A DNA stretch of 64,000 nucleotides from Curtobacterium sp. MCLR17_007 (lineage in GTDB: Bacteria > Actinomycetota > Actinomycetes > Actinomycetales > Microbacteriaceae): positions 2,666,001 through 2,730,000 of the forward strand of contig NZ_CP126271.1 of the NCBI RefSeq assembly GCF_003234655.2. Reading direction: 5' to 3'. Position 1 is the first letter of the stretch. The number at the start of each line of letters is the position of its first letter. Positions 1 through 64,000 of the stretch are shown one piece after another. The notes under the pieces were generated by a model. It saw only the letters and a list, made by a program, of their open reading frames with translations. It was not told where the DNA came from and made no database searches. Made by a program: the position numbers and the translations under genes.

Positions 1-625
1 TCTGGTCCGGCGGGGAGTTGTCGAGCACCACCGGGTGCCGCACGCCGGTGGCGACGAGGTGGTCGGCGAGGACCTCGACCGCGTCGGCGGGATCGATCCA
101 CACCGCGCCCGTCGGGGGCTCCGACGCCGGGTCGAGCTCGACCATGGGGACGGTGCCGAGCACCTCGTGCCAGCGCTCGCGACGCGAGCCGAAGTACCCG
201 ATCACGACGTCGGTCTGGGCGCCGAGCGCCGCGACCATCCGGTCCGCGTCACTCACCAGGTCGACGTCGGCCAGCATGACGTTCCACCCCTGTTCCGCCG
301 CGAGCCCGACCACCGCGGCGGCGAGCTGCGGCGTGTACGGGTTCCGGAGGTCGTTCACCACGAGCCCGAGCTGGTGGTCGCCGCCCGTGACGAGCCCGCG
401 GCCGAAGCGCGAGGGTCGGTAGTGCAGGACCGCCGCCGCGGACAGGACGCGCTCCTTGGTGCTCGCGCTGATGCCGGGCATGCCGTTCATCGCGCGCGTG
501 ACGGTCTGCCGGGACACCCCCGCGGCCGCGGCGACGTCGATGATCGTCGCCCGGCCGGCGGGAGCGTGCCCCGGTCCGGACCCGGGGTCGCTGGCCGGGT
601 CGGTCAGTCGCGGAGGTCCAGCCAT
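1..625 (-). CDS. LacI-family transcriptional regulator (3' end cut by window edge)
   Basis: The reverse strand encodes an N-terminal LacI helix-turn-helix (TIIDVAAAAGVSRQTVTRAM, about residues 27-46) followed by the hinge and the start of a periplasmic-binding-like ligand domain (LGLVVNDLRNPY). The protein runs off the window, so the C-terminal sugar-binding half is missing. The ATG at 625 lies inside the end of the upstream oxidoreductase gene and overlaps its stop by 22 bp in another frame, so the two are probably co-transcribed. It likely represses the flanking oxidoreductase and sugar-importer genes, whose intergenic region holds two LacI-type palindromes. The exact start is uncertain because the first 25 residues are a low-complexity leader. 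Confidence 0.85.
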   Translation of the reverse strand, partial: MAGPPRLTDPASDPGSGPGHAPAGRATIIDVAAAAGVSRQTVTRAMNGMPGISASTKERVLSAAAVLHYRPSRFGRGLVTGGDHQLGLVVNDLRNPYTPQLAAAVVGLAAEQGWNVMLADVDLVSDADRMVAALGAQTDVVIGYFGSRRERWHEVLGTVPMVELDPASEPPTGAVWIDPADAVEVLADHLVATGVRHPVVLDNSPPDQ

Positions 626-2664
626 GCCACCTGTTCGGGAGTGAGGTCGACGGAGAGGCCCGTCATGGAGGACCGGGCTTCCGCGATCGTACGCGGTCCG
701 AAGAGCGGGAACGTCGGGAACGGCTGGTTGAGCACGTAGGCCAGGGCGATCGCCGTCGCGGGCACGCCGAACTGCTCGCCGAGTTCGCGGGCACGACGCA
801 GGCGCTCGAAGTTGTCGTCCGAGTAGTAGCAGCGCACGAGTTCGGCGTCGCTGGTGTCCTCGGGCTTCGCGCGTCCGGTGAAGAACCCGCGCGCCTGGGA
901 CGACCAGGGCAGCAGCGGGACCTGGCGCTCCTCGAGCCAGGCCTTCGAGGCGGGGTCCGTCGCGTGTCGGCAGCCCGCCCACGGGACGTCGTACGCCTCG
1001 GCCAGGCCGAAGTGGTTGCTCAGGACCTCGAACTCGTGCTTGCCGTTCGCGCGGGCGTAGGCGTTCGCCTCGTCGAAGCGCGCCAGGCTCCAGTTCGACC
1101 CGCCGTACACGCGGATGCGACCCGCGCGACGGTGCTCGTCGAGGACGTCGACGAACTCCCCCACCGGGATGTCCTCGTTGTCGCGGTGCATCATGTAGAT
1201 GTCCGCGTAGTCGGTGCCCTGGCGCTCGAGGCTCTCGAGCAGCTGACGACTCAGGGATTCGGGGTCGCAGTAGGGGGTGTGGGCGCCCTTGGTGATGACG
1301 ACCACGTCCTCGCGGAGTCCGCGGTTCTGGATCCACTTCCCGAGGCGCCCCTCGAGCACGCCGCCGCCGTAGATGTAGCCCGTGTCGAACACGTTGCCGC
1401 CACGCTCGACGAACAGGTCGAAGATCGCGCTGGCGTGCGCCAGGTCGGGCTGGTTGTCGACGCCCATCACCAGGCGCGACAGGCGCTTGCCGACGCCGGG
1501 GATCTCGCCGTACCGCATCGTGTTGTCGCTCTGCACGGTGAGCGGGCGACCGCTGACCGTGGGGATGTCGGCGGTCTCGGCCTCGAACGGGTACCGCAGC
1601 CCGATCGCGGCGCGCCACCGGTCGAGTGTGCGGGCGGTGGCGAGCGACTCGTCGAGGGTGTGCTCTGGCGCGTCGACCCGGCCGGCCGCGAGGGCCGCGG
1701 TCGTGGCGTCGGCCTCGAGCGCGTACGGCGCCGCACCGGCGAAGGACAGCGTGCGCGGGTCCTCGTCGACGGTGCTGATCTGGATCGTCGGGTCGTCGCT
1801 CAGGGTCCACGGGTCGGTCAGCCGGATGCGCCCGGTCGTGCCGTACACGGTGACGACGTTGTCGTCCTGCACCCGGACGCCCGTCCGGACGCTCGCGGTG
1901 ATCGTTCCGGGGCCGCTCGCGCCACCGCGGTACGTCAGGGCAGCGCTCGTCCACTCGTCGACACCCGTCGGGCCGAGCGAGCCGGTCGCGGTGAGCTCGG
2001 TCGGTTCGGCGACCGCGACACCGGTGGCTGCCTGGACGACCGCTGCGGCCATCGTGACCGGGTAGCCGCCGACGTCGAGGATGCCGCCGCCGGCCGTCTC
2101 GACGTCGAACAGGCGGCCGGTGCGGGACCCGGCACGGAACGCGAACGACGCGTCGACGTGGGTGACGTCACCGATCGCGCCCTGGCGGACGAGGTCGAGC
2201 AGGGCAGCGGTCTGGGGGTGGAAGCGGTACATGTACGCCTCGACGAGCGGCAGGCCGGCCTGGCGCGCCGCGTCGACGAGCGCCATGGCGGTGCCGTGGT
2301 TCGGGGCGAGCGGCTTCTCGCAGAGCACGGCCTTGCCGGCGTCGAGCGCGGCGAGCACGAGGTGCGCGTGGCCGGTGTGCACGGTCGAGACGTACACGGC
2401 GTCGACGTCCGGGTCGGCGAGGACCTGGTCGTAGGTGCGCGCGGCGACGTCGGTGAAGCCGTGCTCGACGGCGTCGTCCGCGAACGCCTGGGCGCGCTCG
2501 GCGGACGAGCTCCCCGCCGCGACGAGGGTGGCTCCGGCGGTGCTCGCGTGCAGCTGGGAGAGGAAGCGGCGGGCGATGCTGCCCGGTCCGAGGACGGCCC
2601 AGCCGGGCGTGTCGTGGGCGGCGGCGGTGGGGGTGCCGGCGGTGGTCGCGGTCTGCGCTGACAT
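604..2664 (-). CDS. Fused Gfo/Idh/MocA oxidoreductase-aldo/keto reductase
   Basis: This is one continuous frame of 686 residues with two oxidoreductase modules. Residues about 20-360 form a Gfo/Idh/MocA enzyme: Rossmann segment WAVLGPGSIARRF, the EKPLAPN lysine motif and EAYMYRFHP. Residues about 385-686 form an aldo/keto reductase with the catalytic set visible as FDTGYIYGG (Asp, Tyr), VVITKG (Lys) and YMMHRDN (His). Both modules usually act on sugars or polyols with NAD(P), so a coupled two-step sugar oxidation/reduction is plausible; the substrate is unknown. The ATG at 2664 is preferred (AGGATC just upstream); an in-frame GTG lies at 2694 but sits inside an operator palindrome. It heads the leftward unit with the LacI gene. 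Confidence 0.85.
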   Translation of the reverse strand: MSAQTATTAGTPTAAAHDTPGWAVLGPGSIARRFLSQLHASTAGATLVAAGSSSAERAQAFADDAVEHGFTDVAARTYDQVLADPDVDAVYVSTVHTGHAHLVLAALDAGKAVLCEKPLAPNHGTAMALVDAARQAGLPLVEAYMYRFHPQTAALLDLVRQGAIGDVTHVDASFAFRAGSRTGRLFDVETAGGGILDVGGYPVTMAAAVVQAATGVAVAEPTELTATGSLGPTGVDEWTSAALTYRGGASGPGTITASVRTGVRVQDDNVVTVYGTTGRIRLTDPWTLSDDPTIQISTVDEDPRTLSFAGAAPYALEADATTAALAAGRVDAPEHTLDESLATARTLDRWRAAIGLRYPFEAETADIPTVSGRPLTVQSDNTMRYGEIPGVGKRLSRLVMGVDNQPDLAHASAIFDLFVERGGNVFDTGYIYGGGVLEGRLGKWIQNRGLREDVVVITKGAHTPYCDPESLSRQLLESLERQGTDYADIYMMHRDNEDIPVGEFVDVLDEHRRAGRIRVYGGSNWSLARFDEANAYARANGKHEFEVLSNHFGLAEAYDVPWAGCRHATDPASKAWLEERQVPLLPWSSQARGFFTGRAKPEDTSDAELVRCYYSDDNFERLRRARELGEQFGVPATAIALAYVLNQPFPTFPLFGPRTIAEARSSMTGLSVDLTPEQVAWLDLRD

Positions 2665-2681
2665 GCGGATCCTGTTCGTCT

Positions 2682-2695
2682 CGTGAACCTTCACG
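2682..2695. promoter_or_regulatory. LacI-type operator palindrome, proximal to the oxidoreductase
   Basis: CGTGAACCTTCACG: 6-bp arms CGTGAA/TTCACG around a central CC. It lies 18 bp upstream of the oxidoreductase ATG, as expected for a roadblock operator. Its arms match the second palindrome at 2796-2811. Confidence 0.6.
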
Positions 2696-2755
2696 GTCCT
2701 TCGGGGTCGTGACGACGGTATCGCCGCGATCCGCCCGCTGCAACGGCTCCGGTGC

Positions 2756-2784
2756 TTGACACGGCGTGTCGTGCAGGCAATGCT
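2756..2784 (+). promoter_or_regulatory. Promoter of the sugar-importer operon
   Basis: A perfect TTGACA -35 at 2756-2761 is followed after 17 bp by AATGCT at 2779-2784, a weak -10. The downstream palindrome at 2796-2811 would cover the start of transcription. Confidence 0.5.
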
Positions 2785-2795
2785 CTGCTCCAGTT

Positions 2796-2811
2796 CCGTG
2801 AGCGTTCACGG
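2796..2811. promoter_or_regulatory. LacI-type operator palindrome, proximal to the ABC importer
   Basis: CCGTGAGCGTTCACGG is a 16-bp palindrome with one mismatched pair, containing the GTGA-N4-TCAC layout typical of LacI-family sites. It sits just downstream of the predicted -10 and 47 bp upstream of the binding-protein start. Confidence 0.65.
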
Positions 2812-2857
2812 TCGAACGCGCACGACACCCGATCTCAACGACGAGAGCAGGTCTCCA

Positions 2858-4168
2858 GTGACAGCAGCACCATCGATCAGTCTGAGCCGGCGGGGGTTCC
2901 TCGCCGGTGCAGGTGCCCTCGGGGCACTCGCCAGCACCGCACTCCTGGCCGGGTGCTCGAGCGGCACCGCCATCTCCAAGGACCCCGACGAACTGGTGCT
3001 CTGGTACTGGAATCGGTCGCTCGACCCGAAGTTCCTGCAGCAGGCGGCCCGCGGCATCGACGGCCACCGACCGATGCGGCTGCGTCCCGACCTGATCGGC
3101 GGCGCGGCGTACGACACGAAGTTCCGAACGGCGCTCGCGGGCAAGGCGTTCATCCCCGACGTGCTCATGGTCAACTCGAACTGCTGGCTGTACTTCCCCG
3201 ACGAGGACCTGTTCACCGACTTCGACGCCCACGGCGGGAAGGCGAAGTCGAGCGACTACTACGACTGGAAGCTCTCGCTCGGACGGACCCCGACCGGACG
3301 CCAGTGCTTCTGGCCGGTCGACACCGGGCCGACCGCCTTCTTCTACCGGCAGGACGTGCTGGCGAAGGCCGACCTCCCGACGGACCCCGACGAGGTGTCT
3401 GCGGCGATCAGCACCTGGGACGACTTCCGCCGGTTCGGTGCGACGCTCCGCAAGAAGGCCGGCGTCGCGACGGTGATCACCGCGAACCAGCTCTTCAACC
3501 AGTACGTGTACGCCAGCCCCACCCGGTACTTCGACCGCGATGACCGGCCGGTGTTCGAGCGGGACGACAGCAGCATCCGGAAGGCGTGGGAGAACGCCGT
3601 GGCGTGCGCGAAGTCCGGGGTCACGGGCAACCTGCAGTCCGGTACCGACCAGAACGCCGGATGGGTGTCGGGCCGCGTCGCCGGGCAGATCGAGGGCGCC
3701 TGGTGGACGCAGGTCATCCACGACACCGCACCCGACTCGTCCGGGCAGTGGCGGATCGCCCGCCAGCCCGAGCGGCCCGGCAACAGCGGCGGCTCGTTCC
3801 TGACGGTCCCGAAGACCTCGAAGGACCCAGCTGCCGCGGTGGCCTTCGCACAGTGGATCACCTCGCCCGAGGTCCAGTCGCACACGTACAACGACATCCA
3901 GCTGTTCCCGTCGACGCCGTCGTCGTTCGACAACGGTCTGATGCGCAAGCCCGGGGACTTCTTCGGGGACCAGGACCCGCTGACGTTCTTCAGCGACACC
4001 GCGATGGACGTCCCCGTGACGTACATCTCGAACAACGAACGGTTCATCGGCGCCTTCGCGACCGAGATCACCAACGTCGAAGCGGCCGGCAAGGACCCGG
4101 ACCGCGCGTGGCAGGACGCCGTCGACCAGACCAACCGTGTCCTCGAGAAGCGTGGGGTCGGCGCATGA
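2858..4168 (+). CDS. ABC transporter sugar-binding lipoprotein (family 1)
   Basis: This 436-residue protein starts with a twin-arginine-like signal ([15 protein letters not shown]) that ends in a lipobox LLAGC, so it is probably exported folded and lipid-anchored. The rest matches the extracellular solute-binding family 1 pattern, with VLWYWN near the mature N-terminus, a GQIEGAWW segment and a [17 protein letters not shown] stretch near the C-terminal lobe. The GTG at 2858 is chosen because it follows an AGCAGG ribosome site and places the signal peptide at the terminus; the frame is open further upstream, but that part overlaps the promoter and operator. It is first of three overlapping importer genes. 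The sugar is unknown. Confidence 0.88.
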
Positions 4169-5208
4169 GCACGAAGCAGGCACCACCGACCACGAGCATC
4201 CCGGCGGTCGTCGGGACCCCCACGGCGTCGATCACCACGGCGGCCTCCGGGAAGCGCCTGGGACTGCGGAGGTTCTGGCCGCAGTACGTCGCGATCGCGC
4301 CGTTCTACGTGCTGTTCCTGGTGTTCGGGCTGTTCCCGATCGTCTTCTCGATCGTGCTGTCCTTCACGGACTGGGACGGCATCGGGGCACCGGCGTGGGT
4401 CGGGTTCGCGCAGTACGAGTACCTGCTCGGCGACCCGCGGTTCTGGAACGCCGTCGGCAACACGTTCCTGATCTGGGTGATGTCGACGATCCCGATGCTC
4501 TTCCTGGCACTCGTGCTGGCGTTCCTGCTGCACGGCAACATCCGCGCGAAGGGCTTCTACCGGGTGGCGTTCTTCATCCCGAACGTCACGAGCATGGTCG
4601 CGATGGCGATCGTGTTCGGCTCGGTGTTCTCCGACGGCTTCGGCCTGGTGAACGCCGCGCTCCGAACGCTCGGGGCCGACCCGGTCGGATGGCTGTCGTC
4701 GTACTGGGGCATCAAGGTGACGATCTCCGTGATGGTCATCTGGCGCTGGACGGGCTACAACGCGATCATCTACCTGGCCGGGCTGCAGTCGATCCCGACC
4801 GAGCTCTACGACGCCGCGAAGGTCGACGGTGCGAACACCTGGCAGATCTTCTCCCGCATCACGGTCCCGCTGCTGCGGCCGGTGATCCTGTTCACGCTGA
4901 TCACGTCGACCATCGGCGGACTCGGGCTCTTCACCGAGCCGCAGATCCTGTTCAACGGCGGTTCGGTCGGCGGACCGGACGAGGCGGGCATGACGATCGT
5001 GCTGTACCAGTACGAACAGGCGTTCAACCAGTTCGACTTCGGGTACGGGTCCGCGATCGCCTGGGTCCTGTTCCTGTTCTCCGTGGTTTTCGCGATCATC
5101 AACTGGCGCCTGCTCAGTGAGCGGGACGGCCTGAAGACACCACGGCGCCTGCGCACCGCGCGCACGGTCCGCCCCGTCCGCTCGACCACGAAGGGGGTCG
5201 ACGCATGA
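4165..5208 (+). CDS. Sugar ABC transporter permease, MalF/UgpA type
   Basis: A 347-residue inner-membrane permease. About 40 N-terminal residues are Thr/Ala-rich and cytoplasmic; the first membrane span is [20 protein letters not shown]. The EAA loop that docks the ATPase is visible as [16 protein letters not shown], followed by [12 protein letters not shown], near residue 220. The ATG overlaps the binding-protein stop (ATGA), so translation is coupled. It pairs with the next gene as a heterodimeric channel. No ATP-binding subunit is encoded nearby. Confidence 0.93.
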
Positions 5209-6122
5209 CCGCGACACAGCCGACCACGACCACGACGAACACGGCGGCCGCCCTCGGCCGCCCCGGTGCCGCTGCCGACGACCCGCACCGCGGGTTCCGG
5301 CGCGGCTGGGTCGGGACGCTCGTGACACACGTCTGCCTGGTGGTCGGCGTCGTGCTCTCGATCTTCCCGTTCTGGTGGCTGCTCGTCATGTCCACGTCGA
5401 CGAACGCGCAGATCTTCGGCTACCCGCCGTCGCTGTGGTTCGGCAGCAACGCGCTGGCGAACGTCGCCTCGGTGTTCGCCAACGTGGACATGCTCCGCGC
5501 ACTGCTGAACACGGTGATCGTCGCCGGGTCCACCGCCGTGCTGGTGATGCTGTTCGACTCGCTCGCCGCGTTCGCGTTCGCCAAGTACGAGTTCCCGTTC
5601 AAGCGGTCGCTCTTCACGGTGATGCTCGCGACGTTCCTGGTGCCCGGCAGCCTGTCCCTGGTGCCGAGCTTCGTGCTGATGTCGCACCTCGGGTGGATCG
5701 GCGGACTGCAGGCCCTGATCGTGCCGGGAGCGGCGAACGCCTTCGGCATCTTCCTGCTCCGCCAGTTCGCCACCGGCTCGATCCCGAACGAGATCATCGA
5801 CTCCGCGCGGGTCGACGGGGCCGGCTTCTTCCGGACCTGGTGGTCGATCGCGGTGCCGATGCTGCGCGGCGGTCTGGCGTTCCTCGGGATCTTCACGTTC
5901 ATCACCGCGTGGAACGACTACGTCTGGCCGCTGATCGTGCTGATCGACCCGAAGGGCCAGACACTGCAGGTGGCGCTCGCCGGGCTCAGCTCGGTGAACG
6001 CGACCGACCTGGGGGCCGTCATGGCTGGCGCGGTGATCAGCGTGTTCCCGCTGATCGGCGTGTTCATCATCGGGTCGCGGCACTTCATCGCGAACATCGC
6101 GGCCGGTGCCCTGAAGGGCTGA
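5205..6122 (+). CDS. Sugar ABC transporter permease, MalG/UgpE type
   Basis: A 305-residue permease and the second channel half. The EAA loop reads [17 protein letters not shown], followed by [14 protein letters not shown]. The C-terminal membrane block and ending ([13 protein letters not shown]) are typical of MalG-type subunits. The ATG overlaps the previous stop (ATGA). The operon appears to end here: the next gene has its own -10 box 46 bp downstream. As with many actinobacterial carbohydrate importers, the ATPase is probably a shared MsmK/MsiK-type protein encoded elsewhere. Confidence 0.93.
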
Positions 6123-6180
6123 GTCCGCGGGCGGCGGGGCGGTACCGTCCCGCCACCCGTGACTCTCTAGACTCCCCCTC

Positions 6181-6729
6181 ATGGCAAGTGCTCGCGACCG
6201 CGTCCTCGACAGCTTCGTCGCCATCGTGTGCGCGGAGGGCGAGCGTCCCGCGACCCTCGACGCCGTCGCCGCGCGGGCCGGGGTCTCGAAGGGCGGGCTG
6301 CTCTACCACTTCGGGTCGAAGGCCGCCCTGGTCGAGGGGCTCTGCGACCGGCTCGCCGACCTGTCTGCCGCCGACGTGGAGCGGATGCGCGACGCCGAGG
6401 ACGGCCCCGCTCGCTACTTCGTCCGCAACTGCCAGTTCGTCGGCAGCGAGCTCGACCTCGCACTGCTGGCCGCCAGTCGCCTGCAGCAGGCCGGCTACGA
6501 CGAGGCGGGGCGCACCCTCGACGAGACCGAGAACGCCTGGCTCGCGACGCTGGTGGACGCGCTCGGCGACGTGCCGACGGCGCAGGCGATCAAGCTCATG
6601 GGCGACGGGCTGTACCACGCGGCGTCCCTCGGCGCGGCGAGTGCCGGCCGCCCGGACCGGGCGAGCGTCGACATGGAACCCCTGCTCGTGGTGGTCGACC
6701 GTCTGGTGTCCGCCCGGCCCGGGGCGTGA
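6181..6729 (+). CDS. TetR-family transcriptional regulator
   Basis: A 182-residue regulator with an N-terminal TetR helix-turn-helix (TLDAVAARAGVSKGGLLYHF, about residues 23-42) and an all-alpha ligand domain. Its TAGACT -10 box (6168-6173) ends 7 bp before the ATG, so the transcript is probably leaderless. No divergent neighbour suggests its target; the ABC importer upstream runs in the same direction and has its own LacI-type control. The ligand is unknown. Confidence 0.88.
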   Translation: MASARDRVLDSFVAIVCAEGERPATLDAVAARAGVSKGGLLYHFGSKAALVEGLCDRLADLSAADVERMRDAEDGPARYFVRNCQFVGSELDLALLAASRLQQAGYDEAGRTLDETENAWLATLVDALGDVPTAQAIKLMGDGLYHAASLGAASAGRPDRASVDMEPLLVVVDRLVSARPGA

Positions 6730-6796
6730 ACCCGGACGTCGGCACCTGGGGATAGACTGGCGGCGTTCCACCCGCCTGACTTCCGGAGGTACCACC

Positions 6797-6967
6797 GTGG
6801 GCCGCGTCATCGCTGCTGTCTTCTCGATCCTGCTGCTCGTGGTCTCCATGTACCTGTTCGGCGTGGCCTTCCAGGTCGCCTCGGGTCAGGCCTTCGTCTT
6901 CATGGGCGGCGTGCTCCTCATGTCGCTCTCGTTCTTCCTGCCGATCCACGTGTTCGGCAAGCGGTAG
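6797..6967 (+). CDS. Small two-span membrane protein
   Basis: A 56-residue protein made almost wholly of two hydrophobic helices (IAAVFSILLLVVSMYLFGVAF and FVFMGGVLLMSLSFFLPIHVF, shown in part) with a basic end GKR. The GTG start is supported by a GGAGGT ribosome site 6 bp upstream, and a TAGACT -10 candidate lies at 6753-6758. It is followed by a strong hairpin. I do not recognise a function. Confidence 0.75.
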   Translation: MGRVIAAVFSILLLVVSMYLFGVAFQVASGQAFVFMGGVLLMSLSFFLPIHVFGKR

Positions 6968-6980
6968 TCACCACCGCACG

Positions 6981-7020
6981 GCAGAACGGCCCCGCACCGA
7001 TCGGTGCGGGGCCGTTCTGC
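6981..7020 (+). terminator. Perfect 40-bp palindrome, likely terminator
   Basis: Both 20-base arms match exactly (GCAGAACGGCCCCGCACCGA and its complement) with no spacer. It lies 14 bp after the small membrane protein stop. There is no U-tract, as is common in GC-rich actinobacteria. Confidence 0.75.
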
Positions 7021-7090
7021 GTACCGGGTCTTCCGCGTACCGGGTCTTCCGCGTGCGGGGTCTTCCGCGTGCGGGGTCTTCCGCGTGCGG
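7019..7090. repeat. 16-bp tandem repeat, four and a half copies
   Basis: Units at 7019, 7035, 7051 and 7067 read GCGTACCGGGTCTTCC (twice) then GCGTGCGGGGTCTTCC (twice), followed by a half unit. The array begins at the last two bases of the preceding palindrome. Confidence 0.9.
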
Positions 7091-7118
7091 TCGTCGTTCG
7101 CTTCGCACTCCCTGACGA

Positions 7119-7150
7119 ACATCGCGCCCCGAGGGATCGGGGCGCGATGT
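7119..7150 (-). terminator. Terminator hairpin after ribH
   Basis: A 14-bp perfect stem, ACATCGCGCCCCGA/TCGGGGCGCGATGT, with a GGGA loop. It lies 50 bp beyond the ribH stop. The stem and the following GGGGTGCGACG resemble the hairpin at 56502-56563. Confidence 0.75.
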
Positions 7151-7199
7151 CAAGGACGGGGTGCGACGCGGGCGGCGGCGACCCTCCGGACCGCCGCCG

Positions 7200-7682
7200 T
7201 CAGACGACGGGGACGGTCAGGGTCCGGAGCAGCACGGCGGTCGACACGGCGGCGTGCGCGGCCTCGGCACCCTTGTCCTCCTTCGAGCCGGGCAGGCCCG
7301 CGCGGTCGATCCCCTGCTGCTCGTCGTCGAGGGTGAGCACGCCGAAGCCGACGGGCTTGCCGGTGTCGATCGCGACGCGGGTCAGCCCGTCGGTCGCCGC
7401 CGACGACACGTACTCGAAGTGCGGGGTGCCCCCGCGGATGATGACCCCGAGGGCCACGACCGCGTCGAACCCGGCGCCGAGGGCGGCCTTCGCGACGACG
7501 GGGAGCTCGAAGCTGCCCGGCACGGGCAGCACGGTGGCCTCGGCACCGAGACGCTCGACCTCACGTCGGGCGCCGGCCAACAGCCCGGCCGCGATCGTCT
7601 CGTGCCACTGCCCGGCGACGATCGCCACCCGGACCCCGCTGCCGTCGACCTGGTCGCGCTCCGCTGCGCCTGCTCCGCTCAT
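7200..7682 (-). CDS. ribH: 6,7-dimethyl-8-ribityllumazine synthase
   Basis: The 160-residue lumazine synthase joins 5-amino-6-ribitylamino-uracil to 3,4-dihydroxy-2-butanone 4-phosphate, the penultimate riboflavin step. Family motifs visible are [47 protein letters not shown] and [20 protein letters not shown]. It is third in the operon, with an ATG that overlaps the ribB stop (ATGA). The length is usual for the family. Confidence 0.96.
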
Positions 7683-8419
7683 CGTTCGGTTCCTTCCGTG
7701 GGCGAGACGTCCGTCGCCGCCCGGTCTGCCGCGTCGAGCCACTCGACGAGTGCGGCGATGGTGATGACGGGCACGTCGGCGCGTGCCCCGAGTTCGACGA
7801 GCCGCGGCAGCCGCATCATGCTGCCGTCCTCGTCGACGATCTCGCAGATCGCGGCCGCTGGGCGCAACCCCGCCGCCGTGACGAGCTCGATCGCGGCTTC
7901 GGTGTGCCCGGCGCGCTCGCGGACCCCGCCGGGACGTGCGCGCAGCGGCACCACGTGGCCCGGTCGGTGCAGGTCGTCCCGCACCGACGCCGGATCGGCG
8001 AGCACCCGGAGCGTGCGGGCTCGGTCGTGCGCGCTGATGCCCGTGGTCACGCCGACCGCGGCATCGACGGTGACCGTGTAGGCGGTGCCCCGCACGTCCT
8101 CGTTGTGCGCCACCATCGGCGGCAGGTCGAGGGCATCGGCGATCTCGGCGCTGACCGGGGCGCAGATGAAGCCGGACGAATGCGCGACGGTCCACGCGAT
8201 CCATTCGGGTGTCGCGAGCTCGGCGGACAGGATGACGTCGCCCTCGTTCTCGCGGTGCTCGTCGTCGGCGACGATGACGGGGCGCCCGGCGGCGATCGCG
8301 GCCACGGCCGCCTCGATGGTCGCCAGACCGGGCACGGCCCGGTCGTCAGCCGGACTGGAGGCCCGCCCCGCGCCCGCAACGCCGGCCACGTCGGTCAGGT
8401 GCCCGGTCTCGGTGCCCAT
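7679..8419 (-). CDS. ribB: 3,4-dihydroxy-2-butanone 4-phosphate synthase, RibB only
   Basis: A 246-residue single-domain enzyme making the four-carbon riboflavin precursor from ribulose 5-phosphate. Motifs: [14 protein letters not shown] (metal/active-site loop), [28 protein letters not shown]. Many actinobacteria have a RibBA fusion; here the frame ends soon after the RibB domain and no GTP cyclohydrolase II part follows. Start: ATG at 8419 (TGATG with the ribE stop) or GTG at 8422 (GTGA). The N-terminal 25 residues are a non-conserved linker containing a dispersed REP-like word (8350-8367). Confidence 0.93.
8350..8367. repeat. REP-like word inside ribB 5' linker
   Basis: CCGGACTGGAGGCCCGCC, a member of the CTGGAGGCCCGG family found at 12 places in the window. 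Here it encodes non-conserved residues before the RibB domain. Confidence 0.6.
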
Positions 8420-9063
8420 CACCGGGCCTCCAGACCGACCGCCTGCGCAGCGGCGTCGAGCCGGAGCATGCGACGGACGTGGCGGGCGAGGACGTCGGTC
8501 TCGACGTTGACCCGGTCACCGGGGACGCGGTCGCCCAGGGTGGTGGCCGCGAGGGTCTCGGGGATGAGGCTGACCTCGAACCAGGCGTCGGACGGGTCGG
8601 TCGTCTCGGGTGAGACGGCACTGACGGTGAGCGAGACGCCGTCGAGCGCGACCGAGCCCTTGTCGACCACGAGCGGGCTGAGCTCGGGCGTCAGGGCGAA
8701 GCGGACCCGGCGCCAGCCGTCGCCGTCCGCGGTCTCGAGCACGGTCGCGGTGCCGTCGACGTGGCCCTGGACGATGTGGCCGCCCAGTCGGTCCCCGACC
8801 GACGCCGCACGCTCGAGGTTGACGGGGTCCCCGACCCGCAGCGACCCGTGTGCGCTCATGTCGAGCGTCTGCTTCATGACGAAGGCGGTGAAGGACTCGG
8901 GGGTCTGCCCGACGACGGTCAGGCAGACGCCGCTGGTCGCGATCGAGTCGCCGTGGCTGGCGTCGGCCACGACCAGGGGGCCGCGGATGGTGAGCGCGAC
9001 GGAGTCGCCGTGCTGCTCGACGGCGGTGACCGTGCCGAGTTCCTCGATGATGCCGGTGAACAC
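8419..9063 (-). CDS. ribE: Riboflavin synthase, alpha subunit
   Basis: A 214-residue enzyme that dismutates two lumazines into riboflavin. It shows the duplicated lumazine-binding barrel: [10 protein letters not shown] with GVCLTVVGQ in the first half, then [10 protein letters not shown] and DGVSLTV in the second. The GTG at 9063 is chosen because the family always begins M/V-FTGI and AGGAAGG lies 7 bp upstream. It heads the ribE-ribB-ribH operon under the FMN aptamer. The 3' end carries a REP-like word (8421-8440) that encodes the last residues GLEAR. Confidence 0.95.
8421..8440. repeat. REP-like word at the ribE 3' end
   Basis: ACCGGGCCTCCAGACCGACC, inverted relative to the copy at 8350. 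It forms the last codons of ribE. Confidence 0.55.
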
Positions 9064-9169
9064 TGGTGCCCTTCCTACGGGACTCCGGGTGTGCACGACG
9101 GTCGTCGGCGGAGCGGACGGGTGCACCGCGGCCACGGACCTGCAGGGTCCGGGCATGGTGGTGCCGTCC

Positions 9170-9310
9170 GCCAGCGCATCCTTCCATCCGGACTCTCACC
9201 GTCGGTCCCGGAGTTCACACCGGGTCAGCATCGGTCGGGCGTGGACCCGTCGTCAGCTCGTGGACTGTCACCACCGGTTCGGACTTGCACCGACCCCGGA
9301 GCGCTTGCGT
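9170..9310 (-). ncRNA. FMN riboswitch (RFN element)
   Basis: On the reverse strand the leader shows the conserved RFN blocks in order: GGGGTCGGTGCAAGTCCGA, ACCGGTGGTGACAGTCCACG, then after a variable arm GGTGAGAGTCCGGATGGAAG. The ends AAGCGC and GCGCTG can close the P1 stem. It lies about 110 bp upstream of ribE, leaving room for an expression platform over the ribosome site, so it should shut off ribE-ribB-ribH when FMN is plentiful. A TATCGT -10 candidate sits just upstream (9318-9323). Confidence 0.93.
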
Positions 9311-9382
9311 ACCCCCGACGATACCGCAGCACCCCGACACCCGCGCCCGGTGTGGTCATGCGCCGTCACGCGCCAGCGAGGG

Positions 9383-11806
9383 TCAGCCGCGTCCGCGTGC
9401 CAGGGCCAGGGTCTGCCGGAGCGACAGGTCGGGGAGGTAGGCGCGGACGACCGCGACACCGATGGCGGGCAGCGCGACCGCGTCCGGGTACGCCAGCACC
9501 AGGGGGTGCAGGTCGGGGCCGAACTTCAGCTTGAACCGCAGCAGCGACCGGAAGCCGTACACGGGCTCGAGCACGCCGCCGACCAGGTCGAGCAGGCTCT
9601 GCACACCGTCGCCGGACGGAGCCGCCCCCGGCGCCTGGGCGAGCGGCGCGGCGGACAGACTCAGTTTCTCGGCACCGTCCTCGCGCATCCGGTCCGCGGC
9701 ACTCGCCACCAGGAACTCCATCACGCCGTTCGGGGCCGCGTTCGTGCGGCGCATCACGTCGAGCGTCCACCCGACGACCCGGCCCTCGCGGTACGACGGC
9801 AGCCAGCTGGTGACGGCGAGGACGGTGCCCTCGGCGTCCTGCGCCACGAGGGTGCGGACGTCGGGGTCGCGCATCTCGTCGACGCCACCGAGGGTGAACC
9901 CCATCTCCGGCAGCTCGCGTTCGGAGACCCACTCCTCCGAGATCGCCTCGATCTGTCGGGTGGTGGCGGTCGGCAGCTCGTGCCAGGCGGACCACGTGGC
10001 GGTGATCCCCTCGCGGGCGGCCTTGTTCACCGCGGTGCGGACGTCCTGCTTCTTCTTGCCGCTCGTCGTCCACGGGCGCGGGTCGAAGTCGGCGTCCTCA
10101 GCGACGGGCAGGGTGCTCCAGCCGACGGCGCGGAGCGGCACCGCGACGGCGTCGTCCACGCCGTAGAACACCGGGGTCCAGCCGTTGTCGTCGCAGTGCC
10201 GGGCGAAGGCGGCGAGCGCCGGGGTCCTGGCGTCCTCGTACCCGAACGGCCCGCCGAGGGTCACCGCGACCCCGCCGTTCCGCCGGTAGGCGATCCCGGC
10301 GCGGCCGTCGTCGGCGAACCAGTACGTGTTGCCCTGCCAGGTGGTCATCCACCCAAACGTGTCCCCGCCGCCGGCCTTGAGCAGGGCTCGGGCACGCTCG
10401 CGGTCCGCCCGGGTGCCGTCGGGGTCGAGGTCCAGCGGAGCCGCTCCGGTCGGGCGGACCGCGGCGATCGCGACGACGAGCCAGAGGACCGGGCCCGCGA
10501 TCGCGAGCGAGAACCGCAGTCCGGCGCCCATCGTCGGCAGGTGGTCCCAGAAGGTGGTCGGCGAGATCGGCCCGAGGGCGGCGACCGCGATCCCCAGCGG
10601 GTCGGCCACCCGGGTCGGCGAGGCGTCGGCGACGACGAGCAGCACGGCGACCAGGACCGCGGCCGTCCCGAGCACGACCGCCGCGAACCCGATCAGGCGT
10701 CGGCGGGTGGGGAGCACAGTGAACGACCGACGCAGGACGACCAGCACCACGGCCGTCGCGAGCGGCACCAGGACCGACGCGACGATCGAGAGCGTGACGA
10801 TGAACTGGTCCTCGGTGCCGTGCAGTCGTTCGATGCGCCCGGGGACCGCCGTGTAGGTCACCGCTGCGGCGATCGCCGTCACCAGGTCGACCACGACGAC
10901 GAGCCACACCGCGAACCGGCTGCCGCGGAACAGCCCGAGCCCGCCGACGACCAGGACCAGCAGGGGCGGGACGGCGAGCAGGAGCGTCCACGGGTCGGTC
11001 GCCCGGTACGCGAGCAGGTGGCGCAGGCACTCCCCCGCGACCCCGTCCGCGCGGCAGCCGGACACCGGGGTGACGGGACCGGTGCCGACCACGGCGGCGA
11101 TCGGTGCGAGCAGGCCGACGCGTGCGCGGGAGACGAGCGCGATGACCGGGCCCACGGCGGAGACGAGCACGACGGTGCCGAGCAGGACCCGGATCTCGCG
11201 GTGCGAGCTGCGCGTCCACCCGACCCGCTTCGGGGTCCGCCGCAGCACCTCGCCGAGGATCCAGCCGGTCGCCGCGGCCAGCACGGCGTACAGGTCCGAC
11301 GCGTGTCCGGCGTACAGGAACAGCGCCGCGACGACGGCGAGGGTGTTCACGCGGATGCGCCGGCGCCAGAGCGGTCCGGCGAAGGCGCTGGCGGTGGCGA
11401 TCGTCCCCACGATCGCGGTCCAGGGGTCGAAGCTGGTCGCCCGCCCGAGCAGCAGCGCCCCGGCGTTCCGTCCGTCCAGGTCGACGAAGGCGCTGAGCGC
11501 GCCCAGGCCGGTCCCGACGACGGTCGTCACGACGAAGGCGGCGGCCGTCCGCCTCGACCCCATCAACCGTTCGGAGGCTCCCACCAGGACCACGACGCCG
11601 GCGAGCGTCAGGAGGAGCGCGAGCACACCCGTCGAGGCGGCGAAGACCCGGAACGGTCCGAGGTCCTGCGGACCGTTCGGCGCGTGGGAGACGCGCGTCA
11701 CGACCCCCACGACGGTGGTCAGCAGGACCAGCACCGTGATCGTGACCGTCACCGGGGCGCGTCGGGCCGAGCGGAGCGCCGTCGACCCGAGGTCGCGCGG
11801 GCTCAC
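9383..11806 (-). CDS. MprF-like aminoacyl-phosphatidylglycerol synthase (DUF2156)
   Basis: An 807-residue protein with a large multi-span membrane region (about residues 1-480) and a cytosolic GNAT-like DUF2156 domain. In the latter, GGDTFGWMTTWQGNTYWF, SGKKKQDVRTAVNKA and GVMEFLVASAADRM are typical of MprF/LysX2-type synthases that move an amino acid from charged tRNA to phosphatidylglycerol or diacylglycerol. The N-terminal part could include the flippase. The GTG start overlaps the esterase stop (GTGA). Such products lower membrane charge and often raise resistance to cationic peptides; which amino acid is used cannot be read from the sequence. Confidence 0.8.
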   Translation of the reverse strand: MSPRDLGSTALRSARRAPVTVTITVLVLLTTVVGVVTRVSHAPNGPQDLGPFRVFAASTGVLALLLTLAGVVVLVGASERLMGSRRTAAAFVVTTVVGTGLGALSAFVDLDGRNAGALLLGRATSFDPWTAIVGTIATASAFAGPLWRRRIRVNTLAVVAALFLYAGHASDLYAVLAAATGWILGEVLRRTPKRVGWTRSSHREIRVLLGTVVLVSAVGPVIALVSRARVGLLAPIAAVVGTGPVTPVSGCRADGVAGECLRHLLAYRATDPWTLLLAVPPLLVLVVGGLGLFRGSRFAVWLVVVVDLVTAIAAAVTYTAVPGRIERLHGTEDQFIVTLSIVASVLVPLATAVVLVVLRRSFTVLPTRRRLIGFAAVVLGTAAVLVAVLLVVADASPTRVADPLGIAVAALGPISPTTFWDHLPTMGAGLRFSLAIAGPVLWLVVAIAAVRPTGAAPLDLDPDGTRADRERARALLKAGGGDTFGWMTTWQGNTYWFADDGRAGIAYRRNGGVAVTLGGPFGYEDARTPALAAFARHCDDNGWTPVFYGVDDAVAVPLRAVGWSTLPVAEDADFDPRPWTTSGKKKQDVRTAVNKAAREGITATWSAWHELPTATTRQIEAISEEWVSERELPEMGFTLGGVDEMRDPDVRTLVAQDAEGTVLAVTSWLPSYREGRVVGWTLDVMRRTNAAPNGVMEFLVASAADRMREDGAEKLSLSAAPLAQAPGAAPSGDGVQSLLDLVGGVLEPVYGFRSLLRFKLKFGPDLHPLVLAYPDAVALPAIGVAVVRAYLPDLSLRQTLALARGRG

Positions 11807-13131
11807 AGCGCGCCGTCCTGCGCCGGCAGGCCGAGGTGAGCGATGACCAGCTGGAGTCCGTGGGCGAGCACGTACCGGACGGTGTTCCAGTCGTGTGCCG
11901 AACCCGGTGAGACCAGGACGTCGGTCTGCATGCCCGCCTGTTCGGCCGCGGTGCGGAGTCGCGCGGTCGTTGCTCGGTACGGGGCGTCGTCCTGGCCGAA
12001 GCCGAAGACGGTGAGGTGGTCGTGGTACGGCGCGTTGCGGTGCATGATCGCGATCGGGGCGGCCGCGGCGTACGCGGCACGGTCTCCGTGGAACGCCACC
12101 TGGGCCGAGTGCTGCGCCGAGCCGGTGAACGGCGCGATCTCGCTGGAGATCGCGAGCGCCGAACCGAACACGCCGGGGTGCTCCGCCGAGAACTGCATCG
12201 CGCAGGTCGCCCCCTCGGAGAACCCGTCGACGCCCCAGGCCGACGGCCCGGACGCGACGTCGAGGTGCTTCTCGATCCAGTGCACGGTGTCCGTCATGAC
12301 GTAGGTCGCGCTGCGTCCGAGCTGCCGTGAGTCCAGGCACATCGGGTTGCGGTTCGGGGCCCCGAGCTGGTCCGGCGCGACGACGATGGGCGCCAGGCCC
12401 TTGTGCGCAGCTGCATAGGCGTCAAGGTACCGGCCCATGCCACCCGCCTGGAACATGTCGGACGGCTGACCGGGCTGACCGGAGAACGTCACGAGCACGG
12501 GCAGGGTCGGCGGGTCCTTCGTCAGCGCTGCCGGCGGGAACCAGACGACGGCCTTGCGGGCGTGGAAGTGGGACACCGTCCCGGGGATGCGGAACGACAT
12601 CGCCTTCCCCTCGCGGGGCATGCCGGCCGGTGCCGTCCACGTCGCGGCGTCGACGACCGTCGCGCCCGGCGCTGCGGCGTGCTGGTGTCCGAGCGTGCCG
12701 TCCGGGTAGGGGTTCGTCGTGATGGCCTGGTCGATCGTGCGGTACGCCCCGAAGTCCACGTTCACCCCGAGGCCCGCCGCCAGCACCATGGTGGCCATCG
12801 CCGTGACCGCGAGCACCCGACGCCCCCACGCCCGTCCGTTGAGCCCGCCCTGCACCAGCACGACCAGGGCGAGCGCGATGCCGGCGAACGCCAGAGCGAC
12901 CCACATCCGTGTGACCGGGGTGAACGCGACGCCGAACTCGTCGCGGACGTCGCCGAACCACCAGACGGCGAGCAGCCCGACAGCGGCACCGACGACGACG
13001 GCGACCACCCGCAGCACCAGCCCCCGACGCCGACCGAGGAGCGTCCAGAGGGTCAGCAGCGCCGCCAGGACGTCGACGGGGACGAGCACCTGGGGGGTGA
13101 CGATCGGCACGCGGAGCAGTTCGGTGAACAC
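11803..13131 (-). CDS. Membrane-anchored alpha/beta-hydrolase esterase
   Basis: A 442-residue protein with about four N-terminal membrane spans (LLTLWTLLG, VVAVVVGAAVGLLAVWWF, WVALAFAGIALALVVLV, VLAVTAMATMVLAAGLGV) and an extracytoplasmic esterase domain of the antigen-85/Fes type. The nucleophile elbow is GVDGFSEGATCAM (GFSEG) and a likely catalytic histidine is in PGSAHDWNTV. It is translationally coupled to the MprF-like gene. In Enterococcus and corynebacteria, hydrolases linked to aminoacyl-lipid synthases remove the amino acid again; that role is the best inference here. Confidence 0.75.
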   Translation of the reverse strand: MFTELLRVPIVTPQVLVPVDVLAALLTLWTLLGRRRGLVLRVVAVVVGAAVGLLAVWWFGDVRDEFGVAFTPVTRMWVALAFAGIALALVVLVQGGLNGRAWGRRVLAVTAMATMVLAAGLGVNVDFGAYRTIDQAITTNPYPDGTLGHQHAAAPGATVVDAATWTAPAGMPREGKAMSFRIPGTVSHFHARKAVVWFPPAALTKDPPTLPVLVTFSGQPGQPSDMFQAGGMGRYLDAYAAAHKGLAPIVVAPDQLGAPNRNPMCLDSRQLGRSATYVMTDTVHWIEKHLDVASGPSAWGVDGFSEGATCAMQFSAEHPGVFGSALAISSEIAPFTGSAQHSAQVAFHGDRAAYAAAAPIAIMHRNAPYHDHLTVFGFGQDDAPYRATTARLRTAAEQAGMQTDVLVSPGSAHDWNTVRYVLAHGLQLVIAHLGLPAQDGAL

Positions 13132-13278
13132 GGGTTCATCGTCCTGCCGAGCGGCTGCCGAGGGGCTGCCGAGGCGCTTCCGCTGTTCACAGCATCGGCA
13201 TCAACCACACCCAGACGTCATACGGATCGTTCCCAGGTTGCCCTCCGCACGTCCCCGGGTACGCAGTGGCACGCCTCT
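13132..13278. other. Gap upstream of the esterase operon
   Basis: No open frame or RNA gene is visible. It should carry the leftward promoter of the esterase-MprF pair, but no clear -35/-10 pair stands out. Confidence 0.5.
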
Positions 13279-13306
13279 GAGGGGCACCGGCGGACCGGTG
13301 CCCCTC
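13279..13306 (-). terminator. Terminator hairpin after the chaplin-like gene
   Basis: A 12-bp perfect stem, GAGGGGCACCGG/CCGGTGCCCCTC, with a CGGA loop, 11 bp past the stop codon. Confidence 0.8.
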
Positions 13307-13317
13307 GGAGTCGGTGG

Positions 13318-14826
13318 TCAGTGCCGGCGTCGGAGGACGAGCGTCCCGGCACCGGCGAGGAGCAGCAGCAGCGCGAACCCCAGGGGCACGGCGGGCGAGG
13401 TCGCCCCCGTGTACGCCAGGGTCGACGGGGTGGTGCCCGACGTCGCAGCGGCGGCGGCGACCGGGACGGTGGCGACCGTGCGGGCCGTCGTGGCGGTCTG
13501 TGCCGTGGCGACGGTGGCGACGGTGGCGACCGTGCCGGTGGTCACGACGCCGATCGGGGTCGTCGTGGAGCCGGGCGTGGTCCCGTCACCGGGATCGGTC
13601 CCGTCGCCGGGGGTCGTCCCGTCACCGGGATCGGTCCCGTCACCCGGGGTCGTCCCGTCACCGGGGGTCGTCCCGTCACCCGGGTCGGTCCCGTCACCGG
13701 GGGTCGTCCCGTCACCGGGGGTCGTCCCGCCACCCGGGGTCGTGGTGGTGCTGGTGCCGTCACCGACGATGCCGATGCCGTTCCCGCCGATGGTGATCGG
13801 GATGCCGATCACCGGCGCGACCTGCGTGCCCGAGAGCAGCCCACCGTCGCCGGTGGTCGTGCTCCCGGTGCCGGTGCCCGCCGTGCCGGAACCCGTGCCG
13901 GTGCCCGTCGATGAACCGGTCGAGGTGCCGTCACCGACGATGCCGATGCCGTTCCCGCCGATCGTCACCGGGATCGAGACCACCGGGACGACCTGCGTCC
14001 CGGATGCGACGCCGTCGGAGCCGGTCGTTGCCGGACCCGACGTACCGGCACCGGGCGTACCCGTCGTGCCGGTGCCGGTCGAGGAACCGGTCGAGGTCCC
14101 GTCACCGAGCAGCCCGATGCCGTTGCCCGACACCGTCACCGGGACCGAGACCACCGGGACGATCTGCGTCCCGGATGCGATCCCGTCGGAGCCGTCCGTG
14201 GTCGGAGCGGCCTCGGACGGTGCCGACGGCGCCGGGGCCGTGGCGGCCGGAGCCACCGCGGTCGAGGTCGCGTCACCGAGCACCGAGATCGCGTTGCCGG
14301 TCACGTCGACCGGAGCCTGTACGGTGCCGGCGACCTGGGTGCCGGACGCCACCGCGTCCGCACCCGACGTCGTCGGTGCCGCGGGGGCCGCGGGGGCCGC
14401 GGCCGGTGCTGCAGGGGCCGGAGCCGCGGTCGCCACCGCGTCGCCACCGACGGCGATGGCGTTGCCGCCGACCGTCACAGGGGCGGTCACCTCGGGCACC
14501 ACCTGGGTCCCCGAGGCCACACCGTCGGACCCGGACGTCGACGGGGCGGCAGCCGGTGCGGCAGGGGTCGGCGCCGGCACGGCAGCCGGTGACGGTGCAG
14601 CCGGCGCAGGTGCCGCCGGGGCCGCGGACGACACCGCGTCACCGAGCACGCCGAGGGCGTTGCCGAGGACGGACACGGGGGCGTCGACGGACGGCGCCAC
14701 CTGGGTCCCGGACACGGCACCGTCAGCGCCGGTGGTGGTCGCAGCGTTCGCCGCGGCAGCACCTCCGAACGTCAACCCGCCGACGAAGAGGGCGAACCAG
14801 AGCCCTCTGGAGACGTACTTGTTCAT
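13318..14826 (-). CDS. Secreted chaplin-like repeat protein with LAXTG sorting signal
   Basis: A 502-residue surface protein. Residues 1-29 are a signal peptide (AAAANA/A). Six 34-residue repeats follow at about 33-66, 99-132, 155-188, 212-245, 269-302 and 326-359, each patterned SGTQV-x-P-x(4)-PV-x-V-x-GN-x(5)-GD, which mirrors the Streptomyces chaplin core (SGN-V..P..VPVNVCGN...VIG) but without cysteines. Ala/Pro and Gly/Thr spacers separate them, then a TPGDG repeat tract and a sorting signal: LAYTG (about 470-474), a hydrophobic span and RRRH. LAXTG is the sortase-E class. ATG at 14826 is 8 bp after AGGAG. It likely forms an amphipathic wall coat. Confidence 0.8.
   Translation of the reverse strand: MNKYVSRGLWFALFVGGLTFGGAAAANAATTTGADGAVSGTQVAPSVDAPVSVLGNALGVLGDAVSSAAPAAPAPAAPSPAAVPAPTPAAPAAAPSTSGSDGVASGTQVVPEVTAPVTVGGNAIAVGGDAVATAAPAPAAPAAAPAAPAAPTTSGADAVASGTQVAGTVQAPVDVTGNAISVLGDATSTAVAPAATAPAPSAPSEAAPTTDGSDGIASGTQIVPVVSVPVTVSGNGIGLLGDGTSTGSSTGTGTTGTPGAGTSGPATTGSDGVASGTQVVPVVSIPVTIGGNGIGIVGDGTSTGSSTGTGTGSGTAGTGTGSTTTGDGGLLSGTQVAPVIGIPITIGGNGIGIVGDGTSTTTTPGGGTTPGDGTTPGDGTDPGDGTTPGDGTTPGDGTDPGDGTTPGDGTDPGDGTTPGSTTTPIGVVTTGTVATVATVATAQTATTARTVATVPVAAAAATSGTTPSTLAYTGATSPAVPLGFALLLLLAGAGTLVLRRRH
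13560..13740. repeat. TPGDG codon repeat tract in the chaplin-like gene
   Basis: Nearly identical 18-bp blocks (GGTCGTCCCGTCACCGGG and variants) encode TTPGDG/TDPGDG units in tandem. The tract is a flexible wall-spanning stalk before the sorting signal and is a likely hotspot for copy-number change. Confidence 0.9.
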
Positions 14827-14909
14827 GGTCATCACTCCTGATCGAGATGTCACGACCGCGGTCGCGGTCGGTGGTGCTGTTCCTGCCGTGCTGGGCAGGT
14901 GCACCGATC

Positions 14910-16259
14910 TCAGTCAGGGGCGACGTCGTGCTCGCCGGAGAGCGACGTGGGGACCGCGTCGTCGGCGATGGTGCCGCGCGTCCCGGCGGCGAGGGGGTCC
15001 TGGTCGGCGGACGCGCCGACGGTGCCGATGACACCGGCCCCGGCGGACCCGGAGCTCGCGGTGCCGCCGGAGGTCGAGGAGCCGGCGCCGCCGAGGGGCT
15101 GGTCGCCGGGGGTACGGCCGTCGGGGACGACGAGCGCCGTTCCGCCGAGCGTGGCGGACGCGGGTGCCGCGTTGGCCGATGCCGACTGCGGAGTCGCCAC
15201 GCCGACCGCGGCGCGCGACGGCGCGGAGGGTGCGTCCGCGCTGGCGGCGGCAGCAGCCGGCACGGCGGCAGCAGATGGCGCGAGCGCGACCGGTGCTGCA
15301 ACGGGCTCGACGGACGCCGACGACGCCGGTGGCGGTGAGGCCCCCGCGGTGCCGGAGCCGGTGCCCACCGGGGGCGCGGGTGCGGGCAGGACGGGAGTGG
15401 GGCCTCCAGGCAGGAGGACCGTCGGCGGCGACACGCCGGACACGACGTCCGGGACGTCCCCGACGACCGATCCGACGCTGCCGAGTGTGTCGTCCACCAA
15501 CCCCGTGACCGGCGCCGTGACGGTGCCGAGCGTGTCGTCACCGAGCACCGTGCCCACGACGGGCACCGCGCCGACCACGTGGTCGAGCGTGCCCACGAGC
15601 GAGGTGAACGGGCGTGCGCCCGTCAGGCCCTCGACGGTCCCGGTGACGGGCCGCAGGACGGTGGCCAGCGAGTCGGTCAGCGGACGGGAGGCCGTGGTCG
15701 CCGCCGCCGCGTCGACCGGCGTCGCCGGGGCGGTCGCGCTGCTGTCGGTGGCCGGTTCCGCGGGCTGGGCGGCGGTCGCCGGGGCTGGCGCCGGTGCCGC
15801 CGAGGTGCCGGCGGGCGCGGCCGGAGTGGCAGCTGCCGCGGGAGCAGGAGGCGCCGCGGGGACGGACGCAGCGGGAGTCTGAGCGGCCGGTGCCGGTGCC
15901 GCGACGGGGGCCGCAGGCGCTGGAACGGCTGGCGCAGCCGGAGCCGGGGCCGCCTGCACGGGGGCGGCGGGGACCGCGGCAGCGGGCGCCGGTGCCGCCG
16001 GGGGCTTCGGGACAGCGGCCTGGACGGGCTCGACGGCGGTGCTCACGACCTGACCGACGCCACTCGTGACGCCCTGGACGGTGTCACCGAGGCCCTGCAC
16101 GACCCCGCTGACCAGGCCCTGGGCAGGCGCACGCTCAGCGGCCGACGCGGCGTGCGCGCCGACGGTCAGCGAGAGCAGCACGGCGGCGGCGCTCACCCCG
16201 GTGCCCATCAGGGCGTACCGGATCGCAGCGCGCCAGGGTGCGCGCAACGGCTTGTCCAT
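14910..16259 (-). CDS. Secreted Ala/Pro/Val-rich protein of unknown function
   Basis: A 449-residue protein with a signal peptide (YALMGTGVSAAAVLLSLTVG then AHAASA/A). The mature part alternates amphipathic Val/Gly/Thr stretches (VVQGLGDTVQGVTSGVGQVV; TGLVDDTLGSVGSVVGDV) with long Ala/Pro linkers. There is no cysteine pattern, sorting signal or enzyme motif. AGGAGGTGAGCG directly precedes the ATG at 16259. It lies 83 bp upstream of the chaplin-like gene in the same direction, so the two may be co-expressed and act together at the cell surface. A similarly Ala/Pro-rich reading in other frames reflects base composition only. Confidence 0.7.
   Translation of the reverse strand: MDKPLRAPWRAAIRYALMGTGVSAAAVLLSLTVGAHAASAAERAPAQGLVSGVVQGLGDTVQGVTSGVGQVVSTAVEPVQAAVPKPPAAPAPAAAVPAAPVQAAPAPAAPAVPAPAAPVAAPAPAAQTPAASVPAAPPAPAAAATPAAPAGTSAAPAPAPATAAQPAEPATDSSATAPATPVDAAAATTASRPLTDSLATVLRPVTGTVEGLTGARPFTSLVGTLDHVVGAVPVVGTVLGDDTLGTVTAPVTGLVDDTLGSVGSVVGDVPDVVSGVSPPTVLLPGGPTPVLPAPAPPVGTGSGTAGASPPPASSASVEPVAAPVALAPSAAAVPAAAAASADAPSAPSRAAVGVATPQSASANAAPASATLGGTALVVPDGRTPGDQPLGGAGSSTSGGTASSGSAGAGVIGTVGASADQDPLAAGTRGTIADDAVPTSLSGEHDVAPD
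15409..15424. repeat. REP-like word (GGGGCCTCCAGGCAGG)
   Basis: A degenerate member of the CTGGAGGCCCGG family, inside a Pro/Gly linker of the secreted protein gene. Confidence 0.4.
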
Positions 16260-16367
16260 GCGCTCACCTCCTGATCTGGCTGCGCACGTAGAGTGGTTGA
16301 CCGGCACGGTACGCCTCTCGGGGCGATCCCGGAACCCCCTTCACAAGCAATCGTCAGGAAATCCCGC

Positions 16368-16799
16368 ATGGCCTCGGTCTTCAGCGCTCCCACCCGCAAT
16401 CTCGACATCGTGACGTTGCACGAGATCCTCCGCCTGCGACAGGACGTCTTCGTCGTCGAACAGGGCTGCGCGTACGGGGACATCGACGGACGCGACCTCG
16501 AGCCCGGCACGGTGCAGTTCTGGGCCGGCGAGGGCTCGGTCGACGCCACCCTGCGGCTGCTGCGCGAACCCGACGGCACCGAGCGCATCGGCCGGGTCGT
16601 CACCGCTGCCCGGGCGCGTGGCACCGGCCTCGGCGCGCAGCTGATGGAGGCCGCGCTCGCCGAGACCCGCTCCCCCGTCGTCGTCCTCGGCGCACAGGCA
16701 CACCTCGAGCAGTGGTACGGACGGTTCGGGTTCGTCCGGTCGGGCGAGGACTACATGGAGGACACGATCCCCCACGTCCCGATGACCCGCACGCGCTGA
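16368..16799 (+). CDS. GNAT-family acetyltransferase, ElaA-like
   Basis: A 143-residue N-acetyltransferase. EILRLRQDVFVVEQGCAYG is the ElaA-type N-terminus and RIGRVVTAARARGTGLGAQL is the acetyl-CoA pyrophosphate loop (R-x-x-G-x-G-x-L form). ALAETRSPVVVLGAQAHLEQ and YGRFGFVRSGEDY form the C-terminal strand pair. The substrate is unknown. The stop codon lies inside a small hairpin shared with the convergent Lrp gene. Confidence 0.9.
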   Translation: MASVFSAPTRNLDIVTLHEILRLRQDVFVVEQGCAYGDIDGRDLEPGTVQFWAGEGSVDATLRLLREPDGTERIGRVVTAARARGTGLGAQLMEAALAETRSPVVVLGAQAHLEQWYGRFGFVRSGEDYMEDTIPHVPMTRTR

Positions 16800-16821
16800 G
16801 CCCGGGCACCGGCAGGGCTCA
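16797..16821. terminator. Bidirectional hairpin containing both stop codons
   Basis: TGAGCCC (16797-16803) pairs with GGGCTCA (16815-16821) around an 11-base loop. The first TGA is the stop of the acetyltransferase gene and the last TCA is the stop of the convergent Lrp gene. Confidence 0.5.
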
Positions 16822-17343
16822 GGCCCGCCAGCGCCGCAGTTCGTCGTACGACCGGGCCTGGTGCCCACGGTCCGCGGTGAGCCGTTCGAACACGATGTTC
16901 GTCTGCGTCGTCGCGACGGAGGGGTCCCCGCTCAGTTCGTCGGCCACGAAGTCGCGGAGCTGCTCGGTCGACGTGCAGGCGATGTGCACCAGGAAGTCCT
17001 TGTCGCCCGCCAGGAACGACACGTCGAGCACGACGGGGACCCGCAGCAGGCGCTTGGCGAAGTCCCGGAGCTCGTGCCGAGCGGCCGCGTGCACCCGGAC
17101 GGACACCATCGCCTCGATCGAGAAGCCGAGCCGGGCGATGTCGACGTCCGCTCGGTAGCCCCGGACGACACCGGCGTCCTCGAGTGCCCGGACCCGGGCC
17201 AGACACGTCGACGGCGCGATCCCCACCGCGGCCGCGAGCCGGTTGTTCGGGATCCGGGCGTCGGCGGCGAGGGTCCAGAGGATGCGCTCGTCGACCTCGT
17301 CGAGGCGCGGCGCGGGGTCGGGTCGAGCGGCACGGTCGGACAC
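16819..17343 (-). CDS. Lrp/AsnC-family regulator
   Basis: A 174-residue regulator: winged helix-turn-helix (DERILWTLAADARIPNNRLA with GIAPSTCLARVRALEDAGVV) and a C-terminal RAM ligand domain (SVRVHAA, VLDVSFLAGDKDFLVHIACT). The family binds amino acids as oligomers. The GTG at 17343 is preferred over the one at 17352 because TACGGT (17351-17356 on the reverse strand) is a -10 box that ends 7 bp before it; the more upstream GTG would overlap that box. No amino-acid gene lies beside it to identify the target. Confidence 0.88.
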   Translation of the reverse strand: MSDRAARPDPAPRLDEVDERILWTLAADARIPNNRLAAAVGIAPSTCLARVRALEDAGVVRGYRADVDIARLGFSIEAMVSVRVHAAARHELRDFAKRLLRVPVVLDVSFLAGDKDFLVHIACTSTEQLRDFVADELSGDPSVATTQTNIVFERLTADRGHQARSYDELRRWRA

Positions 17344-17395
17344 GTCGCCCACCGTAGCGCGGGCGGTCGGCGTGCGGTCGAGGGAGGTGGGCGCG

Positions 17396-17902
17396 CTACA
17401 TCGCGAGGGTCATGCCGAGCACGGCGACCGTCATCGCGAAGACCTCGCCGCTGCGGACGGCACGTCGGTCCTCGCGACCCCACTCGTACCGCAGCAACCA
17501 CCCACTGAACGCGCAGTACCCGATCACCCCGCCGCCGAGCACCGCCGTCAACGCGATGCCGTGCGCCGCGTGTCCGTCAGCCAGGCCGGTGGCGTGCCCC
17601 ATGAGCAGCATCCCGGCCATCACGACCGACGACAGCGCCCGGTGCACGTCCATCGGTTCGGCCCGGCGACCGTCCGCACGTCGTCGTCGCATCACCGGCA
17701 GCGGCGCCAGGAGCAGCAGCAGCGTCGCCGCCAGCAGCGTCCACACGGCCCCGGCGTCGACGACGGGCATGAGCATCGCGACGAGCATGACCGCCGCCGG
17801 GACGATCACCCCGGGACGCGGGCGGTACCGGTCCCCGACGATGCAGCACACCGAGGCGAACTGCGGCACGACGAGCAGTGCGTCGGACACGGTCTGGTGC
17901 AC
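17396..17902 (-). CDS. Integral membrane protein, about five spans
   Basis: A 168-residue hydrophobic protein. Spans are seen at LLVVPQFASVCCIV, GVIVPAAVMLVAMLMPVV, AVWTLLAATLLLLLAPLPVM, VVMAGMLLMGHATGLA and ALTAVLGGGVIGYCAF, with a basic cytosolic loop (RRRRADGRR). It resembles DUF5134-type actinobacterial membrane proteins, but I cannot confirm the family. The GTG at 17902 is the first start in frame after the preceding gene; GTG codons a little further in are alternatives. Function unknown. Confidence 0.65.
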   Translation of the reverse strand: MHQTVSDALLVVPQFASVCCIVGDRYRPRPGVIVPAAVMLVAMLMPVVDAGAVWTLLAATLLLLLAPLPVMRRRRADGRRAEPMDVHRALSSVVMAGMLLMGHATGLADGHAAHGIALTAVLGGGVIGYCAFSGWLLRYEWGREDRRAVRSGEVFAMTVAVLGMTLAM

Positions 17903-17934
17903 GGGCGGTCCTGGGGACGGGTCGGGCCGGCGGG

Positions 17935-18324
17935 TCAGCCCTCGGCGCGGGCTGCGGTCTTGGCGGCGCGCTCCTGCTTGACGCGGGCGTTCTCGGCGTG
18001 GACGGCGGCCTGCGTGGCACGTTCCTGCACGAGCCACTCGGGCTTCTCGACGAGCAGGTCCTTGATCTGTGCCGTGGTGAGGGCGTCGTCGATGCCGGAG
18101 CGGCTGAGCCCGGAGATCGACACGCCGAGCTTCTGCGCGACGACCGGACGCGGGTGGGGTCCGTCGCGGCGCAGGTCCTCGAGCCACTCGGGCGGCGAGG
18201 TCCGCAGCTCGTCGAAGGCGGTCCGCGTGACGGGCGCGTCGCGGAAGGACTCCGGAGCGGCCGACAGCAGGATGCCGAGCTTCTTCGCAGCCGTCTCGGG
18301 CTTCATCGTCTGTTCCTGCGCCAT
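17935..18324 (-). CDS. DUF5997-family protein
   Basis: A 129-residue soluble protein of the actinobacterial DUF5997 type. It begins MAQEQTMKPETAAKKLGILL and has TSPPEWLEDLRRDGPHPRPV, where KLGVSISGLSRSGIDDALTT looks like a helix-turn-helix-like fold. It ends in a charged Ala/Lys tail. It diverges from an orphan LysR sensor-domain gene only 33 bp away, and both have leaderless-type -10 boxes in that gap. Function is unproven; the pairing suggests a joint regulatory role. Confidence 0.8.
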   Translation of the reverse strand: MAQEQTMKPETAAKKLGILLSAAPESFRDAPVTRTAFDELRTSPPEWLEDLRRDGPHPRPVVAQKLGVSISGLSRSGIDDALTTAQIKDLLVEKPEWLVQERATQAAVHAENARVKQERAAKTAARAEG

Positions 18325-18331
18325 GGTGACA

Positions 18332-18350
18332 AGGGTACGGCCCCTATGCT
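18332..18350. promoter_or_regulatory. Back-to-back leaderless promoters in a 33-bp gap
   Basis: Reverse-strand TACCCT (18332-18337) ends 7 bp before the DUF5997 ATG. Forward TATGCT (18345-18350) ends 7 bp before the LysR-domain ATG. The -35 region of each promoter therefore lies inside the coding region of the other gene, so polymerases would compete. Confidence 0.6.
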
Positions 18351-18357
18351 CGGTTGC

Positions 18358-19173
18358 ATGACCGCGGCACTCACCATCGCTTTCGTGCCGGGCGTCTCCC
18401 CCGCCAAGTGGGCTCGCGTCTGGCGCGACCGGTTCCCCGACGTCGAGCTGTTGCTCCGCCCGATCGGACAGTCCGAGGTCGATGACACCCTGGCCGGCGA
18501 CGTCGACATGGTCTTCGCCCGGCTCCCCGTCTCCGAGTCCCACAACGCCATCCCGCTCTGGACCGAGACCGCCGTCGTCGCCACCCCGAAGGACTCGGCC
18601 CTGGCGAAGTCGGCGGAGCTCTCCACCGCCGACCTCGCCGACGTGCACGTCATCGACGCCGGTCCCGTCCCCGCGGACCTCGACGCGTCGCTCGACCTGG
18701 TCGAGGCCAACGTCGGCGTCGTCGTCCTGCCGCAGTCGCTCTTCCGCAAGGCCAGCCGCAAGGACCTCGTCGCCCGCCCGCTGGCCGACGCCGAGGGCAC
18801 CCGCGTTGCGCTCGTCTGGCGCGAAGCGGACGCCTCGGACCTCACGGCCGAGTTCATCGGCGTGGTGCGTGGGCGCACCGCCAACAGCTCCCGCAGTCAG
18901 CCCGACCAGCCGGGAGGCCCGGACCGCGTCGACGACGACGGCTCGCGGCCGTCCCGCGGCGCGTCGAAGGCCGGATCGGGCGGCAAGGCCGGCACCGGCA
19001 GCAAGGCCGGATCCGGCGGCGGAGCGGGGACCGTCGGCGGCAAGGCCAAGGCGAAGTCCCCGGGTGGCGGCAAGTCCGGTGGCGGCAAGAACTCCAACAC
19101 CGGCAAGGGCCCCACACCGGGCCGCGGCAAGATGCGGGGCAAGCCGAGCCGGGGGTCGAAGGGCAACCGGTGA
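18358..19173 (+). CDS. Orphan LysR substrate-binding domain with basic Gly/Lys tail
   Basis: A 271-residue protein. Residues 1-165 match a LysR type-2 periplasmic-binding fold (LTIAFVPGVSPAKWARVW, VDMVFARLPV, VLPQSLFRKASRKDLVARPL) but there is no N-terminal winged helix. Residues 180-271 are a low-complexity basic tail rich in Gly, Lys, Ser and Arg that could bind nucleic acid non-specifically. It is divergent from the DUF5997 gene, and its stop overlaps the GTG of the downstream acetyltransferase (GTGA). The lack of a DNA-binding domain is seen directly; the working partner is inference. Confidence 0.8.
   Translation: MTAALTIAFVPGVSPAKWARVWRDRFPDVELLLRPIGQSEVDDTLAGDVDMVFARLPVSESHNAIPLWTETAVVATPKDSALAKSAELSTADLADVHVIDAGPVPADLDASLDLVEANVGVVVLPQSLFRKASRKDLVARPLADAEGTRVALVWREADASDLTAEFIGVVRGRTANSSRSQPDQPGGPDRVDDDGSRPSRGASKAGSGGKAGTGSKAGSGGGAGTVGGKAKAKSPGGGKSGGGKNSNTGKGPTPGRGKMRGKPSRGSKGNR
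18910..18926. repeat. REP-like word in the LysR-domain linker
   Basis: CCGGGAGGCCCGGACCG, encoding part of PDQPGGPDRV at the junction between the LysR domain and the basic tail. Confidence 0.5.
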
Positions 19174-19640
19174 CGGACACGCGCCTGCGGGCGATGCCGG
19201 CCACGAGCCTCCCGGCCTGGTTGGAGACGACCATGGCGGAGTACGTCCGGTCGCGGATGCAGTCGGGCGAGAGCCGCGAACGCGCCGAGGAGAACAAGCA
19301 ACAGTCGCTCGATCGCTGGTTCCCCGGCGGTGAGCCGCTCGCCGGTCACCACGTGTGGGACGTCCTGGACGGCCAGGACACCGTCGTCGGGTACCTCTGG
19401 ATCGGTCCGTTCGAGACCGGCAGCGCGGACTGGTGGGTGTTCAACGTCGAGATCTCCGCTGACCACCGCCGCAAGGGACACGCACGTCGGGCGCTCGAGC
19501 TCGGCCAGCAGGTCGCGAAGGACGAGGGTGCGCGCACCATCGGCCTCAACGTCTTCGGGTACAACACCGGCGCGCAGGGCCTCTACGAGCAGCTCGGCTA
19601 CCGGGTGACCTCGACGCAGATGCTGCTGCCGCTCGACTGA
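19170..19640 (+). CDS. GNAT-family N-acetyltransferase
   Basis: A 156-residue acetyltransferase with the acetyl-CoA loop VEISADHRRKGHARRALEL and the C-terminal GLNVFGYNTGAQGLYEQLGY. A long charged helix precedes the fold (SGESRERAEENKQQSL). The GTG start overlaps the upstream stop by GTGA, so it is coupled to the LysR-domain gene. Substrate unknown. Confidence 0.9.
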   Translation: MTDTRLRAMPATSLPAWLETTMAEYVRSRMQSGESRERAEENKQQSLDRWFPGGEPLAGHHVWDVLDGQDTVVGYLWIGPFETGSADWWVFNVEISADHRRKGHARRALELGQQVAKDEGARTIGLNVFGYNTGAQGLYEQLGYRVTSTQMLLPLD

Positions 19641-19647
19641 CGGCCGG

Positions 19648-20466
19648 TCAGCGCATGACCGACGCGGCGGCCTGCGCGACGCGCTCACCACGCGATCCCT
19701 CGGCGGCGGCACGGGCCTCGGTCACGACCCGGGCGTCGGCTTGCTCGGCCGACCCGGCGTCGAACGGCGGCTGCGGGTCGTACTCGATCTGCAGCTGGAT
19801 GCGTTCGGCCTCGGGCTGCCCGGCGAGCTCGGCGGCGAGCCAGAGGGACATGTCGATCCCGGCGCTGACACCGGCCGCGGTCACCACCGAGCCGTCGTCG
19901 ACCATGCGCTCGTCGGACGGCGTGGCACCGAACGCGGCGAGCATCGGCTTCGAGGCCCAGTGCGTCGTCGCCCGTTTGCCAGCGAGCAGCCCGGCCGCGC
20001 CGAGGACGAACGCGCCCGTGCACACCGAGGCGATCCACGTCGCGTCCTCGGCCTGACGTCGGACGAAGGCGATGACCTCGGGATCGAGCATCGCGTCGAA
20101 CGCCCCGTCGCCGCCGGGGACGACGAGCACGTCAGCGGAGGTCGCGTCCGCGAGGGTCACGGTCGGCACCAGGGCCAGACCGGTGTCGGTGGGGACCGGG
20201 TCGAGCGTCGCCGCGACGTACTCGACGCGGGCGCCCGTGACCCGGGTCAGGACCTGTGCCGGACCGACCAGGTCGAGGATCGTCAGGTCGGGGAACAGCA
20301 GGAAGGCGATCCGGACCTCGGCGGGGTCGTGATCGGGAATCGTGGCGTCCTCGGCGCGGGCATCGGGCTCGGGCACCACGACGTCGATCGGGACGGCGAC
20401 GTGCTCGGCGTCGACCGGGGCGACCCGGGTCGTGCGCGGGGCGGCGTCCGGGTGCTCGTTCGTCAT
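19648..20466 (-). CDS. DJ-1/PfpI-family protein, isonitrile-hydratase-like
   Basis: A 272-residue protein. After a 50-residue acidic leader comes the GATase1-like fold: IAFLLFPDLTILDLVGPAQV, the acidic strand turn, and nucleophile elbow ASVCTGAFVLGAAGLLAGK with the active cysteine. RATTHWASKPML and VVTAAGVSAGIDMSLWL are typical of the isonitrile hydratase/ThiJ branch. The usual AraC DNA-binding domain is absent, so it is more likely an enzyme or stress protein. The start is supported by a TATCGT -10 box ending 6 bp before the ATG. Confidence 0.85.
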   Translation of the reverse strand: MTNEHPDAAPRTTRVAPVDAEHVAVPIDVVVPEPDARAEDATIPDHDPAEVRIAFLLFPDLTILDLVGPAQVLTRVTGARVEYVAATLDPVPTDTGLALVPTVTLADATSADVLVVPGGDGAFDAMLDPEVIAFVRRQAEDATWIASVCTGAFVLGAAGLLAGKRATTHWASKPMLAAFGATPSDERMVDDGSVVTAAGVSAGIDMSLWLAAELAGQPEAERIQLQIEYDPQPPFDAGSAEQADARVVTEARAAAEGSRGERVAQAAASVMR

Positions 20467-20561
20467 GCCGCGACGATAGTCCGGCACCCCCGGGTCGGTC
20501 CGTGCTGCGGACTGCCGGCGGCCGACGCCCGACGCCCGACGCCCGTGGTGCGGGATGGTCG

Positions 20562-21317
20562 TCAGACGGCGTGCAGGAGGGCCGCGGCCTCGGCCACGGA
20601 CTGCTGCGATCCGGCGAGGTGCCACCGGCGCCCGGCCCGGTGCACGATCTCGGTCGCGCCACCGACCCCCTCGACCAGCGCTCGGCCCGGCAGCCAGTCC
20701 CAGTCGGCGCAGTCGTACTGGATCCAGAGCCCGATGTGACCGGCCGCGACGTCGGCCAGGTCGCACGTCCCCGAGCCGCTGATGCGCACCGTCGCCGCCG
20801 CGCCCGCGATGCTGCTGAACACACCGGTGACGACCGGGTCCTGCAGATCGCCCGGGTGCAGGTAGGTCGCCACGCTCGCGAGCGCCAGCGCACGGTCGTC
20901 GAGCGGCTCGACCGGGACACCGTTGCGCTCCACCCGTCCCGCAGCGGCGACCCAGGTGTCGTCCGCCTCGGGTCGACGGACCGCGGCCGTCGCCAGGCGT
21001 CCGTCGACCTCGAGTGCGACGGCGCTGCACCAAGCGGGGAGTCCGGACACGAAGTTGAACGTCCCGTCGATGGGGTCTGCCACCCACCGCCGACCCATGG
21101 TGCCACCGGTGGCGCTGCCCTCTTCGCCGAGCAGTCCGTCGCCCGGGCGTTCGCGTTCGAGGACGTCCCGGATGTGCCGTTCGGCCGCTCGGTCGGCTGC
21201 CGTGACCAGGTCGGACGCCGACGTCTTCTCTTCGGCAGCGACCCCGGCGGAGCGCATGTGCTCGGCGAGTGCTGCCGACTCGGTCACCAGCGTCCTCGCG
21301 AGGGTCTCGTCGTCCAT
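20562..21317 (-). CDS. Inositol monophosphatase-family phosphatase
   Basis: A 251-residue metal-dependent phosphatase: LLGEEG (metal Glu), ADPIDGTFNFVSGLPAWC (the DPIDGTxNF metal site) and ISGSGTCDLADVAAGHIG followed by DCADWDWLPGRALVEG (second Asp site). The family hydrolyses inositol phosphate, histidinol phosphate, PAP or fructose-1,6-bisphosphate; which of these cannot be told. TACCGT ends 6 bp before the ATG, so it is probably leaderless. Confidence 0.9.
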   Translation of the reverse strand: MDDETLARTLVTESAALAEHMRSAGVAAEEKTSASDLVTAADRAAERHIRDVLERERPGDGLLGEEGSATGGTMGRRWVADPIDGTFNFVSGLPAWCSAVALEVDGRLATAAVRRPEADDTWVAAAGRVERNGVPVEPLDDRALALASVATYLHPGDLQDPVVTGVFSSIAGAAATVRISGSGTCDLADVAAGHIGLWIQYDCADWDWLPGRALVEGVGGATEIVHRAGRRWHLAGSQQSVAEAAALLHAV

Positions 21318-21333
21318 CCGACCACGGTAGCGG

Positions 21334-21924
21334 TCAGGACCAGACGCCCGAGGTGCCGCGACGGTGGCTGTCGACCAGGTGCGTGTCGACGATGCCGAGC
21401 GCTTCCATGAGCGCGAACATCGTCGTCGGTCCGACGAAGGCGAACCCGCGCTTCCGCAGGGCCTTGGACAGGGCGACGGACTCGTCGCTCGTGGTCGGGA
21501 CCTCGGCGAACGTCGTCGGCTGCGGGGTCGACTCCGGGCGGAACGACCACACGAACTCCGCCAGGCCGCCGTCCGCGCGCAGGGCGATCGTGGCGTTCGC
21601 GTTGGTGATCGTCGCAAGGATCTTCGCGCGGTTCCGGACGATGCCCGCGTCGGCCATCAGCCGGGCGACGTCGTCCTCGCCGAACGCCGCGACCGTGTCC
21701 GGGTCGAAGTCCGCGAAGGCCGCACGGAACGCGGGGCGCTTGGCCAGGATCGTGCGCCACGACAGGCCGGACTGGAAGGCCTCGAGCGACAGCCGCTCGA
21801 ACACCCCCCGTTCGTCGCGGACGGGCATGCCCCACTCGGTGTCGTAGTAGTCGCGCAGCATCGGGTCGACCGACGCCCAGGCGGGGCGGGCCAGTCCGTC
21901 GTCCCCGGTCACCAGATCACTCAC
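21334..21924 (-). CDS. tag: DNA-3-methyladenine glycosylase I, zinc-site degenerate
   Basis: A 196-residue base-excision enzyme that removes 3-methyladenine. It matches E. coli Tag through WASVDPMLRDYYDTEWGMPV, LSLEAFQSGLSWRTIL (catalytic-site Glu at about 48), AGIVRNRAKI, FVWSF and LSKALRKRGFAFVGPTTMF. Of the four zinc-snap ligands of E. coli Tag (Cys4, His17, His175, Cys179), three are replaced here (Pro14, Tyr27, Ser); only the C-terminal His remains. The GTG at 21924 gives the normal length. It lies 16 bp from the phosphatase start in the same direction, so the two may be co-transcribed. Confidence 0.9.
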   Translation of the reverse strand: MSDLVTGDDGLARPAWASVDPMLRDYYDTEWGMPVRDERGVFERLSLEAFQSGLSWRTILAKRPAFRAAFADFDPDTVAAFGEDDVARLMADAGIVRNRAKILATITNANATIALRADGGLAEFVWSFRPESTPQPTTFAEVPTTSDESVALSKALRKRGFAFVGPTTMFALMEALGIVDTHLVDSHRRGTSGVWS

Positions 21925-22174
21925 GGGTCCATCCTGCCGGTGCGTGCCGACACCGACGCCGACGACACGTGAGCGGGCAGCGCCTGCGCCGCGCCTGCGC
22001 CGCGTCGAGGTCGCGAGACGCGCCGCTTGCGCTGCTTCGAGGTCGTACGAACTGCCGCCAGCGAGGGGCCGGGCCGACGGATCCGGCGATGTCGGCGGAC
22101 TTGAGCGGCGTGTCGTGCGACTTCGGGCGCGGGCGGGACGGGCCGTCAGTCCGTCCGTGGCCCCCCACCGGGGC

Positions 22175-22311
22175 GCACGACTCGCCGCGCGTGGTCCCCC
22201 GCCGAGGTCGCACAACTCGCGGCCCGTGGTCCCCCGCCGAGGTTGCACGACTCGCCGCGCGTGGTCCCCCGCCGAGGTCGCACAACTCGCCGCGCGAACG
22301 TCGTCGAGGTC
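22175..22311. repeat. 35-bp tandem repeat
   Basis: Units at 22175, 22210 and 22245 share GCACGACTCGCCGCGCGTGG followed by TCCCCCGCCGAGGTC. Units one and three are identical; unit two differs at four sites. A 32-bp degenerate fourth unit begins at 22280. Confidence 0.92.
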
Positions 22312-22323
22312 GCACCATCTGCC

Positions 22324-22361
22324 GGTCCGAGCGCTCGAGATGCCAGAATTGTGGAACCTCG
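22324..22361. repeat. Dispersed 38-bp element, copy 1
   Basis: It begins GGTCCGAGCGCTCGAGATGC and ends GGAACCTCG, and matches 42103-42140 at 34 of 38 positions. Both copies end just beyond the 3' end of a leftward gene. Confidence 0.85.
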
Positions 22362-22386
22362 AGCGGCCGGCGCCCGGTGCCCGGCG

Positions 22387-24579
<2,193 letters not shown>

Positions 24580-24585
24580 GCCCCC

Positions 24586-24605
24586 ATGATACCCCCTGGG
24601 GGTAC
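24586..24605. promoter_or_regulatory. CsoR-like operator over the copB -10 box
   Basis: TACCCCCTGGGGGTA (24590-24604) is a palindrome of 7-bp arms around a central T, the form bound by CsoR-type copper repressors. The reverse-strand -10 TATCAT (24586-24591) overlaps its end. No csoR gene is in the window. Confidence 0.75.
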
Positions 24606-24662
24606 ATGCCGACAGCGGGAGCCCCGATGGACAGCCGCCCCGGTCGGGTGGACCATGACCCC

Positions 24663-25754
24663 ATGAGGCGATCCACCATCCTCCGGCGCAGCGTCGCGAC
24701 CGGGCTCACCGTCATCGCGGTCGTCGCGGGGTTCCTGGTCCCCGCGACCGCGGCATCCGCCGCCACCACACCCGCCGTGCCCGTCACCGCCCTGCGCGTG
24801 ACGAAGAACGTGATGGTCGACACCGCCGGCAAGGCCGTGAAGCTGCGCGGCGTCAACCGGTCGGGCACCGAGTACAACTGCCAGCAGGGCGGGGGCGTCT
24901 TCTCCGGACCGACCGACCAGGCCTCCATCGACCTGCTGCGGTCGTGGAACGTCAACGCCGTCCGCCTGCCGCTGAACGAGCACTGCTGGCTCGGCATCGA
25001 CTGGGCACCGCAGTCCACGGGCGAGCCCTACCGTGCGGCGGTCCAGGACTACGTCAACCGTCTGGCGGCGAACGGCATCCGGACGATCCTGGACCTGCAC
25101 TTCACCGGACCGAAGGCGATCTGGGGCGAGCAGCAGAAGGAGATGGCGAACACGACGTACTCGCTGCCGTTCTGGACGTCGGTCGCGAGCCGCTTCGCCG
25201 CCAGCCCCGCGGTGCTCTACGAACCCTTCAACGAACCGCACGACATCTCGGTCGACTGCTGGCGGAACGGCTGCACGATGCCCGAGGGCTGGCAGGCAGC
25301 CGGGTACCAGCAGCTCGTCTCGACGATCCGGGCCACCGGGGCGAAGCAGCCGATCATCGTCAACGGGCTCGACTGGGGCCACGACATGGCGCCGCTGCTG
25401 ACCGCGATGCCGACCGACCCCGCGAAGGCCCTGGTGGCCGGCCAACACCTCTACAACTTCAAGAGCTGCGTGACCGCGTCGTGCTGGACCGCGAAGTTCG
25501 GGCCGGTCGCCGCGAAGATGCCGATGGTGGCCGAGGAGATCGGCGTCAACGACTGCTCGACCACGATGCCGCTGGCCTTCATGCGGTGGATGGACGCGAA
25601 CGGCGGCGACGGGTACGTCTTCTGGAACTTCGGCACGACGGGCTGTCCGGACGGCGGCCAGTACGGCGGCTCGGCACTGATCAGCGACTGGAACGGGACG
25701 CCGACCCCCTACGGGGACGCGGTGCGGCAGTACTTCCTCAGTCGCCCGGTGTGA
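24663..25754 (+). CDS. Secreted glycoside hydrolase family 5 (endoglucanase-like)
   Basis: A 363-residue secreted glycosidase. The signal peptide (TVIAVVAGFLVPATAASA) is followed by a (beta/alpha)8 barrel: KLRGVNRSGTEYNC, VNAVRLPLNEHCWLG, RTILDLHF, acid/base Glu in VLYEPFNEPHD and nucleophile Glu in MVAEEIGVNDC. Six or more cysteines suggest disulfides outside the cell. No carbohydrate-binding module is attached. GH5 covers cellulase, mannanase and others; cellulase-like is the best guess. The ATG at 24663 is chosen because it begins the signal peptide. Its 3' end overlaps the convergent CPBP gene by 17 bp. Confidence 0.85.
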   Translation: MRRSTILRRSVATGLTVIAVVAGFLVPATAASAATTPAVPVTALRVTKNVMVDTAGKAVKLRGVNRSGTEYNCQQGGGVFSGPTDQASIDLLRSWNVNAVRLPLNEHCWLGIDWAPQSTGEPYRAAVQDYVNRLAANGIRTILDLHFTGPKAIWGEQQKEMANTTYSLPFWTSVASRFAASPAVLYEPFNEPHDISVDCWRNGCTMPEGWQAAGYQQLVSTIRATGAKQPIIVNGLDWGHDMAPLLTAMPTDPAKALVAGQHLYNFKSCVTASCWTAKFGPVAAKMPMVAEEIGVNDCSTTMPLAFMRWMDANGGDGYVFWNFGTTGCPDGGQYGGSALISDWNGTPTPYGDAVRQYFLSRPV

Positions 25755-26712
25755 CGCTCGGCTCGGCGCCTCGGGTGCGGCGCGGCGCGAGGTCACCCCT
25801 GCGGCGGACGGCACCGGTGAGGACCAGCACGGCGATGACGGCAGCCAGGACGATCCACCCGGACACCCCGAGCGGACTGTGGAGCACGGTCGAGACGCCG
25901 ACCCCGGATGCGCCGAGGACGGCACCGACCCCGGCCGCCCCGTTCACCCCGGCATGCGCGAACACCGCGGGCCAGACCGATCCCGTCCGCAACCGGAGCC
26001 ACCCGAGCACGATGCCGAGCAGGACGCAGGCGACGACCATGAACACCACGCCGAGCGCGTCGAACCGGCCGAAGTTGTAGCCCAGCAGGATGATCGGCGT
26101 GTGCCAGAGGCCCCAGACGACCCCGGAGCCGACCAGTGCGGGCCAGGTGCCGAACCGCAGCAGTGCGGGTACGAGGAAGCCACGCCACCCGATCTCCTCG
26201 CCGATGGTCACGATCGCGTTGACGGCCGCCAGCAGGGGCAGCTGCACGAGCTGGGCCGTGACCAGCACGCCGATCGGCACGGGCAGCTCGGTGAGCCCCT
26301 GTGCGCGGAGCAGGTCGCGGAAGCCGCTGAACCCGGTCAGGTCGAGGGGGAACCAGCCGGCCAGCGCGGCGACGGCGAGTGCGGCGAACGGCAGCAGCAC
26401 GCCGCCCAGGTAGGCGGCGACGGTGACCCACACCGTGCGCTTGGCGGGACGGAGCGGCCAGACGCCCAGGAACCGCAGCACGGGGCGCGGCCGACGGCGT
26501 CCGAGCACCAGGAACACGAGCGCCGCCGAGACCAGCGGGGTGAACATCATGCCGACGATCAACAGGGTCGCCCCGGGCGCACCCAGGCCGCGCCCGGACA
26601 GCCACAGCGGCAGCGTCACGGCCCAGGCGCCGCCGAGCGCCAGCACCAGGAACGCGACGATCGACCACAGCGGGACGGTGCGGTCGGGCTGCGGGTGCGG
26701 GGCATCGGTCAC
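25738..26712 (-). CDS. CPBP-family intramembrane metalloprotease
   Basis: A 324-residue protein with about eight membrane spans. The Abi/CPBP active-site motifs are present: IGEEIGWRGFLVPAL (EExxxR), VVWGLWHTPII (FxxxH-like) and FAHAGVNGA (third His region). The family includes type II CAAX prenyl proteases and bacteriocin self-immunity proteins; the substrate here is unknown. TAGCAT on the reverse strand ends 6 bp before the GTG start. Confidence 0.9.
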   Translation of the reverse strand: MTDAPHPQPDRTVPLWSIVAFLVLALGGAWAVTLPLWLSGRGLGAPGATLLIVGMMFTPLVSAALVFLVLGRRRPRPVLRFLGVWPLRPAKRTVWVTVAAYLGGVLLPFAALAVAALAGWFPLDLTGFSGFRDLLRAQGLTELPVPIGVLVTAQLVQLPLLAAVNAIVTIGEEIGWRGFLVPALLRFGTWPALVGSGVVWGLWHTPIILLGYNFGRFDALGVVFMVVACVLLGIVLGWLRLRTGSVWPAVFAHAGVNGAAGVGAVLGASGVGVSTVLHSPLGVSGWIVLAAVIAVLVLTGAVRRRGDLAPRRTRGAEPSVTPGD

Positions 26713-26780
26713 GGTGGAATGCTACCGGCCACCATCGACGGACACCACGGTCGGCGCCGGCTCGTGGATAGGATCGCGCC

Positions 26781-27224
26781 ATGACCGAGCAGTCGCGCAT
26801 CCTCGTCCTCAACGGCCCGAACCTGGACATCCTCGGCCGGCGCGACCCGGAGCAGTACGGCACGGTCACCCTCGCCGAGATCGAGGCGGTCGTCCACACC
26901 GAGGCGGCCGTGCACGGGCTCGACGCGGACTTCCGGCAGACCAACCGCGAGGGCGAGCTCGTCGAGTGGCTGCACGAAGCGCTCGACGACTTCGCCGCGG
27001 TCGTCATCAACCCCGCCGCCTACGCCCACACCTCGGTCGCCCTGCACGACGCCGTCGAGGCCCTGAGCGTGCCCGTCGTCGAGGTGCACCTGTCGAACAC
27101 GTGGAAGCGCGAGCCGTTCCGCCACGTCGACCACGTCGCGACGGCTGCCACCGCCGTCATCGCGGGCGCGGGCGCGGACGGCTACCGCCTGGCGGTCGCC
27201 CACGTGGCGTCACTGCTGGCCTGA
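26781..27224 (+). CDS. aroQ: Type II 3-dehydroquinate dehydratase
   Basis: A 147-residue enzyme of the shikimate pathway. Motifs: ILVLNGPNLDILGRRDPEQYG (part shown; includes the catalytic Tyr), FRQTNREGELVEWLHEA, VINPAAYAHTSVALHDA (His base) and VEVHLSNTWKREPFRH. AroQ normally forms a dodecamer. TAGGAT (26769-26774) ends 6 bp before the ATG, so the transcript is probably leaderless. It stands alone, with no other aro gene nearby. Confidence 0.95.
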   Translation: MTEQSRILVLNGPNLDILGRRDPEQYGTVTLAEIEAVVHTEAAVHGLDADFRQTNREGELVEWLHEALDDFAAVVINPAAYAHTSVALHDAVEALSVPVVEVHLSNTWKREPFRHVDHVATAATAVIAGAGADGYRLAVAHVASLLA

Positions 27225-27226
27225 GG

Positions 27227-27823
27227 TCAGAAGTCCGCTGGTCGCCGGACGTCGGTCGTCGCCGCGCCGACGAACCCGCCGCGGATGATCGGCAGCGCAC
27301 GCCGGACGGCCTGGTCGATGCGCAGCTCGAGGTCGAGGCTGCTGATGTCGTAGCCGCCCTCGCGCTTGGTGAAGTCCCGCTCGTTGCCGAAGACGCCGAG
27401 CGGCAGCGTGGTCGACTGGAAGAAGCCGAACAGGGGCCGCATCTGGTGCTCGACGAGCAGGGCGTGTCGGTCGCTGCCGCCCGTGGCCGTCAAGAGCACG
27501 GGGGTGTCGACGAGGTCGTACTGCCCGACCCAGTCGGAGAAGAGCTTGAACGCCCCGGAGTACGCCGCGCGGAACGCCGGGCTGCCGACCACGAGCACGT
27601 CCGCGGACTCGACGGCCTCGAGCGCGGCGACGGTCGCGGGTGCCATCGCCGCGCGGTCGGACGCTGCCCCCAGGTCCGCCAGCAACGGGCCGATCTCGAC
27701 GACCTGGGTCCGGGCGTCCTCGATGTCGTCGGCCAGCCGTGCGACGGTCGCCGCGACCAGGGTCGACGTGCGCGAGGGGTCGGACGGGCTGCCGCTGACA
27801 CCGACGACGAGTTCTCCGCTCAT
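27227..27823 (-). CDS. NADPH-dependent FMN reductase, SsuE/MsuE-like
   Basis: A 198-residue flavodoxin-fold reductase: GVSGSPSDPSRTSTLV (phosphate loop), DVLVVGSPAFRAAYSGAFKLF and LLTATGGSDRHALLVEHQMR. This branch supplies reduced FMN to monooxygenases or reduces quinones/chromate. The ATG at 27823 gives the usual N-terminus MSGELVVGVSGS; an in-frame GTG lies at 27838. It is convergent with aroQ, with 2 bp between the stops. Confidence 0.85.
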   Translation of the reverse strand: MSGELVVGVSGSPSDPSRTSTLVAATVARLADDIEDARTQVVEIGPLLADLGAASDRAAMAPATVAALEAVESADVLVVGSPAFRAAYSGAFKLFSDWVGQYDLVDTPVLLTATGGSDRHALLVEHQMRPLFGFFQSTTLPLGVFGNERDFTKREGGYDISSLDLELRIDQAVRRALPIIRGGFVGAATTDVRRPADF

Positions 27824-27910
27824 GCGGTCGATGCTCACACGCGGCGCCGGTGCCGTGCCCGCGTGTGACGACTTGTGTCACCCCAGCCACGGCGGCGTAC
27901 CGTCCCCGGC

Positions 27911-28417
27911 ATGCAGACGTTCCTGCCCTTCGCCGACTTCCGGGCCTCGGCCGAGGTCCTCGACGACAAGCGGCTCGGCAAGCAGCGCGTCGAGACGCTG
28001 CAGGTCATGCGGGCGCTGACGCTCCCCGACTACGGGTGGCAGCACCACCCGGTCGTCGCGATGTGGCGCGGGTACCGCCCGGCGCTCATGGCGTACCAGG
28101 ACGCCACGTGCTCCGTCTGGCTCGAGCGCGGGCACGCCGACACCTGCCTGGCGAAGACGCTGGCTGACCTCGGACGCTCCCCGGACGACCTGGCGGCGTA
28201 CGAACGCGGCGACTTCCCGGTGCCGTCGTGGAACGAGGACGAGGCCGTGCACCGGTCGCACCGGTCGAAGCTGGTGCAGAAGGACCGCGAGCACTACCGG
28301 CCGCTGTTCCCCGACGTGCCCGACGACCTGGACTACGTGTGGCCCGTGCCGTCGGCGGCGAAGGACACCCGTGACGTCACGCGATCGGCGTCCACCGCCC
28401 ACCGTCGCGCCGGGTGA
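27911..28417 (+). CDS. MSMEG_6728-type / pyrimidine-dimer glycosylase-like protein
   Basis: A 168-residue protein that begins MQTFLPFADFRASAEVLDDK and continues RLGKQRVETLQVMRAL and HHPVVAMWRGYRPALMAYQ, the signature of the MSMEG_6728 family, related to a pyrimidine-dimer DNA glycosylase annotation. That activity is unproven for this branch. TACCGT (27898-27903) ends 7 bp before the ATG. The 3' end overlaps a small convergent gene by 41 bp. Confidence 0.75.
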   Translation: MQTFLPFADFRASAEVLDDKRLGKQRVETLQVMRALTLPDYGWQHHPVVAMWRGYRPALMAYQDATCSVWLERGHADTCLAKTLADLGRSPDDLAAYERGDFPVPSWNEDEAVHRSHRSKLVQKDREHYRPLFPDVPDDLDYVWPVPSAAKDTRDVTRSASTAHRRAG

Positions 28418-28667
28418 CGACGTCCGACCGCACCTCTACGACGTCGCGGAGCCCGGCGACCACGTGCCGCCCGACGGCGACCGCCTCGGTGTCGTCGGCC
28501 GTCTCGTAGCGCACGACCGCGCACGGGACCCCGCGCAGCAGACGGACGTCCTGCGCCTCGACGACCGCGCGCTCCCCCGCGAGCCGCGCGGCGGCGGGCA
28601 GGACGGCGTCGGGGGCGACACCCGGCGCGAGGGCTCCGACGGCGAGCGTCACACGGTACGAGGGCAC
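28377..28667 (-). CDS. Hypothetical 96-residue protein
   Basis: A short protein starting at GTG (MPSYRVTLAVGALAPG). It has an alpha/beta look (VVRYETADDTEAVAVGRHVV, VVEVRSDVVTRRDGGRW) and no recognised family. Reverse-strand TAGCGT ends 6 bp before the GTG, matching the leaderless promoter pattern seen at many genes here, which supports it being real. Its last 14 codons overlap the convergent gene. Confidence 0.6.
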   Translation of the reverse strand: MPSYRVTLAVGALAPGVAPDAVLPAAARLAGERAVVEAQDVRLLRGVPCAVVRYETADDTEAVAVGRHVVAGLRDVVEVRSDVVTRRDGGRWTPIA

Positions 28668-29023
28668 GACCCGACGCTACCGGGCGTCGTCGTCGGTGGG
28701 GCGCACCCTGACCCGCCGCGGGCGCACGAGCTCGGAGGCGTCGTCCAGGGATGACGACGTGGCGCACCCTGACCCGCCGCGGGCGCACGAGCTCGGAGGC
28801 GTCGTCCAGGGATGACGACGTGGCGCACCCTGACCCGCCGCGGGCACAGGGGCTCGGAGGCGTCGTCCAGGGGTGACGACGATCCGGGCCCGCAGCGGGG
28901 CTCAGGGTGCAGCGAGCCGCGACGACAGGGATGCCGTGGCCCGCTCCGGACACCGCTTCAGGGGCGACGTCCGGCTGGTCGCGTCGCCCGGCCCGTCGCT
29001 GACGGGCTCGGACGACGCCGGTC
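28668..29023. other. Repeat-bearing gap
   Basis: No gene is supported. The first half is a 61-bp tandem array. The rest shows no clear signal apart from being the 3' flank of the leftward small membrane gene. Confidence 0.7.
28701..28883. repeat. 61-bp tandem repeat, three copies
   Basis: Units start at 28701, 28762 and 28823 with GCGCACCCTGACCCGCCGCG. The first two are near-identical throughout; the third has diverged in the middle (GCACAGGGG for GCGCACGAG). Confidence 0.93.
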
Positions 29024-29293
29024 TCAGTGGTCTCCGACGTCCTCCCGCCAGCGGTCCGACTCGGCCGGAGCAGGCATCGCCCGTCGCGCGGCGGACGGAC
29101 AGACCATCGGGAGCACGGCGCTCGCCACGGTCGCGAGCGTGCCCACGACCGCGATGAGCCCGAGGGGTGCGGACCCGACGTCGTGGCTCGCTGCCACGGT
29201 CAGCGCGAGGACGGTCGCGGGTGCGGGCAGGAGCTGCACCACCCGGAAGCGGTCTCCCCGTGGGGCCCGCCGCGTCGTCATCGCATCTGCCAT
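29024..29293 (-). CDS. Small membrane protein, two spans
   Basis: An 89-residue protein: a basic N-terminus (TTRRAPRGDRF), two hydrophobic segments (LLPAPATVLALTVAA and GLIAVVGTLATVASAVLPMV) and an acidic C-terminus. No family is recognised. Several start codons are possible; the ATG at 29293 is used, ATG at 29281 is another. It lies just beyond the 3' end of the NAD operon. Confidence 0.5.
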   Translation of the reverse strand: MADAMTTRRAPRGDRFRVVQLLPAPATVLALTVAASHDVGSAPLGLIAVVGTLATVASAVLPMVCPSAARRAMPAPAESDRWREDVGDH

Positions 29294-29371
29294 GTGGACA
29301 CTCTGCCCCACCGCGCATGTCCGCAGAAGGGGGGACACGGCCCCAGTGCTGGAGTAGAACGTCTAGTACAC

Positions 29372-30511
29372 TCAGCGCATCGCCCGGACCGTGCTGACCG
29401 CGTCCGCGACGGCCCGGACCACGAGCGGGACGTCCGCCGCCGACAGGGTCGCGTCGAACGTCAGCCGCACGGCACTGCGGGCGACGTCCTCGGACAGTCC
29501 GAGCGCCGTGAGCACGTGCGAGGCCTCGGTGCTGCCCGCGGCGCAGGCACTCCCCGAGGACGACACGACGTCGCGCCGTTCGAGCTCGAGCAGCACAGTC
29601 TCCCCGGTGACGCCCGGGAAGCAGAACGACGCGTGCCCGGGCAGCCGATGGTCCAGCGACCCGGTGACGAGCGCGCCGGGCACCTCGTGCAACACGCCCG
29701 CGATCACCGCGTCGCGCGTGGCCGTCGCCTGGGCCGCCGAGTCCGCGCGTCCGGTGTCCGCGAGCGCCAGCGCGGTCGACACCGCCACCGCACCGGCGAC
29801 GTCCTCGGTGCCCGAGCGACGACCGCGCTCCTGCCCACCGCCGTGCACGAGCGGCTCCACGGGCACGCCCGACCGGACCACGAGCACGCCGGTGCCCTTC
29901 GGCGCGCCGAGCTTGTGCCCGGAGAAGCTCAGCGCATCGACGCCGAGCACGTCGAGCCCGACCGGCAGCCACGGCGCGGACTGCACGGCGTCGGTGTGGA
30001 ACCGCGCGCCGACGGCACGGGCGACCGCGCCGAGCACCGGGAGGTCCTGCACCGTTCCGACCTCGTTGTCCGCGTGCGCGACCGAGACGAGCGTCGTGTC
30101 CGGTCGGAGCTCCGCGGCCAGCACGTCCGGGTCCATCCGCCCGGTGGCGTCCACGGGCAGCACGGTGACGGCGAACCCGTGGAAGCGCTCGAGGTACCGG
30201 CAGCTCTCCAGGACCGCCTCGTGCTCGATCGCGCTGGTCACCACGTGGCGCCCGCGCGGTGCTGCGAGCGCGATGCCCTTCACGGCGGTGTTCGCGCCCT
30301 CCGTGCCGCCCGCGGTGAAGACGACCTCGCCGGGCCGGCATCCCAGGACCTCGGCGACCTGTCCGCGCGCGGCCGACAGCCCCCGCGCCGCCTGGTCACC
30401 GAGTCCGTGCGTCGACGACGGGTTGCCGAACCCGCCCGTCAGCCAGGGCCACATGGCCTCGAGGACCTCGCGACGCACGGGCGTCGTGGCCGCGCGGTCC
30501 AGGTAGAACAC
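29372..30511 (-). CDS. nifS: Cysteine desulfurase serving NadA
   Basis: A 379-residue PLP enzyme that takes sulfur from cysteine. Motifs: DRAATTPVRREVLEAM, GGTEGANTAVKGI, AIEHEAVLES, HTDAVQSAPW, FSGHKLGAPKG (PLP Lys) and SSGSACAAGS (persulfide Cys). It is last in nrtR-nadA-nadB-nadC-nifS, 3 bp after nadC, so it most likely builds the [4Fe-4S] cluster of quinolinate synthase. Starts at GTG 30511. The catalytic-Cys segment is short, as in IscS-like group I enzymes with a local role. Confidence 0.93.
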   Translation of the reverse strand: MFYLDRAATTPVRREVLEAMWPWLTGGFGNPSSTHGLGDQAARGLSAARGQVAEVLGCRPGEVVFTAGGTEGANTAVKGIALAAPRGRHVVTSAIEHEAVLESCRYLERFHGFAVTVLPVDATGRMDPDVLAAELRPDTTLVSVAHADNEVGTVQDLPVLGAVARAVGARFHTDAVQSAPWLPVGLDVLGVDALSFSGHKLGAPKGTGVLVVRSGVPVEPLVHGGGQERGRRSGTEDVAGAVAVSTALALADTGRADSAAQATATRDAVIAGVLHEVPGALVTGSLDHRLPGHASFCFPGVTGETVLLELERRDVVSSSGSACAAGSTEASHVLTALGLSEDVARSAVRLTFDATLSAADVPLVVRAVADAVSTVRAMR

Positions 30512-30514
30512 GGA

Positions 30515-31417
30515 TCAGACCACGGACGCTGGCGCCGACGCCGGAGCGGGCGCCACGTCGACGTCGAGCCCGAGGTCGAGCGCCCGTGCCGAGTGCGTCA
30601 GCGCCCCGACCGAGATGACGTCGACGCCGGCTGCGGCGATCGTCGCGACGGTGTCCAGCGACACCCCGCCCGACGCCTCGACGAGCGCACGGCCCGCCAC
30701 CAGCTCGACGCCCCGGACCAGGTCGGCCGGGCTGAAGTTGTCGAGCATGATCGTGTCCACCCCGGCTGCGACGACCGGCTCGATCTGGTCGATGCGGTCC
30801 ACCTCGACCTCGAGGTGCACGGTGTGTCCGAGCCGTTCCCGAGCGCCGCGGATGGCCGGGCCCAGCCCGATCCCGCTCGCCAGCAGCACCGCCAGGTGGT
30901 TGTCCTTCGCGAGCACCGCGTCCGACAGCGACGTGCGGTGGTTGTGCCCGCCGCCGCACCGGACCGCGTACCGCTCGACCGCGCGCAGCCCCGGCGTGGT
31001 CTTGCGCGTGTCGACGATGCGCGCGCGGCTCCCCGCCACCGCGGCGACGTACCGCGCGGTCACCGTCGCGATGCCCGACATCCGCTGCACCAGGTTGAGC
31101 GCCACCCGTTCGCCGCGCAGGACCGCGCGCGCCGGACCGGTGACCGTCGCCAGGACGTCACCCGCCACGAAGGCGCTGCCGTCGGCGACGTGCAGGGTGA
31201 CCTGGATCGCCGGGTCGACCGCGTGCATCACCGCGGTGAACACGACACCGCCGCTGAGCACCCCGGGCTCGCGCGCACCCAGGGTCGCGGTGGCCGTCGC
31301 GGACGCCGGGATGAGGGTCTCGCTGGTCACGTCCCCCCATGGGGCGTCCTCCTCGAGCGCGGTGTGGATCACGCGCTGCAGGGCGTGCGGTGGGATCGAG
31401 CCGGGGTCGACGGTCAT
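30515..31417 (-). CDS. nadC: Nicotinate-nucleotide pyrophosphorylase (quinolinate PRTase)
   Basis: A 300-residue enzyme that turns quinolinate and PRPP into nicotinate mononucleotide. Motifs: LNLVQRMSGIATVT, DTRKTTPGLRAVERYAVRCG, HRTSLSDAVLAKDNHL, LEVEVDRIDQIEPVV, DTIMLDNFSP and EASGGVSLDTV. The ATG overlaps the nadB stop (ATGA). Family length is normal. Confidence 0.97.
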   Translation of the reverse strand: MTVDPGSIPPHALQRVIHTALEEDAPWGDVTSETLIPASATATATLGAREPGVLSGGVVFTAVMHAVDPAIQVTLHVADGSAFVAGDVLATVTGPARAVLRGERVALNLVQRMSGIATVTARYVAAVAGSRARIVDTRKTTPGLRAVERYAVRCGGGHNHRTSLSDAVLAKDNHLAVLLASGIGLGPAIRGARERLGHTVHLEVEVDRIDQIEPVVAAGVDTIMLDNFSPADLVRGVELVAGRALVEASGGVSLDTVATIAAAGVDVISVGALTHSARALDLGLDVDVAPAPASAPASVV

Positions 31418-33063
31418 GCGAGTGCTTCCTCGGGGACGAGCGCGAGGGCGGTCGGAGCCTTCGCGGGAGCGAGGACCCAGGCGCGCGCGGTCGCGGCGTC
31501 CGGGTCGGATTCGGGGTGGTCGGTGCGGGCATGGGCGCCGCGGGACTCGGTGCGGGCCTCGGCGGCGCGGGCGGTCAGGCGGGCCAGGTCGAGCAGCGCA
31601 CGGTCCTCGTGCTCGCGGACGGTGCGCGGGACGGGCACCGCGAGTGCTGCGAGCTCGCGTCCCGCGAGCGCCAGTCCGTGGGCGTCGCGCAGCAGGCCGA
31701 CGCGGTCCGTCATGACGGTATGCAGGGGCTGCCGGACGTCGGCCGCCTCGCTGGGCCGAGCCGGGCCTCCAGGCCGACCTGCGTGCGGATCCACCGGACG
31801 GGAGGCCCGGGTCGACTCCGCCGTGTCGTCCACCGTGGTGACGGCGAGCGCCGCGTCGCCGCGCAGCCGGAGCAGGCCGGGTCGCGGGTCGCCGAGCGCG
31901 TCCGCGGCGCGGACCGCGAACACCAGTCCCTCGAGCAGCGAGTTGGAGGCGAGCCGGTTGGCGCCGTGCACGCCGGTGCAGGCCGTCTCGCCGACGGCCC
32001 AGAGCCCGGGCAGGCTGCTGCGGCCCTCGGCGTCGGTCGCGATGCCGCCCATCGCGTAGTGCGCCGCGGGGGCGACCGGGACGCCCTGCCGGGTCCAGTC
32101 GAAGCCGGCAGCGCGCGTGGCGCGGGTGAGGCCCGGGAACCTGCTGACCAGGAAGGCCGGGTCGAGCGCCGTCGCGTCGAGCTCGACGAGCCCGGTGTCT
32201 CGGACGGCCGCGGCGATGCCGCGGGCGACGACGTCCCGCGGGGCGAGCTCGGCGTCGGGGTGGACGGCCCGCATGAACCGGTGGCCGCGAGCGTCACGCA
32301 GGACGGCGCCTTCGCCGCGGACGGCCTCGGACACCAGACCACCGCCCGGGACCGCGAGCCGGGTGGGGTGGAACTGCACGAACTCCAGGTCGGCGAGGAC
32401 CGCCCCGGCACGCCAGGCCGCTGCCTGCCCGTCACCCGTCGCGACGAGCGGATTGGTCGTCTCGCGGTACAGGTGGCCGGCGCCGCCGGACGCCAGCACG
32501 ACGGCGTCGGCGTCGATGCGTCGGGGATCGCCGAGCAGGTCGAGGACGTCGACCCCGACGACGGCGCCGTCCCGCACGACCAGGTCGGTCAGGCAGGTGC
32601 GCTCGAGGATCGTGACGTGCTGGCGGTGCAGCGCGGCGATGAGGGTCTGCTCGATCGCGGCGCCTGTCGCGTCGCCGTCCGCGTGGACGACACGCCACCG
32701 GGAGTGTGCGGCCTCGCGTCCCCGGGCGAGGTCGTCGCCGTGGCGGTCGATGCTGGCCGGGTCGGTGGTGCGGTCGAAGGGCACGCCGAGCGCGAGCAGG
32801 TCGCGCACACGCGCGGGTCCGTCGGTGCACAGGACCTCGACCGCGCGGGCGTCCGCGCTGCCGGCGGCGGCCAGGTGCGTGTCCGCCACGTGCAGCGCCG
32901 CGGTGTCGTCGACGCCGAGCGCGACGGCGACCCCACCCTGGGCGTGGCTGGTCGCGGCGTCGGCCAGGGCGCCCTTGGTGACGAGGGTGACGTCGTGGCG
33001 GGCGCTCGCCCGGATGGCGGTGGTGAGCCCCGCGATGCCGGAGCCGACGATGACGACGTGCAC
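31414..33063 (-). CDS. nadB: L-aspartate oxidase
   Basis: A 549-residue flavoprotein that oxidises aspartate to iminoaspartate for NadA. FAD-binding VVIVGSGIAGLTTAIRA at the N-terminus, TSHAQGGVAVALG, and the substrate-domain stretches VQFHPTRLAVPGG and GVHGANRLASNSLLEGLVF are present. GTG start at 33063, 2 bp after nadA. A linker near residue 420-440 is encoded by an inverted pair of REP-like words (31761-31810), extra to the conserved fold. Confidence 0.96.
   Translation of the reverse strand: MHVVIVGSGIAGLTTAIRASARHDVTLVTKGALADAATSHAQGGVAVALGVDDTAALHVADTHLAAAGSADARAVEVLCTDGPARVRDLLALGVPFDRTTDPASIDRHGDDLARGREAAHSRWRVVHADGDATGAAIEQTLIAALHRQHVTILERTCLTDLVVRDGAVVGVDVLDLLGDPRRIDADAVVLASGGAGHLYRETTNPLVATGDGQAAAWRAGAVLADLEFVQFHPTRLAVPGGGLVSEAVRGEGAVLRDARGHRFMRAVHPDAELAPRDVVARGIAAAVRDTGLVELDATALDPAFLVSRFPGLTRATRAAGFDWTRQGVPVAPAAHYAMGGIATDAEGRSSLPGLWAVGETACTGVHGANRLASNSLLEGLVFAVRAADALGDPRPGLLRLRGDAALAVTTVDDTAESTRASRPVDPHAGRPGGPARPSEAADVRQPLHTVMTDRVGLLRDAHGLALAGRELAALAVPVPRTVREHEDRALLDLARLTARAAEARTESRGAHARTDHPESDPDAATARAWVLAPAKAPTALALVPEEALA
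31761..31810. repeat. Inverted pair of REP-like words inside nadB
   Basis: CGGGCCTCCAGGCCGACC (31761-31778) faces CCGGACGGGAGGCCCGGG (31793-31810) across 14 bp. The pair can form a REPIN-like hairpin and encodes a non-conserved linker (PHAGRPGGPARPSE). Confidence 0.6.
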
Positions 33064-33065
33064 GG

Positions 33066-34337
33066 TCAGCCCCTGGGCTTGGCGGCGAGCATGCGCTCGA
33101 GGGCGACCTTCGCGTCGGCCTTGACGGCGTCCGGTACGACGATCTCGTTGAGGACCTCACCCCGGACGAGTGCCTCGAGCACCCACGCCAGGTAGCCCGG
33201 GTGGATCCGGTACATCGTCGAGCACGGGCAGACGACGGGATCCAGGCAGAAGATCGTGTGCTGCGGGAACTCCGCCGCCAGGCGGTTGACCATGTTGATC
33301 TCGGTGCCGATCGCGAACGTCGTCGGTTCGGTGGCCGCGGCGACGGTCCGGCGGATCAGGTCGGTGCTGCCGGCGACGTCCGCGGCGTCGACGACGGCCA
33401 TCGGGCACTCGGGGTGCACGATGACCTGCACGCCCGGGTGGTCCGCGCGCGCCCGCTCGATCTGCTCGACCGTGAAGCGGCGGTGCACCGAGCAGAACCC
33501 GTGCCACAGGACGACCTTCGCCGCCTGGAGGTCGTCGGCGGTGTTGCCACCGAGCGGGTTCCGCGGGTTCCACATCGGCATCAGGTCGGTGCTGATCCCC
33601 ATCGCCTTGGCGGTGTTGCGGCCCAGGTGCTGGTCGGGGAAGAACAGCACGCGCTGCCCCCGCTTGAACGCCCACTCGAGCACCGTCGCCGCGTTCGAGC
33701 TCGTGCACACGATGCCGCCGTGCCGCCCGCAGAACGCCTTGAGGTCAGCGGCGGAGTTCATGTAGGTGACGGGGATGACCGGTACGCGGCCGTCGGCGTC
33801 GGGCTCGGTGCCGTAGACGGACTCGAGCTCGGCCCACGCGGCCTCGACGCTGTCGATGTCGGCCATGTCCGCCATCGAGCACCCGGCGGCCAGGTTCGGC
33901 AGGATCACGCGCTGGCCGTCGCGGGCCAGGACGTCGGCCGTCTCCGCCATGAAGTGGACGCCGCAGAACACGATCGCCTCGGCGTCGGGCTTGGTCAGGG
34001 CGGCGTTGGCGAGCTGGAACGAGTCGCCGAGGAAGTCGGCGTGCCGGACGACCTCGTCGCGCTGGTAGAAGTGCCCGAGCACGACGACCCGGTCCCCCAG
34101 GGTCGCCTTCGCCTGCTCGATGCGCTCGTGCAGTTCGTCGGCCGGCGCCTGCTTGTACTCGTCCGGCAGGACACCCTGTCGCGGAGCCGTCGTGGGGATC
34201 ACGTCGGACATCGACGACCCCGGGCCGTAGCCGGGTCGGGCGTCGAAGTCCCACGTCGGCATCGCGAGGTCGGGGGTGCAGGTGCTGCCCTCGGCCCGGC
34301 CGTTGGAGATCAGTTCGATGGTGGTGGCGATGGACAC
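33066..34337 (-). CDS. nadA: Quinolinate synthase A
   Basis: A 423-residue [4Fe-4S] enzyme that condenses iminoaspartate with dihydroxyacetone phosphate. VVVLGHFYQRDEVVRHADF, VFCGVHFMAETADVL, ILPNLAAGCSMADMA, VCTSSNAATVLEWA, HPECPMAVVDAADVAGST and DPVVCPCSTMYRIHP supply the cluster cysteines and triad repeats. It belongs to the long actinobacterial form with about 60 extra N-terminal residues. GTG at 34337 follows ACGGGAACC; a later ATG (MSDVIPTT) is an alternative. It lies 11 bp after the regulator gene. Confidence 0.95.
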   Translation of the reverse strand: MSIATTIELISNGRAEGSTCTPDLAMPTWDFDARPGYGPGSSMSDVIPTTAPRQGVLPDEYKQAPADELHERIEQAKATLGDRVVVLGHFYQRDEVVRHADFLGDSFQLANAALTKPDAEAIVFCGVHFMAETADVLARDGQRVILPNLAAGCSMADMADIDSVEAAWAELESVYGTEPDADGRVPVIPVTYMNSAADLKAFCGRHGGIVCTSSNAATVLEWAFKRGQRVLFFPDQHLGRNTAKAMGISTDLMPMWNPRNPLGGNTADDLQAAKVVLWHGFCSVHRRFTVEQIERARADHPGVQVIVHPECPMAVVDAADVAGSTDLIRRTVAAATEPTTFAIGTEINMVNRLAAEFPQHTIFCLDPVVCPCSTMYRIHPGYLAWVLEALVRGEVLNEIVVPDAVKADAKVALERMLAAKPRG

Positions 34338-34348
34338 GGTGGTTCCCG

Positions 34349-35044
34349 TCAGGTCGTGCGGGTGGTGGGGCCGGGCTGCAGCGGGCCGTTGTCCGCGTAG
34401 GCCAGGTCGGGGTTCGAGCGGTACAGGCGGGCCGGACGGTGCCGGTCCCCGCTCGTCGTCTCGTCGGTCGCGATGACCGCGTCGGACTGCGCGACCTGCC
34501 GCCGGAAGTTGGCGGGGTCGAGCCGGCGGCCGAGCACGGCCTCGTACACCGCGCGGAGCTCGGCAAGGGTGAAGCGGTCGCCGAGGAACGCCTGCGCGAT
34601 CCGGGAGTACGACATCTTGGTGCGGAGCCGCCACAGCGCGTACTCGGCGATGCGGTCGTGGTCGAACGCCAGCGGCGGGTGCTCGTCCGCCAGGAACCAG
34701 CGCACGTTCCAGTCGTCGGGCACCGAGCTCGCCTCGTCCGGACGGACGAGGGCCCAGTACACGATCGACACGACGCGGGTGGGCGAGCGGTCGACGTCAC
34801 CGAAGGCGTAGAGCTGCTCGAGGTACCGCGGCTGGACGTTCGTGGTCTCGCGCAGTCGCGCTGCCGCCGAGTCCTCGAGCCCCTCGTCCGGGCGGACCCA
34901 GCCGCCGGGCAGTGCCCAGGATCCCGCGTACGGCTCGGTGGTCCGTCGGACCAGGGGCATCCACAGCGCCGGCGCCCCGGTGTCGGGGTGCGGGCGCAGG
35001 GCGACGATCACGGTCGAGACCGCAACGCGGATGCCGTCGTCCAT
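34349..35044 (-). CDS. nrtR: NrtR-type NUDIX regulator of NAD synthesis
   Basis: A 231-residue protein with an N-terminal NUDIX fold (WALPGGWVRPDEGLEDSAAA then RLRETTN) and a C-terminal winged helix (MSYSRIAQAFLGDRFTLAEL). The NUDIX box lacks the full GX5EX7REUXEEXGU set (RETT for REXXEE), as in NrtR proteins that sense ADP-ribose rather than hydrolyse it. It is the first gene of the NAD operon, and its start is preceded by a 17-bp palindrome, so it probably represses itself and nadABC-nifS. Confidence 0.88.
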   Translation of the reverse strand: MDDGIRVAVSTVIVALRPHPDTGAPALWMPLVRRTTEPYAGSWALPGGWVRPDEGLEDSAAARLRETTNVQPRYLEQLYAFGDVDRSPTRVVSIVYWALVRPDEASSVPDDWNVRWFLADEHPPLAFDHDRIAEYALWRLRTKMSYSRIAQAFLGDRFTLAELRAVYEAVLGRRLDPANFRRQVAQSDAVIATDETTSGDRHRPARLYRSNPDLAYADNGPLQPGPTTRTT

Positions 35045-35068
35045 GTTCCACTCGTTTTGGTCAGATCG

Positions 35069-35085
35069 ACCCGAACTGTTCGGGT
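35069..35085. promoter_or_regulatory. Candidate NrtR operator
   Basis: ACCCGAAC-T-GTTCGGGT: perfect 8-bp arms around one base, 25 bp upstream of nrtR. A reverse-strand TAGTGT -10 candidate lies at 35092-35097, so the site would cover the transcription start. Confidence 0.65.
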
Positions 35086-35166
35086 TGAGGAGACACTATC
35101 ACTGCGTCGCGACATCGTGACACGACAGTGACGATCCGGAAACACGCCCGGCCTAGCGTGGTGCGC

Positions 35167-35448
35167 ATGACAACGGTGACACGGGTGCACGCCGTCGTGA
35201 CGGGAACTGTCCAGGGGGTCGGGTTCCGCTACTGGACGGCACGCAAGGCGGACGGTCTCGAACTCACGGGGTACGCCCGGAACCTGTTCGACGGCACGGT
35301 CGAGGTCGAGGCGGAGGGTCCGGCGCCGGCGGTCGACGCCCTCGTCGCGCTCCTGCACTCCGGGCCCCCGAGCGCGACGGTGACCGAGGTCGCGATCCGA
35401 CCCGTCATCCCGCACGGCGACGCGGAGACGTTCGACATCCTGCACTGA
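35167..35448 (+). CDS. acyP: Acylphosphatase
   Basis: A 93-residue enzyme hydrolysing acyl phosphates. It contains the family signature VTGTVQGVGFRYWTARKA (Arg of the phosphate loop) and GYARNLFDGTVEVEAEG (the conserved Asn). ATG at 35167 is chosen because the family begins shortly before the VHAVVTG strand and TAGCGT (35154-35159) ends 7 bp upstream, implying a leaderless transcript. An upstream in-frame ATG at 35128 would include that box. Confidence 0.93.
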   Translation: MTTVTRVHAVVTGTVQGVGFRYWTARKADGLELTGYARNLFDGTVEVEAEGPAPAVDALVALLHSGPPSATVTEVAIRPVIPHGDAETFDILH

Positions 35449-35546
35449 TCGTTCATCGTCGGTGTCGGCGTGTCGTGGAATGATCGAATCCGTTCAGGTG
35501 CTGCAGCTGAGCAATGCCCATCGACTCTCGTTCGGAGCCCCTCCCC

Positions 35547-37037
35547 ATGACCGACCACGCCATCGACACCGCTCCGCGGACGGGCAGTCAGCCGCAGCAG
35601 CAGGGCCGGACCGCCGCGGACGACCGGCTCGTGATCGGGCTGCTGCTCGTGTCCGCCTTCGTCGTCATCCTGAACGAGACGATCATGGGCGTCGCGCTCC
35701 CGCGGCTCATGGACGACCTCGACATCAGTGCGGCCACGGGCCAGTGGCTGACGACCGGGTTCCTGCTGACGATGGCCGTGGTCATCCCGATCACCGGGTT
35801 CCTGCTGCAGCGCTTCAACACGCGGCCGGTGTTCGTCTGGGCGATGAGCCTGTTCTCCGCCGGCACGCTGATCGCCCTGCTCGCTCCGGGCTTCACCGTG
35901 CTGCTCGTCGGCCGCATCGTGCAGGCCAGCGGCACCGCGATCATGATGCCGCTCCTCATGACCACGGTCCTCACCCTCATCGAACCCGCGCACCGTGGCC
36001 GCGTGATGGGCAACATCTCGATCGTCATCTCGGTCGCGCCGGCCATCGGCCCGACGATCTCGGGGCTGATCCTCAACGCGTTCTCGTGGCGCTGGCTGTT
36101 CGGCTTCGTGCTGCCGATCGCGATCGCCGCGCTGATCCTGGGCATGGTGAAGGTCAAGAACGTCGGGACGCCCCGGACGGCTCCGCTCGACGTCGTCTCG
36201 GTCGTGCTGTCCGCGTTCGCGTTCGGTGGGATCGTCTACGGCCTGTCGAGCATCGGCGAGATCGCGACCACCGGTCCGGTCGTCCCGGTCACGGCCCTGG
36301 TCATCGGTGCCGTCGCACTCACCCTGTTCATCCTCCGACAGACCCGGCTGCAGCGCTCCGACCGCGCCCTGCTCGACCTCAGGACCTTCCAGACGAAGGG
36401 CTTCACGGTGCCGATCGTGGGGATGGGGCTGAGCTTCCTGGTGATGCTCGGCACCCTCATCGTCCTGCCGATCTACCTGGAGCGCGTCCTCGGCCTCGAG
36501 GTCATCAACGTCGGCCTGCTGCTGCTCCCCGGCGGCCTGCTCATGGGGCTGCTCTCGCCGATCGTCGGTCGGGTCTACGACCGCCACGGCCCGCGGGTCC
36601 TGCTCATCCCGGGCACCGTCATCATCAGCGTCGTGATGTGGGGGCTGGCCACCGTGGGCACGGACACCAGCGTGTGGTTCGTCCTCGGCGCCCACGTCGT
36701 CCTGAGCATCGGGCTCGCGCTGACCTTCACGCCGCTGTTCACCGCGGCGCTCGGCGGCCTGCCCCCGAAGCTGTACTCGCACGGCAGCGCGGTGCTCGGC
36801 ACGGCGCAGCAGCTCGCCGGTGCCGCGGGCACGGCCCTGTTCATCACGCTCCTGACCATCGGCGCGGCGACGGCCACGGCCGGGTCGGGTGCGGCCGGCG
36901 CTGCCGAAGCCACGGCCTCCGGCGTCTCGACCGCCTTCCTGGTCGGCGGCGTGATCTCGCTGTTCGGGATCCTGGCGGCGTGCTTCGTGCGCAAGCCCGT
37001 CACGCCCGAGGGCGCGCCGACCCCGATCGCGCACTAG
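35547..37037 (+). CDS. MFS multidrug exporter, DHA2 type
   Basis: A 496-residue transporter with 14 predicted spans. ILNETIMGVALPRLMDDLDI, followed by WLTTGFLLTMAVVIPITGFL, is the DHA2 (EmrB/LfrA/QacA) opening; FSWRWLFGFVLPIAI is the span-5 antiporter region. ATG at 35547 is used (MTDHAID), with an alternative at 35514. The gene is followed by a hairpin at 37121. Substrate unknown; drug or toxin export is usual for the family. Confidence 0.9.
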   Translation: MTDHAIDTAPRTGSQPQQQGRTAADDRLVIGLLLVSAFVVILNETIMGVALPRLMDDLDISAATGQWLTTGFLLTMAVVIPITGFLLQRFNTRPVFVWAMSLFSAGTLIALLAPGFTVLLVGRIVQASGTAIMMPLLMTTVLTLIEPAHRGRVMGNISIVISVAPAIGPTISGLILNAFSWRWLFGFVLPIAIAALILGMVKVKNVGTPRTAPLDVVSVVLSAFAFGGIVYGLSSIGEIATTGPVVPVTALVIGAVALTLFILRQTRLQRSDRALLDLRTFQTKGFTVPIVGMGLSFLVMLGTLIVLPIYLERVLGLEVINVGLLLLPGGLLMGLLSPIVGRVYDRHGPRVLLIPGTVIISVVMWGLATVGTDTSVWFVLGAHVVLSIGLALTFTPLFTAALGGLPPKLYSHGSAVLGTAQQLAGAAGTALFITLLTIGAATATAGSGAAGAAEATASGVSTAFLVGGVISLFGILAACFVRKPVTPEGAPTPIAH

Positions 37038-37120
37038 CCGGCGACGCACCCCAGCCGCGCCCGGTGATCGCGGCGCGGCCGCTGGTCCCCGTGGTCGCGG
37101 TGCGGATCAGCATCGCACCA

Positions 37121-37168
37121 CCAGAACCGGCTCCAACCACGGACTTCCGTGGTTCGAACCGGTTTCTG
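37121..37168 (+). terminator. Terminator hairpin after the MFS gene
   Basis: AACCACGGA (37135-37143) faces TCCGTGGTT (37146-37154), with outer arms CAGAACCGG and CCGGTTTCTG (one bulge) and a T-rich trailer. Confidence 0.65.
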
Positions 37169-37176
37169 TTGTGCGC

Positions 37177-37305
37177 CGCCGCGCCGCACCGGCGCAGCCG
37201 CGCCGCACCGGCGCAGCCGCGCCGGCGCAGCCGCGCCGGCGCACCGGCGCAGCCGGCGCAGCCGCGCCGCGCCGCGCAGCCGGCGCAGCCCGCGCAGCCT
37301 CGCTG
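37177..37305. repeat. GC-only low-complexity repeat (GCGCAGCC)
   Basis: Short units GCGCAGCC, GCGCCGCACCG and GCGCCG recur irregularly with very few A or T bases. It lies immediately upstream of the oxidase gene start. Confidence 0.9.
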
Positions 37306-37331
37306 TCACCCGCGCGTGGCATCGTGGGCGC

Positions 37332-38582
37332 ATGCGGTCGACGACGAGCGAGCTGAACTGGTCCGGCACGGTGACGTACACGGCGTCACGGGTCGAACGT
37401 CCGACCTCCCTCGACCAGGCCGCCGCGATCGTCGCCCGCGAACCCCGCGTCCACGGGCTCGGCACCCGGCACTCGTTCAACGACGTGGCCGACACCCCGG
37501 GCGTGCTGCTCGACCTGACGCAGGTGCCCACGGACCTGGTCGTCGACCGGACCCCCGAGGGCACGACGGTGACCCTCGGCGCCGGGACCCGCTACGGCGA
37601 CGTCGCCCCCGCGCTCGACGCCGAAGGGCTCGCCCTGCACAACATGGGGTCGCTCCCCCACATCTCGGTCGGCGGCGCGATCGCCACCGGCACGCACGGC
37701 TCCGGCACCACGCTCGGGTCGCTGAGCTCCGCCGTGCGGGGTCTCGAGCTGATCAGCGCCGACGGCACGACCCGCACGGTGACGAGCACCGACCCGGACT
37801 TCCCGGGGACCGTCCTGCACCTGGGGCTGCTCGGGATCGTCACCCGCGTCACGCTCGCGGTCGAGCCGAGCTACCGCATGCGCCAGGATTCCTACGGCCC
37901 CGTCCACTGGCGCACGTTCCTCGACCACGCCGCCGAGATCCACGCCGCGGGGTACTCCGTCTGCGCCTACACCCGCTTCGGGGACGACGACGAGGGCGGC
38001 GCCATCGGCGAGGTGCTCGTCAAGTCCCGCGCCGAGCACGTCCCGGACGACCTGGTCGGCGCCCCGCGGCTGCCGGGAGGCCCGGGCGACGAGCACCGCA
38101 CCGCCCGTGACGGCTCGATGGGACCGTGGTGGGACCGGCTGCCGCACTTCCCGATCGGCTCCGTCCCGTCACACGGCTCCGAGGTGCAGAGCGAGCACTT
38201 CGTCCCGCTCCGCCACGCGGCCGCCGCGCTCGACGCCCTGCGCGGCCTGGCCGACCGGATCCAGCCGCACCTGCACGTGGCCGAGCTGCGGACGATGGCC
38301 GCCGACGACCTGTGGCTCAGCCCGACCCAGGGTCAGGACGTGTTCTGCATCGCCTTCACGTGGAAGAAGCACCCCGAGGCCGTCGCGGCACTCCTGCCCG
38401 ACCTCGAGGCACGGCTCGCCCCCTTCGACGGCCGACCGCACTGGGGCAAGATGAGCTCGCTCGACGGCGACGCGGTGGCCGCCCTGTACCCGCGCCTGCC
38501 CGCGTTCCGCGCGCTGGTCGCGCGTGCCGACCCGGACCGGACGTTCGCGTCCGCCTTCGGCGAGCGGGTGCTCGGGAGCTGA
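37332..38582 (+). CDS. FAD-dependent alditol oxidase-like enzyme
   Basis: A 416-residue VAO-family flavoprotein. HGLGTRHSFNDVADTPG contains the His that links FAD covalently in Streptomyces AldO; ISVGGAIATGTHGSGTTLG is the PP-loop region. The C-terminal HWGKMSSLDGDAVAALYPRL and DPDRTFASAFGERVL resemble AldO/xylitol oxidase. Expected reaction: alditol or sugar oxidation with O2, giving H2O2. CATCGT lies 6 bp before the ATG. A REP-like word (38073-38086) encodes LPGGPG in a loop. Confidence 0.85.
   Translation: MRSTTSELNWSGTVTYTASRVERPTSLDQAAAIVAREPRVHGLGTRHSFNDVADTPGVLLDLTQVPTDLVVDRTPEGTTVTLGAGTRYGDVAPALDAEGLALHNMGSLPHISVGGAIATGTHGSGTTLGSLSSAVRGLELISADGTTRTVTSTDPDFPGTVLHLGLLGIVTRVTLAVEPSYRMRQDSYGPVHWRTFLDHAAEIHAAGYSVCAYTRFGDDDEGGAIGEVLVKSRAEHVPDDLVGAPRLPGGPGDEHRTARDGSMGPWWDRLPHFPIGSVPSHGSEVQSEHFVPLRHAAAALDALRGLADRIQPHLHVAELRTMAADDLWLSPTQGQDVFCIAFTWKKHPEAVAALLPDLEARLAPFDGRPHWGKMSSLDGDAVAALYPRLPAFRALVARADPDRTFASAFGERVLGS
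38073..38086. repeat. REP-like word in the oxidase gene
   Basis: CCGGGAGGCCCGGG, a perfect palindrome and a core member of the dispersed family. Confidence 0.45.
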
Positions 38583-38602
38583 GCCGGTGCTCGGGACCTG
38601 AG

Positions 38603-38631
38603 CCGGTCCTCCAGTCGGTCCAGGAGGCCCC
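38603..38631. repeat. Inverted REP-like pair between convergent genes
   Basis: CCGGTCCTCCAGTCGG and GGTCCAGGAGGCCCC overlap head to head, between the oxidase and the RNA-ligase-like gene, where they may act as a bidirectional terminator. Confidence 0.5.
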
Positions 38632-38650
38632 GCCCACGCCGCCTCGCCGG

Positions 38651-39145
38651 TCAGGCCAGCGGCGTGGTCACCTTCGTGTCGCCGTCCCAGTGGCGCAGAC
38701 CGCCCACGGTGAGCACCTCGGGCAGCGGCGCGTCGGCGGCGACGGCCCTGAGCGCCGTCGGCAGGTCGACGTCGCGGATGCGGCGGGCAAGGGTGACGTG
38801 CGGCGACCACCGACCGGGTGACGACGGGTCGAGCGACCCGGGTGCAGCCTGGTGCACGGCGCGGTGGAAGCGTGCCAGCGGCTCGTCGACGACCACGCCC
38901 AGGCCGAACACGTGCCGACCGGGCCCGGCGGGGAAGAGCAGGACGCCGGCGACCCGGAGTTCGGTCGGCAGCGGGTGGTCGAGGCCGATCGGCATCGGGA
39001 TGGACTCCCCCGCGGCGAGCGTGACGTGGGGGTCGTTGGTGCCGGAGTGCCCGAGGCTCGGCAGCTCCGCGGCGACGAGGGACTGCCAGAGTCCGCGCAC
39101 CACCTGGTCCGAGCGGTCGTCGAGGACGAGTTCGATGCTGCGCAC
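38651..39145 (-). CDS. 2'-5' RNA ligase-family protein
   Basis: A 164-residue 2H phosphoesterase-fold protein. The two catalytic HxT motifs are HVTLAAG (about residue 40) and HVTLARR (about residue 115). Such proteins act as RNA ligases or cyclic phosphodiesterases in RNA repair or processing; the substrate is unknown. GTG at 39145 starts the first strand RSIELVLDD; CAGACT lies 7 bp before it. Confidence 0.85.
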   Translation of the reverse strand: MRSIELVLDDRSDQVVRGLWQSLVAAELPSLGHSGTNDPHVTLAAGESIPMPIGLDHPLPTELRVAGVLLFPAGPGRHVFGLGVVVDEPLARFHRAVHQAAPGSLDPSSPGRWSPHVTLARRIRDVDLPTALRAVAADAPLPEVLTVGGLRHWDGDTKVTTPLA

Positions 39146-39223
39146 GACGTCGAGTCTGCCCGGACCGCCTGCGTGCCCCACACGGATGTAACACGGCGGA
39201 ACGCGAATCGCCCGCGTGCCCAC

Positions 39224-39266
39224 GGCGGGGCACACTCGGTGCAGTCCACGAGCGTGTGACCCCGCC
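39224..39266 (+). promoter_or_regulatory. Leader hairpin upstream of metQ
   Basis: GGCGGGGCACAC (39224-39235) pairs with GTGTG-A-CCCCGCC (39254-39266) in a 12-bp stem with one bulge and an 18-base loop, ending 19 bp before the start codon. It matches no riboswitch class I can name. Confidence 0.4.
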
Positions 39267-39285
39267 CGACCACGAGGAGCACCCC

Positions 39286-40239
39286 ATGACCGCACCCGCA
39301 CTGCCCGACAAGCCCAAGCGCAAGCGCCCCGTCGGCTGGATCGTCGCCGCCGCGGTCGTCGTCGTGGCGATCATCATCGCCGTCGTCGCCGTCGCCGTCC
39401 GCTCGGGTGGGTCCTCGGACGCGGCCGCCGGTGGCTCGGACGCGGCGCCGAAGACCGTGACGATCGGTGTCGCCGACAAGTCGCTGCCGTACTGGAACAC
39501 CTACGTCGACCTGGCGAAGCAGAAGCTGAACGTGACGGTGAAGCTGCAGAACTTCTCGGACTACTCGCTGCCGAACCCGGCGCTCAAGGACAAGCAGATC
39601 GACATCAACCAGTTCCAGCACATCCAGTACCTGGCGAACTACAACGTGACCTCGGACGACGACCTGCAGCCGATCGGCGCCACGGCCGTCTACCCGCTGC
39701 CGCTGTACTCGACGAAGGTGACGAAGCCGTCCGAGTTCCAGGACGGCGCGAAGATCGCGATCCCGAACGACGCCATCAACGAGGCCCGGGCACTGCTGGT
39801 GCTGCAGTCCGCGGACCTGCTCGAGCTCAAGGACGGCGGCAACGCGTTCTCGACCGTCGCCGACATCACCTCGCACAAGGTCGACGTGCAGCCGCTCGAC
39901 GCCTCGCAGACCGCGGACGCGCTGCAGCAGGGCTCGGTCGACGGGTCGATCGTCAACGTGAACTACGCCACCTCGGCGGGACTCGACACGAAGGACGCGA
40001 TCTTCCAGGACGACCCGAAGAGCGCCTCGGCCGCACCGTACGTCAACGTGTTCACGGTGCGCGACGCCGACAAGACCAACAAGACGTACCTGTCGCTCGC
40101 CGAGCTGTTCCAGGACGACGCCGTGCAGAAGGTGTTCGCGAAGGACTACCCCGACGCGGTGACCAGCGACGCCAGCCCGGCGACGCTCCAGAAGGAGCTC
40201 ACGACGGTCGAGCAGGACGCGAAGGCGGCAACGAAGTAG
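39286..40239 (+). CDS. metQ: Methionine ABC transporter substrate-binding protein, membrane-anchored
   Basis: A 317-residue NlpA/MetQ-family binding protein. The ligand domain shows TVTIGVADKSLPYWNTYVDL, NFSDYSLPNPALKDKQIDIN and QFQHIQYL. The N-terminus is unusual: basic KPKRKRPVGW then a long span (VAAAVVVVAIIIAVVAVAV), with no lipobox cysteine, so it is probably held by an uncleaved signal anchor rather than lipid. GAGGAGC supports the ATG. Its TAG overlaps the GTG of metN. Confidence 0.88.
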   Translation: MTAPALPDKPKRKRPVGWIVAAAVVVVAIIIAVVAVAVRSGGSSDAAAGGSDAAPKTVTIGVADKSLPYWNTYVDLAKQKLNVTVKLQNFSDYSLPNPALKDKQIDINQFQHIQYLANYNVTSDDDLQPIGATAVYPLPLYSTKVTKPSEFQDGAKIAIPNDAINEARALLVLQSADLLELKDGGNAFSTVADITSHKVDVQPLDASQTADALQQGSVDGSIVNVNYATSAGLDTKDAIFQDDPKSASAAPYVNVFTVRDADKTNKTYLSLAELFQDDAVQKVFAKDYPDAVTSDASPATLQKELTTVEQDAKAATK

Positions 40240-41288
40240 TGGCTGCCCTCGTCGAACTCCGCGGCGTCTCGAAGCGCTACCGCCGCGCGGACACCGGCGA
40301 GACCGTGGTGGCCGTCGAGGACGTGTCCCTCGACGTCGAACAGGGCGAGGTCCTGGGCGTCATCGGGTACTCCGGCGCCGGCAAGTCCACCCTGGTCCGC
40401 CTGGTCAACGCCCTCGAGCTGCCCACCTCGGGCACGGTCACGGTGGCGGGCCAGGAGCTGACGGCGATCCCCGAGCGGGACCGCCGTCTGGCGCGCCGCC
40501 GCATCGGGATGGTCTTCCAGCAGTTCAACCTGTTCCGTTCCCGCACCGTCGCCGGCAACGTGGCGTACCCGCTCAAGGTCGCCGGCGTCGGCAAGGCGGA
40601 ACGGGACCGCCGCGTCGCCGAGCTGCTCGACTTCGTCGGACTGCTCGACCGTGCGCACTCCCACCCCGAACAGCTCTCCGGCGGGCAGAAGCAGCGCGTC
40701 GGGATCGCCCGGGCGCTGGCGTCGAACCCCGAGCTGCTGCTCGCCGACGAGGCCACGAGCGCACTCGACCCGGAGACCACCTCCGAGGTCCTGTCGCTCC
40801 TGCGCCGCGTCAACCGGGAGCTCGGCGTGACGATCATCGTCATCACCCACGAGATGGACGCCGTCCGCCAGATCGCCGACCGCGTGGCCGTGATGGAGCG
40901 CGGACGGGTGGTCGAGGTCGGGGACGTCTACGACGTGTTCTCGACACCGCAGAACGCCGCCACCAGGCGCTTCGTCCGCACGGCCCTGCACGACCGGCCG
41001 TCGGTGGAGACCCTCGCCCGGCTGCGCGAGCGGCACCCGGGACGGCTCGTGACGGTGCAGATCACCGACGAGACCGGGCTGCAGAACCGCATCGACCGGG
41101 TCTTCCGCTCCGCCGGGGTCACCGCCGAGCTCGTCTACGGCGGGGTCGGCGAGATCCGGGAGCGCCGGATCGGGTCGTTGACCTACGAGCTGGTCGACGC
41201 GTCCGACGCCTCCGGCTCTGCGATCGACCGCGCCGTGGCCGCCCTGCGCGCCGACGGCGTCACCGCCGACGAGGAGGCGGGCGCATGA
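40239..41288 (+). CDS. metN: Methionine ABC transporter ATP-binding protein
   Basis: A 349-residue ATPase: Walker A GYSGAGKST, Q-loop VFQQFNLF, signature LSGGQKQRVGIARAL, Walker B LLLADEATSALD, switch His in ITHEMD. The C-terminal 90 residues form the NIL/ACT regulatory domain (RLVTVQITDETGLQNRI, SLTYELVDASD) that senses methionine. GTG start overlaps the metQ stop (TAGTG). Confidence 0.96.
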   Translation: MAALVELRGVSKRYRRADTGETVVAVEDVSLDVEQGEVLGVIGYSGAGKSTLVRLVNALELPTSGTVTVAGQELTAIPERDRRLARRRIGMVFQQFNLFRSRTVAGNVAYPLKVAGVGKAERDRRVAELLDFVGLLDRAHSHPEQLSGGQKQRVGIARALASNPELLLADEATSALDPETTSEVLSLLRRVNRELGVTIIVITHEMDAVRQIADRVAVMERGRVVEVGDVYDVFSTPQNAATRRFVRTALHDRPSVETLARLRERHPGRLVTVQITDETGLQNRIDRVFRSAGVTAELVYGGVGEIRERRIGSLTYELVDASDASGSAIDRAVAALRADGVTADEEAGA

Positions 41289-41956
41289 ACAACTCGTTCC
41301 AGAGCGTGATCGACACGTTCGACGTCTTCCTCGGTGCCGTCCGGGACACGATCGTCATGACGGTCGTCTCCCTGGTCATCGCCGGGGTCATCGGGCTGGT
41401 GCTCGGGCTGGCGCTCTACGCGACCCGTCCGGGCAACGTGCTCGGCAACCGCACGGCGTACACGGTCATCAACCTCGTCGTGAACATCGTGCGGCCCATC
41501 CCGTTCGTCATCTTCCTGGCGGCCATCGCGCCGCTGTCCCGGGTCGCGGTGCAGACCACGATCGGCGTGCCGGCCGTCACCTTCGCGATCTCGCTGGCCG
41601 CGTCGTTCGCCGTGGCGCGGATCGTCGAGCAGAACCTGTTGGCGGTCGACCCCGGCGTGGTCGAGGCCGCGCGGGCATCGGGGGCACACCCGGTGTCGAT
41701 CCTGCTGACCGTGCTCATCCCCGAGGGCCTCGGGCCGCTCATCCTCGGCTACACGTTCATCTTCGTGGGCATCGTCGACATGACGGCGCAGGGTGCCCTG
41801 ATCGGTGGCGGCGGCCTGGGCGAGTACGCGATCACGTACGGCTCGCAGCGGTACAACTGGTGGATCGTCTACGTCGCGGTGGCGGCGATCGTGGTGATCG
41901 TGCAGGTCGGGCAGTTCGTCGGCAACCGGCTGGCCCGGGCGACGCTCCGCCGCTGA
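41285..41956 (+). CDS. metI: Methionine ABC transporter permease
   Basis: A 223-residue permease with five spans. The opening IDTFDVFLGAVRDTIVMTVV and the coupling segment ASFAVARIVEQNLLAVDPGV, followed by VEAARASGAHPVSIL (EAA loop), fit MetI. The ATG overlaps the metN stop (ATGA). No terminator is obvious after it; the gap to the convergent gene carries dispersed repeats. Confidence 0.96.
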   Translation: MNNSFQSVIDTFDVFLGAVRDTIVMTVVSLVIAGVIGLVLGLALYATRPGNVLGNRTAYTVINLVVNIVRPIPFVIFLAAIAPLSRVAVQTTIGVPAVTFAISLAASFAVARIVEQNLLAVDPGVVEAARASGAHPVSILLTVLIPEGLGPLILGYTFIFVGIVDMTAQGALIGGGGLGEYAITYGSQRYNWWIVYVAVAAIVVIVQVGQFVGNRLARATLRR

Positions 41957-42102
41957 CGCGCCGGGTGCGGTGTCCCCGCACCCCGTCCGTCGACCAGTGC
42001 ATTCGTGGTTCGCTGCGTTCGTGGGTCGGCTGGTCGCGCTCGTCTGACTGCATGCGGTTCCGCAACATGCCGCTCAGTTCCGCCGAGGTTCCGCGATCAC
42101 CC

Positions 42103-42140
42103 GGTCCGAGCGCTCGAGATGCCGTAATTTCGGAACCTCG
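42103..42140. repeat. Dispersed 38-bp element, copy 2
   Basis: It matches 22324-22361 at 34 of 38 positions, the differences clustering in the AATT-containing centre. Related words (CCGAGGTTCCGCGATCAC) lie just upstream at 42083. Confidence 0.85.
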
Positions 42141-42158
42141 GGGGCCTCGGACCCGCGG

Positions 42159-42929
42159 TCAGGCCGCGGAGGCCTCGTCGGTGCCGGCGGCGGCCGCAGG
42201 CTCCTCGTAGTGCGCGCGCACCAGGATCGGCCGGTGGTCCGAGATGCCGGCGGGCAGGGTCTCGACGCCCGCGATGTGCAGTCCGACGCTCGTGGCGAAG
42301 TCGAAGTGCCCGGTGAACTTGCGGTACCGCAGGTAGGTGGGCTGGTCGGACAGCGACAGCGCGAAGCCGTGGGACTCGATCTTGCGGCGCAGGTTCGTCT
42401 GGAACCAGGGGTAGTTGAAGTCGCCGACCATGATCGCCGGGGCCTCGCTCGACAGGTCGCGGACGAACTGGTGCGCGGCCTCGATCTGCTTGCGGCGCAG
42501 GGAGTTCGTCGCGGTCAGGGGCGAGGCGTGGAACGAGGCGACGATGACGTCGTTGCCGGCGTGCTCGTCGTGCAGGTGCATGGCGATGAGCCGCTCGTGC
42601 GCGGGCGCCAGGACCCGGTCGTGCAGCGACTTCTGCAGCGAGTGGATGCTGAAGTCCTTGACCTGGAAGCGGTCGTCGCGCTTGTAGATGGCCAGGCCCA
42701 GGCGGTTCGTCTTCGTGGACGCGGCGAGCGTGAGTCCGCCGACCGACGGGGCCAGGTCGTTGCTGTCGCACTCCTGCACGCACAGGACGTCGGCGTCCGA
42801 GGCTTCGGCGAGTGCGGCGAGCTCGCTGTTGGCGGTGTGCTCGCGGAGGTTGTAGCTGACGACGCGGATGGTCCGGGACTCGGTGGTGCTGTCGTCCTGG
42901 ACGCTGCTCTGCTGGTCTGGCACGGGCAT
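42159..42929 (-). CDS. Endonuclease/exonuclease/phosphatase-family protein
   Basis: A 256-residue intracellular protein of the EEP fold: VVSYNLREHT, VLCVQECDSNDL (metal Glu), VASFHASPLTA, IMVGDFNYPW (catalytic Asp/Asn) and GISDHRPIL (catalytic Asp-His). It may cut nucleic acid or act as a phosphodiesterase; no signal peptide is present. AAGGAAGG 5 bp upstream supports the ATG at 42929. Confidence 0.87.
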   Translation of the reverse strand: MPVPDQQSSVQDDSTTESRTIRVVSYNLREHTANSELAALAEASDADVLCVQECDSNDLAPSVGGLTLAASTKTNRLGLAIYKRDDRFQVKDFSIHSLQKSLHDRVLAPAHERLIAMHLHDEHAGNDVIVASFHASPLTATNSLRRKQIEAAHQFVRDLSSEAPAIMVGDFNYPWFQTNLRRKIESHGFALSLSDQPTYLRYRKFTGHFDFATSVGLHIAGVETLPAGISDHRPILVRAHYEEPAAAAGTDEASAA

Positions 42930-43062
42930 GCTGCCTTCCTTCCGGAGCCGGGTCCGAACGTCCTGCTCAGTCTGCCGACGCAACGCTACTCGGCGTCGAC
43001 AAGCGGTTGCTGAGACTGTAACGCCTGACGGGCACGGCGGTGCGTGAACCGACCGCGAACAG

Positions 43063-44469
43063 TCATGGACGGACGCGTCGCGCCGGTCGCACGGTGTCAC
43101 CGGCGGTGCGGCTCATCACGATGCCCTCGACGCAGGCGACGACGAGCAGCGCAGCGATGACCCAGAACGCCACGACGTAGGGACCGGACCCGCCGAGCCC
43201 GGCGGCCGCGCGGATGACCACGGCGGCGACCGCGACGCCGAAGCCGGCCGCCGTCTGCTGCAGCGTCGAGGACAGCGTGTTGGCCGGGGTCATGTCCGCC
43301 TGCTCGACGTCGGCGAAGGCGATGGTGTTGTAGGCGGTGAAGCCCACCGAACGTGCGGCACCGCTCACGACGAGCAGGACCGCGAGCAGCCAGAACGGGG
43401 TGGTCGGGGCGAGGAACGCCATCGCGGCGACGGACAGCGCGGCGACCGCCGAGGACACGATGATGACCGGGCGGTACCCGAACCAGCGCAGGAACGGGGT
43501 GGTCGCGGGCTTGATGCCGAGGTTGCCCACGAAGACCCAGAGCACGGCGGACCCGGCCTCGAGCGCGGTCCACCCCCACGCGTCCTGGAACAGCAGGGGC
43601 AGCACGAACGGCACGGCCGAGACGGCCAGGCGGAAGAGGCTGCCGCCGGCGTGGGACACGCGGAAGGTCTCGAGCCGGAACGCGTCCAGGCCCATGATGG
43701 GGTGCGGCGCGCGTCGGAAGTGCCGGATCGCGAGCCAGGTGCAGGCGGCTCCGACGACACCGGCGAGGACGGCGGGCACGACCGGGACCACGTCGAGCGA
43801 CAGCATCGAGGCCATCACCACGAGGGCGCCGAGCCCGAAGCACGCCAGCAGCGACCCGAGCCAGTCGAAGGGGATGCGCTGGGCGGCACGCTCCTGGGGC
43901 ACGAGGACGATCGCCGCCACCAGCGCGATGACGCCGAGCGGGATGTTCACCAGGAAGATCCAGTGCCACGACAGGGTGTCGACGAGCACGCCGCCGACGA
44001 ACGGCGCGATGATCGGTGCCGCCAGCGCCGGCCAGGTCAGGATCGCGATCGCGGTGACGAGTTGCTCGCGCCCGGCGCTCCGGAGGACGACGAGCCGCCC
44101 GACCGGCACCATGAGCGCCCCGCCGATGCCCTGCACGATGCGCCAGATCGTCAGGTCGACGAGCCCCGTCGACGCGGCGCAGAGTCCGGACGCGATCGTG
44201 AACAGCGCGATCGCGCCGACGAACACGGTGCGGGAGCCGATCCGGTCGGTCAACCACCCGCTGACCGGGATGAGGACCGCGAGCGTCACGAGGTAGGCCG
44301 TGATCGCGATGCCGATCGCCGCGGAGTCCACGCCCAGGTCGCGGCCCATCGCGGGCGCGGCCGTCGCCAGGATCGTCCCGTCCAGCAGCTCCATGAAGAA
44401 GGTGCCTGCCACCAGCACGGCGACCGCCGTGCTGCCCGTCCGTCGTCTGGCTGGTGTCGTCGTCGTCAT
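43063..44469 (-). CDS. MFS exporter, DHA2/EmrB type
   Basis: A 468-residue multi-span transporter. FFMELLDGTILATAAPAMGR and ITAYLVTLAVLIPVSGWLTD, then LSWHWIFLVNIPLGVIAL (antiporter motif region), define the DHA2 group. It is divergent from the D-amino-acid operon across 126 bp, so the IclR regulator might also govern it. Substrate unknown. Confidence 0.9.
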   Translation of the reverse strand: MTTTTPARRRTGSTAVAVLVAGTFFMELLDGTILATAAPAMGRDLGVDSAAIGIAITAYLVTLAVLIPVSGWLTDRIGSRTVFVGAIALFTIASGLCAASTGLVDLTIWRIVQGIGGALMVPVGRLVVLRSAGREQLVTAIAILTWPALAAPIIAPFVGGVLVDTLSWHWIFLVNIPLGVIALVAAIVLVPQERAAQRIPFDWLGSLLACFGLGALVVMASMLSLDVVPVVPAVLAGVVGAACTWLAIRHFRRAPHPIMGLDAFRLETFRVSHAGGSLFRLAVSAVPFVLPLLFQDAWGWTALEAGSAVLWVFVGNLGIKPATTPFLRWFGYRPVIIVSSAVAALSVAAMAFLAPTTPFWLLAVLLVVSGAARSVGFTAYNTIAFADVEQADMTPANTLSSTLQQTAAGFGVAVAAVVIRAAAGLGGSGPYVVAFWVIAALLVVACVEGIVMSRTAGDTVRPARRVRP

Positions 44470-44510
44470 CTCGACTCTCAGCGTAGGCCGGGCCCGCTCA
44501 CTGGACGCGC

Positions 44511-44529
44511 CGTTCTGCACCGTGGAACG
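44511..44529. promoter_or_regulatory. Possible IclR-type operator
   Basis: CGTTC-TGCACCGTG-GAACG is an imperfect inverted repeat in the gap between the MFS gene and the operon that contains iclR. Only the 5-bp outer arms match perfectly. Confidence 0.3.
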
Positions 44530-44595
44530 CTGGTGTCGACGCTGTTGTCCCCGCGGGTGCCGCTGCACGACCGTGGAGGCGACGAAGGAGGATCG

Positions 44596-45798
44596 ATGTC
44601 GACCACCCCGGCCACCGTGACGGCGAAGGGCGCCTGGGACCCGGCGAGCCCGCTCCCCCACCACGTGCTGCACGACGCGCACCTGCCCGTGATGACCCTC
44701 CGCGACACCGCGCTCCGGAACAACGCCGCGGTCATGCAGGCGTACGTCGAGCGGCACGGCTTCTTGTTCGCACCGCACATGAAGACCCACATGGCGCCGG
44801 CCCTGGCACAGCGACAGGTCGACGCGGGTGCGTGGGGCGTCACCGTCGCCTCGGTGCAGCAGGCCATGGTCGCGTGGGAGCACGGACTGCGCCACGTCCT
44901 GGTCGCGAACGAGGTCCTGGACCCCGCCGGTCTCGCCTGGCTCGCGTCACGGCGGACCGTCGACCCCGGCTCCGACGTGCTCTGCTGGGTCGACTCGGCG
45001 GCGGGGGTCACCGCCGCCGCCGATGCCGCCCGCGCGGTCGCCGGCGAGCTGCACGTCCTGGTCGAGGTCGGGTTCACCGGCGGACGCACCGGGGTCCGCG
45101 ACGCCGCCACCGCGCGGGACGTCGCCGAGCGCGCGGTCGACGCCGGCCTGGACCTGCGCGGCGTCTCCGGCTACGAGGGCGGCCTGCCCGACGTCGACGC
45201 GGCCCGGCGCTACGTCGACGGGGTGCTCGCGATCGCGTCCGACGTGCGCCCGCTCGTCCGGGGCGACCGCGCCCTGCTGAGCATGGGCGGCAGCGCCTGG
45301 TTCGACGCGGTCGCCGACGCGGTCGCCGCCCGCCCCGCCGACCTCGACGTCGTGTTCCGGTCCGGCGCGTCCCTGACCCACGACGACGGTTTCTACGAGG
45401 CACGCACGCCCTTCCACCGCCATCCGACCGAGGGGTCCCTGGTCGCCGCGATCGAGGTCTGGGGCCGCGTGACGTCCTGCCCCGAACCCGGCCTGGCGCT
45501 CGTGGCCGTCGGCAAACGGGACATCTCGTTCGACGAGGGGCTGCCGGTGGTCCGGCAGGTCCGGCCAGGAGGCCCGGTGCGGGGCCCACGCAGCACCCCG
45601 CCACCCGGGGCGGTCACCGTCACCCGTCTCGACGACCAGCACTGCTACCTCGCGCTGGCCGACGGGGTCGCGCTGACGCCCGGCGACGTCGTCGTGTTCG
45701 GCATCTCGCACCCGTGCACGGTCTTCGACAAGTGGCGGCAGGTGCACGTGGTCGACGACGACGACGTCGTCCTCGAGACGATCGCGACGTGGTTCTGA
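44596..45798 (+). CDS. PLP-dependent D-threonine aldolase / D-serine deaminase-like enzyme
   Basis: A 400-residue alanine-racemase-fold enzyme. APHMKTHMAPALAQRQVDAG holds the PLP lysine, LVEVGFTGGRTGVR and VSGYEGGL follow the barrel, and ISHPCTVFDKW near the C-terminus is the metal-site motif of the DSD1/D-threonine aldolase group. It may cleave or deaminate a D-amino acid. AAGGAGG precedes the ATG. A REP-like word (45561-45579) encodes a loop RPGGPVRG. It is first of five tightly linked catabolic genes. Confidence 0.82.
   Translation: MSTTPATVTAKGAWDPASPLPHHVLHDAHLPVMTLRDTALRNNAAVMQAYVERHGFLFAPHMKTHMAPALAQRQVDAGAWGVTVASVQQAMVAWEHGLRHVLVANEVLDPAGLAWLASRRTVDPGSDVLCWVDSAAGVTAAADAARAVAGELHVLVEVGFTGGRTGVRDAATARDVAERAVDAGLDLRGVSGYEGGLPDVDAARRYVDGVLAIASDVRPLVRGDRALLSMGGSAWFDAVADAVAARPADLDVVFRSGASLTHDDGFYEARTPFHRHPTEGSLVAAIEVWGRVTSCPEPGLALVAVGKRDISFDEGLPVVRQVRPGGPVRGPRSTPPPGAVTVTRLDDQHCYLALADGVALTPGDVVVFGISHPCTVFDKWRQVHVVDDDDVVLETIATWF
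45561..45579. repeat. REP-like word in the aldolase-like gene
   Basis: CCGGCCAGGAGGCCCGGTG, in a non-conserved loop between two C-terminal strands. Confidence 0.45.
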
Positions 45799-46625
45799 TG
45801 GGCTCCGCCGACACCGAGGACGTCCCGGTGCGGAACGCCGCACTGTCGCTGCGGCGGGGACTGCGGATCCTCGACGTCGTCGCTGACCGGACCCGCAACG
45901 GCGAGACGTCGGTGCGCCTGACCACGCTGAGCGCCGAGCTCGGGACGTCGAAGTCGACGGTCCTGCGCCTGACCGCTCCGATGCTCGAGAACGACCTGCT
46001 GCGCCGCACGGCCGACGCCGGCTTCACGCTCGGACTCGGTGCGCTGCTGCTCGGGCAGAGCTACCTCGAGGGCATCGACCTGCGGACGGCCGCCGGTCCG
46101 TTCCTCCGACGGACAGCCGAGCAGACCGGGCTGACGTGTCACCTCGTCGTGCCGGACGGCACGGACATCGTCTACGTCGACAAGGTCGAGACCCGGGGCA
46201 CCGTGCGGATGGCCTCGCGCATCGGCAACAGGCTGCCGATGCGCAACACCGCGTCGGGCAAGGCCATGGTCGCGTTCGGCGCTCCGGACCTGCTCGACCG
46301 GGTCGTGGCCTGCCCGGTGACGGCGACGACCGAGCACACGATCGTGGACGACGACCGCTGGCGCCAGGAGGTCGGTCGGACGCGCGACCGCGGCTACGGG
46401 ATCGACGACCGCGAGAACGAACCGGACATCCGGTGCGTCGCCGCGCCGGTGCTCGGACACGCGAACCAGGTGGTCGGTGCGATGAGCATCTCGGGCCTGG
46501 CCGTCCGGTTCCCGGCCTCGGCGGTCCGCGAGCTCGGCGGCCGCGTGGTCCGGACCGCGCTCGAGATCTCGGTCGCGCTCGGGTCGTCGTCCGCACAGCT
46601 CGCGCTCGCCCGGGGTGCGCGATGA
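45798..46625 (+). CDS. IclR-family transcriptional regulator
   Basis: A 275-residue regulator: winged helix (VRLTTLSAELGTSKSTVLRL) and an IclR effector domain (GLTCHLVVPDGTDIVYVDKV, RLPMRNTASGKAMVAF, GAMSISGLAVRF). The ATG overlaps the upstream stop (TGATG). Embedded in the catabolic operon, it is likely its own regulator, sensing a pathway acid such as a 2-keto-3-deoxy sugar acid. Confidence 0.93.
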   Translation: MGSADTEDVPVRNAALSLRRGLRILDVVADRTRNGETSVRLTTLSAELGTSKSTVLRLTAPMLENDLLRRTADAGFTLGLGALLLGQSYLEGIDLRTAAGPFLRRTAEQTGLTCHLVVPDGTDIVYVDKVETRGTVRMASRIGNRLPMRNTASGKAMVAFGAPDLLDRVVACPVTATTEHTIVDDDRWRQEVGRTRDRGYGIDDRENEPDIRCVAAPVLGHANQVVGAMSISGLAVRFPASAVRELGGRVVRTALEISVALGSSSAQLALARGAR

Positions 46626-47587
46626 GCGCCGTCCTGACGTTCGGCGAGACGATGCTGCTGCTCGCTGGTCGAGGTCCGCTCGCCGACCTCGCCACGATGA
46701 CGGTCGACACCGGGGGCTCCGAGAGCAACGTCGCGATCGGGCTGGCCCGTGCCGGGGTCGACGTGACCTGGGTGGGACGGGTCGGATCCGACCCGGCGGG
46801 CGACCGGGTGCTGGCCGACGTCGCAGCCGAGGGCGTGCACGTCGTCCCGGTGCGCGACCCGGAGCGGTCGACGGGCATCATGCTGAAGGAACGCCTGCCC
46901 GACGGCCGCACCCGGGTGACCTACCACCGTCGGGGCTCCGCGGCCTCCGCGCTCACCCCGGGCGACCTGCCGTCGGGGAGCGTCGAGGGTGCCCGGCTGC
47001 TGCACGTCTCGGGGATCACCCTCGCGCTGTCCGACACCGCCCGCGAGACCGTGCACGCGGCGGTGGTCCGTGCCGACGACGCCGGTGTCCCCGTGGCGTT
47101 CGACGTGAACCACCGTCCGAAGCTCGTCGACGACGTCACCGGACGGGGCTGGTACCGCGCCGTCGCCGCCCACGCCGCCGTGGTGTTCGCCGGCGACGAC
47201 GAGGCCCGTCTGGTCCTCGGGCACGACGAGCGTCCGGGTGACGAGGAGTCGCTCGCCCACGACCTCGCCGCGCTCGCGAACGGCCGCGCCGTCGTCAAGC
47301 TCGGCTCCCGCGGCGCTGTGGCCTCGGTCGACGGCGTCCTGCACCGCCGGACGGCGAGTCCCGTGGCCGTGGTCGACCCCGTCGGTGCCGGGGACGCCTT
47401 CGTCGCCGCCTGGCTCGCGGCGGACCTGACCGGCGCATCGCCGGAGCAGGCGCTCGACCGTGCGGCCGACGCCGGGGCGCTCGCCTGCACGGTCGACGGC
47501 GACTGGCGCCGGCCCGATCCCACCGCCCTCGGCGTCGCCGACCCGCTCGGCACCGACCACGCCGTGCACGACCGTGTCGACCGCTGA
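46622..47587 (+). CDS. kdgK: PfkB-family kinase, 2-keto-3-deoxygluconate kinase-like
   Basis: A 321-residue ribokinase-fold enzyme. TFGETMLLLAGRG and DTGGSESNVAIGLARAG open the fold; VVDPVGAGDAFVAAWLAADL holds the catalytic Asp and anion hole. With a KDPG aldolase encoded next, phosphorylation of 2-keto-3-deoxygluconate is the best inference. ATGA overlap with iclR. Confidence 0.87.
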   Translation: MSAVLTFGETMLLLAGRGPLADLATMTVDTGGSESNVAIGLARAGVDVTWVGRVGSDPAGDRVLADVAAEGVHVVPVRDPERSTGIMLKERLPDGRTRVTYHRRGSAASALTPGDLPSGSVEGARLLHVSGITLALSDTARETVHAAVVRADDAGVPVAFDVNHRPKLVDDVTGRGWYRAVAAHAAVVFAGDDEARLVLGHDERPGDEESLAHDLAALANGRAVVKLGSRGAVASVDGVLHRRTASPVAVVDPVGAGDAFVAAWLAADLTGASPEQALDRAADAGALACTVDGDWRRPDPTALGVADPLGTDHAVHDRVDR

Positions 47588-47611
47588 CCCACGACCCAGG
47601 AGCACGCCCGC

Positions 47612-48256
47612 ATGACCGAGACCACCGACGCCACCCCACGACACCGCCACCAGGCCGGACCGGCGATCGCCATCCTGCGGGGGGGCACCGGCGAGCACGT
47701 CGAGGACGTCGTGCGCGTCCTGGTCGAGGCCGGCGTCACCGCGATCGAGATCACCACGAACACCCCCGGGTGGCACGCCGGCATCGCCTGGGCGGTCGAG
47801 CGCTACGGCAGCGCGGCGTCGGTCGGGGTCGGCACGGTGCTCGAGCCGCGCCAGCTCGACGAGGCCGCCGCAGTCGGTGCGTCCTTCGCGGTGAGCCCGC
47901 ACACCGACGCCGCGATCGGCGAGCGCGCCCACGAGCGCGGACTCGGCTGGTACCCCGGCGCGGCGACCCCGACCGAGATCGTGCGCGCATGGCAGCTCGG
48001 CGCGCGGGCCGTCAAGGTGTTCCCGGCGGCACAGCTCGGCGGCCCCGCGTTCCTGCGCCAGGTGCTCGCGCCCCTGGACTTCGTCGACGTGGTCCCGACC
48101 GGCGGCATCGGGGTCGACGACGCCTGCGACTACCTGGACGCCGGAGCCGTCGCGGTCGGCCTCGGCTCGCCGCTCGTCGGCGACGCCCTGACCTCCGGCG
48201 ACCTCGACGCCCTCCGCGTCCGCGCCGAGCGGCTCGTCGCCGCGCTGCACCGATGA
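47612..48256 (+). CDS. eda: KDPG/KHG aldolase
   Basis: A 214-residue aldolase of the Eda family: AILRGGTGEHVEDVVRVLVE, AIEITTNTPGW (catalytic Glu), VGVGTVLEPRQLDEAAA, FAVSPHTD, RAVKVFPAAQLGGPAFL (Schiff-base Lys) and VPTGGIGVDDACDYLDAG. It splits KDPG into pyruvate and glyceraldehyde 3-phosphate. It lies 24 bp after the kinase gene. Confidence 0.93.
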   Translation: MTETTDATPRHRHQAGPAIAILRGGTGEHVEDVVRVLVEAGVTAIEITTNTPGWHAGIAWAVERYGSAASVGVGTVLEPRQLDEAAAVGASFAVSPHTDAAIGERAHERGLGWYPGAATPTEIVRAWQLGARAVKVFPAAQLGGPAFLRQVLAPLDFVDVVPTGGIGVDDACDYLDAGAVAVGLGSPLVGDALTSGDLDALRVRAERLVAALHR

Positions 48257-49830
48257 CCGACGCGGTCGCGGCACCGGTGCTGCTCCGCGGCGGCTCGGTC
48301 GTCGGAGCGGACGGCGTCGTCCGCGCCGACGTCCTGGTCGAGGGCGACCGGATCAGCCGGGTCGGGACGGACCTCACCGTGCCCGAGGGAACGGGCGTGC
48401 TCGACTGCGGCGAGCGCCTGGTGCTGCCCGGGTTCGTCGACGCGCACTCGCACGCGGGGTCGCTGGTCTTCGACCCCGCGGTGCAGCTCGCGCTCCTGCG
48501 CCAGGGCGTCACGACGATCGTCACCGGGCAGGACGGGGTCGGTCCCGCACCGGGCGGTGGCGCGTACGCGGACACGTACTTCGCCGCGATCGACGGTCCG
48601 CACCCGCAGCACGACGGCAGCGGGATCGGCGGCCTGCTCGGCACCTACGACGGCACCACACCGGTGAACGTGGCGACGCTGGTGCCCGCCGGCACGGTCC
48701 GGCATGCCGTGCGCGGGGACGACCCGGGGCCCGCGGCCCCGCACGAACGCCGGGCGATGCGCACCATGGTCCGTGACGGGCTGGACGCCGGGGCGGTCGG
48801 CCTGTCGACGGGCCTCGACTACGTGCCCGGGCTGTTCGCCGACACCGCCGAGCTCATCGCGCTCTGCGTCGAGGTCGCGGACGCCGACGCGCTGTACGTG
48901 TCGCACATGCGCGGCGGGTACGAGTCGAACGCCCGCGCTGGGCTCGACGAGATCGCCGACATCGTCCGGGCGACCGGGGTCCGCGCGCACGTGTCCCACC
49001 TGCACGCACCGGTCGACCTGGCCGTCGAGGCGCTCGACGACCTCGAGCGCGCGGGCGCCCCGATGTCGTTCGACGCCTACCCGTACTCCCGCGGCTGCAC
49101 GATCCTGTCGATGCTGCTGCTGCCCGCCGACCTGGCGCGCCCCGGCACCCCGGACCTGGCGCGGGCGATCGTCGACCCGGCCGGACGGGCCCGGGTCCGG
49201 GGACTCGTGCTCGACCGGGTGCTGGCCCGCGCCGACCTGGGCACCGGATGGGCCGAGCAGGTCACGCTCTCGCACGTGCCTGCGCCGGAGTTCCACGCGC
49301 TGCAGGGACGGACGCTGGCGGAGGCCGCCGACCTGACCGGCAGCGACCCGCTGGACCTGGCGCTCGACGTCCTGGTCGACTCCGCGCTGCAGGTCACGGT
49401 CGTGATGCGGGTGCCCCACCCGCGGACCGCCGACGACCTGACGCCGCTGTTCCGGCTGCCGGGGCACACGGCCGGGTCCGACGGCATCTTCGTCGGCACG
49501 CACCCGCACGCGCGGGCGTACGGCACCTTCGCGCGCTACCTGCAGGACCACACGCTGCCCGGTCGCCTGAGCTGGCCCGAGACCGCTCGGCACCTGTCGA
49601 CCACGGCCGTCGAGCGGTACCGCCTCGGGGCGCGCGGCGTCGTCCGGGCCGGAGCGGTCGCGGACCTGGTCGTCGTCGACCCCACCCGGGTCGCAGCACG
49701 CTCGACGTACGCGCACCCGATGCGCCTGGCCGAGGGCATCGACGACGTCCTGGTCGCGGGCGTCCCCGTCCTCGCCGGGGCTGCCCTGACGCACGACACC
49801 CCCGGTCGCGGGCTCCGCAGAGCCCGGTGA
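48253..49830 (+). CDS. N-acyl-D-amino-acid deacylase (D-aminoacylase)
   Basis: A 525-residue amidohydrolase. Metal site DAHSHAGSLVF, ALYVSHMRGGYES, RAHVSHLHAP and the C-terminal AVADLVVVDPTRVAARSTY are typical of D-aminoacylase/N-acyl-D-glutamate deacylase. It frees D-amino acids from N-acyl forms, feeding the PLP enzyme at the head of the operon. ATGA overlap with the aldolase gene. Its stop codon lies inside the terminator stem. Confidence 0.9.
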   Translation: MTDAVAAPVLLRGGSVVGADGVVRADVLVEGDRISRVGTDLTVPEGTGVLDCGERLVLPGFVDAHSHAGSLVFDPAVQLALLRQGVTTIVTGQDGVGPAPGGGAYADTYFAAIDGPHPQHDGSGIGGLLGTYDGTTPVNVATLVPAGTVRHAVRGDDPGPAAPHERRAMRTMVRDGLDAGAVGLSTGLDYVPGLFADTAELIALCVEVADADALYVSHMRGGYESNARAGLDEIADIVRATGVRAHVSHLHAPVDLAVEALDDLERAGAPMSFDAYPYSRGCTILSMLLLPADLARPGTPDLARAIVDPAGRARVRGLVLDRVLARADLGTGWAEQVTLSHVPAPEFHALQGRTLAEAADLTGSDPLDLALDVLVDSALQVTVVMRVPHPRTADDLTPLFRLPGHTAGSDGIFVGTHPHARAYGTFARYLQDHTLPGRLSWPETARHLSTTAVERYRLGARGVVRAGAVADLVVVDPTRVAARSTYAHPMRLAEGIDDVLVAGVPVLAGAALTHDTPGRGLRRAR

Positions 49831-49841
49831 CCGGGGGTGTC
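49795..49841 (+). terminator. Terminator whose stem contains the deacylase stop codon
   Basis: GACACCCCCGGTC (49795-49807) pairs perfectly with GACCGGGGGTGTC (49829-49841), enclosing a second hairpin GCGGGCTC/GAGCCCG. The TGA stop at 49828-49830 is within the right arm, so translating ribosomes would disturb it. Confidence 0.75.
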
Positions 49842-49915
49842 GTCCTGCGGGTCCGGGACCGCCCGGGGTGCGGACGTCAGGACGGCCCCGGGGTGCGGAC
49901 GTCAGGACGGCACGG

Positions 49916-50302
49916 TCAGGACGCGCTCGGCAGGACCGCGACGACGTCGATCTCGACGAGGATCGACGCGAGGTGCGACTGCACGGTGGTGCGGACCGGG
50001 TACGGCTCGGAGAAGTGCTTCGCGTACTCGGCGTTGAAGGCCGCGAAGTCGCGGTCGGAGTGCTCGAGGTGCACGGTCGACTTCACGACGTCGTCCAGCG
50101 TCGCGCCGTGCTCGGCGAGCACCGCGCGGATGTTCGCGAGCACCTGGGCGGTCTGCCCGGCGACGTCGTCGGCGATCTCCCCCGTCGCGGGGTCCTGCGG
50201 GCCGAACCCGGCGGTGTACAGGAACCCGTTCGCCACGATCCCCTGGCTGTAGGAGCCGGCGGGCTTCGGGGCGTTGTCGGTCACGATGGCGGTCTTCGAC
50301 AC
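49916..50302 (-). CDS. ridA: RidA-family imine deaminase
   Basis: A 128-residue RidA/YjgF protein: PKPAGSYSQGIVANGFLYTA, GFGPQDPATGEI, STVHLEHSDRDFAAFNAEY and the substrate Arg in PYPVRTTVQ. It hydrolyses reactive enamines/imines such as 2-aminoacrylate made by PLP dehydratases. GTG at 50302 follows GAGGAG. It converges on the D-amino-acid operon rather than joining it, but fits the same chemistry. Confidence 0.93.
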   Translation of the reverse strand: MSKTAIVTDNAPKPAGSYSQGIVANGFLYTAGFGPQDPATGEIADDVAGQTAQVLANIRAVLAEHGATLDDVVKSTVHLEHSDRDFAAFNAEYAKHFSEPYPVRTTVQSHLASILVEIDVVAVLPSAS

Positions 50303-50464
50303 GTGGGGCTCCTCACGAGGTGGCGGACGGGACCTCCAGGGTAGAGCGGACCCGTGCGGCGCGACGCGACCACGAGACGGGCGGTTCCGTCGTGCACAAC
50401 GTGAACCGGACCTCCCGGCCGTGTGGCGGCGCACCGTCCAGGATCGTGCCGCTATCGTCGGGGA

Positions 50465-51694
50465 GTGCCGTCCGCCCCGTCGTCGATCGCCTCCGGCCGC
50501 CGCCGCGTCCTCGACGTGGTCACCAGCCTGCCGGTGTGGGCGACCATCGTGCTGGTCTGGGTCGGCGGACGTGTCGTGTCCACGTCGTGGCTCGCACTCG
50601 TGTACCCGCTGGCCGGTCGCGCGATGCCGGACAACGCGATCTGGGGGAACGACCACGGCTTCCTGCGGTTCCTGACCGCATGGGACGGCCAGTACTACGA
50701 GCAGATCTCCCTCCACGGCTACCCGACGACGCTCCCGCTCGACAGCGCCGGGCACGTCGCCCAGAACGCGTGGGCGTTCCTGCCGGCGTTCCCCTTCGCG
50801 ATCCGGTTCGTCACGGTGTGGACCGGCATGACGTTCGAGGTGGCGGCTCCGCTGATCGCGCTCGCCGCTGGGCTCGTCGCCGCGTTCCTGCTGCACCGCC
50901 TGGTGCGCGACCGCGCCGGCGAGGCTGCGGCGCTGTGGGCGGTCTTCTTCTTCACGTGCGGACCGCTCTCCTTCCTGCTGCAGGTCGGCTACGCGGAGAG
51001 CATGTTCCTGGCGTTGACGTTCGGCGCGCTGCTGGCGCTCGAGCACCGGCGGTACGGGCTGCTGACGGCGCTCGGCGTCGCAGCGGCGTTCACGCGCCCG
51101 GGGGCACTCGCGATCCCGTTGACGCTCGGCGTGATCGCCCTGGTGCGCCTGGTCCGACTGCGCCGCAGCGACGAGCGGGTGCTCGACGGCTTCCCGCTGC
51201 ACGAACTGGCCCGGGTCGTGGCCGCCGGCGCGGTGATGGTCGCGGCCGGGCTGGCGTGGCCGGTCATCGCCGCGCACGTGACCGGTCGGCCCGACGCCTA
51301 CCTGGCGACGGAGATGTCGTGGTGGGTCAACTTCATCGGTCGCGTGCAGTTCGTGCCGCTGTCGCCGTGGTTCCTGACCACCGCCAAGTGGCTCGGCGTG
51401 GGCGGGGTGCTCATCGTGATCGGGCTGCTCGTCGCCTACCCGGTGTGGCTGACCCGCCGGTCCACGCGCACGCTCGGGTCCACGACCGTGCTGTTCGCCG
51501 GCGCCTACGCCCTGTACGTGTTCGCGGTGTCGCTGCCGATGGCGTCGACACCGCGGCTGCTCATGCCGCTCGCACCGCTGTTCGGGTCACCCGAGCTCGT
51601 GGCGAAGCCGTGGATGCGGTGGACCCTCGTGACGTGCGCGCTCGCGGGGCAGCCCGTCCTGGTGGCGGTGCTCTGGCTGCTCGGCCCGCCGTAG
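50465..51694 (+). CDS. PIG-V/GT-C-like mannosyltransferase-family membrane protein
   Basis: A 409-residue protein with about nine spans. The loop after span one holds FLTAWDGQYYEQISLHGYP, the WDxxYY acidic motif of PIG-V-like GT-C glycosyltransferases, which use polyprenyl-linked sugars outside the membrane. VGYAESMFLALTFGALLALE and AAAFTRPGALAIPLTLGV also fit. TATCGT (50453-50458) ends 6 bp before the GTG, supporting this start. Acceptor unknown. Confidence 0.8.
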   Translation: MPSAPSSIASGRRRVLDVVTSLPVWATIVLVWVGGRVVSTSWLALVYPLAGRAMPDNAIWGNDHGFLRFLTAWDGQYYEQISLHGYPTTLPLDSAGHVAQNAWAFLPAFPFAIRFVTVWTGMTFEVAAPLIALAAGLVAAFLLHRLVRDRAGEAAALWAVFFFTCGPLSFLLQVGYAESMFLALTFGALLALEHRRYGLLTALGVAAAFTRPGALAIPLTLGVIALVRLVRLRRSDERVLDGFPLHELARVVAAGAVMVAAGLAWPVIAAHVTGRPDAYLATEMSWWVNFIGRVQFVPLSPWFLTTAKWLGVGGVLIVIGLLVAYPVWLTRRSTRTLGSTTVLFAGAYALYVFAVSLPMASTPRLLMPLAPLFGSPELVAKPWMRWTLVTCALAGQPVLVAVLWLLGPP

Positions 51695-51885
51695 CGCGTG
51701 CTGCGCTGCGCTGGCCCGCGGCCGCGGCCGAACGGCTGGCCCGCGGCCGATCGGCTGGTGCGAGGTTGATGGCCCCGTGAGCGGCAACAACCGCGCACCG
51801 GGCCACCAACGGCGCACCGGCCAGCGGGTCCGCACCGTGCGACGTGCGCACCGCACGGTCCCGCCGGCACCGTGCGGGGATGGGC
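51695..51885. repeat. Convergent gap with a degenerate hairpin repeat
   Basis: After a duplicated GGCTGGCCCGCGGCCG word comes GGTGCGAGGTTGATGGCCCC followed by GCAACAACCGCGCACC and CCACCAACGGCGCACC, a diverged relative of the repeats at 55387 and 55529. No gene is seen. Confidence 0.6.
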
Positions 51886-52377
51886 CTAGAGCTCGAGCGT
51901 GCCGTGCGACCCCACGTCGGGCCGGTCCTGCTTGCCGAGTGCGGCCTTCATCGTCTGGACGAGGCTGCCGACCGGGCCGGTGTCCTGCGTCCAGTACTCG
52001 ACGGAGTCGCCCTCGACGGTGAGCAGGCGGATGCTCGGGTCGTCACGGCCGTCCGGGAACCAGGCCTCGGCGAACGGGGACCACAGGTCGTCGATGACCG
52101 ATTCGTCCTTCGTCACGGTGGCGGTCCCGGCGATGGACAGGTACCCGCCCTGCGACTCGATGGCGACGTTCACGTGGGGGTTCCTGGCGATGTCCTCGAC
52201 CTTCTCGCTGCCGTCCTGCACCAGGAAGCGCAGGGTGCCGTCGAAGCTCTTGTCCTGCACCGCGAGCGGACGGGCATGCAGGCTGCCGTCGTCGCTGACG
52301 GTGGTGAGGAGTGCTGTGCGGGCCCCGTGGACGATGTCCGAGATGGCGGCGCGCTGGTCGGTCTGGTTGTCGGTCAT
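51886..52377 (-). CDS. Pyridoxamine 5'-phosphate oxidase-like general stress protein
   Basis: A 163-residue split-barrel flavin protein of the general-stress-protein-26 type: LLTTVSDDGSLHARPLAVQ, FLVQDGSEKVEDIARNPHVN, YLSIAGTATVTKDESVIDDL and WFPDGRDDPSIRLLTV. It probably binds FMN or F420; the reaction is unknown. GAAGGAG supports the ATG at 52377. Confidence 0.9.
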   Translation of the reverse strand: MTDNQTDQRAAISDIVHGARTALLTTVSDDGSLHARPLAVQDKSFDGTLRFLVQDGSEKVEDIARNPHVNVAIESQGGYLSIAGTATVTKDESVIDDLWSPFAEAWFPDGRDDPSIRLLTVEGDSVEYWTQDTGPVGSLVQTMKAALGKQDRPDVGSHGTLEL

Positions 52378-52512
52378 GGTGCTCCTTCGCATCGTGCACC
52401 CCGTGTCGCCCGTCATGACCGGGAACGCGGGGCACTGCCGTCGGACCAGTCTGCCCCCGCAGGCTGGACGCGTCCGGGGCGCGTCCGGGACGCGTCAGCG
52501 CCACACAACGCG

Positions 52513-53136
52513 TCAGGCGGGCTCGTGGATCGTGGTCTCGACGTCCACGACCTGCGGGATGCGCGGCATCGACGCGAACCCGAAGCGCACCGGCGGGTCG
52601 AGCGGCGCCAACGAGCCCAACGGCTCCCCCGCCCAGGTCCCCCGGACGCCCGTGACGTCGTGCGCCCCGGTGACGCCGTAGTACTCGCGACGACCGTTGC
52701 CGGCCGACCCCGCCGTCCCGGCCCCCGGCGCGACGAGCCGCGCGATCGGGTCGATCGCCCGCAGCCACCGCGGGTCCCGGGCGATCGGCTTGGGCACGAC
52801 CCGCAGGACCCGGCCGAGCGGTGAGATGGTCCCGACGTCGACGGTCGCACGCAGCTGGCCGGCGTCGAGCTCGAGCCCGGCGGCGGTCCGGCGGGCGTTC
52901 ACGGGCACGACGTCGACCGCGTCGAAGCGGTAGGTGCCCGAGACGTACGCCGCGACGATCTCGTCCGGAGCGAGCAGCACGCTCGACCCGTCGGGCAGCT
53001 CGACGAAGACGTCGGTGAACGCGCCGAACGGGGACCGGTCCCACATCCCGATGACGAGTCGGACACCCGAGGTCGTCCCGACGCCCATGATCCGACCACG
53101 GAAACGACGTTCGGTGACTGCATGACGCGACGGCAT
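52513..53136 (-). CDS. Conserved hypothetical protein
   Basis: A 207-residue soluble protein: GVRLVIGMWDRSPFGAFTDV, DEIVAAYVSGTYRFDAVDVV and VLRVVPKPIARDPRWLRAID. It resembles actinobacterial proteins of unknown function; no catalytic motif is evident. Reverse-strand TACCGT (53144-53149) ends 7 bp before the ATG at 53136, so it is probably a leaderless, independently expressed gene. Confidence 0.7.
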   Translation of the reverse strand: MPSRHAVTERRFRGRIMGVGTTSGVRLVIGMWDRSPFGAFTDVFVELPDGSSVLLAPDEIVAAYVSGTYRFDAVDVVPVNARRTAAGLELDAGQLRATVDVGTISPLGRVLRVVPKPIARDPRWLRAIDPIARLVAPGAGTAGSAGNGRREYYGVTGAHDVTGVRGTWAGEPLGSLAPLDPPVRFGFASMPRIPQVVDVETTIHEPA

Positions 53137-53173
53137 GTCGTGGACGGTACGCGGCGCGACCGAGAGGTTCCGT

Positions 53174-53203
53174 GACGGACTGGAGGCGCGCCTCCAGTCC
53201 GTC
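53174..53203 (-). terminator. Perfect 30-bp palindrome built of two REP-like words
   Basis: GACGGACTGGAGGCG followed directly by its reverse complement. It lies 28 bp past the stop of the flavin oxidoreductase gene and so probably ends that transcript. It is also a head-to-head pair of the dispersed CTGGAGGC word. Confidence 0.7.
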
Positions 53204-53231
53204 AGGTCGGGTCGCGACCCGGGCCGCGCGG

Positions 53232-54341
53232 CTACGGGACCGGGACGGGCTCCGCGAGCAGCTCGCGCACGCGGGGCGCGACGGCGTTGCCGTACAGCTC
53301 GATCGACCGCATCATGTCCGCGTGCGGCAGGCGGCCGGTGGCATAGCGCATGTCGAACCGGGTGACGCCGAGGATCCGCATGTTGCGGGCGATCTTGCGG
53401 GCGACGGTCTCGGGCGAACCGACGTAGAGGGACCCGCCGGCCGACAGCCCGGCCTGGTACTGCGCGGCGTCGAGGGGCGGCCAGCCGCGTTCACGGCCGA
53501 GGCGGTCGGTGACGGCCTTGTGGTAGGGCCAGTAGCGCTCGGCGGCTTCCTCGTCGGTGGCGGCGATGAACCCGGGCGAGTGCATCGCGATCGGCTGCTG
53601 CGGGAGCTCGAGCTGCGTCAGCGCCTGGCGGTACAGACGCGAGAACGGAGCGAACTGCGCCGGCTGCCCACCGATGATGGCGAGGAACAGGGGCATACCG
53701 TACGACGCGGCGCGGATGACCGACTGCGGCGAGCCGCCGACGCCGATCCAGGTCGGGATGGGTCCGTGCTCGAGCTTCGGGAAGACGTCCTGGTCCGTCA
53801 GGGCCGCGCGCTTCGAGCCGCTCCACGTCACGGGGTCCCCGGCACGCAGGGCGGCCCAGAGCTGCAGCTTCTCCTCGAAGAGCACCTCGTAGTCGGCGAG
53901 CTCGTAGCCGAACAGCGGGAAGGACTCGGTGAACGAGCCACGGCCCAGGATGACCTCGGCGCGGCCGTTCGACAGGGCGTCCACCGTCGCGAAGCGCTCG
54001 TACACGCGGACGGGGTCGTCGCTCGACAGGACCGTGACGGCGCTGCCGATCCGGATGCGCGAGGTGCGGGCGGCGATGGCGGCGAGGACGACCTCGGGGG
54101 CGCTGACGACGAAGTCCTCGCGGTGGTGCTCGCCCACGCCGATGAAGTCGATGCCGACCTGGTCCGCCAGCACGGCCTGGTCGACGGCGTCGCGGATGCT
54201 CTGGGCGTCGCTCTGCAGCGACCCGTCGGCGAGTTCGGTGACGTCGCCGAACGTGTCGAGGCCGAGCTGCACGAGGCCCACGCGGTCCGGGGCGGGCGGC
54301 GGGACGTCCGAGGGACGACCGGTACCGAATGCGTTGCTCAT
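53232..54341 (-). CDS. LLM-class flavin-dependent oxidoreductase
   Basis: A 369-residue luciferase-like monooxygenase: AVLADQVGIDFIGVGEHHRE, SAPEVVLAAIAARTSRIRIG, LSSDDPVRVYERFATVD, RAEVILGRGSFTESFPLFGY and LYVGSPETVARKIA. FMN or F420 is the likely cofactor; the substrate is unknown. GGAGGACGCG directly precedes the ATG. It is divergent from the SDR gene. Confidence 0.9.
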   Translation of the reverse strand: MSNAFGTGRPSDVPPPAPDRVGLVQLGLDTFGDVTELADGSLQSDAQSIRDAVDQAVLADQVGIDFIGVGEHHREDFVVSAPEVVLAAIAARTSRIRIGSAVTVLSSDDPVRVYERFATVDALSNGRAEVILGRGSFTESFPLFGYELADYEVLFEEKLQLWAALRAGDPVTWSGSKRAALTDQDVFPKLEHGPIPTWIGVGGSPQSVIRAASYGMPLFLAIIGGQPAQFAPFSRLYRQALTQLELPQQPIAMHSPGFIAATDEEAAERYWPYHKAVTDRLGRERGWPPLDAAQYQAGLSAGGSLYVGSPETVARKIARNMRILGVTRFDMRYATGRLPHADMMRSIELYGNAVAPRVRELLAEPVPVP

Positions 54342-54423
54342 CGCGTCCTCCAAGTGAATGCGTATGCATGAATCTACCACGACGGGGCCGATCGGTCCAG
54401 CGCCCCCGTGTACGGTCCGGGAC

Positions 54424-55332
54424 ATGCCGAAGCTCCCCGACCAGACCGGACGCCGCGTCGTCGTCACCGGATCGAACAGCGGCACCGGCCGCGAGACCGC
54501 CACGCGTCTGGCCGAGGCCGGCGCCTCGGTCGTGATCGCGGTGCGGACGACGTCCAAGGGCGACGAGGCAGCCGCGGCGATCCGCCGGCAGTTCCCGCAC
54601 GCCGACCTCGAGGTCCGCGAGCTCGACCTCGCCGACCTGGCCAGCGTGCGGCGCTTCGCGGCGGGCATCATCGACGACGACCGGCCGCTCGACGTCCTCG
54701 TGAACAACGCGGGCGTGATGGCACCGCCGAAGCGCTTCGAGACGGTCGACGGCTTCGAGCTGCAGTTCGGCACGAACTACCTGGGCCCGTTCGCGCTCAC
54801 CAACCTGCTCATGCCGGCACTGCTGCGCGCCGAGGCACCCCGGGTCGCGACGATGTCGAGCCTGGCCGCGATCCCCGGTCGGATCCGCTTCGGCGACCTG
54901 CAGTGGACACGGCGCTACTCCCCGTTCCGTGCGTACGCGCAGTCGAAGCTGGCGGACCTGCTGCTCGCGCTGCACCTGCACACGCTGTCGGTCGAGCTCG
55001 ACTGGCCCCTCGTCTCGACGGCCGCGCACCCCGGTTACACCCGCACGAACCTGCAGGCGGCCGGACGCTCGCTCGGCGGCTCACGCCCGGTCCCCGGCGG
55101 CCAGCGGGCGATGCCCTTCAACCAGGGGGTCGAGCAGGGCAGTGAGCCCCTGCTGTTCGCCGCGGTCGGGCGAGCAGCGGTCGGCGGCGCCTACTACGGG
55201 CCGTCGGGGCCGTTCGGCATGACCGGGCCGACCACCACGGTGTCGATCCCGGGTTCGGCGCGCAGCACGGACCTGGCACGCAGCCTGTGGGCGGTCGCCG
55301 AGGACCTGACGGGGACCTCGCTGCCCGCCTGA
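54424..55332 (+). CDS. Short-chain dehydrogenase/reductase
   Basis: A 302-residue classical SDR of the retinol-dehydrogenase-like group: nucleotide loop VVVTGSNSGTGRETA, DVLVNNAGVMAPP, TMSSLAA and active site YAQSKLADLLLALHL, then HPGYTRTNLQ. ATG at 54424 is chosen because TACGGT (54411-54416) ends 7 bp upstream; earlier in-frame starts would overlap the box. Substrate unknown. Confidence 0.9.
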   Translation: MPKLPDQTGRRVVVTGSNSGTGRETATRLAEAGASVVIAVRTTSKGDEAAAAIRRQFPHADLEVRELDLADLASVRRFAAGIIDDDRPLDVLVNNAGVMAPPKRFETVDGFELQFGTNYLGPFALTNLLMPALLRAEAPRVATMSSLAAIPGRIRFGDLQWTRRYSPFRAYAQSKLADLLLALHLHTLSVELDWPLVSTAAHPGYTRTNLQAAGRSLGGSRPVPGGQRAMPFNQGVEQGSEPLLFAAVGRAAVGGAYYGPSGPFGMTGPTTTVSIPGSARSTDLARSLWAVAEDLTGTSLPA

Positions 55333-55386
55333 CCCGCGGCGCGGGCTTGCGCCTCGCACGGTGCGAGCTCCGCACGGTGCGAGCTC

Positions 55387-55456
55387 CGCACCCCGTGCGC
55401 CCTTGCCAGCGTCGTGCGAGGTTGTTGCCCCGCACCACGCCACCAACCTCGCACCG
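55387..55456. repeat. Hairpin repeat of about 68 bp, copy 1
   Basis: It begins CGCACCCCGTGCGCCCTTGC and ends in an 11-bp inverted repeat GTGCGAGGTTG/CAACCTCGCAC. Copy 2 at 55529 differs at one base. Confidence 0.9.
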
Positions 55457-55500
55457 GCCCACCGGCCCACCGGACGGGAGGAGCGGTGCCCGGCCGCCAC

Positions 55501-55514
55501 GCGCCTCCAGTCCG
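55501..55514. repeat. REP-like word
   Basis: GCGCCTCCAGTCCG, between the two hairpin repeats. Confidence 0.45.
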
Positions 55515-55528
55515 CACCGTGCGCGGTT

Positions 55529-55596
55529 CGCACCCCGTGCGCCCTTGCCAGCGTCGTGCGAGGTTGTTGCCTCGCACCACGCCACCAACCTCGCAC
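55529..55596. repeat. Hairpin repeat of about 68 bp, copy 2
   Basis: Same sequence as copy 1 apart from one T for C in the loop. Its right arm ends 51 bp before the GDSL stop codon. Confidence 0.9.
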
Positions 55597-55646
55597 GGAC
55601 GACGAACGGCGCACCGTGCACACCGACCACGCGGGTGTGCCCCGGG

Positions 55647-56357
55647 TCAGAACCGCACGTGGTCGCGCGCGAAGGCCGATGCGACCGCCGTCTCGATCGC
55701 CTGCTGCCCCTCGACCGTCGGGTGCACGTCGTCTGACTGCATCCAGGTCGGGTGTCCGCGGAGCGGTTCGCCGATGTCGACGTACTGCCCGCCCTCGTGC
55801 CCGATCGCCTTCCGCAGTGCCTTGGAGATGACGGCGAGCTGCGCTGGCGGTGCGTCCTGGTCCCAGATCGCGCTCAGGCCGATGAGCCGCGCACCGGGCA
55901 GCCGGCGGTGCACATCGGCGACCACCTGGTTCGTCGCGCTGCGGATCTCGGCGTCGTCCATGCCGAGGTCGTTCGAGCTCGCCTGCACGAACACGACCTG
56001 CGGCCGGAGCTCCACCGCGCGCTTGACCAGGGTCGGGTAGGCGCTCGCACAGTCGTCGTCGTCACCGAGCGCTGCCACGCCCGCACCGTCGCACGACAGG
56101 TTGGTGAGCGCCCAGTGGTGCTCGTCGGCCAGCATCGCGGGCCAGGCCTGCGACTCGAGGAGTCCGTGCCCGCCGCTGATCGAGTCACCCACGACGACGA
56201 CCCGCACGTGCGCGGCGTGGTCCCACGGCCGCGAGGTGGACGATGCGGTCGGCGTCCGCTGGGCCGCGACGGAGGAGTCCTCGGCGCAGGCGCTCAGCGC
56301 GAGGACGGCAGCCGTGGCCAGCAGGGCGGCCAGCAGGGTACGTGGTCGGGTCGTCAC
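55647..56357 (-). CDS. SGNH/GDSL-family lipoprotein hydrolase
   Basis: A 236-residue secreted esterase-like lipoprotein. Signal and lipobox LAALLATAAVLALSAC; block I VVVVGDSISGGHG (catalytic Ser), block III VQASSNDLGM (Asn), block V QSDDVHPTVEG (Asp-His). Substrates may be acyl esters on wall or exopolysaccharide. The GTG at 56357 is supported by the signal peptide and by TACCGT (56366-56371) ending 8 bp upstream on the reverse strand. Confidence 0.88.
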   Translation of the reverse strand: MTTRPRTLLAALLATAAVLALSACAEDSSVAAQRTPTASSTSRPWDHAAHVRVVVVGDSISGGHGLLESQAWPAMLADEHHWALTNLSCDGAGVAALGDDDDCASAYPTLVKRAVELRPQVVFVQASSNDLGMDDAEIRSATNQVVADVHRRLPGARLIGLSAIWDQDAPPAQLAVISKALRKAIGHEGGQYVDIGEPLRGHPTWMQSDDVHPTVEGQQAIETAVASAFARDHVRF

Positions 56358-56434
56358 GTCCGGGGACGGTACGCGCGCTGGGCATCGCCGGAGCGGCGGG
56401 GGCGTACCCCGTCCGCTTCCGGTGCGCACAGGCA

Positions 56435-56456
56435 CCGGGAGGGAGGCCCGGCTCGG
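56435..56456. repeat. REP-like word upstream of the GDSL gene
   Basis: CCGGGAGGGAGGCCCGGCTCGG, an intergenic family member. Confidence 0.45.
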
Positions 56457-56501
56457 CCCCGGCACGGAGCCGCGCTGCGCTGCGCCGCGCTGCGGGCGGA
56501 T

Positions 56502-56563
56502 CGCACCCCCGTGCGGACGTCGCGCCCGCAGGGAACGGGGCGCGACGTCCGTCAGGGGGTGCG
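56502..56563 (-). terminator. Long terminator hairpin after the NRDE gene
   Basis: Outer arms CGCACCCCC/GGGGGTGCG and inner arms CGGACGTCGCGCCC/GGGCGCGACGTCCG with 3-base bulges each side and a 10-base loop. It lies 15 bp beyond the stop codon. The core resembles the hairpin at 7119-7150. Confidence 0.75.
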
Positions 56564-56578
56564 ACGCCGCGCGCGACG

Positions 56579-57367
56579 TCAGGCGCGGTGCAGCTCGACG
56601 GCGCTGGTGATGTCGCCCGGGTCGGTCAGGCGGGCGTGCTGCAGCACCGTCCGCCCCGGCCCCACCGCCGCGGCGACGATCGACAGGGTCGCGAAGTGCC
56701 CCTCGGGCTCGACGGAGTCCCGCAGGATCGCGTCCGCGTCGTCGGCGGGCAGCGCTGCCGACGCCGCGAGCACGCCGAACCACGGGCTCCACCCGTCGCC
56801 GGCGTCCGTCCCCGCGTCCGCTGCCCGGAGCTCGTCGAACGGTGCCAGTGCCGGCGGGCCGCTCGGCGCGTCGACCTCGCGGAAGGACCCCAGCCAGCGG
56901 CCGATGCGCGGTGCGGCCGGGTCGTCGGGCTCACCGTGCGTGACCATGTGCACGCCGGGTCCGAGCTCGGTCGTGCGGACACGGGCACCGTCCCACGTGA
57001 CGACCGAAGCACCCGTGGCCGTCGCCCGCACGAGGTTGAACGCGCGCGTGGTCGGCACGGTGTCGTCGTGGCCGGGCATCGCCCCCTGCAGGGCGTCGAG
57101 CGGCAGGACCCCGCGCGTCGTCCAGGTGCCGTCGGACGAGGGCACGTCCTCCCAGCGGTTCAACACGACGGCGAGCCCGGCCTGGTCCGACGCAGCCAGC
57201 CAGGCACCACCCGCCTCGCGGTCGCGGACGCCGCGGAGGGACGGGTCGCGCTCGGGCCACCACGCCGCCGGCGGGTCCCACGGACGGTCCGGCGACTCGT
57301 CCCGCATCGCGAGCATGGTGACGGGCCACGCGGAGCCGGGATCGACGCGGACGACGACGGTGCACAT
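56579..57367 (-). CDS. NRDE-family (TANGO2-like) protein
   Basis: A 262-residue protein that starts MCTVVVRVDPGSAWPV, so removal of Met exposes Cys, the potential Ntn-type nucleophile of the NRDE family. MLAMRDESPDRPWDPPAAWW, GGAWLAASDQAGLAVVLNRW and AFNLVRA follow the family pattern (canonical NRDE is RDES here). Function is unsettled; TANGO2 relatives bind or move small cofactors. The start region is the first unit of a 68-bp tandem array. Confidence 0.8.
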   Translation of the reverse strand: MCTVVVRVDPGSAWPVTMLAMRDESPDRPWDPPAAWWPERDPSLRGVRDREAGGAWLAASDQAGLAVVLNRWEDVPSSDGTWTTRGVLPLDALQGAMPGHDDTVPTTRAFNLVRATATGASVVTWDGARVRTTELGPGVHMVTHGEPDDPAAPRIGRWLGSFREVDAPSGPPALAPFDELRAADAGTDAGDGWSPWFGVLAASAALPADDADAILRDSVEPEGHFATLSIVAAAVGPGRTVLQHARLTDPGDITSAVELHRA

Positions 57368-57590
57368 GCGCACGATCCTCGCACGGCAGCCGGGGCTCAA
57401 CCGTCCCAGGCCGAACCGGCGGACCCGGCGCACATGCGCTCGATCCTCGCACGCCAGCCGGGGCTCAACCGTCCCAGGCCGAACCGGCGGACCCGGCACA
57501 CATGCGCTCGATCCTCGCACGCCAGCCGGGGCTCAACCGTCCCAGGCTGAACCGGCGGACCCGGCGCACATGCGCTCGACCCTCCCACGG
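57363..57590. repeat. 68-bp tandem repeat over the NRDE gene start
   Basis: Units begin with CACATGCGC at 57363, 57431, 57499 and 57567 (last one partial). On the reverse strand each carries GAGGATCG(T/A)GCGCATGTG, so every copy repeats the ATG-TGC start and its upstream region. Confidence 0.93.
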
Positions 57591-57611
57591 GCCCCGGGTA
57601 GCGTGGCCACC

Positions 57612-58907
57612 GTGAACGCAGCACGGAGGACCATCGTCGTCGGCATCACCGGGGGCATCGCGGCCTACAAGGCGGTGCAGGTCATCCGCGGCTTCGTGAA
57701 GGCCGGCCACGACGTGCACGTCGTCCCGACCGAGGGCGCCCTGCGCTTCGTCGGACTGCCCACCCTTGAGGCCCTGAGCCGGAACCCCGTCACGACGAGC
57801 GTGTTCGAGGACGTCGCCGAGGTCCGCCACGTGGCACTCGGCCGCCGTGCGGACCTGGTGGTGGTCGCCCCCGCCACCGCCGACTCGCTCGCCCGGATGG
57901 CCGCGGGGCTGGCCGGGGACCTGCTCGGGACGACGCTCCTGGCGACCGAGGCCCCGGTCGTCGTGGCACCGGCCATGCACCCGCAGATGTGGGAGCACCC
58001 CGCGACCCGCGCGAACATCGCGACGCTGCGCAGCCGCGGGGTGCACGTCGTCGGCCCGGAGGTCGGTGCACTCACCGGTGACGACGCCGGCATCGGTCGC
58101 ATGTCGGAACCGGAGGACATCCTGGCGGCGGCCCTGGCCGTGCTGGCCGAGACCACCGGCGTGGGCCGACCCGACGGAGCCGAACCGGGCCTCCAGTCCG
58201 CGACCGCCGGCAGCACCGGCGCCCGCGGGGAGCAGGGCGACCTGGCGGGCGTGCGCGTCGTCGTCAGCGCCGGTGGGACCCGCGAACCGTTCGACCCGGT
58301 CCGCTTCGTCGGCAACCGCTCGAGCGGGCGGCAGGGCGTCGCCATCGCCACCGCCGCCGCGTCCCGCGGTGCGGACGTCACCCTGGTCGCCGCCAACGTC
58401 GACAGCAGCCTGACCGCAGGACTCGACGCGCACGTCGTCCCCGTCGGCTCCGCCCTCGAGCTCGCAGACGCCGTGCACGCCGCCGCCGCCGACGCGGACG
58501 TCGTGGTGATGACCGCGGCGGTCGCGGACTACCGACCGGCCGAGGTCCGGTCCGAGAAGCTCAAGAAGGACGCACAGGGCGAGCGCATGTCGCTCGAGCT
58601 GGTGCGGAACCCGGACGTGCTGGCCGACCTGGTGGCGAACCGCCGGACCGGGCAGATCATCGTCGGGTTCGCCGCCGAGACGGAACCCGACCGCGACGCG
58701 CGCCTCGAGCTCGGTCGCGCGAAGATCGCCCGGAAGCCGGCGGACATGCTCGTGCTGAACCGGGTCGGGTGGTCCGAGGGCTTCGAGCGCGAGGAGAACG
58801 CCATCGAGGTGCTCGTCCCCGGCGGCGAGGTCATCCGGGCGGCGTCCGGCACGAAGGCCGAGGTGGCCGCCGCGGTCCTCGACCTGGTCGCGACCGCGCT
58901 GACCTGA
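57612..58907 (+). CDS. coaBC: Bifunctional phosphopantothenoylcysteine decarboxylase/synthase
   Basis: A 431-residue coenzyme A enzyme. The CoaC half (1-190) is a flavoprotein: VGITGGIAAYKAVQVIRGF, DVAEVRHVALGRRADLVVVA (active His) and APAMHPQMWEHPA; the clamp reads LTGDDAGIGRMSEP, lacking the E. coli Cys as in other actinobacteria. The CoaB half (about 215-431) has VSAGGTREPFDPVRFVGNRS, SGRQG and MTAAVADYRP. A linker between halves holds a REP-like word. TAGCGT (57599-57604) ends 7 bp before the GTG at 57612. Confidence 0.95.
   Translation: MNAARRTIVVGITGGIAAYKAVQVIRGFVKAGHDVHVVPTEGALRFVGLPTLEALSRNPVTTSVFEDVAEVRHVALGRRADLVVVAPATADSLARMAAGLAGDLLGTTLLATEAPVVVAPAMHPQMWEHPATRANIATLRSRGVHVVGPEVGALTGDDAGIGRMSEPEDILAAALAVLAETTGVGRPDGAEPGLQSATAGSTGARGEQGDLAGVRVVVSAGGTREPFDPVRFVGNRSSGRQGVAIATAAASRGADVTLVAANVDSSLTAGLDAHVVPVGSALELADAVHAAAADADVVVMTAAVADYRPAEVRSEKLKKDAQGERMSLELVRNPDVLADLVANRRTGQIIVGFAAETEPDRDARLELGRAKIARKPADMLVLNRVGWSEGFEREENAIEVLVPGGEVIRAASGTKAEVAAAVLDLVATALT
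58184..58200. repeat. REP-like word in the coaBC interdomain linker
   Basis: ACCGGGCCTCCAGTCCG, encoding PGLQS between the CoaC and CoaB domains. Confidence 0.55.
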
Positions 58908-58954
58908 TCGCCCTGACCTGATCGCCCTGACCTGATCACCCTGACCTGGTCGCC
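58899..58954. repeat. 14-bp tandem repeat over the coaBC stop
   Basis: Four units of CTGACCTGATCGCC at 58899, 58913, 58927 and 58941; the last two have one change each. The first unit supplies the final codons and the TGA stop. Confidence 0.93.
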
Positions 58955-59030
58955 CCGGGCTCGGTCCCCCGCCGCAGGATCCTGGGTCGCTTCTGGGAGC
59001 ACCCACCGACCGGCGGGCCACGATGGGGCC

Positions 59031-59432
59031 ATGGGACGACGCTCCGCACGCGCCAGACGCGCCACCAGGACCGCGGGCGCGCTCGCGGTCCTCCTGGGTG
59101 GCGCCGGCGTCACCCACTTCCTCCGCCCGCGCGGCTACGACCGCATCGTGCCGCCCGGCCTGCCGCCCCGGACCACGACGCTCCTCTCCGGAGCCGCCGA
59201 GCTCGGCATCGCGACGGGTCTGCTGATCCCGGCCACCCGCCGCGCGTCCGGGATGGCCGCGGCCGCGCTCTTCCTGGCCGTCTTCCCCGCGAACGTCACG
59301 ATGGCCAAGGGCATGCTGGACAGCCCGCGGTCGACCCGGGCGATGCGGCTCGTCTCGGTGGTGCGCCTCCCCCTGCAGGCGCCGCTGGTCCTGTGGGCAC
59401 TGCGCGTCGGTCGGCACGCGCCGCGACGATGA
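59031..59432 (+). CDS. DoxX-like small membrane protein
   Basis: A 133-residue protein with four hydrophobic segments (AGALAVLLGGAGVTHFLRP; LSGAAELGIATGLLIPATRR; MAAAALFLAVFPANVTMA; PLQAPLVLWALRVG). THFLRPRGYDRIVPPGLPPR is typical of the DoxX-like family. Its role is unclear. Its TGA overlaps the ATG of the next gene, so the three genes 59031-60651 form one unit. Confidence 0.82.
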   Translation: MGRRSARARRATRTAGALAVLLGGAGVTHFLRPRGYDRIVPPGLPPRTTTLLSGAAELGIATGLLIPATRRASGMAAAALFLAVFPANVTMAKGMLDSPRSTRAMRLVSVVRLPLQAPLVLWALRVGRHAPRR

Positions 59433-60217
59433 CCCCGACGGCGCGCGAGCGGGCGTCCGTCCCCCTGGTGCACCGCGCGGTCACGGTGCACGCGTGGGAG
59501 GACGTCGTCTTCGCGCACTGGCGGCACGACCCGGCGTCGCTGGCGCAGCTCGTGCCGCGAGGCACACGCCCCGACGTCGTCGACGGCAGCGCGTGGGCCG
59601 GCCTGACGTCGTACGTGTTCCGCGACACCCGGGTCCCGCCGTTCCCGCCGTCGCGGCGAATCGGCTCGATGACCGAGGTCACGATCGAGATCCTGACGAT
59701 CGACGACCGCGGTCGACGCGGTGTGGTCTACCGGACCGTCGACACCGCCAACGTGCCCGCCATCGTGGCAGCACACGCGCTCCTCGGTGTGCCGTACACG
59801 TTCGCACACGCGCGTGGCAGGCGCCGCGGGGACGCGCTGCGCTACCGCTCCGTGCGGCACCCGGAACGCTCCGGGGGCCCGCTCGGTCGTCTGCGCGTCC
59901 TGCGCGGACCGACGGGAGGCGCGGTCCAGCCCCGCCACGCCGCTGCGGTCCGGGTCGTGGCCGGTGCGGTCGACGACACCCCGCTGGCGACGGAGCTCAC
60001 GACCCGGTCCGGGATCCACGCGCGGCACTTGGCGCAGACCGTGTTCTGGCAGCGTCAGCACCCGCCGCTGACACTCCGGCAGGCGCGGTTGGAACGGCTC
60101 GAGGGCGACTTGCCCGACGCTGTCGGGATGTCGGGGCTGTTCGACCGGGCACCGGACTCGCTCCTGGTGCTCGACGGCACGACGGTGCGGTACGCGTGGG
60201 GGGACGTGGTCCGGTGA
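59429..60217 (+). CDS. DUF2071 (YqjF-like) protein
   Basis: A 262-residue protein with the DUF2071 pattern: VFAHWRHDPASLAQLVPRGT, PDVVDGSAWAGLTSYVFRDT and VTIEILTIDDRGRRGVVY, and C-terminal HLAQTVFWQRQHPPLT. Function unknown. ATGA overlap upstream and GTGA overlap downstream. Confidence 0.85.
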   Translation: MTPTARERASVPLVHRAVTVHAWEDVVFAHWRHDPASLAQLVPRGTRPDVVDGSAWAGLTSYVFRDTRVPPFPPSRRIGSMTEVTIEILTIDDRGRRGVVYRTVDTANVPAIVAAHALLGVPYTFAHARGRRRGDALRYRSVRHPERSGGPLGRLRVLRGPTGGAVQPRHAAAVRVVAGAVDDTPLATELTTRSGIHARHLAQTVFWQRQHPPLTLRQARLERLEGDLPDAVGMSGLFDRAPDSLLVLDGTTVRYAWGDVVR

Positions 60218-60651
60218 GTACGCACCCCGACCTCGACCGGTTCGAGCGCGCCCAGGACGGTGTGCACGAGATCGCGCTGGCCGAACTGCGCCGGGGACGC
60301 AAGGACACGCACTGGATGTGGTTCGTGTTCCCGCAGCTCGCCGGGCTCGGGCACAGCGCGACGGCCGTGCGGTACGGCATCAGCGGTGCCTCGGAGGCAC
60401 GCGCCTACCTGGCGCACCCCGTGCTCGGACCGCGGCTGCTCGAGGTCGCCGACGCCGCAGCGACCAGCCGGGCGCGCTCGGTGGACGCGCTCATGGGCGG
60501 CATCGACGCCGTCAAGCTCCGGTCCTCGATGACGCTGTTCGCCGCGGTGGCCGACGATCCCGCCCCGTTCCGTGCCGTGCTGGACCGCTGGTGGGCCGGC
60601 GAGGACGACGCGGTGACCCTGGGGCGACTGCGGGACACTGACACACCCTGA
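60214..60651 (+). CDS. DUF1810-family protein
   Basis: A 145-residue protein: DLDRFERAQDGVHEIALAEL, KDTHWMWFVFPQLAGLGHSA and VRYGISGASEARAYLAHPVL match DUF1810, a helical family of unknown function. GTG start overlaps the DUF2071 stop (GTGA). Confidence 0.9.
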   Translation: MSTHPDLDRFERAQDGVHEIALAELRRGRKDTHWMWFVFPQLAGLGHSATAVRYGISGASEARAYLAHPVLGPRLLEVADAAATSRARSVDALMGGIDAVKLRSSMTLFAAVADDPAPFRAVLDRWWAGEDDAVTLGRLRDTDTP

Positions 60652-60747
60652 ACCGAGCGGAACACCGTTCGTATGTCAGGTATCGTCGGCCGTGCATCCG
60701 CACACCGACCAGCGTCGGCCGACGGAACCCGAACCGAAGGAAACGAC

Positions 60748-61398
60748 ATGCCGGTCCCCAGCAGTGCCCCGACCGAACACCAGCTGCTCCGCGACACCGT
60801 CCGTCAGAAGATCCACGCCGCGATCATGGACGGCACGCTCGAACCCGGTGAGCGTCTCAACGACGACGAGCTCATCGCCTGGCTCGGCGTCTCCCGCACC
60901 CCCATCCGCGAAGCGCTCAGCCAGCTCGCCCGGGCCGGGCTCATCGAGATGGCGCCGAACCGGTACACCCGGATCACCACACCCAAGCCGGACGAGGTCA
61001 TCGAGGCGCTGCAGACACTCGGCGTGCTGTTCGGCGGGGTCGTCCGGCTCGCGGTCCCCCGGCTCGGGGCCAGCGCACGCAAGAAGGTCCTGGCGGCGCT
61101 CGACCGCACGATCGCCGAGCTCGAGGCGCACGACGTCCGCGCCGTCAACACCGACGCGCTCGGCGTGTTCGCCCTGTACGTCGCCGAGTGCGGCAACGAG
61201 AACCTGCGACGGGTGTGCACGGACACGATGGACGGGCTCGCGTTCCGGTTGCGCCTGCCGAACCTCGACGAACTGGTGGACTGGGACCGGATGACCGCCG
61301 ACTTCAAGCGGCTGCGCAGCGCCACGGAGAACGGCGACAACGTCGAGGCCGAGCTCGCCACCGAGGCGATCCACCAGCTCCCCGGGGAGAAGCACTGA
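60748..61398 (+). CDS. GntR-family regulator, FCD type
   Basis: A 216-residue regulator: winged helix (LEPGERLNDDELIAWLGVSR, TPIREALSQLARAGLIEM) and an all-alpha FCD-like effector domain. GAAGGAAAC supports the ATG at 60748; TATCGT at 60681-60686 is a -10 candidate. FCD proteins usually sense organic acids; no target gene is adjacent. Confidence 0.88.
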   Translation: MPVPSSAPTEHQLLRDTVRQKIHAAIMDGTLEPGERLNDDELIAWLGVSRTPIREALSQLARAGLIEMAPNRYTRITTPKPDEVIEALQTLGVLFGGVVRLAVPRLGASARKKVLAALDRTIAELEAHDVRAVNTDALGVFALYVAECGNENLRRVCTDTMDGLAFRLRLPNLDELVDWDRMTADFKRLRSATENGDNVEAELATEAIHQLPGEKH

Positions 61399-61487
61399 CA
61401 CCGTTCCTGCGGAGACGTACAGGGAACCCCGTCCCGACCGAGCCGGTAGCATCGGCTCGACCACCGCACGACCCCCTGGAGCACCCG

Positions 61488-61970
61488 ATGAGGCAGCACA
61501 ACTCGGACCACCCGACGGGGCAGACCGACCGCACCGAGATCGCCGCACGCCTGGCCGGGGCGGTCGGACGGATCAACCGGCGCGCACGCTCCGACTCGGC
61601 GTCGCTCGGGTACGGGATCGTCTCCGCCCTGGCGACGATCCAGCGCGAAGGACCGCTCCGTCCGGGCGACCTGTCGCGACTCGAGGTGGTCACGAAGCCC
61701 ACGATGACCCGCATCCTGACGGAGCTCGAGCAGCGCGGGCTCATCGCTCGCGAGGCCGACCCGACCGATGGTCGAGCGTTCAAGGTGAGCATCACCGACG
61801 CCGGCGTCACCGCGGTCGAGGACGCCCGGTCGCAGCGCACCGGGATCGTCGCCGAGCTCATCCACGACCTGCCCGCCAGCGACCTCGACGCGATCGCCGG
61901 TGCCCTCGACGCGCTGGAGCGCATTGCACAGGGCCAAGGCGTCCAGCAGGAGCCCAGCTCGGAGCGCTGA
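61488..61970 (+). CDS. MarR-family regulator
   Basis: A 160-residue winged-helix regulator: YGIVSALATIQREGPLRPGD, LSRLEVVTKPTMTRILTELE (recognition helix), QRGLIAREADPTDGRAFKVS (wing, with the DxRxxxV-like Asp-Arg). GGAGC precedes the ATG. It lies 89 bp after the GntR gene in the same direction. Ligand unknown. Confidence 0.9.
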   Translation: MRQHNSDHPTGQTDRTEIAARLAGAVGRINRRARSDSASLGYGIVSALATIQREGPLRPGDLSRLEVVTKPTMTRILTELEQRGLIAREADPTDGRAFKVSITDAGVTAVEDARSQRTGIVAELIHDLPASDLDAIAGALDALERIAQGQGVQQEPSSER

Positions 61971-62209
61971 GCACCCCCCTGAGGCATCGCGCCAACCGGG
62001 TGGACGGACCGTTCTGCCAGTCGCTGTTGACGGTTCGCCCAGGGTCGTCGTCCAAGGTGGCCGTTTCCGTCATCGCGGCGGCCGCCCCACACGGCCGCCC
62101 GGCGGACGGACGGGCCCCCACAGCACCGTCCGGACTCCCCCACCGGCGGGTCCCTGCTGCGCTGCGACGATGCGGTGCGCACGGCCGACCCGCCCGACAC
62201 CCGGAAACG
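61971..62209. other. 240-bp leader before the transglycosylase-like gene
   Basis: No gene is supported. Genes of this type often have c-di-AMP riboswitches in actinobacteria, but I could not find the conserved blocks of that class here. Confidence 0.4.
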
Positions 62210-63100
62210 ATGCCAGGACTGCACCCCCACGCCCCGACGCCCATCCCCACCGACCCGGTCCCGACGACCCGGCGCGCTGCGCTCGACAGCCCGTCGCGCC
62301 GGATCCGCCGCGCGCTCCGCAAGCGCGGCGTGCTGCTCGCGAGCGGCGCCGCCGTGCTCGTCGTCGCCGGGGGCGCGCTGACCGTCGGCACCCAGCCGGC
62401 GATCGGTGAGGCCATCGGCATGCCCTCGGCCTCCGCAGCCCCTGCGCTGAGCGGGGCCGCGCTCGACCGTGCCCAGGCGGCCGCGACGATCACTACCGCC
62501 GAGACCGTGGTCGCCGACGCGAACGACAAGACCGACACCGCCTCCCTGGAACGACGGATCAGCGCACTGTCCGACTACCGGCAGCTGTCCGGGGCGGCCA
62601 TCAGCGACCGCATCCAGTCAACGGTCGACACCGCGCAGGACGTCGCCCAGGCGAGTGCCGACCAGGACCGGCGCGACGTGGACGACGCGGCGGCCGCAGC
62701 ACGGGCCGCCGAGGCCGCAGCAGCGGCGAAGGCCGAGGCGGACGCCGCAGCCGCGGCCGCCGCCCAGGCCGCCGCCGCCCAGGCCGCCGCGAACACCCCC
62801 GCGGGGGCGAAGTCGACCGCGGCGTCGCTCGCCTCGTCGCAGTACGGCTGGGGGTCCGACCAGTTCCAGTGCCTGGACAGCCTCTGGACCAAGGAGTCGG
62901 GCTGGGACTACCAGGCGTACAACCCGTCCGGCGCGACCGGCATCCCGCAGGCGCTGCCCGGTTCGAAGATGTCGACCGTCGCCGCCGACTGGCAGACCAA
63001 CGCCACCACCCAGGTCACCTGGGGGCTGCGCTACATCAAGGACGCGTACGGCACCCCGTGCGCAGCCTGGAGCCACTCGCAGGCGACGAACTTCTACTGA
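62210..63100 (+). CDS. Secreted lytic-transglycosylase-like / aggregation-promoting-factor domain protein
   Basis: A 296-residue exported protein. A basic leader (RRIRRALRKRG) and span (VLLASGAAVLVVAGGALTVG) precede a mature region with an Ala-rich coiled-coil (about residues 155-200) and a C-terminal SLT-like domain of about 80 residues: CLDSLWTKESGWDYQAYNPS (likely catalytic Glu), GATGIPQALPGSKM and WGLRYIKDAYGTPCAAWSH. It likely acts on peptidoglycan. The ATG at 62210 is used; the frame is open upstream. Confidence 0.82.
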   Translation: MPGLHPHAPTPIPTDPVPTTRRAALDSPSRRIRRALRKRGVLLASGAAVLVVAGGALTVGTQPAIGEAIGMPSASAAPALSGAALDRAQAAATITTAETVVADANDKTDTASLERRISALSDYRQLSGAAISDRIQSTVDTAQDVAQASADQDRRDVDDAAAAARAAEAAAAAKAEADAAAAAAAQAAAAQAAANTPAGAKSTAASLASSQYGWGSDQFQCLDSLWTKESGWDYQAYNPSGATGIPQALPGSKMSTVAADWQTNATTQVTWGLRYIKDAYGTPCAAWSHSQATNFY

Positions 63101-63125
63101 GCCGGCTCCGTCTGAGCGACACGTC

Positions 63126-63156
63126 GACCGGCCCCGGGTTCCGCCCGGGGCCGGTC
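63126..63156 (+). terminator. Terminator hairpin after the transglycosylase-like gene
   Basis: A 13-bp perfect stem, GACCGGCCCCGGG/CCCGGGGCCGGTC, with a 5-base loop, 25 bp past the stop. Confidence 0.85.
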
Positions 63157-63174
63157 CTCGTGTAGGCATGCACG

Positions 63175-64000
63175 GTGACGACGATCGGACTCCGCCGGAT
63201 GCGGCCCCGCGACCCCGCCGAGGGGCACCGCGCCGCCAGCCCGCTCGAGCTGCTCTTCGACCTGGTCTTCGTCGTCGCCGTGGGCTTCGCCGCGTCGAAC
63301 CTGCACGAGATCGAGGCGGAGGGACACGTCAGCTCGGCGATCCTGTCGTTCGCGTTCGTGTTCTTCGCCATCTGGTGGGCGTGGATCAACTTCACCTGGT
63401 TCGCGACGTCCTTCGACACCGACGACTGGCTGTACCGCGTTGCGACCTTCGTGCAGATGGCCGGGGTGCTCGTCCTGGCCGCGGGGGTCGGGCCCGCGAT
63501 GCACGGCGAGGCGCCGGTGGTCGTGGTCATCGGCTACGTGGTGATGCGGCTCGCGCTCGTCGCGCAGTGGATCCGCGCCGGGGTGTCCGCCCCGCAGTAC
63601 CGGTCGACGGCGGCCCGCTACGTCGTCGGCGTCGTCGTCGTGCAGGCGCTCTGGGTCGCGCTGCTGGCGGTCCCGCACGCCGCGGCGCCGGCCGTGATCC
63701 CGTTCCTCGTGCTGTTCGAGCTGCTGGTGCCGGTGTGGGCGGAGTCCCGTTCCGAGACGACGCCGTGGCACACCCGGCACATCGCCGAGCGCTACTCGCT
63801 CTTCACGCTCATCGTCCTCGGTGAGGGGCTGGTGGCCTCGGCGAACGCCGTCATCGACGGGCTGCGGCACGCCGAGCACCTCGGACCGCTGCTCACCCTG
63901 GCCGGCGGCGGACTCGTCGTCGTCGCCGGGCTCTGGTGGATCTACTTCGCCCGCGAGCAGCACGAGCACATCCGCGGTCTGCCGAGCGCCCTGGTGTTCG
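63175..64000 (+). CDS. ltrA: Low-temperature-requirement A (LtrA) membrane protein, cut by window edge
   Basis: The first 275 residues are present. LELLFDLVFVVAVGFAASNL is the LtrA opening, followed by repeated spans (FVFFAIWWAWINFTWFATSF, YSLFTLIVLGEGLVASANAV). The role of LtrA is unclear; it was linked to growth at low temperature in Listeria. GTG at 63175 is 6 bp after TAGGCA, so it may be leaderless. The C-terminus lies outside the window. Confidence 0.88.
   Translation, partial: MTTIGLRRMRPRDPAEGHRAASPLELLFDLVFVVAVGFAASNLHEIEAEGHVSSAILSFAFVFFAIWWAWINFTWFATSFDTDDWLYRVATFVQMAGVLVLAAGVGPAMHGEAPVVVVIGYVVMRLALVAQWIRAGVSAPQYRSTAARYVVGVVVVQALWVALLAVPHAAAPAVIPFLVLFELLVPVWAESRSETTPWHTRHIAERYSLFTLIVLGEGLVASANAVIDGLRHAEHLGPLLTLAGGGLVVVAGLWWIYFAREQHEHIRGLPSALVF

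Follow-up and report, generated by a model that had tools for sequence, protein, structure and literature searches.

The window, by which we denote the whole stretch of 64,000 nucleotides that was analysed, contains on its minus strand a gene for a protein of 502 amino acids (13318..14826), hereafter the wall gene. Inspection of the open reading frame and the ribosome binding site placed the ATG start codon at 14826, with the sequence AGGAG 8 nucleotides 5′ of it, and the stop codon at 13318. An earlier note on this DNA had given the coordinates, strand and frame of this gene as well as its six repeats, stalk and LAYTG motif correctly. A scan for promoters and terminators found none. The protein starts with a signal peptide (MNKYVSRGLWFALFVGGLTFGGAAAANAA; residues 1-29, with the cleavage site placed by eye; 14740..14826, minus strand), which is unusually conserved across the family. 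Six repeats follow on the minus strand at residues 33-68 (14623..14730), 99-134 (14425..14532), 155-190 (14257..14364), 212-247 (14086..14193), 269-304 (13915..14022) and 326-361 (13744..13851). Their starts are spaced by 66, 56, 57, 57 and 57 residues, of which approximately 30-36 represent the repeat proper, and the motif SGTQ recurs at residues 39, 105, 161, 218, 275 and 332. As repeats 4-6 are spanned by tandem DNA repeats of 171 nucleotides, they look like recent duplicates. Repeat 6 is followed by an acidic TPGDG/DPGDG stalk (approximately residues 368-420; 13567..13725, minus strand), a tandem repeat with a period of 18/54 nucleotides, which, when scanned alone, matched neither PF03777 nor any Pfam family above its cut-off. 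Of the linkers between the repeats, 1-3 are rich in Ala and Pro, and 4-5 in Ser, Gly and Thr. The C-terminal end (residues 470-502; 13321..13419, minus strand) comprises the LAYTG sorting signal at residues 470-474, a hydrophobic helix and an RRRH tail. Residues 30-474 contain 26 Asp, 2 Glu, 1 Arg and 1 Tyr, and neither Lys, His, Phe nor Trp; such a very acidic mature protein (28 Asp or Glu, one Arg, no Lys, one aromatic residue) suits a hydrated as well as a hydrophobic layer.

Directly upstream of the wall gene we observed a second gene on the minus strand (14910..16259), termed the partner gene, which had not been noticed in the earlier note. It encodes 449 amino acids, and an in-frame GTG at 16307 is also possible as start codon. 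The partner protein looks secreted and comprises a signal or membrane segment, Val-rich segments, Pro/Ala linkers and a conserved C-terminal tail that ends with Pro-Asp (TIADDAVPTSLSGEHDVAPD; 14913..14972, minus strand). The Pfam scan assigned no family to the partner protein of the source genome, and a scan of 11 partner proteins yielded four families, each matched by a single member (best E-value 3.8e-5). A protein search with the partner alignment retrieved 11 proteins; three from Curtobacterium or Microbacterium and two from metagenomes are named 'hypothetical protein', and the rest are nameless. Downstream of the wall gene and likewise on the minus strand lie an esterase-like gene (PF00756, 33 bits; 9386-11800) and an MprF-like gene (LPG_synthase_C, 272 bits; 11806-13131), which possibly point to an envelope gene group. 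These two genes follow the pair in 23 of 36 Curtobacterium-group loci, some of which end at contig ends, and two genes that we take to be Lrp-like and GNAT-like precede the pair in 33 of the 36. The retention of these flanks rules out a recent local insertion of the wall gene.

The ChpA-C family model PF03777 matched the wall protein with 53.8 bits (cut-off 21) in six stretches. When the repeats were compared with the model one by one, as the earlier note had proposed, repeat 3 exceeded the cut-off with 23.4 bits, but the other five remained below it (17.8, 20.2, 18.5, 16.0 and 14.9 bits for repeats 1, 2, 4, 5 and 6, respectively). As reference we used 29 distinct complete domains from PF03777 loci. 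The pattern used for their selection includes Cys as well as GN, so that both are present by construction; the domains are called Streptomyces-type by their sequence, and their source genomes include eight of one genus. The profile of these domains matched the wall protein with 58.0 bits after an HMMER bias correction of 53.6, whereas no score above 8.0 bits was obtained when residues 29-440 were shuffled 500 times. Composition alone is thus ruled out as the cause of the match, the stalk alone being likewise unmatched. Moreover, hhalign aligned 1139 distinct repeats with the reference domains over 31 ungapped columns with a probability of 96.5 and an E-value of 8e-10 (SPGVLSGN--Q-P---PVNVCGN--VVG in the reference, G-DG--SGTQ------PVTVGGNAISVLG in the repeat). 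On the template, which has 49 columns, the aligned span runs from column 7 to column 37 and thus lies in the first two thirds of the Streptomyces-type domain. Taken together, the two profile scores and the hhalign result bear out the previous assignment of the repeats to the chaplin core pattern, and they indicate that the repeats are shortened homologues of the PF03777 chaplin domain.

The proposal that these are chaplin domains lacking their cysteines is correct with respect to the cysteines, none of which occurs in the six repeats or elsewhere in the 502 residues, but the domains are shortened and not complete ones minus Cys. On the PF03777 model of 57 positions the match of the whole protein extends at best over positions 6-45 and that of a single repeat at most over positions 16-47, short of a complete domain. 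Chaplins are defined by three GN motifs that are 12-13 residues apart (PMC13251363), and a domain contains two Cys. In the wall protein GT takes the place of the first GN, all six repeats retain the middle one and the third is absent; the middle GN is followed by GD, at the point where GLLNPAFGNxC stands in the reference domains. Cys is not absolute in chaplins, since ChpE and the C-terminal domain of ChpB are reported to be devoid of it (PMC13251363, PMC5618241, PMC3079736). Cys, two of the three GN motifs (the first and the third) and the larger part of the segment in which aggregation is predicted to be strongest are thus missing from the repeats, and the match represents homology to PF03777 and not a complete chaplin.

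Related proteins are widespread. Among the best 120 of 139 homologues that were listed by a protein search, named ones stem from Schumannella, Curtobacterium, Microbacterium, Agreia, Mycetocola, Agromyces, Amnibacterium, Conyzicola, Leifsonia, Cryobacterium, Cellulomonas, Pseudarthrobacter and others, and several of those listed carry 'chaplin family protein' or 'DUF320' names in NCBI or UniRef. The feature had been thought peculiar to the source bacterium; this view is not supported, as relatives in Microbacterium, Mycetocola, Agromyces, Conyzicola, Leifsonia and Pseudarthrobacter are already named 'chaplin family protein'. These Micrococcales proteins, termed 'chaplin family protein' or 'DUF320 domain-containing protein', show the same kind of signal peptide, repeats and sorting signal without a difference in kind, and the wall gene of the source genome is an ordinary member of this group. 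Chaplin-like genes are also mentioned for the non-sporulating Arthrobacter chlorophenolicus in a 2013 review (PMC4255298). A search for PF03777 in 296 genomes of the phylum was positive in 11, eight of which belong to a single genus.

A scan of one genome per species yielded 78 loci, mostly from Curtobacterium and other Microbacteriaceae, which were found with query peptides so that similar proteins are favoured; six of them (L091, L095, L098, L099, L101 and L103) match little beyond the stalk, and locus L062 and genome G358 are apparently the same record. Together with 14 later loci and the 120 proteins they form the family set, which holds 215 proteins or reading frames with at least two repeats and 1336 repeats in total. 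For these 215 entries, as for the 84 partner frames described below, kinship and duplicates are uncorrected, gene pieces are included and many stem from Curtobacterium. The repeat core is strongly constrained (G8 98%, Q10 93%, P18 99%, G30 98% and D31 91% of the 1336 repeats), and the middle GN retains its N in 84%. The Cys column contains Gly, Ser, Thr or Ala in 1213 repeats and Cys in none, and only five repeats hold any Cys, seven residues in all. This rules out the loss of Cys as a local oddity; the Cys-free, many-repeat state is family-wide. The copy number of the repeats in the relatives ranges from 2 to 19, mostly 5-8, and an LAx[TS]G end is present in 184 of the 215. A 19-repeat version is found in Microbacterium arabinogalactanolyticum, where a frame of 1407 codons runs to the end of the locus (L092:7953-12173). 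The nearest relative seen is that of Curtobacterium sp. Leaf183, with an identity of 93% for the wall protein and of 98-100% for six neighbours, each taken over the best stretch. In this strain the wall gene is split over two overlapping reading frames (L026:7914-9932), owing to a frameshift or an assembly error within the repeats; more than one repeat-bearing frame is also seen at loci L056, L075, L077, L083, L084 and L096. Some relatives bear the strain names Leaf183, Leaf261, Leaf336 and Leaf186, and others come from elsewhere. The proposed life on dry surfaces or leaves is conceivable, its basis being the names of some of these strains.

The C-terminal end with the LAYTG motif matched the model NF058582 (Microco_LAVTG) with 31 bits (cut-off 27), in line with the previous assignment of a sortase-E-type wall signal. 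The source genome encodes three sortases, one of class E (223.3 bits against NF033747, cut-off 160), one of class F and a class-F-like one below the cut-off (L001, L002 and L003, respectively); the class E sortase that had been expected in the full genome is thus present. Five reading frames of the source genome exceed the LAVTG cut-off, among which the wall protein scores best. The four further frames (G000:C1:2894452, 3442887, 3371625 and 574699) probably represent additional substrates of the class E sortase. A class E sortase lies above the cut-off in 135 of 150 genomes of the family, and because it is near-universal its presence says little. Likewise, its co-occurrence with the locus is uninformative: of the 47 genomes in which the signal-peptide locus described below occurs, 46 have a match and one, G418, has none.

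Structure prediction was of low confidence, with a mean pLDDT of 48.3 for the AlphaFold model of the wall protein and 50.0 for that of the partner, whose Val-rich segments are modelled as helices with low confidence. In the wall protein a helix is predicted at residues 479-501 (mean pLDDT 86 for residues 481-490 and 89 for 491-500). A Foldseek search of the PDB with the wall protein model returned no match. Chaplins are reported to be most prone to aggregation towards the end of the peptide, in a stretch at normalised positions 36-46 (PMC3079736). When aggregation hot spots were computed with a residue scale, the strongest one followed CGN in all 29 reference domains, and most of this segment is missing from the repeats, which weakens the inference of an amyloid. 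Compared with shuffles of the same residues, none of the repeat maxima was significant at 5% (lowest fraction 0.082). The hot-spot count argues for a weaker amyloid propensity. With the segment mostly missing and the maxima not significant, the expected structure is a coat or brush that is rich in beta structure and hydrated or weakly amphipathic, and not a rodlet layer.

The partner gene accompanies the wall gene throughout the family set. A first partner profile was built from 104 rows, 19 of which are stray reading frames and none a wall protein, and a cleaner one from 84 rows. With the first profile, 80 of the 81 loci that offer more than 1200 nucleotides of room showed a partner homologue directly upstream of the wall gene, and this result held with the cleaner profile. 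At the exception, L062, the adjacent frame ends with TPD and matched with an E-value of 4e-3, and of 3.8e-11 with the cleaner profile. Of the 4685 reading frames at the loci, 85 match the first profile, and 84 of these adjoin a wall gene. The remaining one (L098_p2932) belongs to Krasilnikoviella flava and lies at a locus without a wall gene (E 1.9e-12 and 1.6e-10); it is one of two strays of the cleaner profile, the other being L077_p7306 (2e-4). The cleaner profile also matches the wall-protein entries P0043, L153/L177 and L168 weakly (7e-6 to 3.5e-3). A profile built from Curtobacterium-group loci only recovered 33 of 38 partners of other genera before the first stray at an E-value of 2.2. 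Within approximately 1.5 kb of the fetched Streptomyces-type chaplin genes the cleaner profile gave no match at E<1, and the first profile gave one match near such genes (L116, 7e-6). Of the 84 matching frames, 80 have Asp at position -5, 82 have Pro at position -2 and 80 have Asp at position -1; hence, the C-terminus is the most constrained part of the partner. The adjacency shows shared function or regulation, not contact.

The same picture emerged from 150 genomes of the family. The wall protein detected homologues with E<=1e-20 in 41 genomes and with 5e-10 in G405; the other seven of the 49 positives match the stalk and the C-terminal end only. In 38 of the 42 wall-protein-positive genomes a partner profile match lies just upstream. 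In several of them, G480, G485, G494 and G495 among them, it covers part of the protein, the whole gene having been viewed where it was fetched. The remaining four (G356, G358, G418 and G466) have an adjacent gene that ends with Pro-Asp and matches the partner (E 4e-14, 3.8e-11, 1.3e-9 and 9e-31 with the cleaner profile, respectively). Moreover, the 32-residue signal peptide alone gave 57 matches at E<=0.01, of which 48, in 47 genomes, reach E<=1e-5, and all 48 are located just downstream of a partner gene, though a few partner matches are partial. Three of the nine weaker matches were viewed and revealed neither partner nor repeats. The partner match in G461 runs to the contig end, and weak partner matches (E 2-3e-4) occur in G365, G401, G406 and G469.

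The partner profile was also applied beyond the family. In an order-wide draw the partner profile matched 17 of 198 genomes, eight of them outside the Microbacteriaceae and two of these eight weakly; in a class-wide draw it matched seven of 197, six in the Microbacteriaceae and the seventh weakly (7e-6). Profile A2 misses genome G052, which has the pair; therefore, its silence elsewhere is no proof of absence. The pair occurs with chaplin-like repeats in three loci of other families (L154 and L155, from two families, and L172). The repeats of L172 (L172:1584-4085; LNGNVISPEVAVPVNVSGNTVSVIGDS) keep the first GN, and one contains Cys; by their sequence they look like an intermediate between the Streptomyces and the Microbacteriaceae types. 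At five further loci the frame downstream of or overlapping the partner gene matches the signal peptide weakly (E 1e-6 to 8e-5 at L169, L170, L171 and L174, 0.05 at L173), and a sorting signal is seen only at L169 and L174. The partners of L170 and L171 end with APD. Those of L169, L173 and L174, all from one other family (f9), end with PVSPA in place of SPD; therefore, the terminal Asp of the partner is not universal.

The retention of the partner beside the wall gene in the relatives suggests a two-protein surface coat made by the wall-anchored repeat protein and its Pro-Asp-tailed partner, a reading to which we assign a probability of roughly 0.6. After export via its signal peptide, the wall protein would probably be linked to peptidoglycan at its LAYTG motif by the class E sortase. 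The acidic TPGDG stalk would hold it out from the wall, and the six short, presumably beta-prone chaplin-like repeats would be displayed on flexible Ala/Pro and Gly/Ser/Thr linkers. Wall protein and partner may then jointly build the coat, in which the anchored repeat protein would act as long chaplin, with the partner in place of the missing short chaplins as a co-polymer, a nucleator or a factor for export or assembly. A search of the source genome with PF03777 gave no match at E<=0.001 and hence no short chaplin, a result that excludes complete domains only. It misses even the wall protein because single repeats fall below the threshold. The wall protein as query found, apart from itself, one weak match in the source genome, to the stalk.

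The body of the wall protein is not the same at all these loci. Among the 48 strong signal-peptide loci, chaplin-like repeats are present in 43, weak in one of them, and other repeats in five. The latter, in G390, G399, G471 and, twice, in G403, have a like signal peptide and a sorting signal of the LA or LP type, and the chaplin-like profile does not see their repeats; these genomes and G434, together with the 42 mentioned above, account for the 48 loci. G403 possesses two copies of the pair (L157 and L158); both partners are Pro-Asp-tailed, and the repeat profile found chaplin-like repeats in neither of the wall proteins, which span 652 and 1520 codons. G399, without such repeats, and G467, with nine, belong to the same genus and share flanks of 80-88% DNA identity on both sides; between these flanks one match of at least 120 nucleotides is left, of approximately 300 nucleotides, which holds the partner tail and the wall signal peptide. 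In this single clean same-genus pair the difference may reflect exchange or fast divergence. We consider it possible, at somewhat less than even odds, that the Micrococcales carry a two-gene coat cassette, recognised by the partner tail and the signal peptide, in which the repeat body is exchanged or rapidly rewritten in place, and that the long and short chaplin pair of Streptomyces would be a specialised outcome of this older wall-coat plan. The non-chaplin wall proteins behind the same partner could also be divergent descendants of chaplin-like repeats instead of exchanged bodies, as a similar LLGD motif in G399 and the other repeats of G434, which stand together with four weak chaplin-like ones, would suggest. 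Against this, the chaplin-like profile finds no repeats in L175, L179, L180, L181 and L182 even with filters off, while signal peptide and sorting signal remain; descent of this kind is conceivable, and we would place it a little below an even chance.

Returning to the two-protein coat, the wall protein might instead be a stand-alone adhesin or spacer, whose repeats are rigid beta-hairpin beads that provide reach and multivalent binding but form neither coat nor amyloid, and whose partner is only co-regulated. The long flexible linkers, which surface proteins of the reach-and-bind kind typically have, the widely varying copy number, the weak predicted aggregation and the quite different repeats of some relatives at the same kind of locus would all fit this function. 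However, a mere spacer leaves both the conserved adjacent partner and the chaplin homology unexplained, and we regard this explanation as unlikely. That the protein is a true long chaplin and, like those of Streptomyces, builds a hydrophobic, rodlet-like amyloid layer is very improbable: PF03777 homology, an LA-type signal, which most of the longer Streptomyces-type proteins also have, the class E sortase and the reported independence of chaplin fibrils in vitro from Cys (PMC3079736) are in its favour, but one GN of three is kept, Cys and the LNPAFGN segment are missing, the composition is acidic, and no Streptomyces-type chaplin was found in the genome, such domains mostly scoring 70-105 bits and one 43.

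The coat as proposed resembles several known systems in part. With the Streptomyces long chaplins ChpA-C the wall protein shares the signal peptide, several chaplin-type repeats with ungapped homology over 31 columns, the LA-type signal and the class E sortase. Unlike ChpA-C with their two complete domains, it has six shortened repeats (2-19 in the relatives) without Cys and LNPAFGNxC and with one GN of three, and long Ala/Pro and TPGDG spacers; moreover, the Pro-Asp-tailed partner is encoded in the source genome, where no short chaplins were found. TasA of Bacillus subtilis is, to our knowledge, not sortase-anchored. TasA and TapA, described as a fibre protein with a dedicated assembly helper, would be similar by analogy only (PMC5618241). 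The lack of cysteines is shared with ChpE, a Cys-free short chaplin (PMC3079736, PMC5618241); in contrast to the wall protein, ChpE is short, consists of a single domain without an anchor and assembles into fibrils in vitro. Wall anchoring of the class-E-sortase type, predicted here from the sequence, is a feature in common with CwpA and CwpB of Actinoplanes missouriensis, which are reported to be class-E-sortase-dependent, hydrophobic, wall-anchored and morphogenetic, with large disordered regions and few beta clusters predicted (PMC13251363). In contrast to the wall protein, they are devoid of chaplin domains according to their authors, and the accessible part of that paper mentions no Pro-Asp-tailed partner (PMC13251363).

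The naming of the Micrococcales relatives as 'chaplin family protein' is already known, whereas the locus consisting of partner and wall gene is apparently undescribed: in the literature on chaplins, sortases and Microbacteriaceae that was accessible to us, which included few subscription journals, we found no description of the partner or of the gene pair. Chaplins have been studied almost only as spore-coat proteins of Streptomyces. We know of no aerial hyphae in the Microbacteriaceae. The occurrence of a chaplin-derived wall protein in many Microbacteriaceae, beside the conserved partner, makes the role of the chaplin motif outside, and before, aerial growth testable, and the strict Pro-Asp tail together with the conserved signal peptide points to an undescribed step of export or assembly that may be common to wall proteins with different repeats.
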